Of a stretch of 47,773 nucleotides of DNA, positions 1-47,773 are shown one piece after another. The first letter of the stretch is position 1; the number at the start of each line of letters is the position of its first letter. Source of the DNA: Methanomicrobiales archaeon HGW-Methanomicrobiales-6. Its GTDB lineage: Archaea > Halobacteriota > Methanomicrobia > Methanomicrobiales > Methanoculleaceae. A program made the translations under genes and the position numbers. The stretch lies in contig PGYH01000005.1 in assembly GCA_002839575.1 (NCBI GenBank), positions 1 through 47,773 of the forward strand, written 5' to 3'. The notes beneath the pieces are model-generated. The model was not told the origin of the DNA, made no database searches, and saw only the letters and a program-made list of their open reading frames with translations.

Positions 1-97
1 CTTACAGGAGCCCTACCCGGCACGGGCGGCGGTAGAGGTCGCCGGCCTCCCGAAAGGGGCGAGGGTCGAGATCGAGATGATCGCAAAGGCGTGGTGA
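1..97 (+). CDS. RidA/YjgF-family protein, C-terminal end (partial)
   Basis: The frame beginning at base 2 is open from the window edge and stops with TGA at 95-97. The last 31 residues include PYPARAAVEVAGLPKGARVE, which matches the usual end of RidA (reactive enamine/imine deaminase) proteins: a conserved Pro-x-Arg-x-x-x-x-Val stretch, then a loop and a final beta strand. Known members hydrolyse 2-aminoacrylate-type intermediates in the cytosol. The substrate-binding Arg of the family would fall in this stretch. Most of the gene lies outside the window, so only family membership is claimed. Confidence 0.7.
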   Translation, partial: LQEPYPARAAVEVAGLPKGARVEIEMIAKAW

Positions 98-269
98 AGG
101 CGCATGCGCCCGGATTGAGGTGGATCCTCTCTATGTAATCGCCACTCTTCTTTTGCTCAAAGTTTGCACTATAACTCAGTAATATATCTATAGTAGCCTT
201 AATATGGCACTAATAATTAGAAAGAAATAAACCTGCTTCATTCACCCCAATATATAGGAGCCATCGCGC
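98..269 (+). promoter_or_regulatory. Promoter and leader of the receiver/PAS kinase
   Basis: This gene-free stretch is AT-rich from about 150 onward. AATATATCTA at 181-190 is a good archaeal TATA box and would place the transcript start near 210, giving a leader of about 60 bases. AGGAG at 256-260 lies nine bases before the ATG at 270 and supports that start. No regulator-binding repeat stands out. Confidence 0.5.
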
Positions 270-3200
270 ATGTCATCGTCAACCCCTGACCGGATCCTCT
301 ACGTAGATGACGAGGAGGCGTTGCTCGACATCACTCGTGCCTTCCTTGAGCGAGCAGGCGGCATCACCGTCGACACCACTGCAAGCCCGCTAAAGGCGTT
401 TCAAATGATCATGACCGGGCGGTATGATGCGGTCGTCTCGGACTACCAGATGCCGGAGATGGACGGCATCGGCCTCTTAAAGCAGATCCGCGAGGCGGGA
501 TCGCGGGTGCCCTTCATCATCTTCACCGGCAGGGGGCGCGAGCAGGTTGCAATCGAGGCGCTCAACAACGGCGCCGATTTTTACCTCCAGAAGGGCGGCG
601 ACCCGAAGACGCAGTATGCCGAACTTGCAAACGCGGTCCGGCAGCTGGCCGGGAGGCGAAGGGCGGAGGCAGCACTCCACAAGAGCCAGGAAACGCTGCA
701 TAAGGCGCAGAGCCTTGCGCACCTCGGCAGCTGGGAGTTCGACCCCGGAACCGGGCGGCTGACCTGGTCGGAAGAGGCCTACCGTATCCTCGGCCTTAAC
801 CCCGGGGAAGATACGCCGACCTACGAGGGGTTCCTCTCGATAGTTCACCCCGACGATCGAGCCATGTTCGATACCACCTACTTCGCCTCGATCGCGGACG
901 GAAAGGACAACTACGAGATCGAGCACCGGATCATTCGCGCCGACACCCGGGACCTCCGATACCTCGTTGAGCGGTGCGAGCACCAGCGGGATGAATCCGG
1001 CCGGATCACCCGCTCCGTCGGGATGGTGCACGATATCACCGATCGCAAACTCATCGAACTCGAACTTTTGCGCAGACACAACGAACTCCAGGCGGCGTAT
1101 GAGCAGCTCGCCTCCGTCGAGGAGGAACTCCGGACAAGCTTCGACGACCTTGCCGAGGGCCAGCACCGGCTCAAGGAGAGTGAACGCAGGCTTGCCGATA
1201 TCATCGAATTCCTCCCGGACGCAACCTTCGTCATCGATACAGGCGGGCATGTCATCGCCTGGAACCGTGCAATCGAGAAGATGACCGGTGTTTTGAAAGC
1301 GGAGATGCTTGGCAGGGGCGATTATGCGTATGCGGTCCCGTTCTATGGTGAGGCACGCCCGGTTCTGTTCGACTATGTCCTCCGGCCCGACAGAATGGCG
1401 GGCTGCCCTTACCATATCCGGGCGGGAAACGGAGAGGTCCTTGAAGGCGAGGTCGCTCTTGCCCGTCCCGGCGGAAGGGATGCCATCCTCATGATCAGAG
1501 CATCTCCTCTCTATGACCGGGAGGGCAGGCGTGCCGGTGCGATCGAGATCGTCCGGGATATCACCGAGCAAAAGCAGGTTGAGGCCGATCTGCGTGAGAC
1601 AAAAGAGTATCTGGAGAACCTGATCGATCACGCCAACGCCCCGATCGTTGTCTGGAACCCGGAGTGTATCATCACTCGGTTCAACCGGGCCTTTGAGCAC
1701 CTGACCGGAATTCCTGCAGATGAAGCCATCGGGCAGAATCTTGAGACTCTCTTCCCTGAGGAAAGCCGGAATGCATCGATGGGACAGATCCGGCGGGCGA
1801 TGGCAGGCGAGTTGTGGGAAGACGTGGAGATCCCGATCGTGCATCGGTCAGGCAGCGTCAGGACGGTGCTCTGGAACTCGGCAAACATCGTCGGCAGTGA
1901 CGGGGAGACGCCGGTTGCAACGATTGCGCAGGGGCAGGACATCACTATCCGGAAACAGGCGGAGACCGAACTTCTGCAGAAGCACGAGGAGCTGCAGGCG
2001 GCGTATGAGCAGCTCGCCTCTATTGAGGAAGAGCTCCGGACAAGCTTCGACGACCTTGCCGAGAGCCAGCGCCAGCTTCGAGAGAGCGAGGAGCTTTACC
2101 GGCGGATCTCCGAGAGCATCTCCGACGTTGTATTTGTGTGCGACTTCCAGGATACGGGCGAGTATGCCATTGGCCGGATTGCCGGAGCGGTGCACGAGAT
2201 CACCGGGTATACCGATGACGAGGTTCTCGCGATGCGGTGCTGGAAGCATCTTGTCCACCCGGACGATATGCCCATCTTTGAGCGCGAAATCCGCTCGCTC
2301 TCCCCGAACATGTCTTCGGCCGCTGAGTTGCGGATAGTCCACCGGGACGGTTCGGCCAGATGGATACGCGTCTCAGCCAACTGCACCAACGGTCAAAATG
2401 GCGGCCTGCGGTTGTATGGCGGGTGGCAGGACATTACGGATCAGAAGGAGGCCGAGGAGGCGTTGCGGGAGAGCGAGTGGCACTTCCGCACCCTCGCAGA
2501 CAGCGGCCAGGCCCTGATCTGGACGTCCGGGCTGGACGCGAACTGCGACTACTTCAACGAACCGTGGCTTGCTTTCACCGGCCGGACGCTCGAGCAGGAG
2601 CTTGGTGACGGCTGGACCGAGGGAGTGCACCCTGACGATCTCTCGCGGTGCATCGAGACTTACCTGGACGCATTTGCCCGGCGCGAGCGGTTCAGCATGG
2701 CCTACCGCCTGCGGCGGCACGACGGGGAGTACCGCTGGATTCAGGACGATGGCTCCCCCAGGTACGATACTCACGGCAATTTCCTCGGCTACATTGGGCA
2801 CTGTCTGGACGTCACCGAGCAGAGACGGATGGAAGAGGCGTTGCGGGAGACTGCGGAGAAGATGGAGAGCATCTTCCGTGTCGCCCCTACGGGCATCGGG
2901 GTGGCGGTGGACGGGCTCTTTACGGAGGTCAATGACCGGCTCTGCGAGATCACCGGCTACACCCGCGACGAACTCATCGGCCAGTCCGTGCGGCTGTTCT
3001 ACCCGAGCGATGAGGAGTATGAGTCTGCCATGCAGGAGATCATCGCCGGGGTCGGGGAGACCGGGACGTGTACGCTTGAGGCCCGTTCTCTGTGCAAAGA
3101 CGGCGGAGTCATCATCGTGCAACTCTCCATAACTCCTCTTGATTCGACAGACATCTCCCGGGGAACGGCGTTCACCATCCAGGATATCACCGAGCGCAAG

Positions 3201-3890
3201 GCGATAGAGCAAGAGATCATACATCATGCCAGCGAGCTCGCCCGGCAGACGAACAGCCTGACGGTCGCGAACAGGAAACTCAATCTGATGAACAGCATTA
3301 CCCGGCACGATATCCTGAACCAACTGACGATCCTTCTTGGCAACCTTTCGTTTGCAGAGGAGGCCGAACCGGGCCAGGACGTCTCGGTGTTCCTTGCCCG
3401 GGTGAAGAATGCCGCCGACCGGATACGCCGCCAGATCGAATTCACCCGGGACTACACGGATCTCGGTGACCGGTTTCCGGAGTGGCAGCAGGTCTCGGAC
3501 GCGATCAGGAAGGAGGCGCTGCACGGGCTGCCAGTTGACGACGAGGCCGGAAATCTTGTCATCTACGCGGATCCGATGCTTGCAGCGGCCTTTTCCAACC
3601 TGATGGACAACACAATCCGGCACGGGGAGTCGGCGACCCGGGTTCGTGTCTGGTACCGGCCGGAAGAGAATGGGGACCTCACCCTCGTCTGGGAGGACGA
3701 CGGCGTCGGCATCCCCGCGGAGGAGAAGGAACGGATATTTGAGCGAAATGTCGGGAAGAACACGGGGCTCGGGCTCTTCTTGATCCGGGAGATTCTCGGG
3801 ATCACGGGGATCAGCATCACCGAGACAGGGGAGCCCGGGAAGGGGGCACGGTTCGAGATGCTCATCCCCCACGGGGCATACCGGCTTTGA
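270..3890 (+). CDS. Receiver domain-6xPAS hybrid sensor histidine kinase
   Basis: A 1206-residue soluble signalling protein with no membrane segment, so it probably senses cytoplasmic or diffusible cues. Residues 8-125 form a response-regulator receiver with acidic residues D13/D14, phospho-acceptor D58 and K108. Six PAS modules follow, at about 150-256, 308-435, 446-562, 612-730, 735-855 and 862-980, several ending in DIT(E/D)xK. The H-box ITRHDILNQL puts the phospho-His at 1013. A HATPase domain at about 1080-1206 has N, DDGVGIP and GLGLF boxes. Two linkers (about 272-300 and 574-602) are near copies, so part of the PAS array arose by internal duplication. An N-terminal receiver suggests it takes a phosphate from another kinase; that partner is not visible. 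The C-terminus closely resembles that of the kinase at 39906-41843. The start is supported by AGGAG nine bases upstream. Confidence 0.93.
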   Translation: MSSSTPDRILYVDDEEALLDITRAFLERAGGITVDTTASPLKAFQMIMTGRYDAVVSDYQMPEMDGIGLLKQIREAGSRVPFIIFTGRGREQVAIEALNNGADFYLQKGGDPKTQYAELANAVRQLAGRRRAEAALHKSQETLHKAQSLAHLGSWEFDPGTGRLTWSEEAYRILGLNPGEDTPTYEGFLSIVHPDDRAMFDTTYFASIADGKDNYEIEHRIIRADTRDLRYLVERCEHQRDESGRITRSVGMVHDITDRKLIELELLRRHNELQAAYEQLASVEEELRTSFDDLAEGQHRLKESERRLADIIEFLPDATFVIDTGGHVIAWNRAIEKMTGVLKAEMLGRGDYAYAVPFYGEARPVLFDYVLRPDRMAGCPYHIRAGNGEVLEGEVALARPGGRDAILMIRASPLYDREGRRAGAIEIVRDITEQKQVEADLRETKEYLENLIDHANAPIVVWNPECIITRFNRAFEHLTGIPADEAIGQNLETLFPEESRNASMGQIRRAMAGELWEDVEIPIVHRSGSVRTVLWNSANIVGSDGETPVATIAQGQDITIRKQAETELLQKHEELQAAYEQLASIEEELRTSFDDLAESQRQLRESEELYRRISESISDVVFVCDFQDTGEYAIGRIAGAVHEITGYTDDEVLAMRCWKHLVHPDDMPIFEREIRSLSPNMSSAAELRIVHRDGSARWIRVSANCTNGQNGGLRLYGGWQDITDQKEAEEALRESEWHFRTLADSGQALIWTSGLDANCDYFNEPWLAFTGRTLEQELGDGWTEGVHPDDLSRCIETYLDAFARRERFSMAYRLRRHDGEYRWIQDDGSPRYDTHGNFLGYIGHCLDVTEQRRMEEALRETAEKMESIFRVAPTGIGVAVDGLFTEVNDRLCEITGYTRDELIGQSVRLFYPSDEEYESAMQEIIAGVGETGTCTLEARSLCKDGGVIIVQLSITPLDSTDISRGTAFTIQDITERKAIEQEIIHHASELARQTNSLTVANRKLNLMNSITRHDILNQLTILLGNLSFAEEAEPGQDVSVFLARVKNAADRIRRQIEFTRDYTDLGDRFPEWQQVSDAIRKEALHGLPVDDEAGNLVIYADPMLAAAFSNLMDNTIRHGESATRVRVWYRPEENGDLTLVWEDDGVGIPAEEKERIFERNVGKNTGLGLFLIREILGITGISITETGEPGKGARFEMLIPHGAYRL

Positions 3891-3957
3891 GGGTGAGGTG
3901 CAGGCGGTCCGGAACCGGACCTGCACCTTAATCACCCGCGGGTCCGACTATTTTTGT

Positions 3958-4401
3958 ATGCATCTTCCGAAGATTCCGTTGCTCGTCGCCCTGCTCCTCG
4001 CCGCGGTCTCCGCATCCGGCTGCATGAGCCAGGAGACGGTGGTCTCCGACGACGTGAAGGCAGAGATGCTTGCCTACGCGGACCCGATCGCCGACAACCT
4101 CATGCAGGGCTTCAACGAAGGCAACTACACGATGTATTCCCGCGACTTCAGCCCGGAGATGAGGCAGGCTCTCGACGAGGGCGCGTTCGAGCAGAACCGC
4201 GAACACGTTACGTCCCGGATCGGGCTGTATGAGTCCAGGAGCGATCCCATCGTCACGGAGACCGGTGAGCATATCGCCGTCAACTACAGGGCGAAGTTCG
4301 AGCAGGAGGACGGCGTTGCTCTCCGGTTCGTCTTCAAAAAAGGCGATCCGTCGCACCGGCTCCACGGGCTCTGGTTCAACTCCCCGAAGTTGCGCAGTTA
4401 A
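3958..4401 (+). CDS. Small secreted lipoprotein, DUF3887-like
   Basis: I chose the ATG at 3958, which gives 147 residues, because it begins directly with a signal sequence: basic start, hydrophobic run LLVALLLAAVSA, then a lipobox-like SGC (Cys22). An upstream in-frame ATG at 3898 would put 20 polar residues in front of it. The mature part (DNLMQGFNEGNYTMYSRDFS and what follows) resembles DUF3887, a small NTF2-like fold found in lipoproteins of Methanomicrobia. The function of the family is not known. It starts 67 bases after the kinase on the same strand and could be co-transcribed with it. It is probably anchored on the outer face of the membrane. Confidence 0.72.
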   Translation: MHLPKIPLLVALLLAAVSASGCMSQETVVSDDVKAEMLAYADPIADNLMQGFNEGNYTMYSRDFSPEMRQALDEGAFEQNREHVTSRIGLYESRSDPIVTETGEHIAVNYRAKFEQEDGVALRFVFKKGDPSHRLHGLWFNSPKLRS

Positions 4402-4470
4402 GGCGCTTCCCTGGGGCTAAAAAAGATTCTGGTGTTTCTCCCCGCCCCTTCTTCTTTTCAACGATCCCCC

Positions 4471-6591
4471 TCAGGCCGGCACCTGCTCTTTCTTCTCCCG
4501 GTCCCAGTGGCGGTGCCGGGCGATGGCCGTCTTGAACTGCTCGGCAAACGAGTTCACGTCACCCTGGCTCCCACAGGTGACGACCCCCATCTCAGAGACG
4601 GCCTCTCCCCCCGAGCCGGCAGCGGCAAAGGCCACGCCCTTGATGCCGGAGGCCTTTAAGAGTTCGATCCCTTCTCCTACCGCCCCGATCGGTTTGCAGT
4701 GCTTGAAGGCCTCGTTGACGAAGTGGATCGCGTAGCCCTGGTTCTTCAGGGTCTCCGCATGCCTCCCGCCCGGGACATACACGGCGTCGTAGACGACGGA
4801 GGTGGTGGTGACGTAACTCTTGTCTACCTCCATCTCTTTGCCGTCGGCGGATTTGACCATGCCGTGGAACTGCGAGACGATCTGCGGATGGGCTCCCGCA
4901 TCCTTCAGCGCTTTCTTGACCTGCATCACCTCGTCGTGGTTGTAGCCCTCCATCGCGAGGATCGCGACCTTCCTGCTCCTGACGGTGTCCATGACGGTCC
5001 TCTCCTGGCTGAGGTTCGGGGACTTCTTCGTGCCGGAGGACGCGCCCTTCTCCGCCGGGGGCGGCACCCCGATCCCTTCCGCAATCCGTATGGCAAGATC
5101 GCCGTCGACGTTGTTGATAAGGTCGACCACCCTTTTGCGGACCCCGGAGTCCGAGACCTTCCCGAGCTCAAAGTGGAAGGCCTTGACGATATGCTCCTTC
5201 TCCGCGTCCGACATGCTGTTCCAGAAGAGCTTCGCCTGGCTGAAGTGGTCGTTGAACTTCTCGCTCCGCGCACGGACCTTCTTGCCCTCGATCTTCTCCT
5301 GGTAGTGGGCGTAGCCGCCCTCCTCCACCCGGGCCGGCCGGGGCTTGTTCCCGCCGAGCGCGTTCGGGAAGTAGCTGCTCTCGCCCATGTTGATCGTCAT
5401 CCGGTTGTAGCCCTCCCGCTGGTTGTTCGCGGCGGGCGCGAGCGTCCGGTTGATCGGGATCTCCTGGAAGTTCGGGCCGCCGAGGCGTATCAGCTGGGTA
5501 TCCAGGTACGAGAAGAGCCGGCCCTGGAGGAGCGGGTCGTTCGAGAGGTCGATCCCCGGCACGACGTTCGCCGGGCAGAAGGCGACCTGCTCGGTCTCCG
5601 CGAAGAAGTTGTCCGGGTTCCGGTTCAGGGTCATCTTCCCGATCCACCGGATCGGCACCTCCTCCTCGGGCCAGATCTTCGTCGCGTCCAGGATATCGAA
5701 GTCGAAGTTGTGCTCGTCCGCCTCCTCGATCATCTGCACCCCGAACTCGAACTCCGGGTAGTCCCCCATCTCGATCGCCTCCCAGAGGTCGCGGCGATTG
5801 AAGTCCGGGTCTTTGCCGGCGATCTTCTGCGTCTCGTCCCAGACGAGCGAGTGGACGCCGAGCAGCGGCCGCCAGTGGAACTTGACGAACCGCGCCTTCC
5901 CCTCGGCGTTGACGAACCGGAAGGTGTTGACCCCGAACCCCTCCATCATCCGGTAACTTCGCGGGAGCGCACGGTCTGAGAGGACCCACATGATCATGTG
6001 CGTGATCTCGGGCAGGTTCCCGACGAAGTCCCAGAAGGTGTCGTGGGCGGCGGAGGCCTGCGGCATCTGGTGGTGCTGCTCCGGTTTGATGGAGTGGACG
6101 AGGTCGGGGAACTTGATCGCGTCCACGATGAAGAAGACCGGCATGTTGTTGCCGACGAGGTCGTAGTTCCCCTCCTCCGTGTAGAACTTCGTCGCGAACC
6201 CCCGGACGTCCCTGACCGTATCGGCGGACCCCCGAAATCCCACGACGGTCGAGAACCGGACGAAGACCGGCGTCTTCTTCCCGGGATCCTGGAGAAACGC
6301 CGCCCTCGTGTACTCGGTCATCGGCTCGTAGACCTGAAAGTAGCCATGAGCGCCCGAGCCCCGGGCGTGGACGACCCGCTCGGGGATCCGTTCGTGGTCG
6401 AAATGCGTCAGTTTCTCGCGGAAGTGGAAGTCCTCTAGAAGCGTCGGCCCCCGTTCCCCTGCTTTTAACGCGTCGTCGGTATGGCTTACCCGGACCCCCT
6501 GATTCGTCGTCAGGAACTCCTGCTCAGGGTCCTGGTGGAACTCGTCAAGCTGCTCCTGCTTGCTCTTCTCGTCTATCTTTCTCTTATCCAT
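4471..6591 (-). CDS. katE: Large-subunit heme catalase (HPII/KatE type)
   Basis: A 706-residue clade 2 catalase that disproportionates hydrogen peroxide to water and oxygen in the cytosol. The distal His75 lies in RVVHARGSGAHG and the catalytic Asn in VGNNMPVFF (148/149). The proximal heme ligand Tyr362 is in GRLFSYLDTQ with Arg358. After the barrel and helical domains, residues from about 539 form the class I glutamine-amidotransferase/DJ-1-like flavodoxin domain that marks large catalases (about 700-750 residues); small catalases end near 490. It lies 197 bases downstream of ahbC on the same strand, so its heme is probably supplied by the adjacent ahb genes. It has its own TATA-like promoter. 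Such enzymes are scattered among anaerobes and often acquired laterally; the gene reads as intact. Confidence 0.96.
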   Translation of the reverse strand: MDKRKIDEKSKQEQLDEFHQDPEQEFLTTNQGVRVSHTDDALKAGERGPTLLEDFHFREKLTHFDHERIPERVVHARGSGAHGYFQVYEPMTEYTRAAFLQDPGKKTPVFVRFSTVVGFRGSADTVRDVRGFATKFYTEEGNYDLVGNNMPVFFIVDAIKFPDLVHSIKPEQHHQMPQASAAHDTFWDFVGNLPEITHMIMWVLSDRALPRSYRMMEGFGVNTFRFVNAEGKARFVKFHWRPLLGVHSLVWDETQKIAGKDPDFNRRDLWEAIEMGDYPEFEFGVQMIEEADEHNFDFDILDATKIWPEEEVPIRWIGKMTLNRNPDNFFAETEQVAFCPANVVPGIDLSNDPLLQGRLFSYLDTQLIRLGGPNFQEIPINRTLAPAANNQREGYNRMTINMGESSYFPNALGGNKPRPARVEEGGYAHYQEKIEGKKVRARSEKFNDHFSQAKLFWNSMSDAEKEHIVKAFHFELGKVSDSGVRKRVVDLINNVDGDLAIRIAEGIGVPPPAEKGASSGTKKSPNLSQERTVMDTVRSRKVAILAMEGYNHDEVMQVKKALKDAGAHPQIVSQFHGMVKSADGKEMEVDKSYVTTTSVVYDAVYVPGGRHAETLKNQGYAIHFVNEAFKHCKPIGAVGEGIELLKASGIKGVAFAAAGSGGEAVSEMGVVTCGSQGDVNSFAEQFKTAIARHRHWDREKKEQVPA

Positions 6592-6788
6592 ACTCTCTCA
6601 CCTGCAACCCTCTTACCCCGGCCGGCCATACACCGCTGCTCTCCCCCGGCGGGCGTGCCCCCACATCCCGGTCGGGCATCATAAAAGTAACTGTGTATCG
6701 CGGATGGACGTGTAGAACGGCCGTCCCGGTCAGATATCCCTTAAGAATAGGATTTCTGGGGATCGGGCGCCCCCGGTCGCGACCCGCC
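6592..6788 (-). promoter_or_regulatory. Intergenic region and promoter of the large catalase
   Basis: Bases 6681-6690 read TTACTTTTAT on the minus strand, a TATA-like box that would start a leader of about 65 bases. A GGTGA-like ribosome site lies just before the ATG at 6591. This suggests the catalase can be transcribed separately from the ahb operon, though read-through from ahbC is possible because no strong terminator is seen. Confidence 0.4.
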
Positions 6789-7973
6789 CTATGGCTCCTC
6801 GCGGCGGAGGGGGCAGAGGGGATCTTCAGCCCAGAGATCACCGCTTTCGGCAAACGCACGGATCCTGCACCCCCCGCCGCAGCAGTCGCGGTAGGAGCAT
6901 CGCCCGCAGGACCCCCCGACCAGGTCCTTCTTCCTCCGGAAGTCGGCGAGGATCCGGTTCTCCGGATCGTTCCAGATGGCGCTGAAGGGCTTCTCCCTGA
7001 CGTTTCCTAGCTTAAGTTCGTCCATCTGGGCGAACTGGCAGGGATAGACGTCGCCGGACGGATCGATGTTTGCGATCCGGTCCCCCGCGCTGCACCCGAC
7101 GCCGGCGCGTGCGAGGAGCGTGCACATATTCTCGTATGCCGGCGGGTTCTCCTCCCGAAGTCTCTTGAGCAGGTATACGGCGTCCTGTGGCGCGTCGACC
7201 GTGAGGAACTCCATGGCTGCCGGGTCCACGCCGTACGCCCTCTCGATGAGCAGGTCGAGAAGACCGGCAATCTCGCCGGATCCAAGCTGCAGGCCTTCGT
7301 ACCCCTCGCTGCCCCGGCCGCTTGGCACCAGCCAGTAGACGCAGAACCGTTCCGCCCCGGAGTGCAGGGCGAGGTTGATGAGGGCGGGGATCTCGGTGTA
7401 GTTCTCCCGCGTCGCCGTCACCCGGACGCCGCACTTCAGCCCGGCCGACCTGCAGTTCTCGAGCGCCGAGACGGCTCTCTGGAAGCTCCCGGGGACGTTT
7501 CGCATACCATCGTGCGTCTCTGCGGTCGCCCCGTCGAGCGAGACCCCCGCGTACTCCACCCCGACATCGCGGAGCCGCCGTGCAACGGCGGGCGTGATCA
7601 GCGTGCCGTTGGTGCTCAGGGCGGTGACGAGGCCGCGCTCCTTCGCGTGCCCGGCGAGATCCCAGAAGTCCTCCCGGATCAGCGGCTCGCCCCCGGAGAA
7701 GAGCAGGAGGGGAACCCGCATCGCTGCAAGGTCGTCGATCAGGTGAAGTCCCTCCTTCGTCGTCAGCTCGTTCTCCCGCTCCTGTCCCGGCCCTGCCCGG
7801 ATGTAGCAGTGGGAGCAGAGGAGGTTGCACCGGTTCGTGATGTTCCAGAAGACGACAGGCCGGCGGATGTCGGAGAATGCAAGCACCCCGCTCGGCGTTC
7901 TCTCGCCGGCGCGGTGCCGGAGCACCTCGCTGACCGTGCCGGCTGCGTGCAGGTATCTCGTGATCCGGTTCAC
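6789..7973 (-). CDS. ahbC: AhbC-type radical SAM/SPASM enzyme (12,18-didecarboxysiroheme deacetylase)
   Basis: A 394-residue radical SAM protein. The N-terminal part (PVVFWNITNRCNLLCSHCYI) carries the CxxxCxxC motif for the SAM-binding [4Fe-4S] cluster, and the SPASM region near the C-terminus (CGRCSYRDCCGGGC) can bind a second cluster. The long N-terminal extension before the motif and VDAPQDAVYLLK in the middle match the NirJ1/AhbC branch. In the siroheme-dependent pathway, AhbC removes the acetate side chains of 12,18-didecarboxysiroheme to give Fe-coproporphyrin III. The start is a GTG at 7971-7973 that overlaps the ahbB stop by four bases (GTGA), so translation is probably coupled. A heme d1 (NirJ-like) role is possible by sequence alone, but no nir genes are present. 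Confidence 0.85.
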   Translation of the reverse strand: MNRITRYLHAAGTVSEVLRHRAGERTPSGVLAFSDIRRPVVFWNITNRCNLLCSHCYIRAGPGQERENELTTKEGLHLIDDLAAMRVPLLLFSGGEPLIREDFWDLAGHAKERGLVTALSTNGTLITPAVARRLRDVGVEYAGVSLDGATAETHDGMRNVPGSFQRAVSALENCRSAGLKCGVRVTATRENYTEIPALINLALHSGAERFCVYWLVPSGRGSEGYEGLQLGSGEIAGLLDLLIERAYGVDPAAMEFLTVDAPQDAVYLLKRLREENPPAYENMCTLLARAGVGCSAGDRIANIDPSGDVYPCQFAQMDELKLGNVREKPFSAIWNDPENRILADFRRKKDLVGGSCGRCSYRDCCGGGCRIRAFAESGDLWAEDPLCPLRREEP

Positions 7974-8467
7974 TGCACACGCCCCGGCTCTTGTGCAGGC
8001 TCGATCCGACCGCTCGGCCGCTGCTTGAACTCCTCGGTGCTGAAGAGAACCCGGTAATCGGCAACACCGGTCGCCCGGGAGAGGGCCGCGACCCTGCGGA
8101 GCGCGTCCGCCTTATCGCGGCAGTGGAGCACGGTGTAGAGGTTGTACTTCCAGCGGCCGGGGATGGTGCGGCGCTCGTAGCAGTGGGTCACGTCGGGGCT
8201 CTCTGCCATGACCGCTCCGACCCCGGCGACGCGGTCTTCGGGGACGTTCCAGACCACCATGGCGTTCGCCATGAGATCGGCCTTCCGGGGGTTGATCCTC
8301 GTCCCGAACCGGCGGACGACGCCGGCTTCCCCGAGCCTTCGCAGCCGGGCGACGACCTCCTCCTCACTGATCCGAAGCCTCCTTGCCGCATGGAGAAACG
8401 GTCTCTCCTCAAACCCGATACCGTCCTGCGTCAACCAGAGGATCTCCTTATCGATCTCGTCCATCAT
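7970..8467 (-). CDS. ahbB: AhbB-type siroheme decarboxylase subunit (Lrp/AsnC fold)
   Basis: A 165-residue protein with an N-terminal winged helix (DEIDKEILWLTQDG) and a C-terminal RAM/AsnC-like ligand domain. It looks like a transcription factor, but VTHCYERRTIPGRWKYNLY and VLFSTEEFK are the signature of AhbB/NirL-type siroheme decarboxylases. AhbA and AhbB form a heterodimer that removes the two acetate carboxyl groups at C12 and C18 of siroheme. GGAGG inside the end of ahbA lies about seven bases before the ATG at 8467. The gene overlaps ahbA by 20 bases and ahbC by 4. Another ATG follows immediately at 8464. Confidence 0.86.
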   Translation of the reverse strand: MMDEIDKEILWLTQDGIGFEERPFLHAARRLRISEEEVVARLRRLGEAGVVRRFGTRINPRKADLMANAMVVWNVPEDRVAGVGAVMAESPDVTHCYERRTIPGRWKYNLYTVLHCRDKADALRRVAALSRATGVADYRVLFSTEEFKQRPSGRIEPAQEPGRVQ

Positions 8468-8942
8468 CGTCTTCCTCCTCGAGAAACCGGAACCGCACGT
8501 CGAGTTTGAACCTTCGCACCATCGGGAGGTTCAGGACGTCCCCGGAAGGGATCATCGACCGCCGCACGATCTCCTCGAGTATCCCGAGAAGTTCCTCTTC
8601 GCCCGCAGCGGCGATGGTGAACCAGAGGTTGTAGTCATCGTCGCGCCGGTAGTTGTGGGACACGCCGTCGTACTCGTTCACGATTGCCGCGACCTCGTGC
8701 ATCCGCTCTTTCGGCACCCGCATGGCAACGAGCGTGGAGGAGCGGATGCCGAGACTCCCGGGTTCGAGGATCGGCGCGATATGCTTGATCACCCCCCGGC
8801 GGGAGAGCCTGGCGAGCCGCTCCATCACCTCCTGCTCCGGCATCCCGAGCGCTTCGCCGATAACCCGGTACGGCCGGGGATCGAGGGGGAAGTCGTCCTG
8901 CACCTGCTGGAGGAGCACCCGGTCGAGCGGATCGAGGTGCAC
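8448..8942 (-). CDS. ahbA: AhbA-type siroheme decarboxylase subunit (Lrp/AsnC fold)
   Basis: A 164-residue partner of AhbB, with LDPLDRVLLQQVQDDFPLDP at the start, a winged helix, then VSHNYRRDDDYNLWFT and DVLNLPMVRRFKLDV, which point to AhbA rather than AhbB. The His/Tyr/Arg-rich motif is where siroheme is held in this family. It starts with GTG at 8940-8942, directly after the TGA of ahbD (8943-8945) with no gap. The tail is very acidic (EEEDDDGRDR) because the same bases carry the ribosome site of ahbB. Confidence 0.86.
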   Translation of the reverse strand: MHLDPLDRVLLQQVQDDFPLDPRPYRVIGEALGMPEQEVMERLARLSRRGVIKHIAPILEPGSLGIRSSTLVAMRVPKERMHEVAAIVNEYDGVSHNYRRDDDYNLWFTIAAAGEEELLGILEEIVRRSMIPSGDVLNLPMVRRFKLDVRFRFLEEEDDDGRDR

Positions 8943-9998
8943 TCACCGCACCCCCGGCTCGTAGAGGCACCAGGGGTCCTCTGCCAGGTAATCGCCGGCC
9001 TGCGCCCCCTCTTCCGTAAGCCCGTATGCCCGGGCACGGCACCCCCCACAGGCAGAACGGTACTCACATATGCCGCATTTACCTTTCAGGGCCTCGCCGG
9101 AGCGGAGGGCTGCAAAGACCTCCGACCCCCTCCAGATCTCCGCAAACGAGGTTTCCCGGATGTTCCCGAGACCCAGCGGAAGGTAGGGACAGGGGGTGAC
9201 CTCTCCTTTCGGGTCTATCCTGCAGTAGCGGATGCCCGCGATGCACCCCCGCTCCTCCTCTGCCACAGGTAATCCTATCTCGGACGCAATCCGCACGTGC
9301 TGCGGGGCGCACGTCGGGCGGATGGATAGACCCCGATCAGCCCTCAGCCGGAGAATCTCCCGGATCAGGGTCTCGTACATCTCCGGGGAGATGTCGACAA
9401 CCCCCTTTCCCCTCCCCGTGGGGACCAGGAAGAAGAACTGGAAGTCGTGCACCCCGAGGCTCTCCCCGAATTCCGCGATAGCCTCGAGCTCGCGGCGGTT
9501 CTGCAGGGTCACTGTCGTATGCACCTGGACGGGAATACCGGCATCCCTGCAGGCCTCGATGCCCGCGACGGCACGCTCCCAGGCACCCGTCACCCCCCTG
9601 AACCGGTCGTGAACTCCCGGATCCGCAGAGTCCAGGCTTATCGCCGCTTTCCGGATCCCCGCCCCGGCGAGCCGAACCGCGGTGCGGCCGTCGATCAGGG
9701 TCCCGTTCGTTCCGATAACCATTCTGAGCCCTTGATGTGTCCCGTACTCGGCGATCTCGAAGATATCGTCCCGCAGCAGGGGCTCTCCGCCGCTGAGGAT
9801 CATCACCGGGGAGCCGACCCGTGCAATCTGGTCGATGAGCATCTTCGCTTCACTGGTGGAGAGCTCCGGAGCCCCTCCCCCGTTCCCGGCATCCATGTAA
9901 CAGTGGGCGCACCGCAGGTTGCACCGGTAGGTGACGTTCCATGATACGAGGGTGGGTTTGTATTCGCTCTTCCCGTCGTCTCCGATACTATTCAACAT
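8943..9998 (-). CDS. ahbD: AhbD-type radical SAM/SPASM heme b synthase
   Basis: A radical SAM enzyme of about 351 residues that begins almost at its catalytic domain (LVSWNVTYRCNLRCAHCYMD, CxxxCxxC), with GGEPLLR and the SPASM motif CGICEYRSACGGCRARAYG near the end. These match NirJ2/AhbD, which oxidatively decarboxylates two propionates of Fe-coproporphyrin III to the vinyl groups of heme b. It is the first gene of the operon, although the reaction it catalyses is the last step. The frame opens with TTG at 9999-10001 followed at once by ATG at 9996-9998. I prefer the ATG, with GGTGG about eight bases upstream. Confidence 0.87.
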   Translation of the reverse strand: MLNSIGDDGKSEYKPTLVSWNVTYRCNLRCAHCYMDAGNGGGAPELSTSEAKMLIDQIARVGSPVMILSGGEPLLRDDIFEIAEYGTHQGLRMVIGTNGTLIDGRTAVRLAGAGIRKAAISLDSADPGVHDRFRGVTGAWERAVAGIEACRDAGIPVQVHTTVTLQNRRELEAIAEFGESLGVHDFQFFFLVPTGRGKGVVDISPEMYETLIREILRLRADRGLSIRPTCAPQHVRIASEIGLPVAEEERGCIAGIRYCRIDPKGEVTPCPYLPLGLGNIRETSFAEIWRGSEVFAALRSGEALKGKCGICEYRSACGGCRARAYGLTEEGAQAGDYLAEDPWCLYEPGVR

Positions 9999-10001
9999 CA
10001 A

Positions 10002-10301
10002 GCGACCACCAGAATCCCGGTATGCACTCCCCCGGGTCGAGAGAAGAGGGCTATACCCGGATAATTCTATATCAATGTGTCGGGAATTCCGGCAGAATAG
10101 AAAGTTTTCAGGTTATCTCCCCTGCAGAGGTTCTTTTGTATGGCCCGGGAATTTCCCCTCACATCCTCGCGTTTGCTCGTGTTGCCGGGGCTCCGGGGGA
10201 CGCCTCTTTCGCGTCGCGGGAATGGTTAACTGTCGCGCCGATCGTATAGTTCCCGGCGGTCGCGGATTCCCATCTCCGGCGGTCGTGAGCGTGGAGGAGA
10301 T
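10002..10301. promoter_or_regulatory. Divergent promoter region: ahb operon (left) and amino acid permease (right)
   Basis: This 300-base gene-free stretch lies between divergent genes. On the minus strand, bases 10061-10074 read TGATATAGAATTAT, a likely TATA box giving a leader of about 40 bases for ahbD. On the plus strand, GTATAGT at 10244-10250 may serve the permease, whose ribosome site GGAGGAG at 10293-10299 fits the ATG at 10302. I see no long inverted repeat that would mark an operator. Confidence 0.45.
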
Positions 10302-11561
10302 ATGGCAAAGACCCCGCACACTCAGGCCAGCAGGCTCTCGCGAAGACTGAATACGGGAGATGCCGTCTTTATCGGGCTCGGCTCCATGATCGGGGCCGGC
10401 ATCTTCACGGCTCTTGCACCTGCTGCGGCCGCGGCCGGGGCCGGGCTGCTTCTCGGCCTCGCGATTGCGGCCTCCGTTGCGTACTGCAACGCCTCCTCAT
10501 CCGCACAGCTCGCCCGCCTCTACCCTGCATCGGGCGGCACCTATGTGTACGCCGGAGAGCGGTTGAACGGGTTCTGGGCCTGGGTTGCGGGCTGGGGTTT
10601 TGTGGCCGGCAAACTCGCCAGCTGCTCTGCGGTCGCGCTCACCTTCGGCTACTACCTGGCCCCGGAGTATGCACGGTTCCTTGCCGCGGGGGCGGTGATC
10701 GCATTCACGGCGTTGAACTTCTTCGGGATCGAGAAGACCGCCAGCGCCACGAAGGTCATTGTCGTGGTGGTCCTGCTCTCTCTCTCCGCGATTGTTGCCC
10801 TTATCTTCGTCGGCGAGCCGGATATCGGCAACTTAAGCCCGATCCTCGGACCGAACGGCCTGTACGGGATCCTGCAGTCGGCGGGGATCTGGTTCTTCGC
10901 GTTTGCAGGGTATTCGAGGATCGCCACCCTGGCAGAAGAGGTCGAAGACCCGGAGACGTCCATCCCACGGGCAATCGTGCTCGGTCTTTGCATCACGCTC
11001 TTTGTCTACGCCGTCGTCGTCGTCTCGGCGCTGCTCCTTGTCGGGCCTGCGGCTCTCGCCCGGTCCGACGCGCCCCTGGTGACGGCGCTTGCCGGGGCAG
11101 GTTTTCAATCGTGGCAGTGGATCATCCGGGTTGGTTCGACGTTTGCGACCCTCGGGGTGCTGCTCTCCCTGATGACGGGCATCAGCCGGATGCTCTTTGC
11201 CATGGCGGCGGACCAGAGAATGCCTTCATACCTCGCCCGGGTTCACCCGGTGCACAGGGTTCCGCACCTTGCCGAACTGACGGTCGGCGTAATCCTGGTC
11301 GTGGTGGTGCTGCTCGCGGACCTCCGCGCGGCGATAGGGTTCAGTTCGTTTACCGTGCTGCTGTACTACGCGGTCACGAACCTCTCTGCATACACGTTAT
11401 CGGGGCAGGAGAGGTTGTACAGCAGAAATTTTGCGCTACTGGGTCTTCTGGGATGCCTGCTGCTTGCTTTCATGCTGCCGGCAACAGCCGTCGGTATCGG
11501 GAGCGCGGTCATGCTGGCGGGCATACCGGTTTACCTCGTCCAGAGGCGGCGCAGTTCGTGA
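10302..11561 (+). CDS. APC-superfamily amino acid permease
   Basis: A 419-residue integral membrane transporter with about 12 hydrophobic segments. The first helix carries GLGSMIGAGIFTALAP, the unwound glycine motif (G-S/A-x-I-G-x-G) that contacts the substrate backbone in APC carriers. It reads through to a short cytoplasmic tail. Such proteins import amino acids or polyamines by cation symport or exchange; the substrate cannot be told from sequence. There is no attached universal-stress domain, unlike the longer archaeal members. It stands alone, with a strong ribosome site (GGAGGAG) and divergent from ahb. Confidence 0.88.
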   Translation: MAKTPHTQASRLSRRLNTGDAVFIGLGSMIGAGIFTALAPAAAAAGAGLLLGLAIAASVAYCNASSSAQLARLYPASGGTYVYAGERLNGFWAWVAGWGFVAGKLASCSAVALTFGYYLAPEYARFLAAGAVIAFTALNFFGIEKTASATKVIVVVVLLSLSAIVALIFVGEPDIGNLSPILGPNGLYGILQSAGIWFFAFAGYSRIATLAEEVEDPETSIPRAIVLGLCITLFVYAVVVVSALLLVGPAALARSDAPLVTALAGAGFQSWQWIIRVGSTFATLGVLLSLMTGISRMLFAMAADQRMPSYLARVHPVHRVPHLAELTVGVILVVVVLLADLRAAIGFSSFTVLLYYAVTNLSAYTLSGQERLYSRNFALLGLLGCLLLAFMLPATAVGIGSAVMLAGIPVYLVQRRRSS

Positions 11562-11569
11562 CAGGACCG

Positions 11570-11881
11570 TCAGCCCCAGATCGGGTCGTCGCCGAACCGG
11601 TCCATCCAGTAGTCGGCGGGGTTCTGCGCCAGGTCCTTTTCGAGATCTTCGAGCCTGAACGAGACGGGACGGTTCATGCAGTAGTCAACCAGGAGATCGT
11701 AGGCCTCTTTCAGGCGTATCGTCATCTCATGGGACTCCGCCGGGTCTTTCTGCGACACGTCGGGATGCCACTCCTTGAGTTTCTCTGAGTAGCGCACGCG
11801 AATCTCACTCTGGCTGGCACGGTCCCGGATGCCAAGCAGCTCGGCCGCCTCCCTCACCCGCCCGGCGGTTATTGTGGCCAT
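11570..11881 (-). CDS. Small stand-alone J-domain protein
   Basis: I start at the ATG at 11879-11881, giving 103 residues. The frame stays open further upstream, but that stretch is the antisense of the next gene. Residues 9-69 form a J domain: helix II is basic, and HPD at 39-41 (LKEWHPDVSQ) is the motif that stimulates the ATPase of DnaK/Hsp70. The remaining 35 residues (VSFRLEDLEKDLAQNPADYW) are acidic and lack the Gly-rich and zinc regions of true DnaJ. It is therefore a specialised co-chaperone, possibly one that recruits Hsp70 to one client. It converges on the permease and is divergent from the aminotransferase. Confidence 0.75.
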   Translation of the reverse strand: MATITAGRVREAAELLGIRDRASQSEIRVRYSEKLKEWHPDVSQKDPAESHEMTIRLKEAYDLLVDYCMNRPVSFRLEDLEKDLAQNPADYWMDRFGDDPIWG

Positions 11882-11980
11882 CAAAGATGCATGTACAGTG
11901 CCTGCAGGATAAGCGTTGTGAAGTGCCCAAAGCGATCTCTTTTTGGTCGCACACGATAGATTCACTGAAAACGAGGTCTT

Positions 11981-13147
11981 ATGGCAGATAACCCGCCGAT
12001 CATCTACTTGAACAACGCCGCCACGACCTGGCCCAAACCCCCGGAGGTGCTCAAGGCCGTCGGGCAATCCCTCTCCCTCCCTGTCTTCGGGTCTGGGAGG
12101 ACCACCGGGAGCCAGGGTGAGGACTACATCACGCTGGCGCGGGAGGCGCTCGCGGGCCTCCTTGCCGCAGATACGCCGGAGCACGTGGTCTTCACCCAGA
12201 ACGCGACCGATTCACTAAACATCCTCATCCAGGGATTTCTCGCCAGAGAGGCCGGGTGTCACGTCATCACGACCGAGCTCGACCACAACTCGGTTCTGCG
12301 GCCGCTTCACGAGCTCGAGCGGCAGGGCAGTATCCGGCTGACGGTCCTCCCCTTCGAGAACGGCTCCGTCAGCCCCGACGCCGTCGAAGCGGCCGTCACG
12401 CCCGATACCCGGCTCATGGTCACGGCCCACGGGAGCAACGTGCTCGGCTCCGTGCAGGACGTCGCCCGGATGGGGGAACTCCTGCACGAACACGGCGTCT
12501 ACTTCATCGTCGACGGAGCGCAGACCGCCGGCCACATCCCTGTCGACCTCGGAGCCCTCCCGGCCGACGCCTACGTCTTCACCGGCCATAAGGGCCTCCT
12601 GGGGATTCCCGGCACCGGCGGGTTCTACCTGCGGGACTTAGAATCGGTCGCCCCCGTCCGCTACGGCGGGACCGGCACGGACTCCTTCTCGCTCTACCAG
12701 CCCCGCGAGATGCCAGAGCGGTTCGAGACCGGGACCCACAATTACCCCGGCCTTGCGGCCCTGGCGGCCGGGGCGAACTACGTCGCGTCGATCGGGATGA
12801 AGGCCATTGCGGAGAAGGCGGAGCGCCAGACGGCGTTCCTCGTCCGGGAGTTGAAGGAAGAGCCCAACGTCACAGTCTACAACGAGTCGCCGTCCCTCCC
12901 CATCGTCTCGTTCAACATCGACGGCGTGGAGAACGACGACGTGGGGTTCATCCTCGCCCGTGCCTACGGGATCGTCGCCCGTACCGGGCTGCACTGTGCG
13001 CCTCTCGTTCATCGGGCAATCGACGGGGGGAGGGGCTCTGTGCGGCTCAGCCTCTCCTGGTTCACGACGGACGAAGAGTGCCGTACCGCCGCACGAGCAG
13101 TAAAGGAGATTGCGAGAAATGCGAATAGTTCGGTCGGTTCGTCATAA
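11981..13147 (+). CDS. Class V aminotransferase, cysteine desulfurase-like
   Basis: A 388-residue PLP enzyme of the cysteine desulfurase/SufS-like group. YLNNAATTWPKPPEV opens the protein, His102 (ELDHNS) stacks on PLP, FIVDGAQTAGHIP contains the Asp and Gln contacts, and TGHKGLLG supplies the Schiff-base Lys204. Near the end TGLHCAPLVH has the mobile-loop Cys expected of a desulfurase. The opening and the HCAP loop resemble a subgroup of uncharacterised desulfurase-like proteins rather than IscS or NifS. It would release sulfur from cysteine as an enzyme-bound persulfide. The last 29 bases overlap the next gene, so a functional tie is likely. A near copy of its final approximately 25 codons survives as a relic near 26140. 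Confidence 0.88.
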   Translation: MADNPPIIYLNNAATTWPKPPEVLKAVGQSLSLPVFGSGRTTGSQGEDYITLAREALAGLLAADTPEHVVFTQNATDSLNILIQGFLAREAGCHVITTELDHNSVLRPLHELERQGSIRLTVLPFENGSVSPDAVEAAVTPDTRLMVTAHGSNVLGSVQDVARMGELLHEHGVYFIVDGAQTAGHIPVDLGALPADAYVFTGHKGLLGIPGTGGFYLRDLESVAPVRYGGTGTDSFSLYQPREMPERFETGTHNYPGLAALAAGANYVASIGMKAIAEKAERQTAFLVRELKEEPNVTVYNESPSLPIVSFNIDGVENDDVGFILARAYGIVARTGLHCAPLVHRAIDGGRGSVRLSLSWFTTDEECRTAARAVKEIARNANSSVGSS

Positions 13148-13487
13148 ATCCTGCGCAGACGGCTCCTTCATGAAGGAGTTCCTCCTGAGCACCCCCATAC
13201 CGGAGGGGTTCTTTGCCTATCTCGGGAACTTCGGGAAGGTAGAGGCGCTCCCCAACATCGGCGAGGGGTTCTACAAATTTGAGAAGCCCGACTGGTTCTC
13301 TATCAAGGGGTTTACCGGCGACACCACCGTCGAAGTCCGGTTCAAAAAGGAGGTGATGGACCTGACGGTGGACTTCCTCTACCTCCTCTTCACAACCTAC
13401 CGCGAGGAGGGAACGGACCTCCGGGTGCTGAAACAGAGGGAGCAGGCGGTCGGGAGACGGGTGCAGGAGCACCTGTATGGGCGTTGA
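13119..13487 (+). CDS. Conserved-looking protein of unknown function, 122 residues
   Basis: I do not recognise this family. The best start is the ATG at 13119, preceded by GAGATTGCGAGA, inside the 3' end of the aminotransferase. The protein is soluble, with a single Cys near the start (HKSCADG), a middle rich in Gly and aromatic residues (EGFFAYLGNFGKVEALP, FYKFEKPDWFS), and a charged helical C-terminus. It lies between an aminotransferase and a methyltransferase with overlaps or gaps of under 30 bases. A relic of the same gene, also fused to the aminotransferase tail, exists at about 26215-26283, so the pair is an inherited unit. It could be a small partner or acceptor for the desulfurase; that is inference only. 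Confidence 0.72.
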   Translation: MRIVRSVRHKSCADGSFMKEFLLSTPIPEGFFAYLGNFGKVEALPNIGEGFYKFEKPDWFSIKGFTGDTTVEVRFKKEVMDLTVDFLYLLFTTYREEGTDLRVLKQREQAVGRRVQEHLYGR

Positions 13488-13496
13488 GGGGAGCTG

Positions 13497-14063
13497 ATGG
13501 ACGTATTCGAGCGGTTTGCCGCAGAATACGACCGCTGGTTTGAGGAGCATCGCGCCGAATACCTGGCGGAGCTCGCCAGAGTCCGGCGCCTCCTCCCCTG
13601 CCCGGACGCCCGTGCCGTCGAGGTGGGCGTCGGGTCCGGGCGGTTCGCCGCATCGCTCGGGATCAGGATCGGGATCGAGCCCTCGCAGGCCCTCGGCCGG
13701 ATAGCGCGGGAACGGGGGATCGAGGTCATCCGCGGTCGGGCTGAGTCGATCCCGCTCCGGGACGGGTGCTGTTCGTCCGTCCTGATGGTGACGGTCATCT
13801 GCTTCCTTGACGACCCGGTCGCGGCGTTCGAGGAGGCCCACCGGATCCTCGCCCCGCAGGGAGCCCTTGTGATCGGATTTATCGAGCGCGAAGGACCGGT
13901 CGCGCAGAAGTACCTGCACGAGAAGAGAAAACACCGTTTCCTCTCCCGCGCCCGGTTCTATTTGTCGGGTGAGGTTCAGGCATTCCTCCGGTATACCGGG
14001 TTTCGAGTGGCAGATCTTGAGTCACGGGCAGGCTTCTCTGTTCTCGCTGCGCGGAAAGGCTGA
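13497..14063 (+). CDS. Class I SAM-dependent methyltransferase
   Basis: A 188-residue protein with the SAM-binding glycine motif (AVEVGVGSGRFAASL, about residues 41-55), the acidic residue after strand 2 (IGIEPSQ) and a motif II/III region (SIPLRDGCCSSVLM, then LAPQGALVIGF). It belongs to the UbiE/Methyltransf_11 group of small-molecule methyltransferases; the substrate is unknown. It begins nine bases after the previous stop with GGAG close to the ATG, so it is the third gene of the operon. The last approximately 20 codons (GFRVADLESRAGFSVLAARK) are copied in the relic near 26290-26350. Confidence 0.85.
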   Translation: MDVFERFAAEYDRWFEEHRAEYLAELARVRRLLPCPDARAVEVGVGSGRFAASLGIRIGIEPSQALGRIARERGIEVIRGRAESIPLRDGCCSSVLMVTVICFLDDPVAAFEEAHRILAPQGALVIGFIEREGPVAQKYLHEKRKHRFLSRARFYLSGEVQAFLRYTGFRVADLESRAGFSVLAARKG

Positions 14064-14103
14064 TACCCGGCCTTCTCCCCATCGCGGCGCCTTCGCACAC
14101 AGG

Positions 14104-14424
14104 TTACTTCTCTGGGATCTCTGTAATCACGCTCTCCAGGTGCTGCCGGTAGAGTGCCTGCGGGTCGAGCTCCCGTAACCCGTCTGCCGTCCTGACCACC
14201 ACCCTGCCGACGCCGGCATTCACCAGCATCTTTGAGCACATCAGGCAGGGCGGGTCGTACGAAGGCGCTCCCGTCAGGCGCTCGAACCCGGCAAGGTACA
14301 TCGTACAGCCGGCCGCAGCCCGTCCTGCCTGCAGGAGCGCGTTCATCTCTGTGTTTACTGAACGGGAGACCTCGTAGCGTTCGCCGGAGGGGATGTTGTA
14401 CTGCCTGCGTATGCAGGTGTTCAA
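14104..14424 (-). pseudogene. Decayed dCMP deaminase copy lacking its N-terminal half
   Basis: Codons from LNTCIRRQYNIPSGERYE to the stop match the intact deaminase at 29643-30164 almost residue for residue. About 68 residues of the N-terminus are missing; upstream of 14424 the sequence is unrelated. The zinc-ligand/proton-shuttle motif HAEMNAL has become NTEMNAL, so the His ligand is lost while PPCLMC is retained. A truncated protein with a lost zinc ligand cannot be a working deaminase. The reading frame of the remnant is still open, which suggests fairly recent decay. It converges on the methyltransferase gene. Confidence 0.85.
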
Positions 14425-14544
14425 GATCGCAGGCCGAGGATTCCCCGGACTGAAGTCAGGAGTAGAATCGGCCCTCACCGCGCCCCCATCCACGTTCACC
14501 CGCACGGCTATTCTTTAACCGGAGAAGTCCCAACAGGCACGCGT

Positions 14545-14906
14545 ATGTGATCGGTGACAAAGTTGCGGCTGTTTGCGTCTCCCAATGAGAACAGATGCTG
14601 TTCGCTATGGTGGAGCGGTATAACGTCGCTTGCAACGCTATCACACCGGTTGCCTTTTCTGAGCGGCAGCTCTCTGAAAGAGAATTGCAGGCCCGGGTAC
14701 ACTCCACTGTCCGGGAGACCGAAGGTCGCCCGGCGCAGGTGGCCCTTCTTGCACCCGCAAGGTTGCCGGCAGTTACCAGAGTGCCTGAGAGGCGATCAGG
14801 GGAGCGCCGGTTTAAGACCGATATCAATCACGTCATCAGCAAGTGGAACGTGATGCCACACACGGTATCATGCCCCTGGCAAGAGAATGGGCTGGTTGAC
14901 GATTAA
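14545..14906 (+). pseudogene. Degenerate TnpB-type transposase fragment
   Basis: The frame from 14595 reads LFAMVERYNVACNAITPVAF, then ELQARVHSTVRETEGRPAQV. This resembles the N-terminal helix bundle of one branch of TnpB/IS605 OrfB proteins (pattern L-x-T-x-E-x-[FY]-N-x-A-C-N and R-x-x-x-x-x-P-A-Q-x-A). The preceding KLRLFASPNEN lies in another frame, with the shift near 14587. Downstream the match fades and the frame ends at 14906. No RuvC residues or end hairpins remain. It is a relic of a family different from the intact element at 26.4-27.5 kb. The call rests on pattern memory, so confidence is moderate. Confidence 0.5.
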
Positions 14907-15055
14907 GTTTCCAGTGAGCGTATGAAAACAGCCCTGCCTCCGGCAATCCCCGGACCGGGGCAGGGGGGGTCGCTACCCCTGCCAGTGGGGATAGTCGGAT
15001 CCGGAGTCTCCCGGAATCCAGGGGAAGATATGTTTCCGTTATTCTGCAAAGATCC
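14907..15055. other. Intergenic DNA, no gene seen
   Basis: Between the transposase relic and the end of the NHL/PKD protein there is a G-rich run near 14960-14970 and no convincing frame. Confidence 0.4.
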
Positions 15056-16459
15056 TCAGATCAACTCAAACCACACGTCCCGCAACCCAACGTTGTACTG
15101 GGCGATGAAGAGGGCATCGCCGACGTCGATCACGCCGTTCACATGGACATCGGTCTTCCGGAATCTGTCGGTGCCGGCGGCAGGCTGCTCCCGGAGCCCC
15201 ACGATCTCCTGGAGGACGACGAGGGTATCGGCCTGGTTAACCTTGCTGTCGTCGTTAGCATCCCCGAAAAGGATCGGGGTGACCTTAATATAGTTGGTTT
15301 TTGTGACATTCGAGAGGCCACCGTTAATCGAGAGCGTCACATGATAGTTGCCGGGAGAAACGTAGGTATGGGTAGGGTTTTGCTGATCACTGGTGCCGCT
15401 GTCCCCGAAGTCCCAGGCCCACGAAGTCGGTGACCCGGTCGAGGTGTCGGTGAACGTTGTTGTAAACGGGGCGGTGCCACTCATTTTATCAGTCAAGAAG
15501 TTTGCAGCCAGAACAACAGGTGCGAACTTCTGAATACGGTGATTTTGTTCATCTACCACGTAGACGTTCCCGGCAGCATCAATCGTGATTCCTGAAGGTT
15601 TATTGAACTGGCCAACGCCGGTGCCGGGTGAACCCCACCTTGTGAGGGGCTCTCCTCTGTCATTGAAGGTTCTGATATTGTCGTTATCGTAATCTGCAAG
15701 ATAGATGTACCCTCTTTCATCCACTGCGATGCCATAAGGGTGGAATATACCCTCACCCGGAAGTGCCCACTTCATAAGGAATCCCCCGGTGACATTGAAC
15801 TTCTGGATCCGGAAATTGCTTGAATCCGCGACATAGATAGCGCCATCATCATCCACCGCGATGCTGAGCGGGAACTGGAACTGGCCGTTGCTTGTGCCCA
15901 TACTCCCCCATGCCCGTATGAAGTCACCGGTATCTGTGAAGGCCTGTATTCGGTTATTTCCCGTATCGACGACATAGACGGTACCGGATTCATCCACCGC
16001 AATACCTTGCGGACCGCTGAACTCCCCATCACCAGTGCCAGAGCCGCCCCACTCGCAACAGTACGTACCGGTGCCTGTGAACTTCTGTATGCGACTGTTC
16101 TGGCAGTCTACCACATAGACAGAGCCATTTCCATCCACGGCAACGTCCCGTGGAGCACGGAACTCCCCATCATTGGTACCTTCTGTCCCCCAGGCTCTTA
16201 TGAAATCCCCAGTGCTGGTAAATACCTGGATGCGGTTGTTGCCCCTATCAGAGACATAGACGTTACCAGATCCGTCTAGCGCAATCCCAGATGGGGTAAT
16301 AAACTGCCCATTGTCGGAGCCTTTTGATCCCCACTGTATGATTGGGGCATAGGAGTCACCTGTCAGGTGCCCTTCCGCTGCTGATCCCGTCGGGATCAGT
16401 AGCAATAACATACAGAGTGTAGCGAGAACAACTGCTTCTTTTCGTATCACGTCAATCAC
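15056..16459 (-). CDS. Secreted NHL-repeat/PKD/dockerin-like protein
   Basis: A 467-residue exported protein. A signal sequence (VLATLCMLLLLIPTGSAA) is followed by six NHL beta-propeller repeats at about 38-315 (for example GIALDGSGNVYVSDRGNNRI). A PKD domain at about 318-395 (SWAWDFGDSGTSDQQNPTHT) comes next, then two EF-hand-like dockerin segments at about 400-467 (GDANDDSKVNQADTLVVLQE and GVIDVGDALFIAQYNVGLR). No membrane anchor is present, so it may be held by the dockerin pair or released. Six blades would make one closed propeller for protein or sugar binding. The frame opens with GTG at 16459; a second GTG at 16450 is possible. TATATATGG lies immediately upstream. Confidence 0.85.
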   Translation of the reverse strand: MIDVIRKEAVVLATLCMLLLLIPTGSAAEGHLTGDSYAPIIQWGSKGSDNGQFITPSGIALDGSGNVYVSDRGNNRIQVFTSTGDFIRAWGTEGTNDGEFRAPRDVAVDGNGSVYVVDCQNSRIQKFTGTGTYCCEWGGSGTGDGEFSGPQGIAVDESGTVYVVDTGNNRIQAFTDTGDFIRAWGSMGTSNGQFQFPLSIAVDDDGAIYVADSSNFRIQKFNVTGGFLMKWALPGEGIFHPYGIAVDERGYIYLADYDNDNIRTFNDRGEPLTRWGSPGTGVGQFNKPSGITIDAAGNVYVVDEQNHRIQKFAPVVLAANFLTDKMSGTAPFTTTFTDTSTGSPTSWAWDFGDSGTSDQQNPTHTYVSPGNYHVTLSINGGLSNVTKTNYIKVTPILFGDANDDSKVNQADTLVVLQEIVGLREQPAAGTDRFRKTDVHVNGVIDVGDALFIAQYNVGLRDVWFELI

Positions 16460-16537
16460 ACCATATATACATATGAACCAGTCCTCCAGTCAGGGAGGCG
16501 GATGGGCAGGAGGGTGTCGTTAAACGACTGCATAGTC

Positions 16538-16552
16538 AAAAAAAGGGTAGTG
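16538..16552 (-). terminator. Oligo-T termination signal after the 228-residue surface protein
   Basis: The minus strand reads CCC followed by seven T (16538-16544) a few bases after the stop at 16553. U-runs of this length end transcription in archaea. It separates this gene from the NHL/PKD gene, which has its own TATA-like sequence around 16462-16475. Confidence 0.45.
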
Positions 16553-17239
16553 TCAACGCCGCCCTCTCCATGCGATGAAGAGTATCCCTCCTGCGATCAG
16601 TGCAATGGGAGCATAGATCAGTGGAGCCTGCTCAGGGCTCGGAGTATGGTCTGCTGTCTGTGCCGGGGCAGGAGATGTTTCTGCCGCAACAGTGGTTGTT
16701 GCAACAGTGGCTGCCGTTGTCTCACGTGTCACGGGTCCTTCCGACTCGGTCACCTCAGGGGCAACCGTCTTCTCCGGCACTTGTGTTGGTGCCAGAGTGG
16801 AGGTATCGCCGCCACCACTGTCTGAGCTAACCGGGGTAGATGTCTGGGTCGGGAGCGGCGTTGCATCAGTCACAACTGATAACTGGATGACAGTGAGGCC
16901 GCCTCCTGCTTCAAAGACCGCGGTCGTGTCGGTGGGGACACCGTTGACATTAAAGGTGATGGTCACCCCGTCCGGGATCTCCCCCTGGACAAGGAGAGGA
17001 AGAGCATCTCCCCCACCAAAACTACCTCCCACTGTCGTCACCGGGTTCTGACCCCCGGTAATGAGCGTGCCTTCGCTGACCGTGGCTGAGACCGATGTTC
17101 CGTCAGGTGCTGGCATCCCGTTCACCATGACGTCGCCACAGAAGGCATGAGGGAGAGCGGGAATTGCCGAGACGACTGAAATGAGGGCCCCCATCATAAG
17201 AATCAACAGGGCCGTGGTACCGAGTGGTGATAATTTCAT
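16553..17239 (-). CDS. Short membrane-anchored surface protein with CGDV domain
   Basis: A 228-residue protein with a signal sequence (TTALLILMMGALISVVSA), then a domain of about 100 residues starting AFCGDVMVNGMPAPDGTSV. A Thr/Ser/Pro/Ala-rich stalk of about 80 residues follows (TQTSTPVSSDSGGGDTSTL), then one membrane helix (IYAPIALIAGGILFIAW) and a basic end RGRR. The N-terminal domain is nearly the same as the first domain of the 1078-residue neighbour, so the two are paralogues. I cannot name the domain. The stalk would be a target for glycosylation. It is probably displayed on the cell surface, with its short tail inside. Confidence 0.8.
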   Translation of the reverse strand: MKLSPLGTTALLILMMGALISVVSAIPALPHAFCGDVMVNGMPAPDGTSVSATVSEGTLITGGQNPVTTVGGSFGGGDALPLLVQGEIPDGVTITFNVNGVPTDTTAVFEAGGGLTVIQLSVVTDATPLPTQTSTPVSSDSGGGDTSTLAPTQVPEKTVAPEVTESEGPVTRETTAATVATTTVAAETSPAPAQTADHTPSPEQAPLIYAPIALIAGGILFIAWRGRR

Positions 17240-17421
17240 CGATTCACACTCCTACTTTTAGGGTTTGGTTACGGTTGGTCTGTCTAGCATGATTTGTCAT
17301 CTTCACGTTGGGTCAAGTTGACAGTAGTGTTCGGATTCTCTTTTCCTCTATAAACCGGGTGAATATTGGTGGCGTCTTACGATTAGTGTCAGGATGCATT
17401 GGGTTCATTGGAAAAAGGGGT
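17240..17421. other. Intergenic region between two surface-protein genes
   Basis: This 182-base stretch holds a short T-rich signal downstream of the 1078-residue gene (17412-17416 on the minus strand) and a CTCC-type ribosome site region before the 228-residue gene. No gene is seen. Confidence 0.4.
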
Positions 17422-20400
17422 TTAGGGTTTTCTGGTGTAATAATACGCTCCGCCTGCGATCAGGAGGATGATAACGGCACCGATAATCACTAGCATCCAG
17501 GGGAATCCCTCTGTCGACTCCGTCGTTGCCGGGGGATCTGTTGCCTGAGATGTTGCCTGAACGGTTGTTGCGATGGGTGTCGTGTCAACCGGAGCTGCAA
17601 CCGCCGACGCTTTAGTTTCGATGAATACTCCAAAGGTACTGAAATGCTTGATCGTCGCAGAGACCGTCCGCGCATCTTCGTTCACAGTGGCCTGAACACT
17701 CTCCCAGGTCTTAGAGGCCGGGTTATACCACTTTATGGCGAGACGCGATGCTGCCTGGTCTGCTTTTTCCATGATCGTGTTCCACTGCGTCTCGGTGAAT
17801 TCAAACACCAGTTTAGCGGACGGCGAGAATGTCGCACCCGTAGGTGAGCAGGTCACCGCATATCCGGCAAACGAGAAGTTCGCATCGGCAGAGATTGCCG
17901 GGACACTGGCTGTGGCAACGTCATCGATTGAGACTTTGTCAAGTGGTTTCCCATCTTTGTCATGTGCAACCATACCCTTGTTGAGGGAGAGGCTCGCCTC
18001 TTTTGACGGTGATTCCACAATATATGACACCAGGAGCTGGCCGGATGCGTCAGTCTGGAGCGAAGTGGATCTGGTAGCCATTTCTACCTGGATGACAACT
18101 CCACCGCCGCCGCCACCGCCACCACCGCCGCCACCACCGCCGCCGCCCTGGCTGACGGTGATGTAGCCTGCGCGGGTCTTTGTATCCGAACCGGCAGCAT
18201 TCGTTGCTGTCAGATTGACGGTATAGACTCCCGCAGTACTGTATGTGTAGGTCGGGTTCTGCTCAGTCGAGGTTGCACCGTCACCAAAGGTCCAGAGCCA
18301 GGACGTCGGTACGTTCGTCGATTGATCGGTGAATTGCACAGTTAGCGGCCGGTTTCCGGATGTGGGTGTCGCGGTGAAATTCGCGACCGGCTTTATGATG
18401 GTTACGGGAGCAAAGGTGCTGAACTTCGTCGTCCACCCGGTGACAGTGTGTGCTGTCTCATCGAGGGTCTGGTTTGCAAGAGGTTCCCAGGCGTTCAGGG
18501 TTTTGTCGAAGCGCTGGATCCGGGTGTCATTTCCTCCTTCAAAGAGGAATGCCCATTCTTCATCCGTGAAGGTGATGGTCACCGGGATTGCCGGGTTGAA
18601 TGTCGCACCTTCGGGTTCAAAGATGAAGACCTTGTCTCCTGCGGCGATCAGCGCACCCACCGGCGCATCGGGGACGGCGTCGATCGGAGCAAGGCTGATG
18701 GAGAGGTTTGCAACCGGCTGGTCATTCACCAGAGCAACCGTTCCTTCAGGGACGGTGACATTGGCGTTCCCCTCATAGATGACGATAATGGTCTCACTTG
18801 CTTCTCCTGTCGTCTGGTTGATCTTTTCGGAGACCTCCTCTGTCTTCTTTGGTGGATCGACTGTGATGTAGTCTTTCCGGACCAGCGTATCGGATCCGGC
18901 TATGTTAGTTACCGTAAGAGAGACAGTGAAGTGGTTTCTTCCGGATGTCCGGACCACATACTCGTGAACCGGGTCCCGGTCCTGCGACGTACTACCGTCG
19001 CCGAAATCCCAGAGCCATGAGGTCGCATCGGTCGAGTAATCGGTGAACCAGACGGTAAAGGGCGTTATTCCGTGTGTAGGAGTCGCAGTGAAGTTTGCGA
19101 CCGGCGACGGTGGGATGGTGATCAGTTCGGCGACCAGTATCACGCCGGCTACCTGGAGCGAGTCACCGGATTCCCCGGAACAGACGCTTCGTATACCTGC
19201 TTCGTTCTCTCCGTTTCTCAACGCATCAGTCACGTTGTAGACCGAGAAGCCGACCTGTGAATCAGGATCTCTCTCGTATGCCGGCCAGAAGCCGGGATAC
19301 TCCTTTTCATTGAAGAGGAAAGCGCTCTTCCCTTCGGCCGGGCGACCGTTGACGACGGCAACCGCGGTTGCATCACTCACCAGTTCAGGTTTCAGGTCAG
19401 CAAACGGTGCGTATGCGGTTGCTTCTTCATCATCGGTGCAGTAGCCGGGGTGCGACTGGAGGATGTCGTAACCGTTGTTCACCAGGATTATCTTCTCGGT
19501 CTCTTCGGCGTGCTCATAGATGACGACCAGGCAGGTCCCGTAGATCGCATAGTCGGCACCGTCCTCAGGGGCGATGCAGAGCATGTTGCCGCAGGGTTCA
19601 AAACACCTGGTTACGTTATAGACAAGAAGCCCACCGGGGTAGTTATACTCACCATACCCTTTCCTGTCGGTATGGGTTGCTGACGGCGAGAAGACCTGAT
19701 CGTTGAAGATCATCTGCGGTGCAGGTTCCGTCGTCATCCTGTTCCAGGTATACCCCTGGTAGAGGGTGGCTGACCGGATCGTCGCTTCCGCCGGCAGGGT
19801 GAGGTTCTCTGCTGTCCACCGGACCGTCTTCTCAGTCCAGCCGTTGCCGGCATATGCGGCATCACCGGTCGAGTAAACGACGTTGATGCAGCCGGTATAG
19901 GTCGTGGCGGTTACAAGGTCGTCTCCGCCAGTCCAGCGTTTGCCCTTGTAGCCGTTGTAGTAGACGGTGACGGTCTCGCTGTACTCCTGGATCTCTGTGC
20001 CGTTGTCAAGCGTAGCGATGACCTCGATATCGCCTGCGTCATCCGGCGTATACCCGGTGAAGTTTACGAGGGCACACTCAAACGGCAGAATCTCCGCGAT
20101 GGAGATGGACTGATCATAAGTCGTCCCGATGCGGAGCCTGACATCCAGGTCCTCTGCAGAGAGGCTGAAGTTGTTGCTCACGTTTACCTGGATGGTGTTT
20201 GGTTCGCACGCGAAAAGTTCGCGGTGGCCCGGGTCTGCATCCGGGTTGTAGGTCACCGAGGTGATCTCCGGTGGGACCGGTTCCCAGATGATCGAGAGGT
20301 TAACGACTGTCGGCCCTCCGCCGGCCTTGAAAACTGCTGTTTCGTCTGTCTTGACACCGAATACATAAAAACTGACGATTGCCCCATCAGGGATGTCAGT

Positions 20401-20658
20401 CCCCTGGACAAGGAGGGGAAGGGCGTCTCCTTTGCCGTAACTCCCTTCTACTGTCAGAACGGGGTTTTGTTCCCCGGGGTTGAGCGTGCCTTCGCTGACC
20501 GTGGCCGAGACAGGCGTCCCGTCCGGTGCAGAAGCCCCGTTTACCTCGACATCTCCACAGAACGCATGGGGAAGGACGGGGAAGGCCATGGCAGCAGGGG
20601 TTACCGCGGATACGGCCAGTATCAGCAAGGCTGCGATGATAAATGGTGATAGTCTCAT
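17422..20658 (-). CDS. Large surface protein: CGDV domain, DUF3344-like domain, two PKD domains, poly-Gly, TM anchor
   Basis: A 1078-residue exported protein. The signal sequence is at 1-25, and a CGDV domain shared with the 228-residue protein spans about 32-130. A DUF3344-like domain at about 235-420 ([33 protein letters not shown]) follows. PKD domains lie at about 516-602 and 757-835 ([34 protein letters not shown]). After each PKD comes a related domain that ends in W-x-x-K-F-S-T-F or I-K-H-F-S-T-F-G. A run of 15-16 glycines (nt 18099-18147) separates the second PKD from the last domain. The C-terminus is one helix ([20 protein letters not shown]) with TRKP. It is anchored outside the cell and probably binds proteins or polysaccharides. 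The start is backed by GGGAG and lies 50 bases after the previous stop. Confidence 0.86.
18099..18147. repeat. GGN/CCN microsatellite encoding a poly-glycine run
   Basis: An uninterrupted CCG/CCA triplet tract on the plus strand encodes about 16 consecutive glycines on the minus strand inside the 1078-residue surface protein. Such tracts slip during replication without shifting the frame, so the linker length may vary between strains. Confidence 0.8.
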
Positions 20659-20679
20659 CTGTTCACACTCCCATGGGAT

Positions 20680-20705
20680 AAAAAAAGGGGCAGGCAGTGC
20701 CGCCC
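20680..20705 (-). terminator. Hairpin plus oligo-T terminator between surface-protein genes
   Basis: On the minus strand GGGC-GGC-ACT-GCC-T-GCCC (4+3 bp stem with one bulged base) is followed by seven T at 20680-20686. It starts directly after the stop of the 1418-residue gene (20709-20711) and lies only about 22 bases before the ATG at 20658. Read-through to the downstream gene would be reduced, or the terminator may be leaky. Confidence 0.6.
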
Positions 20706-20708
20706 TTT

Positions 20709-23700
20709 TTAGTCAGAGGCGATCCCATGAACTTCTTCCCGTACACCAGGGAGAACACCGAAGTCCTTGTCTCCGTTCATGTAGATCCAGTAGCCGTCGA
20801 ACGGGCTCAGCGCAAATTCCAGATTCTCCCAGTCTGTTTCGGTCAGGGTCGGGAGGTACAGGTCCCGGGTCTCTCTGTTGAGCGCACCCTGGGCTACGAG
20901 CGTCGTGATACCCGTTCCCTCCTGATCTCCGACCTGGATAAACCGGAGCGGGGAGAGGAGCGCCTTCGCATCATCCTCGGTCCCGACACTGATCAGGTTC
21001 CACCCTGCAGAGAGCTCCTTTGTGCTGAGGGGCTGGAAGTCCGCGAAGGTTGCTGCGAACCAAGCAGGGCCAGCGCTCTTGACGTAAAGCGCCTCGACCG
21101 GTCTGACGTCGTTCACGGTCGCTGTAGAGAAGGTACCAGTTACCGCATCGTACTTGTATACGAGATCAGCGTTTGCAAACTCCGAAGCAGTCGGATCAAT
21201 CCACTGGTGCGTGGAGACGAGAGTCCAGCCATCGTTCAGTGGTTGGATCTGGTCGAAGGTCTTTGTGACCTTGTTCCCGACAGGGTACTTCTCAAACCCG
21301 GCGAGCGCACCTCCATCCTCGGAGTAGATGTATCCGTTGGCATACGAGAGGGCAAGACCGTCGTCCGGCTGGATCATCTGTAGCCACGGGAGCCCCGAGT
21401 TAGAAACTTCGAGTACAAGCGTCTTATTGTCGTTCTCAAGCCAGGCATCCTGGAATAATACGAATACGTCCTGCCAGTCGCTAATGTGCATCTGGAACCC
21501 ATCATCGTAGGACATAAGCGCCTTGTCGAAGGTGATGTATACCAGGTTGCCGTATACGTTCGTCTCAGCGGTCACGATGACCGGGCCGCTGGTCTTTGTG
21601 AATGTTGTGCTGAACTCGTATGGCGGGGCCAGCGTGCCGTAGCCATAGCACGATGATATGGCCCCAGCTCCTTCCTCGGTGATGGTCACGTTGATCATCT
21701 GACCAACCTTGATGATGTCACCATCGAATTTGATGCTGAGCCCAGATCCGCTATCACTGTCAACTTTGTAGGCTCTCCGGGCCTCCCCATCGATCTCTAC
21801 AATGATGTGTGTCCCGTTGACAAGGCCTTCCCACGACACGTCGTGCGAGAAGTTCAGGTGGACCTCCTTGTTGACATGGCTTACAAGGAAGATATCTTCG
21901 ATGTACGGGGCCCCGTGGTATGCCACGTACTGCGTGGAGGTTGTGCACTCGATCAGGGGTTTGTCTTCGTTGAAGATGATCTTATCAGCACCGCTCTTTG
22001 TGACGGTTATGCTAACAGACTGACCTTCGGTGATCTCCGCTCCCTTCACGGTCACGGTGAGCACGTCGGTTGCATCCTCTACAGTACGGTTTTCGACATC
22101 GACAACATCACGGGCACCGCCTGCGACCGTCGCCTTTATGTCGAGACCGCCGACGAGCGCCTGGTCCCAGTAGACCGGTTCGTCGAACAGGAGTTTGATC
22201 TGGTTTCCATCAACCGCAACCTTCGTGACCTCGATCCCGGCCAGGCTCGGGCGTTTCTTGTTCATGACGCGTTCGTCGAAGGCTGCGAGGAGTCCGCCGT
22301 CTTCAGCCGCAACGCTGCCGGGTGTGTAGGTGAGGTTGACGGTGTCGCCGGCCTTGATGGTGTTACTCTCAGCGATATCAAGGACGATCCGCTTTTTGTT
22401 GTCGCCATCCAGCCCGCAGTTGACGAAGTTCTTCTCTTCGCCGTCGTTCACCACAAACTTGAACTGGGTCCACTGGTCCGGCTGATTGGCCATGGTCCTG
22501 TCGAACTCGACGTAGATGGCGTTCCCGAACTCGTTGGTCCACGCACCGACGAACACCGGTGCGCTCTCCACGGTATAGGTCACACTCCGCGCGTTGCCGC
22601 CAAGCATCTGCACTTCGCCAACAGTCTCTCTGATCTTCCAGGCACCATCAGCGGTGATCGCTACCTCCACCACCTGACCCTCTGTGATCATCGGGCTGGC
22701 AAGTCTTACGATAATCGTATCTGTTGCAGTTTCCTTGGATTCGGCAGCCACAACAGCAGCAATGGCCCGGGGCTTACCGTCGACCGTTGCCATTATATCA
22801 CCATATATGTTTAGCGGGGACTGAGCAAAGGCATCCTTGCTGAAGTACAGCGTGACATTGCCCGTCTCCGCATCCGTTACCTTGATGCTCTCAAACTCCG
22901 GCGGTGCGGCATAGATCGCCTTCACCGACGTCTCGCCGGCCATCGGAATACCTTCAGCGGTCTCCTTGATCTCGGCGGCTCCTGCATCAGTGACCGTGAT
23001 AACGACCTCCTGGCCGTCCACATTGATGGGTTTGGATAAGACCAGAGTCATAGACGACTCCCACCACTGCGAAGCGATGTCAGCGAACTCAACCGGGGTT
23101 CCATTGACCGTTACGGTAATGTGGGTGCCGTTGAGGGTGTTGGCCCAGCAGACAGGCTTGTCGAAGTACAGTTCGACGTTGGTTCCTCCACACTGGGGCA
23201 TGAACCGGATCGGATCCTCACTGAACGTCGGGGGAAGAACATAGCTTCTCGAAACAGAAGCCGCACTTCTCATCGTGTTGTTTTCCGAGCTGGTCTCCTT
23301 GATCTTCTTCGCTCCACAATCCATTATCGCTACGTTAACCCACTGATTATCGGTGATAGCCGGGCCGGAGAACGTCACATCGAGTAACCTCGATGCATCC
23401 TCGTAATCGCGTGCTTCGATCTCCGTGACCACACGGGTTTCTCCACCAACATTGACACTAATGGCGTAACCATCAATCAGGGCCGAGCTCCACCAGACCG
23501 GTTTACTGAAGTTCAGGGTAACCGTCTTGGTAGCCGCACCCGTAGCGGTGATCGGGTCGATCTGCACCAATACTGGCGGCATCACGTTCTCGACTGAGAT
23601 GTTCGTGAAGTTCAGCAGCACACTGTCGTCAAGGGCCCTGACATCGCCTCTGCCATAGGTCAGGGTAACGGTGTCATCGGAGTCGATGAGGGTCAACCAC

Positions 23701-24965
23701 CCAGGCACATCAAGAACCAGCGTTGTGTCGTCATCCTCCTGACGGGCGATATTGATGAAACCTTCCTCATCCCCGTCGTTTACGCGGTACTTGAACTGCC
23801 CCTCTTTGCCGGCAGGGTCAGCCATCTCCTTATCAAACGTGACGATGACATGATCGCCGTCCTTGCACGTCTTTGCGGCAACAACTACGGGCGAAGCCGG
23901 CACGTTGTTCTCGACCGTCAGATTCTCAAAGGACGCAAGCTTGCCATTGTTGTCCTCAGATTTGATATCGCCTCTGGCGTAACTCACGTTGACGACATCT
24001 CCGGCCACGATCAGGGCATCCCCATCGATCGTAAGCGAGAAGACCTTCTTATCGATACCGTAGTCGACAGCCAGGAAGTCGCCCTCAACATCGTTGACGA
24101 AGAACGTGAACTGCCCCACTTCGCCAGAGGGATCGGTCATGTTCATATCGAAGGTAATGTTGATGGTGTTTCCGTCCGTGGTGGTATTGGCATACAGGGC
24201 CACCGGCGGCTCCGGGACGATGTTTTCCACCGTCTTGTCGGCAAAGTTCTGAAGCACACCCTCATCAGCTGATTTGACATCACCCTTCGTGTAACTCACG
24301 GTGACCTCATCGCCAAATGCGATCTCTCCATCGCAGGTGAGCACGATCTTTGTCTCATCGTCATCAAGTTCAGCGACAGTAAAGGCAAACTCTTCCTCAC
24401 CGATGGTGAAGTTAAACTGATCGTGTTTGCCCGCGGGATCGGCCATCTCCTTGTCGAACTTTACGGAGATCTTATCCCCGTCGATGTTCGTTTCTGCGCT
24501 AACGAATTCCGGGGGGAGGATATACTCAAAGGATAGGCTACCAGAAACAGGATACCATTTGTTCCCATCATCATCAAGTGAATATATTGGACCTGCTTCA
24601 TCAGGTGTGAGGTAGACTGTAACCAGGTCGTATTCTTTGAGAGAACCCGCCACTGTCACATCCATCGTAGGTGCTCTATCCTTCATCTTCCTGATCAGAA
24701 CCGTATCGAAATCGGGAGTTGTTGTCGCACCTTCGCGTTCAACCTCTACTTTCAGATATCCACTTTCCTTCGTTAATTCAACCGCCCATGCAACACTCTC
24801 GTTGAATGTCAGACGGATATCAAACGTCTGATCCCCTATCTCGATCAATTCAACGCTTTCATAGCTTGGCGGCACCGCCATCGCCGGCACCACGACCGCC
24901 ACTGCCATGAGCAGCATCAGGATCGGGATCAGCCTGATTGTTCGTTCATGCAGTACTTGTGTCAT
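20709..24965 (-). CDS. Giant secreted protein with about eleven Ig-like/SwmB-type repeats
   Basis: A 1418-residue exported protein with the signal sequence [19 protein letters not shown]. Nearly all the rest is a chain of beta-sandwich repeats of about 100 residues. One type carries G-D[13 protein letters not shown] (for example near 160, 265, 365), which resembles SwmB/big Ig-like repeats. The other carries VxLxFSKPVxWxxALxxG and V-T-V-N-G. Asp/Glu-rich loops suggest calcium binding. The last 170 residues form a different domain ([20 protein letters not shown]) of a kind found at the ends of archaeal surface proteins. No membrane helix is present, so it may be an S-layer-associated or shed adhesin. 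GGAG lies about 12 bases before the ATG. Confidence 0.8.
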
Positions 24966-25074
24966 ATTCCATCAGTCTCCTTACAACAATCTCCTTACAA
25001 CAGATCTTCTGTCAGCATCTTCTCAAACAACGCCGTTCAAACATCGTTACGGCAAAGAAAGGATCCATTCCTTT

Positions 25075-25086
25075 GATATATAAAGG
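25075..25086 (-). promoter_or_regulatory. TATA box of the surface-protein cluster
   Basis: The minus strand reads CCTTTATATATC, an excellent archaeal TATA box about 110 bases before the ATG at 24965, within an otherwise AT-rich approximately 100-base stretch. The transcript would start near 25050 with a leader of about 85 bases. Confidence 0.55.
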
Positions 25087-25159
25087 TAACGAAAAAGAGC
25101 GGGGGTTCTTTGAATCTCTTGCACAATTTATTTGAATTATCCATCGGGCCTGGAATCAT

Positions 25160-25399
25160 TCAGGCCTCCCGGAGAAATAACTCCTTGTCGGTCTCCCACC
25201 GGATCTCAGGATCATCGGCGAAGCAATGATAACTGGCCACAAATTCCGCCGACATTTTGCGCGCGTTCTCGTTCAAGAGCCGCTCGAAAGCCGTTTTTCG
25301 ATCCAGCGGGTTAGGGACGAGATGAGGCAGAACAGATGTCGGTGCACTGTGCATACCCCTTAACCGTGCGCGCGCCAGGTTACCGGGGCTGTCCTGCAT
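25160..25399 (-). CDS. Hypothetical short protein, 79 residues
   Basis: An isolated frame with an in-frame stop just upstream of its ATG. The second half (ERLLNENARKMSAEFVASYH, then DDPEIRWETDKELFLREA) has the amino-acid mix of a real protein C-terminus. The first 30 residues look like random translation. I do not recognise it. It could be the surviving end of a longer gene in this scarred region. No clear ribosome site is present. Confidence 0.3.
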   Translation of the reverse strand: MQDSPGNLARARLRGMHSAPTSVLPHLVPNPLDRKTAFERLLNENARKMSAEFVASYHCFADDPEIRWETDKELFLREA

Positions 25400-26130
25400 A
25401 CTAGAAGTCGTTTACAGGGTCACTATCCTCATTGCTCTGGAGAAATCGCGTGCCGCTCTCCGTTTGAGTCCTGCCGAAGGTAACAGAGGTTACCGTGGGC
25501 TGCAGGATACCTGGGGTGCTGGCCCGGAAGCACTTCGACCGGCCCGCCGTAGTACCCGGGACCCACAGTCTTCGATACGGGCAGAGAAAGGTGCCGCTCG
25601 GTTATGACCAACCTGTCTTCTGCGCCATTTATTCAAAAACTCGGTTTGAATGCTATCTAAAAAGTAATGCAACAAATTTCAAAAAGGTAGTGCAACCAAT
25701 TATAGCGAGGACATCAATACAAGGACTCAATTCGATTTGCTATGCGATGAATTAACGCATTGCGGCAAATTATTACCGTGAAGGGTGTCATGACGGGGAG
25801 CTTTGATCTCGGAACTGTCGGCATCGCCGCCGAACACCCCGAAGAAAAGTCCCTTGAGTCACTTTTAGTGAGGAAAACGGAATCGTATATTCCGCCGGCG
25901 AGAGAGCGGGGTTGCCACCACCGGCCCTGAAACCAGGATATCAGCGCGATCGACCACGGTGCCCTGCTGGGGGATGGGGCTGTGTGTTCAAAGAAGAGGT
26001 ATGAGATCCGACGGCAAGGTTCACGTACCGGCTACACCCCGGGCATGCCCTCTCCTTCGTAAATATCTGCGTCCGGTCGCACTGCCATTGCCGGTCGGGA
26101 TGGTTGCAGGAGATCCAGGTGATGAGTATC
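25400..26130. other. Gene-poor scar region with an AT-rich patch
   Basis: No convincing gene is present. Bases 25620-25790 are far richer in A/T than the surroundings and contain no long frame. Between 25970 and 26130 a stretch reading HPGHALSFVNICVRSHCHC in the plus strand may be another protein relic, but I cannot name it. Directly to the right lies the operon relic. Confidence 0.4.
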
Positions 26131-26136
26131 GGCTGC

Positions 26137-26362
26137 GTGCGGCTCAGCCTCTCCGGGTTCACGACGGACGAGGAGTGCCGGACCGCCGCACGAGCTGTAA
26201 AGGAGATTGGAAAGATGCGCATCGTTCGATCGGTTCACCATAAATCCTGCGTCGACGGCTCCTTCAAGAAGGAGTTCCTCCTCAGGCACATCGGGTTTCG
26301 CGTCGCCACGATCGACTCAAGGGCCGGGTTCTCCGTTATCGCTGCACGGAAAGACCGGCAAT
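26137..26362 (+). pseudogene. Fused relic of the aminotransferase / unknown protein / methyltransferase operon
   Basis: Bases 26137-26283 closely match 13037-13190. They encode the aminotransferase tail (VRLSLSGFTTDEECRTAARA) and the overlapping start of the 122-residue protein (MRIVRSVHHKSC). At about 26284 the match jumps to 13995-14063, the methyltransferase tail (GFRVATIDSRAGFSVIAARK). About 800 bases are deleted between them, which joins the start of the second gene to the end of the third in frame. The chimeric frame has no plausible function. Order and strand are the same as in the intact operon. Confidence 0.88.
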
Positions 26363-26399
26363 CCGGCCCCTCTCTTCTCTCATGCTTTCTTCAGGGTGA

Positions 26400-26580
26400 C
26401 TGCTCCCACCCCTAAAGGGGTGGGCTTCTACGGCTATTATCCGAGAGATTGCAGTCCCAATCTCAGAATGTTGATCGCCGCGTTCTGATCTCGATCCAGT
26501 TCCAACCCGCAATGCGGGCATGAGTGGACCCGGTCAGAAAGGTTCTTGACGACGATCATCCCACATCTGGAGCACATCTG
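26400..26580 (-). ncRNA. Predicted omega RNA (reRNA) of the tnpB element
   Basis: In TnpB elements the guide RNA scaffold overlaps the 3' end of tnpB and runs to the right end, with the next approximately 16 bases outside serving as guide. Here the scaffold would be the minus strand from about 26580 to 26396, closing with the hairpin at 26405-26424. The guide would be the minus strand of about 26380-26395. The exact 5' end cannot be seen. Confidence 0.35.
26405..26424. repeat. Right-end hairpin of the tnpB element
   Basis: A perfect 8-bp stem (CCCACCCC/GGGGTGGG) with a 4-base TAAA loop, identical to the hairpin at 27579-27598. It lies 12 bases beyond the tnpB stop. Confidence 0.85.
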
Positions 26581-27528
26581 CGAGGTGTTTCTGGGGTTCA
26601 CCAGGATCACCTGCGAGCCAGCATCTTCCGCTTTGCTCGTTGTGATCGTGACGAACTGGTTCCAGGCCACATCGGCTATGCTTTTCGCCAGACAGTGGTT
26701 TTTTTGCATATTGCTGATATTCAGATCCTCGAATACAATCGTTCCGAACCTATTCACCAGTTGACGGGAGGTTTGATGAGCAAAGTTGAGCCGTCTGTTG
26801 GCGATCCGTTCGTGAACATGTGCGACGATCTGTCTGGCTTTCTTCCGTTCAGGAGTTCCTTTTTCTGCTTTCGAGAGTCTTCTCTGGGCTTTCGCAAGGG
26901 CCTTCTCGTCGGTGCGGAAGAACCGTGGATTCTCGATCTTCTCGCCGTTTGAGAACGTGGCGAAGGACTCCAGACCGACATCGACCCCGACTGTGGTCTC
27001 CTTCTGCGGGGCCGGGTTGGGTTCATACTCGACCGAGAAGCAGGCATACCATTTCCCGGTTGCCGACCGCCGGATCGTGAGCGTCTTGATCGTCCCTTCG
27101 ACTGGACGGTGGAGGAAAACCCGGAGATCTCCGATCTTTGCGAGGTGAAGACGATCTTCATTAAGAACAAACCCAGATTGGGGATACGCGAAACTGTCGT
27201 ATCGACCCTTCCCCTTGAATCGGGGATAGCCAGGTTTTTCTCCAGACTTTAAGCGTCGGAAGAAGGCTTTGAATGCAAGATCGATACGCATCTGGGCATT
27301 CTGAAGAACCTGAGAATGAACCTGTTTCAGTTCAGGCCGTTCGCGCTTCCATTCTGTCAGGATCTTGTTGGTCTCATAGAGGGAGACCGAACGCTGATCC
27401 TGTTCCCAGGCGTTCTTTCTCAATGCAAGTGTATCGTTATAGACCCATCGGCAAATCTCAAGCGTCCGCTCTAACAGAGTGACCTGGGATGTTGTTGGAG
27501 AGAGCCGATACCGATACGATTTAAGCAT
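26437..27528 (-). CDS. tnpB: TnpB RNA-guided nuclease (IS605 OrfB)
   Basis: A 363-residue, apparently complete TnpB. The N-terminal helix-turn-helix (LERTLEICRWVYNDTLALRK) and beta-barrel wedge are followed by a split RuvC nuclease with Asp183 (GVDVGLESFA), Glu267 (IVFEDLNISN) and Asp347 (LDRDQNAAINI). The zinc ribbon has C319, C322, C337 and C340 (CSRCG, CPHCG). All catalytic residues are present, so the enzyme is probably active. TnpB uses an omega RNA from its own 3' end to cut target DNA next to a short adjacent motif, which helps the element persist after excision. AT-rich DNA with TATACTATAATG lies just upstream of the start. Confidence 0.95.
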   Translation of the reverse strand: MLKSYRYRLSPTTSQVTLLERTLEICRWVYNDTLALRKNAWEQDQRSVSLYETNKILTEWKRERPELKQVHSQVLQNAQMRIDLAFKAFFRRLKSGEKPGYPRFKGKGRYDSFAYPQSGFVLNEDRLHLAKIGDLRVFLHRPVEGTIKTLTIRRSATGKWYACFSVEYEPNPAPQKETTVGVDVGLESFATFSNGEKIENPRFFRTDEKALAKAQRRLSKAEKGTPERKKARQIVAHVHERIANRRLNFAHQTSRQLVNRFGTIVFEDLNISNMQKNHCLAKSIADVAWNQFVTITTSKAEDAGSQVILVNPRNTSQMCSRCGMIVVKNLSDRVHSCPHCGLELDRDQNAAINILRLGLQSLG

Positions 27529-27578
27529 TATAGTATACCTTTGTTGTATGCTTAAATCTAGTTGTCGACGGTATTCAT

Positions 27579-27598
27579 CCCACCCCTAAAGGGGTGGG
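27579..27598. repeat. Second copy of the element-end hairpin; contains the stop of the adjacent kinase
   Basis: Identical to 26405-26424. The TAG of the kinase gene (27586-27588, minus strand) lies in its loop and stem, so the last codons of the kinase (ESPPL) are encoded by element DNA. Confidence 0.85.
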
Positions 27599-29319
27599 CT
27601 TTCTGCCTGTTTGATCGTAAACCGGAACGCTGCTCCTTCCTCGGGGTGGCCCGGCACCCGGTCATCGGCCCAGACCCGTCCTCCGTAACGCTCTACCAGG
27701 ATCTGCACGAGGTAGAGCCCGAGCCCCTCCCCGACACCGCGTTTCTGCTGCTGGTACCGGTGGAAGATTGCCTCTTTGTCCTCATCCGGCACCCCCGGAC
27801 CGGTATCCTCCACCGAGATCCGGACTTCGTCGCCGCACTCCTCAACCCGGACCGCGACCCCGACATCAGGACCGCCGTGCTTGATGGCATTGCCGATGAG
27901 GTTATTGAAGACCACGGGGAGCAGGTCATCTGCCAGGACCTGACAGCAAGCCCCGGTATAGCGGATGGCACCGGTGGGGAACCCCTCGATCGCTCCCCGG
28001 ATTGCCCTGTCGAGATCGGTCTGTTTGAGGTCCGGCGAAGCCTGATAAATCTGCCGGATGGTTGAAACGGTGCCCAGGATCTCGATGCTCTTCTGGACGC
28101 TGCGCTGCAGTTTCTTAACGTATCCGGCCGCCTCTCCCTCCAGGGACTCGATGAGCAGGTCGGCATAGAGGTTCGAAACGTTCTCGGTGTTGCCGATATC
28201 GTGGGTGAGGATGTCAAGGTAGAGATTCGCCTCCCGATTCGCGACCTCCAGTTCGCAGTGAAGCCGGGTGAGCTCCTCAGTGTGGCGTATGAGCGCTTCT
28301 TCTGCACGCTTGCGTTCGGTGATATCCGTGAGGATGGCAATGGCTCCGACGATAGCACCGCTGCCGTCGCGGATAGGAGCTGCCGACGTGTCCACCCAGA
28401 GCGGTTCCCGGTCCAGGCGGGTAACCATCACCTCTTCTCCCTGCACGGTCTCTCCGTGCAGCGCCCGGTAGTAGGGGGTCGCCTCGAGAGAGAGCGGCGT
28501 CCCATCCTCCCGCAGGACTCCAAAACCCGCCTGACGCTCCTCAAAGCGGATTGGATCAAAAGATGTCGGTGTTCTATCGATCATCTCACGCACCACTTCG
28601 TTCACCCGGACAATAGCCCCGGTGGTATCGTAGATGATGACGCCCGATGCGATCGAGGCAAGAGTCGCATCCAGTTCGGTGGCTCTCAAATGCTCTCTTT
28701 CCATGACAGCATGGAGTTTCGCCTCAGCCTGTTTCTGCTCGGTGATGTCGGTGAAGCTCTCGAGCGCATGTGTTACCCGGCCGGATGCATCTTTCACCGG
28801 CTGGGCTACAATACCGAACCAGCGCCCACGATACGGAACGTACTTCTCTATTCTCGTGACCTCCCCCGTCGAGAAGACAGTCCGAACCGCACAGACCTCG
28901 CACTGTTCGCTCATACCTTCGAACAAACGGTAGCACTTCTCGCCGATGGGCTCGTATTCGGGGAAATATTCCCGGGCCTTCTGGTTTACCCAGACAATTG
29001 TCATATCCGGTTCGACAAGCGATTGCCCCGTATCGAGCGCGGAGAGGATGGCACCTACTCTCTCCGTCTCCTTGCGCAACGCCTCCTCGCCTCTCCTGCG
29101 TTTGGTCTCGGCCAGCCTGAGTTCTTCATTCTCCTGGCGGAGGGCATCAATCTCTGCCTGGAGCCCCCGCAGCCGCTTTTCGACGAGCCGTTCGGTCCTG
29201 GAAGGGTTCTCCTGTGGATCCTCATCCCGTTCGGCGGGATCAGGCCCTGTCCGTGAGGCTTCTGGGGGCGCTGGCATCTGACCTGAGGGCTCCTTTAAAG
29301 CACTAACAATGAGTTTCAC
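27586..29319 (-). CDS. Two-PAS sensor histidine kinase truncated or capped by the tnpB element
   Basis: A 577-residue soluble kinase. Residues 44-90 form a charged coiled coil, and PAS1 is at about 88-198. PAS1 contains C129, C140 and C143 (KCYRLFEGMSEQCEVC), a Cys cluster that could hold metal or sense redox. PAS2 is at about 212-337 and ends with DITERK. The H-box YLDILTHDIGN gives His373. The HATPase domain at about 465-572 has NLIGNAIKHG, DTGPGVP and GLGLYLV. The natural end is probably GAAFRFTIK plus a few residues. The final ESPPL-stop comes from the element hairpin, so the original end may have been lost, but the fold is complete. Its target is unknown; no response regulator is adjacent. 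Confidence 0.9.
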   Translation of the reverse strand: MKLIVSALKEPSGQMPAPPEASRTGPDPAERDEDPQENPSRTERLVEKRLRGLQAEIDALRQENEELRLAETKRRRGEEALRKETERVGAILSALDTGQSLVEPDMTIVWVNQKAREYFPEYEPIGEKCYRLFEGMSEQCEVCAVRTVFSTGEVTRIEKYVPYRGRWFGIVAQPVKDASGRVTHALESFTDITEQKQAEAKLHAVMEREHLRATELDATLASIASGVIIYDTTGAIVRVNEVVREMIDRTPTSFDPIRFEERQAGFGVLREDGTPLSLEATPYYRALHGETVQGEEVMVTRLDREPLWVDTSAAPIRDGSGAIVGAIAILTDITERKRAEEALIRHTEELTRLHCELEVANREANLYLDILTHDIGNTENVSNLYADLLIESLEGEAAGYVKKLQRSVQKSIEILGTVSTIRQIYQASPDLKQTDLDRAIRGAIEGFPTGAIRYTGACCQVLADDLLPVVFNNLIGNAIKHGGPDVGVAVRVEECGDEVRISVEDTGPGVPDEDKEAIFHRYQQQKRGVGEGLGLYLVQILVERYGGRVWADDRVPGHPEEGAAFRFTIKQAESPPL

Positions 29320-29642
29320 ATAGGCAGTAATAATTGTAGCGCTCCCGGGCTACGCAGGTTCTCCTGGGGTATGATGGGAAAATACCTTATATCAACATTG
29401 GATTGGTAGTTATGAAATAACTTTAACCGGGAAGTGTCATGCGAGATGATGGATCGGAGCGGTGAATGGCCGGCGGGTTCTCTTGCTCCCGGTTGATTCG
29501 GGAAAGGTGTCCCCCCCACTGCCAGAACAGGTCCTCACCCCGTCTCTTCTCCGAACAGCTCGTATCGCCATCTTGGAGCCGTAGGGAATCCGCTCTCTCT
29601 TTTCGGCCCGTCGACCCGGTTGTTCCGGCGCCTTCTTGTATA
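29320..29642. promoter_or_regulatory. Intergenic region upstream of the PAS kinase
   Basis: GTTGATATAAGGT on the minus strand at 29384-29395 is a likely TATA box for the kinase, giving a leader of about 40-50 bases. The remainder, to the end of the deaminase gene, contains only short shadow frames and a C-rich run near 29645-29652. No gene is seen. Confidence 0.4.
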
Positions 29643-30164
29643 CTACCCCCCCGAAACCTTTGCAATCACGCGATCCAGGTGCTGCCGGTAGAGTTCCTGC
29701 GGGTCGAGTTCCTGCAGTCCATCCGGAGTCCGGACCACCACCCTGCCGATGCCGGCGTTCACCAGCATCTTCGAGCACATCAGGCAGGGCGGGTCGTACG
29801 AGGGTACTCCCGTCAAACGCTCGAACCCGGCCAGGTACATCGTGCAGCCGGCCGCGGCCCGCCCCGCCTGCAGGAGCGCGTTCATCTCCGCGTGTACCGA
29901 GCGGCAGAACTCATAGCGCTCGCCGGAAGGGATGTTGTACTGCTTCCTTATGCAGGTGTTCAACTCATCGCAGTGCGCCTCCCCCCGCGGCGCACCGTTG
30001 TGCCCGGTAGAGACGATCTCTCCTGCCGAGTTCACCACGACCGCACCGTAGCACCGCCGAATGCAGGTCGACCGGCGGGCGGTCTCGACCGCGATACCCA
30101 TGTACCACTCGGTTCGCGAGGCCCGCGGCGGTACGGGCGGTGCGTCGGTATGCCGGTCCGTCAT
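29643..30164 (-). CDS. Deoxycytidylate (dCMP) deaminase
   Basis: A 173-residue zinc enzyme that converts dCMP to dUMP, supplying dUMP for thymidylate synthesis. The motif HAEMNAL (zinc His and catalytic Glu) and PPCLMC (PCxxC zinc ligands) are intact. The N-terminal AVETARRSTCIRRCYGAVVV and STGHNGAPRG are typical of the dCMP deaminase/ComEB family. The remnant at 14104-14424 is its decayed paralogue. A Thr-rich unrelated start (MTDRHTDAP) may be shorter in reality; a Met in WYMGIAVE is a weak alternative. No thymidylate synthase gene is nearby. Confidence 0.92.
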   Translation of the reverse strand: MTDRHTDAPPVPPRASRTEWYMGIAVETARRSTCIRRCYGAVVVNSAGEIVSTGHNGAPRGEAHCDELNTCIRKQYNIPSGERYEFCRSVHAEMNALLQAGRAAAGCTMYLAGFERLTGVPSYDPPCLMCSKMLVNAGIGRVVVRTPDGLQELDPQELYRQHLDRVIAKVSGG

Positions 30165-30263
30165 GGCCGCCTCTCCTCCGGCTGCAGGTTGCGTCCGCTC
30201 AGGTTTTTGCCCATGATAGATCTTCCACAGTACGGGATTAAAAAGGGGCGTTTTTGTGCTCCG

Positions 30264-31109
30264 TCAGTACACGCCCTCGCCCGTCACGAGAGTGCCCCTT
30301 ACCGGGTAGGTGCCGTTGCACGGACCCGTAAACTCGTGGCGCATCCACTCATGGTACGAGTTAAACTGCCAGCCCATGACCCACCACTCGTTTCTCCCCT
30401 GAACGTCGGCCGAGATGGTGAGGACGTTATCGTCCTCGGCGTCGAACGAGAGGATGAACGGCACCTCGACGACGTAGCCGGACGATCCCGGGCTCACGTA
30501 GTACTCGTCGACGGGTTCACCTGAACCGCTGATGTTGCCGACGATCCGGTAGGGCGCAAAAAGGGGTTCGGTCCCTATCGGCGCTCTGGTCTCGATCTTG
30601 CGATCGGGACTGGCATCGTGCACGTAGAGTTCCATATCGACGAGCACCGGCGTCTCTTCCGAGTACCGGTCAGAGTAGATATGGGTCGGTTTAGGAAGTT
30701 CCGACTCGTTCTGCCCCGGCGTGATTGGAATCAGCATGATTCGGTTTTTGTAGATGGGATCGATCCGGTCGGCCGAGATTCTTAACATGGGGACTCCGTC
30801 GACGTGCTCGATCGTTATCGATATCGCGCTCCCATCAAAGTTGCGGAAACTCGCCCGGGAAAGGTCGATAGGGGTGACGTTCGTTCCGGTCTTGGGGTCG
30901 TAACGGGAAGGAAGAGGGATCAGGAGAACCGCATCCTCAATCGGCTGCGACGTTGAGATCTTCAACTCGTAGTAATACGTCGACCTGAAACTCTCGGAAG
31001 CGGACTGGCCCAGGTTTGCCGCGATCAACACGACTACTACGAAGAGAACCGCCATGAGGATGCCTGCCGCGATGAGCAGGCTCCTGAGCGTCTTTGCGTG
31101 GTTCCCCAT
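30264..31109 (-). CDS. Membrane-anchored extracellular protein of unknown function
   Basis: A 281-residue protein with a short basic N-terminus, one membrane helix (SLLIAAGILMAVLFVVVVLI) and a long outside domain. The domain alternates beta strands (YYELKISTSQPIEDAVLLIP, VLVDMELYVHDASPD) and ends with a Trp-rich part (GRNEWWVMGWQFNSYHEW). No Cys-based lipobox is present and I do not recognise the domain. Its beta-rich composition fits an Ig-like or lectin-like fold. It stands alone, divergent from the hydrolase. Confidence 0.75.
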   Translation of the reverse strand: MGNHAKTLRSLLIAAGILMAVLFVVVVLIAANLGQSASESFRSTYYYELKISTSQPIEDAVLLIPLPSRYDPKTGTNVTPIDLSRASFRNFDGSAISITIEHVDGVPMLRISADRIDPIYKNRIMLIPITPGQNESELPKPTHIYSDRYSEETPVLVDMELYVHDASPDRKIETRAPIGTEPLFAPYRIVGNISGSGEPVDEYYVSPGSSGYVVEVPFILSFDAEDDNVLTISADVQGRNEWWVMGWQFNSYHEWMRHEFTGPCNGTYPVRGTLVTGEGVY

Positions 31110-31210
31110 TGATCAAATCGTCAGGGAGCTGGCAGTATTATAGTTATCTATTTCCAGGCGCCCGTCTCTCCATCCCGGCCGCCTGATCCTTCCCGGTCCG
31201 GGGCCACAAT

Positions 31211-31257
31211 CTTTTATAGTAGAGTGGCTCCGGGAGCCCGCATGAAAGGAGGATTTC
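31211..31257 (+). promoter_or_regulatory. Promoter and ribosome site of the alpha/beta hydrolase
   Basis: CTTTTATAG at 31211-31219 is a TATA box, and AAAGGAGG at 31246-31253 is the strongest ribosome site in the window, five bases before the ATG at 31258. Confidence 0.6.
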
Positions 31258-32190
31258 ATGTCTTATCTCACCGTCGGTAAAGAGAACTCAGGCACCATCG
31301 ACCTCTACTACGAGGACCACGGTGCAGGGCGACCTGTCGTCCTGATTCACGGCTGGCCGCTATCGAGCAAGTCCTGGGAGAAGCAGGTGCCGGCGCTGCT
31401 CGACGCGGGTTACCGCGTCGTCACCTACGATCGCAGGGGGTTTGGCAACTCCAGCAAACCGACCTTCGGCTACGACTACGACACCCTGGCCGAAGACCTG
31501 CACAGGCTCATGACCGAGCTCGACCTCGCCGACGCCACACTGGTGGGGTTCTCGATGGGCGGCGGCGAGGTGGCCCGCTACCTCGGCACCCACGGCAGCG
31601 ATCGCGTGGGGTTCTCGATGGGCGGCGGCGAGGTGGCCCGCTACCTCGGCACCCACGGCAGCGATCGCGTGGAGCAGGCCGTCTTCATATCCGCGATCCC
31701 GCCGTTCCTGCTCAAAACGTCTGACAACCCCGAAGGCGTGGACGGCAGTGTCTTTGACGGGATCATGGAGAGCATCAGTGCCGACCGACCGGCGTTCCTC
31801 ACCGGGTTTTTCTCGGACTTCTATAACGTCGACATCTTCGGGGGCGACCTCGTCAGCGACGAGGTGATCCGCTTCAGCTGGAACATTGCTGCCGCCGCCT
31901 CTCCGAGAGGCACGCTTGACTGTGTCCCTGCGTGGCTGACCGACTTCCGGGACGATCTTATAAGCATCGACGTGCCGGTTCTCGTGATCCACGGCGACGC
32001 CGACCGGATCGTCCCCTTCGCCGCCTCAGGGAAGCGCACCCACGAGCTGGTCAGGGGGAGCCGTCTCGTGGTAGTCGAGGGCGGGCCGCACGGGATAACC
32101 TGGACCCACGCCGGGAGAGTCAACCGGGAACTGCTGGACTTTCTTAAAGAGCAGGCTGAGCCCCTGGAGCCGGTTGTCGGACTCTCATGA
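31258..32190 (+). CDS. Alpha/beta hydrolase (non-heme haloperoxidase/esterase group) with internal 21-residue duplication
   Basis: A 310-residue cytosolic hydrolase. HGWPLSSKSWEKQ holds the oxyanion region, and VTYDRRGFGNSSKP is typical of the non-heme chloroperoxidase/arylesterase group (usually about 275-280 residues). The nucleophile elbow GFSMGG occurs twice, with Ser99 and Ser120, because 63 bases are repeated exactly in tandem. The acid is Asp247 or Asp249 (HGDADRIVPF) and the base His278 (GGPHGITW). Without the duplication the protein would be 289 residues. The extra 21 residues (elbow plus helix C) would have to be looped out or the fold is disturbed, so activity is uncertain. Haloperoxidase names for this family are historical; an ester or peracid reaction is more likely. 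Confidence 0.9.
   Translation: MSYLTVGKENSGTIDLYYEDHGAGRPVVLIHGWPLSSKSWEKQVPALLDAGYRVVTYDRRGFGNSSKPTFGYDYDTLAEDLHRLMTELDLADATLVGFSMGGGEVARYLGTHGSDRVGFSMGGGEVARYLGTHGSDRVEQAVFISAIPPFLLKTSDNPEGVDGSVFDGIMESISADRPAFLTGFFSDFYNVDIFGGDLVSDEVIRFSWNIAAAASPRGTLDCVPAWLTDFRDDLISIDVPVLVIHGDADRIVPFAASGKRTHELVRGSRLVVVEGGPHGITWTHAGRVNRELLDFLKEQAEPLEPVVGLS
31543..31668 (+). repeat. Perfect 2 x 63-bp in-frame tandem duplication
   Basis: Bases 31543-31605 are repeated without a difference at 31606-31668. The unit encodes VGFSMGGGEVARYLGTHGSDR, the nucleophile elbow and following helix of the hydrolase. Absence of any mismatch means a very recent event or an assembly artefact. Confidence 0.95.
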
Positions 32191-32247
32191 ACCGCCCATG
32201 GCGCTCCCATGCAAGGGGGGAACGGGCGAGGACCTGCTCCCCGCCCC

Positions 32248-33449
32248 TCAGTACACGGGGACGAGGCCGGCGTTCGTCCCGGTGATGCACCGGCCGCCCC
32301 CGCGGCTGACCACGAAGGTGTTCTCGATCCCGACCATCCCGACGCCTGCAATCCCCTTCTTGGGCTCGAGAGCGATCACCATCCCCTCTTCGAGCGGCTC
32401 GTCGAAACCGCGGGCGATCACCGGCATCTCGTCCACCTGCAGGCCGACGCCGTGGCCCAGGAACTGCACCCGCCGCTTCCCGTAGCCCATGAAGTTCTCA
32501 AGGAACCGGGGCTCCAGGCCGTCGAATATCGTTGCATAGACCTCGGACGGCGCAGTCCCCGGCTGCAGCATCGAGGCCGTCTCGTCCTGGACCTCCACGC
32601 ACCGATGATGCGCCTCGATCGCTTCTTCGGGGAGGGATCCCCTGAAGATATACGTCATCGTCTTGTCGGTGTGGTAGCCCTGCACCCCGCACGCGCAGTC
32701 GACGAAGACCAGATCCCCGGTTCCGAGCTTCCGATCATGGCTGCCGAGCACCGGTGCGCCGGGAGCTGCTCCGAGGCACCCGCCCGGCCCGTCGAAACCG
32801 GTCGGGTAGATGGAACTCTCTCCAAACCCGAGCTGCCCGAGGATCATCTCCGTCCCGAACATCCCGAACCGGGCAATCCCATGATGCCCTTCCCTGACCA
32901 GGCGCGAGAAGACCTCCCCCCCGAGTTCCGCCTCGCTCATCCCCTCGCGGAGCATCCCGGGAACGCAGTCTTCGAGCACGTGGCGGTGAATTCTCCCGGC
33001 TCTCTCCAGGATCGCGAGCTCGTAAGCGCTCTTGACCGACCTGACCTTCGCGGCCTGTGCGTCGAGCGACGCCGTCGCCGTGAAGGGAAAGTGCTTCCGG
33101 AACCTCTCAAGCAGCGCGAGGGGCACCGTCTCCGATTCCACGTGAACCGTCTTTGGGCATGCGGCCATCCCGGCCGCCGCATCCCGGTAGCTCTTCATTG
33201 GCCGGATATCGGGGAAAAGTGACTCATCTTCTGCTCGTTCGAGGCTCCGGCGCACCCAGAGCACGGCCTCGTCGTTGCGGGGGATGAGGAGGACCCCGTC
33301 CTGCATCGTCCCGGTGAAGTAGAACTGGTTTGTCCGCCCGAAGATCGTGGCAAACTCCCACGAGGGGTTCTCCCGCTCCATACGGAGCCGGAACCGCTCC
33401 ATGCGGTCCCGGAGCTCTGAGGCGGGGGTCTTATGCTCCATACGGATCA
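32248..33449 (-). CDS. M24-family metallopeptidase (Xaa-Pro aminopeptidase/creatinase type)
   Basis: About 400 residues with an N-terminal creatinase-like domain and the pita-bread catalytic domain. The five metal ligands are recognisable: Asp in [15 protein letters not shown] (two), His in [12 protein letters not shown], Glu in IALEPKKG, and Glu in GIENTFVV. It would cleave Xaa-Pro peptides in the cytosol. I start at the ATG at 33447-33449 (MIRMEHK); 33440 is equally possible. CTAAATACC lies just upstream as a TATA-like box, suggesting a short leader. The longer open frame to 33552 overlaps the divergent methyltransferase promoter and is unlikely to be translated. Confidence 0.88.
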
Positions 33450-33583
33450 TTGGGCGACGGTGGTATTTAGCTCTGGCGGGGCAACCTCGCGTATAACTCC
33501 GGGTTCGGCACGGGCGGTTTCCCGCGATGAACGGGGGCAGTTCCGACCGCATGGGTTATAGAGCCGTATGGCGCACTACTCTC

Positions 33584-34333
33584 ATGGAAACCCCTTTCGT
33601 TTTTACCCTGCACGAGAACCTACCCCGCCAGGGGCCGGGGAGCAACGCCTGCACGAGAAAAGCTTTCTCGATGCTCGCCGACCTTCCCGCCCGGCCGGAG
33701 ATCCTGGATATCGGGTGCGGGGCCGGGATGCAGACAGTCGAACTTGCCCGGACCTGCCCCGGCTGCCGTATCACCGCCGTCGACGTCCACCAGCCGTTCC
33801 TCGACGACCTCGCCCGGAGCGCGGCATCGGCGGGGGTGGGCGATCGTATCACCACCCTCCGCGCCTCGATGGATGACCTGCCGTTCCCCGATGCGTCGTT
33901 CGATGTCCTCTGGGCGGAGGGCTCGATCTTCATCGTGGGGTTCCGGGAGGGGCTTGTCTCGTGGCGGCGGCTCCTCCGTCCCGGCGGCTACCTCTGCCTC
34001 ACCGAATCTGTCTGGTTCACCGAAGATCCCTCGCCGGAGGCGGCGGCGTTCTGGAACGACTGCTACCCGGCGATCAAGACGGTGCCGGAGACCTGTGCGA
34101 TCGCCGAAGATGCCGGCTACGAGGTCGTCGCGACCTTCCCGCTCCCGAAGTCCGCGTGGTGGGAGAATTACTATGTGCCGGTCCTCAAGCGGATAGAAGA
34201 CCTGCGGCCGAAAGTTGCCGGCAATCCCGAGGCAGAGGCACAGATTGAGTTCGCCGAGCGGGAGACCGCCGTCTACCGGGAGCATGCCGACGAGTACGGC
34301 TACGAGTTCTTCATCCTCCAAAAGAAGGAGTGA
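33584..34333 (+). CDS. SAM-dependent methyltransferase (Methyltransf_11/25 type)
   Basis: 249 residues from the ATG at 33584, which starts METPFVFTLHENLPRQGPGS, as in relatives. An upstream Met at 33527 would add 19 residues that lie in promoter DNA. Motif I ILDIGCGAGMQTVEL, the acidic ITAVDVHQP and motif II LPFPDASFDVLWAEGSIFIV are complete. The C-terminal half (PETCAIAEDAGYEVVATFPL) is alpha/beta and may bind a small acceptor. The substrate is not known. It is divergent from the M24 peptidase gene and converges on rsgA. Confidence 0.86.
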   Translation: METPFVFTLHENLPRQGPGSNACTRKAFSMLADLPARPEILDIGCGAGMQTVELARTCPGCRITAVDVHQPFLDDLARSAASAGVGDRITTLRASMDDLPFPDASFDVLWAEGSIFIVGFREGLVSWRRLLRPGGYLCLTESVWFTEDPSPEAAAFWNDCYPAIKTVPETCAIAEDAGYEVVATFPLPKSAWWENYYVPVLKRIEDLRPKVAGNPEAEAQIEFAERETAVYREHADEYGYEFFILQKKE

Positions 34334-34363
34334 TCCGGCCGCGAGGTTACCCTCCAGCGGCCG

Positions 34364-35458
34364 TTATCGCCCTTTTAGCTTCCAGAGATCCCTGGCATAT
34401 TTTCCGATCGGTTTCCAGCGCTTCTTCTCGAGCCTCACAAGCCCGATCTCCGCTTTCTCCCGTTCAAATTCGAGTTCCCGCATGAGTCTCTGAAAACTCT
34501 CCAGCCGTGCTGCAGGGAGGGTTCCGTCTGCGACGGCCGCCTGCACCGCACAGCCTGGCTCCCCTTCGTGCCGGCAGTCCGAGAACCTGCAGCCCTCCGC
34601 GAGTTCGAGGATGTCGGGGAACGTATCGGCGATACCGGCGGATGCCGTACCAATACCGACCTCCCGCAGACCGGGGTTGTCGATCATGAGCGCCCCGCCG
34701 TCGAGGATGAAGAGCTGGCGGACGGTCGTGGTGTGCCGCCCTTTATCGTCGTAGTCCCGGGTATGCGAGGTCTCCTGCACCGAACGGCCCATGAGCCGGT
34801 TGATCAGGGTGGACTTACCGACACCCGACGAGCCGATGAGGGCGATCGTCGTTCGCGGCGGGAGGTACGGATCGAGCCGGTCGACGCCCTCCCCGCTCAC
34901 GGCGCTGATCGGAATCACCGGTATGCCGGGGGAGGCCGAAGCGAGTTCGTCGGCGAGCGTTGCGGGATCGTCCGCGAGATCGGACTTGTTGATTATGATG
35001 ACCGGACGGGCGCCGGACGCATGAGCGATCGCGAGATAGCGTTCGATCCGGCGGGCATTGAGGTCGTGGCCGGCGGCGGTCACGATGAAGACCGTATCGA
35101 TGTTCGCCGCGATGACCTGTTCGGCGCCTTCGCGTCCCGGCGTTCCCCGCGCAAACCGGGTCTTCTGCGGGAGTATGTCGACGATCGTCGAGGTTCCTGC
35201 CTCCGGTTGATGGAGTAATACGACGTAGTCCCCCACCGCCGGGAACCGGCCGAGTCTCCGCAGGGCTCCGGAGATTCCGGCCGTGACGGACCTGCCGTCG
35301 ATGAGCACGTCCCACACGGTCTTCTGCCGGCAGGCCACGCGGCCCGGCACGTACGGGCCGGTGTACTTTGAGAATGCTCCCTCGTGTTCATCTGTCCATC
35401 CGAGGTCTTCGAGCTTGTAGGGATGCTCTTCTCCGCATCGGGGAGTGGACTGATTCAT
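34364..35458 (-). CDS. rsgA: Ribosome small-subunit GTPase RsgA (YjeQ)
   Basis: 364 residues from the ATG at 35458, chosen because AGAGG precedes it; 35503 would add 15 residues. The protein has the N-terminal OB fold (GRFPAVGDYVVL) and the circularly permuted GTPase order G4-G5-G1-G3: IINKSD, ISAVSGEG, GSSGVGKST, DNPGLREVG. A C-terminal zinc knuckle follows (GCRFSDCRHEGEPGC). In bacteria RsgA checks maturation of the 30S subunit and hydrolyses GTP on the ribosome. It is mainly a bacterial protein, present in only some archaea, so lateral gain is likely. All switch motifs are intact. Confidence 0.93.
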   Translation of the reverse strand: MNQSTPRCGEEHPYKLEDLGWTDEHEGAFSKYTGPYVPGRVACRQKTVWDVLIDGRSVTAGISGALRRLGRFPAVGDYVVLLHQPEAGTSTIVDILPQKTRFARGTPGREGAEQVIAANIDTVFIVTAAGHDLNARRIERYLAIAHASGARPVIIINKSDLADDPATLADELASASPGIPVIPISAVSGEGVDRLDPYLPPRTTIALIGSSGVGKSTLINRLMGRSVQETSHTRDYDDKGRHTTTVRQLFILDGGALMIDNPGLREVGIGTASAGIADTFPDILELAEGCRFSDCRHEGEPGCAVQAAVADGTLPAARLESFQRLMRELEFEREKAEIGLVRLEKKRWKPIGKYARDLWKLKGR

Positions 35459-35503
35459 AACGTGGCCAAACCTCTGTAAATTTGATGGCATGCAAGGTGA
35501 CAA

Positions 35504-35619
35504 GTGCTTTGTGGTCGCAGTTCACGGCACCGACGGCCCGGGCCTCTTCGTCCTGAGGATGATGCTTTAAACCGGGGCGGTTGACTCTATATTCTGCAGA
35601 CACACAATAGAGGAACCAG
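35504..35619 (+). promoter_or_regulatory. Promoter of the second methyltransferase
   Basis: TCTATATT at 35586-35593 is a TATA box only about 30 bases before the ATG at 35620, giving a very short leader. AGAGGAAC lies at 35609-35616. Confidence 0.45.
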
Positions 35620-36426
35620 ATGAGCGGCAGAACGTATGTCCACGGGTATACGGAGCGGGAAGCGGAGCGGCTCCGCGACCAGGCAGAGACCCTGACCGGG
35701 CTCCTCCACGACGATACCCGGTATCGGGCAGGCTCAAGGGTGCTTGAGGCCGGTTGCGGCACCGGCGCCCAGACCGTGATCCTGGCGAGAAACTGCCCCG
35801 GGGCCCGGATCACGTCGGTCGATCTCTCTGAAGCCTCGCTTGGCGAGGCAAGGAAGCGCGTGCGGGAAGCGGGGATCACGAACGTCACGTTCGAGGCCGG
35901 CGATATCTTCGACCTCCAGTACGAGCCGGGGAGCTTCGACCACATCTTCCTCTGTTTCGTCCTCGAACACCTGGCGGAGCCACGTCGAGCGCTCGAGTGC
36001 CTCCGCCCGCTGCTCCGGGAAGGCGGCACGATCACCGTGATCGAGGGGGATCACGGCTCGGCGTACTTCCACCCGGACAGCCCCTATGCTCGCCGGGCGA
36101 TCGGGTGCCTTGTCGACCTCCAGCGGGAGATGGGCGGCAATGCCCTGATCGGGAGAGAACTCTACCCGCTCGTCGCCGGTGCCGGGTACCGCGACGTCCA
36201 TGTCTCCCCGCGGATGGTCTACGTGGATGCGACCCGGCCGGACCTTGTTCTGGGGTTCACGAGACTGACCTTCACCGCCATGGTCGAGGGCGTCGGGGAA
36301 GACGCGGTGGCCCGGGGCATGATGAGCCGCCAGGACTGGGAACGGGGGATAGCCGACCTCTACCGCACTTCTGAGCCAGATGGGGTCTTTTGCTACACGT
36401 TCTTCAAGGCAACGGGAAGGAAGTAG
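35620..36426 (+). CDS. SAM-dependent methyltransferase, UbiE/arsenite-type
   Basis: A 268-residue class I methyltransferase with motif I VLEAGCGTGAQTVILA, ITSVDLSEASL, motif II FEAGDIFDLQYEPGSFDHIF and post-motif LRPLLREGGTITVIEGDHG. The opening MSGRTYVHGYTEREAERLRD is seen in archaeal methyltransferases of unknown substrate. Its N-terminal region lacks the conserved Cys residues of arsenite methyltransferases. It converges on the membrane protein with a 6-base gap. Substrate not determined. Confidence 0.87.
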   Translation: MSGRTYVHGYTEREAERLRDQAETLTGLLHDDTRYRAGSRVLEAGCGTGAQTVILARNCPGARITSVDLSEASLGEARKRVREAGITNVTFEAGDIFDLQYEPGSFDHIFLCFVLEHLAEPRRALECLRPLLREGGTITVIEGDHGSAYFHPDSPYARRAIGCLVDLQREMGGNALIGRELYPLVAGAGYRDVHVSPRMVYVDATRPDLVLGFTRLTFTAMVEGVGEDAVARGMMSRQDWERGIADLYRTSEPDGVFCYTFFKATGRK

Positions 36427-36432
36427 CCCTCC

Positions 36433-37029
36433 CTACCGCTTCTTCGCAGACGGCGCCATGAGGTAGCCCCCGAACGCCATGAGCCAGAAAAGCGCGGGGT
36501 AGACGATCATCCGCTCCGACCCGCCATGGCCGATAGGGCCGTAGAGGTTCACGATGCCGAAGTCGCTCGCGGCATGCGTCACGAGGAAGACGAGGCCGAT
36601 AGCGCCGGCGATGACCGAGATCGCCTTCAGGGGTCCCCGGACCAGGGTGGCACCTGAAATGGCCTGGATGTTGAAGAACACGAAGGCAAGAAGCGCAAAG
36701 AGCCCGTGGATGCCGGGGATCTCCAGTGTAAAGATTGCGGCGCCGATCGCACCGATACCCGCGAGGGTGAAGACGGCAGGAATCCAGCCTCTGCCGTAGG
36801 AGCGGTAGAGGAAGTAGCCGCCGACGATGTTGAGGAGGCCTGCTATGAAGAGGGAAGCGTTGAAGAGCCACGCCGTCGCGCCGATCACGCCGAGATCGCT
36901 GATCGCGTTCTGGCTGATGCTGTACCCGGGTGCTATGGCCGCGCCGGCCATGAGAGCGGTCATGAACTGGACCGGGAGCAGGAAGAGCAGTAACCCTGCA
37001 ATCGTCCGACTGCTGTCTGTTCCACGCAT
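36433..37029 (-). CDS. DUF998-like integral membrane protein
   Basis: 198 residues from the ATG at 37027-37029. A GTG at 37068 would add 13 residues that include the AGGAGGGG-like sequence, which is more likely the ribosome site. Six predicted membrane helices (for example IAGLLLFLLPVQFMTALMAG) and the early motif GYSISQNAISDLG are typical of DUF998 proteins, whose role is unknown. Loops are short; the C-terminus SAKKR is inside. There is no obvious operon partner. Confidence 0.78.
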   Translation of the reverse strand: MRGTDSSRTIAGLLLFLLPVQFMTALMAGAAIAPGYSISQNAISDLGVIGATAWLFNASLFIAGLLNIVGGYFLYRSYGRGWIPAVFTLAGIGAIGAAIFTLEIPGIHGLFALLAFVFFNIQAISGATLVRGPLKAISVIAGAIGLVFLVTHAASDFGIVNLYGPIGHGGSERMIVYPALFWLMAFGGYLMAPSAKKR

Positions 37030-37148
37030 GGTAAGGGAATTGAGTCCCCTCCTTAATATCTCCTGCACAGGTCCGACCGTGAAGGTCGCCGGCGCGTGCC
37101 GCGATTGTTGTTAACGGTGTTAATGTCGCAGGAGACAGGCCTGGACAC

Positions 37149-38321
37149 TTATTTCGTCGCCATCGTCTGCAGGATCGACATGATCCCAGGCTTCTTCTTT
37201 CTCCCGAACGGCGAACCGAAACCGTCCATCTCCATATCCCCGGAGCCGAACATCTCCTCGTTCAGCCGGTCGGTGATCTCGTCGAATATCCGCTTATATG
37301 CGGTACAGTGGGGATCGACGCCCCGTACCTCGCCGTCCGTGGGCGCAATCGCGTTGTAGGGGCACCCGCCCCGGCAGTATTTAATATGGGAGCACCCGGC
37401 GCACTCGCGGTCGACGTACTCCTTGAACGCGTGCATGAGTTTCCAGGCGTCCGATTGAGCAAGGTCTTCGGCTGTGGGGCGGTCGTAGACGTTCCCCATC
37501 ACGTATTCCGGCATCCCGACGAAGCGGTAGCACGGGTATATGCTCCCGTCCGGCCCGAAGGCAAGGGTGCTCCCCATGCAGTCCACGAACGTGCAGACGG
37601 TGCCGTGCCGGGTGAAGATGCCCCTGCAGAGGTCGTTGATATTCATGACCTCGATCCGCCCGAGGTTCTCCAGGTACTTGTCGAGGAGATACACCAGCAG
37701 TTCTCCGTAGGCCGGAGGCTCGAGCGCCCACTCTTTTGGGTCGTCGCTCCTAAGCGACGGCAGCGCCGGGTGGAGTTTGAGCGGGAACCCCCTCTCCCGG
37801 AAGAAGTTGAAGATCTCTTCCTTGTGCTCGACCGACTTGCAGGTGAACGTGCAGATGAACCGAACCTCAAGCCCGTTCGCCGTTGCGATCTCGTAGCCCC
37901 GCATGGTCTTTTTAAAGTAGCCCTTCCCCCTCTGCAGGTCGTTGATCTCCTCGGGGCCGTCGATGCTGGAGCCGATGGGAATATTGTATTCTGCAAAAAT
38001 CTTCGCCATCTCAGGGGTGAGCAGCCAGAGGTTGCTCTGCAGGGCGAACGTCGGTTCGAGATGGGCGAGGCCTTCGGAGAGGATGGGAAGCGCCTGACGA
38101 TAAAAGTCCGCGCCTGCAAGGAGCGGTTCTCCCCCGTGGAAGGTGATGGTGACCTGATTGGACTGGTAGTCCTTGAGCCATTCGGCTATCTCCCGGACGG
38201 TCTCGACACTCATCTTCGGAGACCCTTCATCAGAACTCCAGCAGTATTTGCATCTGGACGGGCAACCGAGCGTGGGGATGATCATGACGTGAAAAGGGCT
38301 CTTCATCACACTCAGCTTCAC
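37149..38321 (-). CDS. Radical SAM/SPASM peptide-modifying enzyme (anSME-like)
   Basis: A 390-residue radical SAM protein. MIIPTLGCPSRCKYCW contains CxxxCxxC, TFHGGEPLLAG is the SAM-binding GGE loop, and the SPASM domain near 300-350 (DCMGSTLAFGPDG, ECAGCSHIKYCRGGCPYN) supplies ligands for two further [4Fe-4S] clusters. It resembles anaerobic sulfatase maturases and a methanogen-specific group thought to modify small peptides; the latter fits better because no sulfatase is nearby. The tail DGFGSPFGRKKKPG is basic. The start is supported by the AATAAATTTTAC TATA-like box 12-24 bases upstream, which suggests a very short leader. No Cys-rich precursor peptide was found within about 300 bases on either side. 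Confidence 0.85.
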   Translation of the reverse strand: MKLSVMKSPFHVMIIPTLGCPSRCKYCWSSDEGSPKMSVETVREIAEWLKDYQSNQVTITFHGGEPLLAGADFYRQALPILSEGLAHLEPTFALQSNLWLLTPEMAKIFAEYNIPIGSSIDGPEEINDLQRGKGYFKKTMRGYEIATANGLEVRFICTFTCKSVEHKEEIFNFFRERGFPLKLHPALPSLRSDDPKEWALEPPAYGELLVYLLDKYLENLGRIEVMNINDLCRGIFTRHGTVCTFVDCMGSTLAFGPDGSIYPCYRFVGMPEYVMGNVYDRPTAEDLAQSDAWKLMHAFKEYVDRECAGCSHIKYCRGGCPYNAIAPTDGEVRGVDPHCTAYKRIFDEITDRLNEEMFGSGDMEMDGFGSPFGRKKKPGIMSILQTMATK

Positions 38322-38568
38322 GTTATGAGATGTAAAATTTATTCATGCGGCATCCTGCGGCCCCGGCGAGTGTGCCGTTTCGGGTAAGCGGAGCCATCTG
38401 CAACGACAGCAGATCTGCATGGGTGCGCTGACGCTTCAGCGCAGGGTGATCGGGTTTTGGTGCCGGAACGTACGGAGGCTACCCATGAAGCATTCCCGCC
38501 CGATTCCGCCTGAGGTGGCCCGGAAACATTTTTTACTTCCTCTCCGTATTGATGGATGAGGAAGGAGA
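38322..38568. other. Structured intergenic region between radical SAM gene and FMN protein
   Basis: The left end holds the radical SAM promoter (TATA-like bases 38333-38344, minus strand). The middle has two perfect stem-loops in tandem: ATCTGC/GCAGAT (38397-38402 with 38409-38414) and GCGCTGA/TCAGCGC (38425-38431 with 38436-38442). The right end has a T-run at 38530-38535 and GGAGA (38563-38567) just before the next gene. The hairpins may be an RNA leader element or a dispersed repeat. Confidence 0.5.
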
Positions 38569-38997
38569 ATGGACTTTTCCGACTGCGTGAAATTCGCAAA
38601 CGAAAATCCGGTGACCTACATCGCGACAATGGACGGCGACCAGCCCCGGGTCCGGGCGTTTGCCATGTGGTTTGCCGATGAGACCGGGTTCTATTACCAT
38701 ACCGGGACCCCGAAGGCCGTCTGGCAACAGCTTACGAAGAACCCGAAGGTCGAGCTCTGCTTCTACAACCCCGAGGGTAGAGGAATGATGATGCGGATTG
38801 CGGGCGCGGTCGAGTTCGTCGATGATGCGGCTTTAAAAGAGCGGCTCGTCAAAGAGCGCCCGTGGCTCCTCCAGATCGGGGTCTCCGGCGCGGACGACCC
38901 GAAACTTGCCGTCTTCCGGGTGGCCCACGGCGAGGCGTACTTCTGGACGCTGGAACAGAACATGCGGGAAGCCGAGGCGCCCCGGATCGGGTTCTGA
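38569..38997 (+). CDS. Pyridoxamine 5'-phosphate oxidase-like FMN-binding protein
   Basis: 142 residues forming the split beta-barrel of the PNPOx-like family. VTYIATMDGDQPRVRAFAMW, FYYHTGTPKAVWQQL and VELCFYNPE match the strands that cradle FMN or F420. Short archaeal members are general flavin or F420 reductases or heme-binding proteins, not true PdxH; the substrate is unknown. The ribosome site GGAGA is immediately before ATG 38569. The last helix (EAYFWTLEQNMREAEAPRIG) is typical of the group. Confidence 0.85.
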   Translation: MDFSDCVKFANENPVTYIATMDGDQPRVRAFAMWFADETGFYYHTGTPKAVWQQLTKNPKVELCFYNPEGRGMMMRIAGAVEFVDDAALKERLVKERPWLLQIGVSGADDPKLAVFRVAHGEAYFWTLEQNMREAEAPRIGF

Positions 38998-39009
38998 GTC
39001 CGCCGCCTC

Positions 39010-39723
39010 TCACCAATCTTTCTTCATCGCCTCGGCCTTCAGGTCTTTGGGCATCAGCTCAATGGCGTACCGAAGCGCCGTCCGGGGCATATCCCTCTTG
39101 TTCGCCATGACGTAGGAGAAGACCTCGTCCGTGTGCTTCCGGCTGGCCTCTTTTAAGAGCCATCCGTAGCCCTTCTGCACCAGGTCGTCGGTGTCGGTCA
39201 GGAGGAGGTCGGCGATCGCGAGAGACTCGTCGAGGAACTCCCCGCGTTTTGCGGGCACGATCAGCGAGACCGCCGCCGCCCGACGCATCCAGCGGTTCTC
39301 CGACTGCGTCCAGCGTTTCAGTTCCTCGATATGTTCGGGATACCGGACGATGAAGTCCCCGACGGCATGGTTGCAGAGGCCGTCGCATGTGGCCCAGTTC
39401 GTGATGTAGGTCTCAATCCAGTGCCGAAAGACGGAGATGTCGTCCGGCTCGTAGCGGTCGGCGAGCCGCGGGGCCCACTCGGAGACGACGAACGCCTCCT
39501 CCATCATCCCCGACCGGTAGAACTCCTCGCAGAGGGGGAAGATCTCCTGCTTCTCGCGGGATTTGACCTCCTTCCAGTATTTCTTTGCGATCGCAACCGC
39601 GGTGGCCGTCTTCATCCCGTAGCACCGGACCTCTTCCTTGAAGAACCGCTGGCTTCTCTCGCAGATCTCGGGGTCTGCGTGCGCCGCGAACTCCTGCCGT
39701 ATCTCCTCGACGACCGGATCCAT
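39010..39723 (-). CDS. AlkD-like DNA alkylation repair protein (HEAT-repeat fold)
   Basis: About 237 residues from the ATG at 39721-39723, where the family match begins (MDPVVEEIRQEFAAHADPEI). An upstream Met at 39774 adds 17 residues and cannot be excluded. The chain is all helical HEAT-like repeats. FKEEVRCYGMKTATAVAIAK, ITNWATCDGLCNHAVGDFI and KGYGWLLKEASRKH are hallmarks of the AlkC/AlkD family. AlkD glycosylases remove bulky or cationic N3- and N7-alkylpurines without flipping the base out. The Asp of the TCDGLCNH motif is present. Catalysis was not tested by sequence alone. Confidence 0.86.
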   Translation of the reverse strand: MDPVVEEIRQEFAAHADPEICERSQRFFKEEVRCYGMKTATAVAIAKKYWKEVKSREKQEIFPLCEEFYRSGMMEEAFVVSEWAPRLADRYEPDDISVFRHWIETYITNWATCDGLCNHAVGDFIVRYPEHIEELKRWTQSENRWMRRAAAVSLIVPAKRGEFLDESLAIADLLLTDTDDLVQKGYGWLLKEASRKHTDEVFSYVMANKRDMPRTALRYAIELMPKDLKAEAMKKDW

Positions 39724-39905
39724 ATGCAGGTGTACTGAGGGAGGAGGGATAAACAATGCGGCACTCATATCCACGTTTCGCTCGATCCGGGTTCGGGGAA
39801 TGCTTGATGGCGGCGTGCAACCTTTTTTCTGGTCTCCGTACCCGTGAACCCGGCTCCAGCGGCCCTGCGGGAGAGTCGCAGGATGGCAGGGGGACTATCG
39901 GAGGA

Positions 39906-41843
39906 TCACGACTGCCGGCCGCTCGACCGATACATGCCCGCCGGCACCAGGAGTTCGAACCGTGCTCCCTCCCCCGGCACCCCGGTCTCCCTGATGGAAA
40001 GCCCGGTGATGGCAAGGACTTCTTTTGCGAGGAACAACCCGAAACCGGTGTGTTTGAAGTATTTCCGCTCGAAGATGTTCTGTTTCTCGCTCTCGGGAAC
40101 ACCGGCTCCATCGTCTTCGCAGACGATCCGCAGGCACCTGTCCGAATCCTCGGCAGAAAACTCGATCTTCGTGAGTTTTCCACCGTGCCTCAGGGCATTC
40201 TCCGCCATGTTGTAGAAGACCTTCTCAAGGAGCGGATCGGCAAAAACTTCGACACCTTGAATATCGATCGAGAGCGTCACCTCTCCGGGGTCGAGGTCTT
40301 CCGTCGCCTGCACGATCGTCGACCTGACATCCTGCCATCTGGGCAGCTGGACGCCGATCTCCTGGTACTCCTTGGTGAACTCAATCTGGCGGCGAGCTAT
40401 CTCTCCGGCCTTGTCCATCTTTTCGAGGTAATCACAGAGGATCGGATCGGTTGCCTGTTCTTCGGCCATACGGAGGTAGCCGAGAACCACGGTGAGCTGG
40501 TTGAGGACGTCGTGCCGGGTGATGCTCGAGAGGAGATTCAACTTTTTGTTTGCCAGCCGGACCGCTTCCTCCGTCTTCTTGCGCTGGGTGATGTCGCGTG
40601 CGATACCCACCGTCCCGATAACCTTCCCGGATCTGTCCAGGATGGGTGACCGTATCGTTTCAAAGATCGGCTTGCTGCTCCCGACGTCGATGAAACTCTC
40701 CTCGGCGACTGCCTGTTCTCTGCTCGCCATCACCTTCCGGGTTTCTTCTTCAAATATTTCTGCCGCTTCCGTCCCGAAACAGAGACCGCAGGTATTACCT
40801 ATCAGGTTCTTCGGGCCAACTCCTACTACATCGCTGAACTTCTTGTTCACCGCAATGAAACGTGAGTTGGCATCCGTCAGCCAGGCCAGGTCCGGGATGT
40901 TGTCTATGATGGTTTGCAGCTCGGCATTCTTCTTCTGCAGTTCCTCCTCCATCCGCTTGCGTTCGGTGATATCCTGGTTCGCCCCGTAGACTTTCACAGG
41001 CTTTCCATCGGCATCCTTCACGCACTTGATCCTGGCGATGATGTGGCGGACTGTGCCGTCCCTGCATAGTATCCGATGCTCTACCTGCTGGACTTCCGGA
41101 ACGGCTCCTTGTGTCGTTCTGGCCATTACCTCAGCAACGAGGTGGAGATCGTCGGGATGCACGAACTCTCTGGCGTACCTCTCCATGGGCATCACGTTCC
41201 CACCCTCCCTGGTCGCGGTCGTGCCGTACAGGGAATAGAACTGGTCATTAAATGTGAACGTCTGGGCCTCGACGTCCTCTTCCCATTTCACCAGCTGGGC
41301 AATGTCCATCGCGTTTGTCAGCTGAGCCTCGGTCTGACGGATAATCTCTTCTGCCTTCTTTTGTTCTGTGATATCGAGCAGGATGGCAATGCTCTCTGTC
41401 GTGCCGGGGACCATGTCGATGTTCGCGAAGATATCGTGGATCTCGCCGGAACGTGAGAGAAGCCTGAACTCATACTGGGTCTCGGCCCTCTCTTCCCTCT
41501 CGCGCCGGAGGTGGTGCTGCCCTTTCATTCTCGTGAGGTCTTCGGGGACAATAAACTCTATCCAGCGCTTCTTTCCCTCGATCTCGGACTTCGGGTACCC
41601 GGCAAGACGCTCGAACTGCGTGTTTGCAAGGCTTATGGTGCAATCGGCTTCGAGGACGATGATTGCGGTGCTGGTGTTCTCGAAGACCCTCCGGTATCTC
41701 TGGATATGGTCGTAGTCTGCCGTAAGACTGGCTATGCCGCTCTCCATCCCGGCGAGTGCCGCGGCAACCTCCTTCTGCTCTTCTGCAGGGAGCTGTTCAA
41801 GCAGGGGTTGGAGTGTTCTTTGGAGGTGTTCCAGTTGCTTCAT
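39906..41843 (-). CDS. Three-PAS sensor histidine kinase
   Basis: 645 residues from the ATG at 41841-41843 (AGGA eight bases before); a longer upstream frame to 42059 is not supported. An N-terminal helical coil (EHLQRTLQPLLEQLPAEEQK) is followed by PAS1 at about 48-165, PAS2 at about 175-300, PAS3 at about 310-430, H-box SITRHDVLNQL with His444, and a HATPase domain ending FGLFLAKEVLAITGLSI. It is soluble. The last approximately 200 residues are strongly related to those of the kinase at 270-3890, so both probably come from one archaeal family. It has no receiver domain, and its partner is not visible. Confidence 0.93.
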   Translation of the reverse strand: MKQLEHLQRTLQPLLEQLPAEEQKEVAAALAGMESGIASLTADYDHIQRYRRVFENTSTAIIVLEADCTISLANTQFERLAGYPKSEIEGKKRWIEFIVPEDLTRMKGQHHLRREREERAETQYEFRLLSRSGEIHDIFANIDMVPGTTESIAILLDITEQKKAEEIIRQTEAQLTNAMDIAQLVKWEEDVEAQTFTFNDQFYSLYGTTATREGGNVMPMERYAREFVHPDDLHLVAEVMARTTQGAVPEVQQVEHRILCRDGTVRHIIARIKCVKDADGKPVKVYGANQDITERKRMEEELQKKNAELQTIIDNIPDLAWLTDANSRFIAVNKKFSDVVGVGPKNLIGNTCGLCFGTEAAEIFEEETRKVMASREQAVAEESFIDVGSSKPIFETIRSPILDRSGKVIGTVGIARDITQRKKTEEAVRLANKKLNLLSSITRHDVLNQLTVVLGYLRMAEEQATDPILCDYLEKMDKAGEIARRQIEFTKEYQEIGVQLPRWQDVRSTIVQATEDLDPGEVTLSIDIQGVEVFADPLLEKVFYNMAENALRHGGKLTKIEFSAEDSDRCLRIVCEDDGAGVPESEKQNIFERKYFKHTGFGLFLAKEVLAITGLSIRETGVPGEGARFELLVPAGMYRSSGRQS

Positions 41844-42271
41844 GTCAGATCCTGTGCGGTGTCGGTAGGATGGCACAGGGGATTTGCTGGAGAAACCACA
41901 GGTGCCTGTCCCTGGTTCCGGTCTCCTGTACGTGAAAAGCGTCGGTCCGTGGCCGTGCTGGAATCCGTTATGAGCTTGACCTTCGATGCTGTTTATTACC
42001 CGATTTCTCGTGCCGTCGAGGTCAGGCCTGCTGTCCCGCCAGCAGCGTGCCAGACACACTGCTTTCTATGGCCAGCATTAGCATTTACAGGTATATTAAT
42101 TATTGTTTTCATCAAATGCCATTATCCTGCCTTTTAGGGTAAACGCATACCTTAAAACTGTGGTTATGACTTTGGGTGGGCATATGTCCGGTTTCCTGAC
42201 GGTGAAGGCGCAACCACGACCGGGGATGAAATGCACATAGAAACAAAGGTCCAATCCGGTGGTCGGCGGAG
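41844..42271. other. AT-rich intergenic region, no supported gene
   Basis: This approximately 430-base stretch contains an AT-rich segment at 42080-42180. A tiny frame of 18 codons at 42184-42240 (MSGFLTVKAQPRPGMKC) has no convincing ribosome site. The left part may hold the promoter of the PAS kinase. I see no RNA gene. Confidence 0.4.
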
Positions 42272-42769
42272 TCACAGCCCCACCGTGCCGCTCCTGCGCT
42301 CAAGAAGCAGCACGTCCCGCCATGTGCCGTCCTTCATCTGGCCTATGCGCTCGCGGCGGCCGACGACGCGGAAGCCGTGTTTCTTATGAAGGGCAAGGCT
42401 CGCTTCGTTCTCCGGGAAGATGCCTGCCTGAAGCGTCCAGAACCCTTCCCGTTCAGATGCGGCGATGAGCTTGGAGAGGAGGGCGCTCCCGACCCCCAGC
42501 CCCCGGGCGTCGTTCTCGACGTAGACGCTGACTTCGGCCACGCCGGCGTAGACCGGGCGCCCGGAAGAGGGACTGAGCGCCGCCCAGCTGAGAACCCTCC
42601 CGTCGCAGACGGCAACAAGCCGGCAGGACCGGACGTGGCCCGCGTCCCAGCGCTCCCACGAAGGCGCTTCCGCTTCAAACGTGGCGTTGCCGGTGGCAAT
42701 CCCCTCGAGGTAGATCCGGCGGATCTCTTCCCGGTCGGCTGCACTCATCTCCCGTATGACGAACTCCAT
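42272..42769 (-). CDS. GNAT N-acetyltransferase (phosphinothricin-acetyltransferase-like)
   Basis: 165 residues from the ATG at 42767-42769 with AGGA just before; the long upstream frame is antisense to the next gene. IREMSAADREEIRRIYLEGI begins the fold, and AEVSVYVENDARGLGVGSAL is the acetyl-CoA pyrophosphate loop (R-G-x-G-V/I-G). ENEASLALHKKHGFRVVGRR is the usual end. The family acetylates amino groups of small molecules such as phosphinothricin or methionine sulfone/sulfoximine. The exact substrate is unknown. It lies 59 bases after the metallophosphoesterase on the same strand. Confidence 0.9.
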   Translation of the reverse strand: MEFVIREMSAADREEIRRIYLEGIATGNATFEAEAPSWERWDAGHVRSCRLVAVCDGRVLSWAALSPSSGRPVYAGVAEVSVYVENDARGLGVGSALLSKLIAASEREGFWTLQAGIFPENEASLALHKKHGFRVVGRRERIGQMKDGTWRDVLLLERRSGTVGL

Positions 42770-42828
42770 TCCTATGAGCCTCGCCTGTCGTATCCATACC
42801 TTCGCGGGGGTGAGCGATAAGCAATCCG

Positions 42829-43707
42829 CTACCGTGCCCGCCGGCTCGGCAACCCCCGCCGCCCGAGATACCGCTCGATATGCGTCTTTTTGATCTCCAT
42901 CGCAAGCAGGCGTTCGAAGACCTCTTCCCGCCTGCCGGTCGCGATCTCCCGCTTTGCCCTCCGCAGTGCATCGACTTCGTCGGGATACGGGAGCGATCCG
43001 CGCCCTTCCGTCAGATCCCGGAGGAGGGCCGGATCGCAGCCGGTCGCGGCGATCCCCGCCCCCGGACGCAGATCGATCCGGCACGACCCGGCAACATACT
43101 CAATCCGCTGCCATCCCACCTCCCAGTCGATCACCGCGTAGGAGGCCGGGGAGCAGTCGAGGGCGAGGTATGCCTTCCCGGCGACTACGGACGCCATCAT
43201 CCCGTAGTGGCCGGTGACGACGCACGCCGCCGGGAGATCAAAGAGCCACACCCGGTTCGCGAGAGGTGCGTGGGCGACAACGATATCGACCGGCTCTTCG
43301 GCCGACCGGGCCATCCTCCTCTCCCTCCCGGTCGGGACGCCGAGGAAGCGTATGCCGCGGACGTCCCGCACCTCTCCCGAGATCTCGTGGATGTAAGAGT
43401 TTTCTTCTGCCGCCTCCCGGACGCGGGCGTAGGTGCCCATCGTGTCGTCGTTGTTCCCTTCGACGACGACGCAGTGCCTCCCACCCGATGCAATCTCTCC
43501 AAGAAGGCCGAGGAAGAGCTCCGTCTCGTCGAGCCCGGACCGCGAGCACCGGTCGTAGGCGGCGTCCCCGGCGAAGACGACGACTGCCGGATCGGTTTCC
43601 TCGACCGGGCGGAGGAACGAGCCGATTCCGACCCGGCCGCCGGGGGAACCCTTCTCCCGCGTCCCCCACGCGAGATCGCTGAACGCGAGTGCCCTCGTCT
43701 TGGGCAT
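42829..43707 (-). CDS. Calcineurin-like metallophosphoesterase
   Basis: A 292-residue phosphoesterase with a two-metal site: VVFAGDAAYD (Asp), EGNNDD (the family GNHD/E with Asn-Asn-Asp), VVAHAPL (His) and VVTGHYG (His). An N-terminal FSDLAW replaces the common DxH, so the first metal His is Trp or absent, which may weaken the site. The C-terminal 60 residues (DEVDALRRAKREIATGRREE) are helical and basic. Substrate not known. It lies nine bases after the small catalase stop on the same strand and may be co-transcribed with it. Confidence 0.82.
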   Translation of the reverse strand: MPKTRALAFSDLAWGTREKGSPGGRVGIGSFLRPVEETDPAVVVFAGDAAYDRCSRSGLDETELFLGLLGEIASGGRHCVVVEGNNDDTMGTYARVREAAEENSYIHEISGEVRDVRGIRFLGVPTGRERRMARSAEEPVDIVVAHAPLANRVWLFDLPAACVVTGHYGMMASVVAGKAYLALDCSPASYAVIDWEVGWQRIEYVAGSCRIDLRPGAGIAATGCDPALLRDLTEGRGSLPYPDEVDALRRAKREIATGRREEVFERLLAMEIKKTHIERYLGRRGLPSRRAR

Positions 43708-43716
43708 GAGCCAGAA

Positions 43717-45174
43717 TTACTTCACGCTGGCAAGCGAAATGCCGAGCGCGTCTGCCACACCCTTCCCGTAGGCCGGGTCAGCCTTCAGACAGTTGCCGAT
43801 GTGCCGGACCTTGATGAAGTCGGGTGCGTCCCCCATCGCACGCGCGGTGTTCTCGAAGAGGACCTGCTGCTGCGTCGGGCTCATCAGGCGGAAGAGTTTG
43901 CCGGGCTGGGTGTAGTAGTCAGAGTCGTCCTCGCGGAAGTTCCAGCATCCCGCCGCACCGGAGAGCTCCAGGTGCGGGTCTTTGTAATCGGGCTGCTCCT
44001 GCCACTCGCCAAAACTGTTCGGCTCGTAGCCGACTGCCGAGCCGGCGTTGCCGTCCACCCGCATCTGGCCGTCGCGGTGCGAGGGGTTTGCAGCACACCT
44101 CGCGCGGTTGACCGGGATCTGGTGGTGGTTGATGCCCAGGCGGTAACGTTGCGCATCCCCGTAGGCGAAGAGGCGCCCCTGCAGCATCTTATCCGGCGAG
44201 AACCCGATCCCCGGCACCACGGCGGCGGGGTTGAACGCCGCCTGCTCCACGTCCTGGAAGTAGTTCTCGGGGTTCCGATTCAGTTCGAGGACGCCCACCT
44301 CGATCAGGGGGAATTCACCCTTGTACCAGACTTTGGTGAGGTCGAAGGGGTTGTAGGGCATCTTCTTCGCCTCCTCTTCGGTCATCACCTGGATGTACAT
44401 CGTCCAGCGGGGGAAGTCACCCCGCTCGATGCTCTCGAGGAGGTCGCGCTGGTGGCTCTCACGGTCTTTCGCGACGATCGCCTCGGCCTCCTGGTCGGTC
44501 AGGTTCCTGATGCCCTGCTGGGTGTGCAGGTGGAATTTGACCCAGACACGCTCGTTCTGTGCATTGATCATGCTGTACGCGTGGCTGCCGAAGCCGTGCA
44601 TGTGGCGGTAGGAGAGGGGGATCCCGCGGTCGCTCATCGTGATGGTCACCTGGTGGAGCGCCTCGGGAAGCGACGTCCAGAAGTCCCAGTTGTTGGTGGC
44701 GGATCGCATGTTCGTCTTCGGGTCGCGCTTGACGGCACGGTTGAGGTCCGGAAACTTGTGGGGGTCGCGCAGGAAGAAGACGGGCGTGTTGTTGCCGACC
44801 AGATCCCAGTTCCCCTCTTCGGTGTAGAACTTTATTGCAAAGCCGCGGATGTCGCGTTCCGCATCGGCCGCACCGCGTTCACCGGCGACGGTCGAGAAAC
44901 GCACGAAGACCTCGGTCTCCTTGCCCACCTCGGAGAAGATCCGGGCTCTCGTGAACCCGGTGATGTCGTGGGTGACAGTGAACTTGCCGAAAGCGCCGGA
45001 TCCCTTGGCGTGCATACGCCGCTCCGGGATCACCTCCCGGTCGAAGTGGGCGAGTTTCTCCTGGTACCAGACGTCCTGCATCAGCATGGGACCGCGTGGA
45101 CCCGCGGTCATGGCGTTCTGGTTGTCCGGCACAGGTGCGCCGGCAGCGGTGGTCAGTTTCTTCTTGCTCTCCAT
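43717..45174 (-). CDS. katA: Small-subunit heme catalase (KatA type, clade 3)
   Basis: A 485-residue monofunctional catalase. The distal His55 is in [14 protein letters not shown], the catalytic Asn at 128/129 is in VGNNTPVFF, and the proximal Tyr338 is in [15 protein letters not shown]. Its length and the [11 protein letters not shown] segment fit the NADPH-binding small clade 3 enzymes that protect anaerobes from peroxide. It has no flavodoxin domain, unlike the 706-residue catalase at 4471-6591. GGAG lies about seven bases before the ATG. The ahb genes about 34 kb away could supply heme. Confidence 0.96.
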
Positions 45175-45243
45175 AAGTTGCTCCTTCTTCCTCTGCAGTT
45201 GAGTGAGGATAAATATTGACTGATGTAAACTCTCTTCGGGTCG

Positions 45244-45254
45244 ATTTAAATATT
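45244..45254 (-). promoter_or_regulatory. TATA box of the small catalase
   Basis: ATTTAAATATT at 45244-45254 would start a leader of about 45 bases. A second copy of AATATTTA lies at 45209-45217, near the expected transcript start. The repeated element could also bind a regulator. Confidence 0.5.
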
Positions 45255-45397
45255 GCTGGACGGCGGTGTTCGATCTTTATTCTCTTCGGACGACACCGCG
45301 GGGGATGGTGTGTCGGCACCTCCGGTTCTGCTCCCGGGCGCCGCAGGCGTGGCCGTTCTCGCTATCAGCCGGACAATCGGCGCGTTCCCCACTACGG

Positions 45398-45520
45398 CCT
45401 GCGGTCCCGGGCGCGTGGATCGTCCAGTTCAAAGGGTCCGGGCACGGCCTGCTGTATCAGGACCCGGACGGGCTCGCCGGGGCATATCCCGTTATCTGCG
45501 GGTTACGGTATTTTTCAATC
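45398..45520 (+). pseudogene. Possible relic of an alpha/beta hydrolase C-terminus
   Basis: One plus-strand frame reads PGAWIVQFKGSGHGLLYQDPDGL, which is like the catalytic-His end of alpha/beta hydrolases (PGAWLV-x-F-x-x-x-GHGL-x-x-Q-x-P). It lies between two minus-strand genes and has no start or upstream domain. The match is short, so it is only suggestive. Confidence 0.35.
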
Positions 45521-47425
45521 GGGGACCCGCAGCACAACGACTGTGATATCGTCGAATTGCGGAGCGTCGCCAGCAAACTCGCCGACAGCGTCCCGGATCG
45601 CTCCTGCGACCTCCAGGGCCGGCCGGCCGGCCGCGGCATCGATGACGGCGCAGAGCCGCTCTTCGCCGAACATCGCACCCTCCCTGTTCTCCGCCTCGGT
45701 AACGCCGTCGGTGTAGAAGACAAGAAGGTCGCCGGGTTGGAGCGTGATCGTGACTTCCTCAAACTCCACACCCTCGAGGAACCCGATCACCGGCCCGGTC
45801 GGTTCCAGGGTCTCCACCGATCCGTCCCGCCGCCGGAGGACGGGCGGGTTGTGGCCGGCGTTGACGTAAGTGAGGGTGCGTGCCTCGTCAAAGACCGCGT
45901 ACAGGAGGGTGACGAAACTGATGGCACCCGCATCCTCGATGATGGTGTCGTTCGAACGGCGGACGGTCTCCGAGGCGACGTCGCACCCGCGGGCGACGGT
46001 GCGCACGGTCGTGCGGGAGAGTGCCATATAGAGCGCTGCCGGCACGCCCTTCCCGGCCACGTCGGCGATGACAAGGGCGTACCGCCCCGCTCCCAGGTCG
46101 ACGAAATCGTAAAAGTCCCCTCCGACCTCTTTCGCCGGGTGGGTGAACGCGGCGATCTCGCACCCCCGGATCTCCGGGGTCGTGCGGGGCAAAAACGAAG
46201 TCTGGATCTCGGCGGCGATCCGGAGCTCGGACTCCTTCCGCTCGATCTCCTCGCTGTAGTACCGGATCCGTTGCACCATCCGATTAATGCTCCGCTCCAG
46301 CCGGACGAACTCCGCCGTGTTCATTCCCCGTATGGTGTGGTCGAGGTCTCCTCCGGCGATACGGTCGGCATCGTCGATGACGGCCCCGATGGCGGTGCCG
46401 ATGTAGCGCGAAAGGCCGAAAGCGAGGCCGATGCCGACCAGGGCGGCGGCAAGCCCGATTGCGAGGTAGGTGGCCAGCAGGCGCTCCCTGACGGCATCGA
46501 ACCGGGAGTGGTCGAAGATCAGTTCCAGCACCATGCTGCCGTCGGTCACCGTCTCCGGGTCCTGGAGGTCGATGAAGACCAGCCGGCTCGTCGTACGGTC
46601 TCCCGGATTCTCGAACGTCGCCGGGGTGCGGTTCTCAAGGACGCTCATGATCTCGGCGCCCGCGATCCCCCCGGTATCGTTTCCGGCGACGATGTTGCCG
46701 TAGACATCGACAATCCTGACGCCGGTGAGATCCGGGTTGTTCTGCATCAGAACGCGGACGACATCGGTGTAGGAGAACTGCGAACGGACGTCGGAGAACT
46801 CGGGAGTATCGATCCCGAGTTCAAGGACGAACCGGTGATCGGGCGACGGGAGGTAGGCAAACTTCCGCAGCCTCCCCGATACATTCAGGTCGCTATGGTC
46901 CTCGATCGAGCGGACGACGCGGTCGGCGGCAAACGCGTTCCCTTCGCGGACCTCGGTCAGCCGGGTATAAAACGCCGGGTACTGGCGGAAATCGATCCCC
47001 AGCACGTCCGGCACGGTTGAATAACGGATGATGCCGTCGGCATCAATGAGGTAGAGGTCCACCTCGCCCGGGAACCCGGGGGCGAGTTCGTCCTTGAGGC
47101 CATCCAGATCGAGCACAGACGGGTCGTTGCCCGTTGCGCTGTATGTCCGGGAAAACTCTAAGAGCCCCTCCTTCATGGCGGGCGTGAGGTCGTCGTCGAC
47201 GAGGCCGAGCCCCTTATCGACGAGCCGGACGGATGCGACGCCGTTCTCTTCGGTGTACCACCGGAGGGTGTCATACTCCCGGGCGGCATCCTCGCTTGCC
47301 TGCAGGTACGAGACCGTCAGCGCGAGAAGGATGACGACGACGATGATGAGGGTGGTGGAGGCCGCAAGAATTGCCTGGATCGAGCGGCCGGAACTCTCCT
47401 TGTTCAGGTCGTCTGCAGGTTTCAT
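45515..47425 (-). CDS. Membrane sensor (CACHE-HAMP) with SpoIIE/PP2C-type phosphatase domain
   Basis: A 636-residue protein. A membrane helix (ILAASTTLIIVVVILLALTV) is followed by an outside sensor of about 290 residues with double-CACHE features (VDLYLIDADGIIRYSTVPDV, GVRIVDVYGNIVAGND). A second helix is at about 330-355, then HAMP (IDDADRIAGGDLDHTIRG). A coiled segment with EIQTSFLP precedes the PP2C/SpoIIE phosphatase (HPAKEVGGDFYDFV, LVIADVAGKGVPAALYMA, NAGHNPP, YTDGVTEAEN, DDITVVVL), whose metal-binding Asp residues are present. In bacteria such RsbU-like proteins dephosphorylate anti-anti-sigma factors. Archaea have no such sigma system, so the target here is unknown. The ATG at 47425 has only a weak ribosome site. 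Confidence 0.93.
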   Translation of the reverse strand: MKPADDLNKESSGRSIQAILAASTTLIIVVVILLALTVSYLQASEDAAREYDTLRWYTEENGVASVRLVDKGLGLVDDDLTPAMKEGLLEFSRTYSATGNDPSVLDLDGLKDELAPGFPGEVDLYLIDADGIIRYSTVPDVLGIDFRQYPAFYTRLTEVREGNAFAADRVVRSIEDHSDLNVSGRLRKFAYLPSPDHRFVLELGIDTPEFSDVRSQFSYTDVVRVLMQNNPDLTGVRIVDVYGNIVAGNDTGGIAGAEIMSVLENRTPATFENPGDRTTSRLVFIDLQDPETVTDGSMVLELIFDHSRFDAVRERLLATYLAIGLAAALVGIGLAFGLSRYIGTAIGAVIDDADRIAGGDLDHTIRGMNTAEFVRLERSINRMVQRIRYYSEEIERKESELRIAAEIQTSFLPRTTPEIRGCEIAAFTHPAKEVGGDFYDFVDLGAGRYALVIADVAGKGVPAALYMALSRTTVRTVARGCDVASETVRRSNDTIIEDAGAISFVTLLYAVFDEARTLTYVNAGHNPPVLRRRDGSVETLEPTGPVIGFLEGVEFEEVTITLQPGDLLVFYTDGVTEAENREGAMFGEERLCAVIDAAAGRPALEVAGAIRDAVGEFAGDAPQFDDITVVVLRVPD

Positions 47426-47458
47426 CGCCCTCGTCCGGTGCGTGACCGCCCTGCCCGG

Positions 47459-47773
47459 TCAGGCGGTCCGGTCAAGCCGGGTGACCGGTGCAATCCCGAC
47501 TGTGGCGTTCCGGAATTTCGAGATGGGGAGGAGATGGTGGAGCGCAACGAACTTCCCCGTATCGAGCGTAGTCACGATCCCCTCTTCGAGGATGCCCGGG
47601 TCCACGAAAGGAGCTCCGGTGTACACCGCTCCTGTTGCGTAGATGAAGAAGGACGCCGCAGGAGCACCGGGCCGTGTGTAGTAGAGCGGTTCGAGGAGTG
47701 CGATGCTCCGAAGGAGCGGAGCTCGAGCACCCAAAGGGTGCGGAGTGCGAGCGTAGCGAGCTTGAGCACCGTT
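47459..47773 (-). CDS. Unknown protein, 5' end outside the window (partial)
   Basis: The frame is open to the right edge of the window. From a possible TTG at 47734 it reads LYYTRPGAPAASFFIYATGA, then a region of balanced amino acids (FVALHHLLPISKFRNATVGI) and stops at 47459. I do not recognise the family. The first 25 codons visible are made of hairpin repeat DNA, so the true beginning may have been replaced or lost. Confidence 0.4.
   Translation of the reverse strand, partial: NGAQARYARTPHPLGARAPLLRSIALLEPLYYTRPGAPAASFFIYATGAVYTGAPFVDPGILEEGIVTTLDTGKFVALHHLLPISKFRNATVGIAPVTRLDRTA
47701..47771. repeat. Cluster of short hairpin repeats at the window edge
   Basis: GCTCC-GAA-GGAGC (47705-47717) and GCACCC-AAA-GGGTGC (47727-47741) are perfect hairpins, followed by the near-direct repeat GCGAGCGTAGCGAGC and a second GAGCAC end. 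The whole looks like a dispersed palindromic repeat. Confidence 0.6.

Follow-up and report, generated by a model that had tools for sequence, protein, structure and literature searches.

A perfect 63-bp tandem repeat in an archaeal hydrolase gene is very probably an untrimmed contig overlap

A hydrolase gene with two nucleophile elbows

The 2.55-Mb draft genome of a Methanoculleus-type archaeon (205 contigs, 87.6% complete) carries a gene for an alpha/beta hydrolase in which one segment is written twice. We analyzed this gene within a window of 47,773 nucleotides, by which we mean the whole stretch of DNA under study. The features of the locus are as follows.

31258..32190, plus strand: alpha/beta hydrolase gene of the non-haem haloperoxidase/arylesterase type, 310 aa as assembled, about 289 aa in relatives
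31543..31605, plus strand: first 63-bp unit, with elbow Ser99 (by sequence identity)
31606..31668, plus strand: second, identical 63-bp unit, with elbow Ser120 (by sequence identity)
31669..31672, plus strand: GTGG, a 4-bp match to the unit start, junction microhomology (by repeat comparison)

The first-pass annotation had described a perfect 63-bp duplication that places two elbows in one frame, and both observations were confirmed. The units lie head to tail and are 100% identical, with no base difference between the copies, and the frame stays open over 310 aa with GFSMGGGE at both Ser99 and Ser120. Since GTGG adds 4 nt past the second unit, the period-63 match runs over 67 consecutive bases. 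This was the only perfect tandem repeat with a period of at least 15 in the 47.8-kb window, and chance composition cannot account for an exact tandem repeat of 63 bp.

The window protein matched Pfam PF00561 (Abhydrolase_1) with an E value of 3.1e-39, and its nearest known structures were non-haem bromo- and chloroperoxidases together with arylesterases (e.g., PDB 3fob, 1a7u, 1bro, and 1va4). Each alignment with these structures split into two segments of the window protein (residues 1-117 and 117-298), using the single elbow of the known protein twice. In the alignment of homologues, Ser120 (and its copy Ser99), Asp249, and His278 were invariant as the triad, and the elbow conformed to GxSxG. 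Similarity to this family is thus full-length on either side of the repeat and extends to the GFSMGGGE elbow, Asp249, and His278, whereas the 21 extra residues set the window protein apart, as do its two elbows, which occurred in no examined relative. By similarity, the protein belongs to the non-haem haloperoxidase/arylesterase type of alpha/beta hydrolases, with a putative perhydrolase/haloperoxidase or esterase activity.

A single copy in the relatives

The closest named homologues came from Methanoculleus and Methanomicrobiales genomes, with hydrolase identities of 80-88% among genus mates over the main match. A single elbow and a single 63-bp unit were found in all 21 congeneric loci with an intact gene, and none of 80 wider homologues carried two GFSxGGGE elbows. 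In DNA alignments, the left part ended near position 31609 and the right part started near 31605, and the two shared about 67-68 bp of the relative's sequence, so that the relative has one copy. Compared with the relatives, one of the two units is in excess, and either could be the excess one. Furthermore, the order of the flanking genes on both sides was conserved in relatives, and identity was similar to the left and right of the site. This continuity across the site indicates that the join itself is correct and that the excess is only 63 bp. The true gene most likely encodes an ordinary hydrolase, about 289 residues long, that has a single nucleophile elbow.

These comparisons bear directly on a recombinational on/off switch, the last of three options offered by the first-pass annotation, in which an active one-copy allele and an inactive two-copy allele would alternate in the population. 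Exact direct repeats are able to recombine, and this general property speaks for such a switch, although nothing at this locus specifically supports it. The two-copy state occurred in no relative, so that the 21 congeneric loci showed no variation in copy number. Moreover, the extra copy keeps the frame, which typical phase-variation repeats do not. We consider a switch extremely improbable.

Duplicated contig overlaps in the same assembly

We also scanned another 140 contig pieces from this genome, amounting to about 1.75 Mb of non-N sequence out of 2.55 Mb. Among the contig termini, 24 pairs shared an exact overlap. These overlaps ranged from 27 to 79 bp (median, 65.5) and measured exactly 63 bp in one pair and 64 bp in another, so that the length of the hydrolase unit falls in the middle of the distribution of contig overlaps in this assembly. 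True adjacency in relatives was checked for two of these pairs. The ends of the 63-bp pair, which lie inside a gene that we take from our reading of the sequence to be dnaK, mapped with an overlap of 61-63 bp in five of five congeners, while those of the 79-bp pair overlapped by 71-80 bp in four congeners. Both pairs are therefore adjacent single-copy pieces that should have merged. A constant k-mer overlap was also considered, but overlaps varying from 27 to 79 bp do not point to a single k, and we name no assembler.

The following duplicates lie within contigs of the same genome.

L156:8963-9055 (contig C46): scaffold join in a glutamine synthetase gene, 45 bp-NNN-45 bp, the overlap standing on either side of 3 N
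L229:12275-12395 (contig C119): scaffold join in an ABC-transporter ATPase gene, 57 bp-NNNNNNN-57 bp, the overlap standing on either side of 7 N
L176:18217-18346 (contig C66): perfect 65-bp head-to-tail duplicate without N, in an MgtE-like transporter gene

At the glutamine synthetase join, congeners were exactly 48 bp shorter (653 versus 701 bp), and the 57-bp unit of the ABC ATPase was present once in congeners. The 65-bp duplicate shifts the frame of the MgtE-like gene and was single in 10 of 10 congeners; it is probably a further assembly artefact and is the closest sister of the 63-bp repeat in the window. Untrimmed overlaps thus do occur in this assembly. As a control, homologue loci of other genomes, 0.6 Mb in total, contained no perfect tandem duplication with a period of 30-250, a sample that is by itself too small for significance.

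Other repeats were seen in the course of the scan. A 38-bp perfect tandem duplicate at L248:1471-1546 (contig C138), apparently intergenic and near a transposase-like ORF, may be real or an artefact. A long CRISPR-like array occupies L152:14588-19500 (contig C42), with a repeat of about GTCGCACCCTTCGCGGGTGCGTGGATTGAAAT and a period of about 66 bp. Coding repeats with a 24-bp period at L169:1-1050, L175:8892-9060, and L243:7528-7740 represent natural low complexity, exemplified by PTPTVNVT, part of a fasciclin-like surface protein, and by EVTTEVTP, and scaffold gaps fall there too. The repeats in L169, L175, L243, and L231 were left uncounted as artefacts, their sequence being naturally repetitive.

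Origin of the repeat and its meaning

The explanation that we favor, and hold to be very probably correct, is that the 63-bp tandem copy is an assembly artefact, an untrimmed contig overlap at a join, and not a real feature of the genome. Two neighboring contigs would have broken within the hydrolase gene, the last 63 bases of one being the first 63 of the other, and joining them without collapsing this overlap would have written the 63 bp twice. We infer such a join for the hydrolase because the same assembly leaves overlaps of 27-79 bp in duplicate elsewhere (dnaK, glutamine synthetase, ABC ATPase, and MgtE-like transporter). The copies lack any base difference, as an overlap requires, which is consistent with an artefact. 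Among the three options of the first-pass annotation, assembly error is accordingly the one that gained support, from the duplicated overlaps in the same assembly, whereas no relative supports either the very young duplication or the switch.

Comparable errors have been described as duplicated overlapping contigs (Kelley and Salzberg 2010, PMC2864568), in which the ends of neighboring contigs share sequence and both copies are kept, and as tandem-insertion mis-assemblies of bacterial genomes (Phillippy et al. 2008, PMC2397507). The likeness lies in the same sequence at neighboring contig ends being kept twice, giving a false duplication. The present genome shows the features of duplicated overlapping contigs: contig ends of neighbors share sequence of this length, the overlap is kept twice at joins of the same assembly (L156, L229, and L176), and the true sequence, as judged by the 21 of 21 congeneric loci with an intact gene, has one copy. 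The cases in these two reports were mainly longer and driven by haplotypes or repeats, whereas those found here are exact, span 27-79 bp, and come from a draft archaeal genome. A further difference from both classes is that no N was left at the join in the window.

This N-free junction between the units counts against an artefact and in favor of a genuine, very recent tandem duplication in the sequenced strain, arising by slippage or through the GTGG microhomology and probably harming or inactivating the hydrolase. The 4-bp GTGG present at both unit ends is the main argument on this side, because at least 4 extra matching bases were obtained in only about 3% of 63-bp duplications simulated in the window; it favors a real microhomology-mediated event by perhaps about tenfold on our own estimate, and the assembly evidence weighs more. 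The preserved frame, a one-in-three chance, is a weak argument on the same side. We also considered whether a hairpin within the unit might have caused slippage or the contig break, but its fold was not clearly better than that of shuffled sequences (z, -0.93). Against a real duplication, it was seen in no congener, its length falls within the size class of the contig overlaps left untrimmed in the assembly, and the sister 65-bp duplicate breaks the frame of a gene present in all 10 congeners examined. In an AlphaFold2 model built from 15 sequences, one copy (residues 100-119) formed a disordered insert with a pLDDT of about 30, located between strand 93-98 and helix 122-133; this too argues against a real duplication, although its placement is partly dictated by the alignment gap and is not strong evidence. 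A genuine duplication is therefore very improbable in our view. The fuller proposal, that the elbow was genuinely duplicated in frame very recently, creating two candidate catalytic serines in a state that could revert by recombination between the repeats, is likewise very improbable. If the duplication were nonetheless true, loss of function would be expected, because the nucleophile would leave its normal tight elbow.

As an untrimmed contig overlap, the 63-bp repeat is almost certainly unremarkable and adds nothing to what is known of the enzyme. The same genome holds more false duplicates that alter conserved genes, namely those for glutamine synthetase, the ABC ATPase, and, probably, the MgtE-like transporter. 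Perfect two-copy tandem repeats of about 40-80 bp within genes of draft genomes should therefore first be compared with the lengths of contig-end overlaps in the same assembly, a cheap check that worked here without reads.
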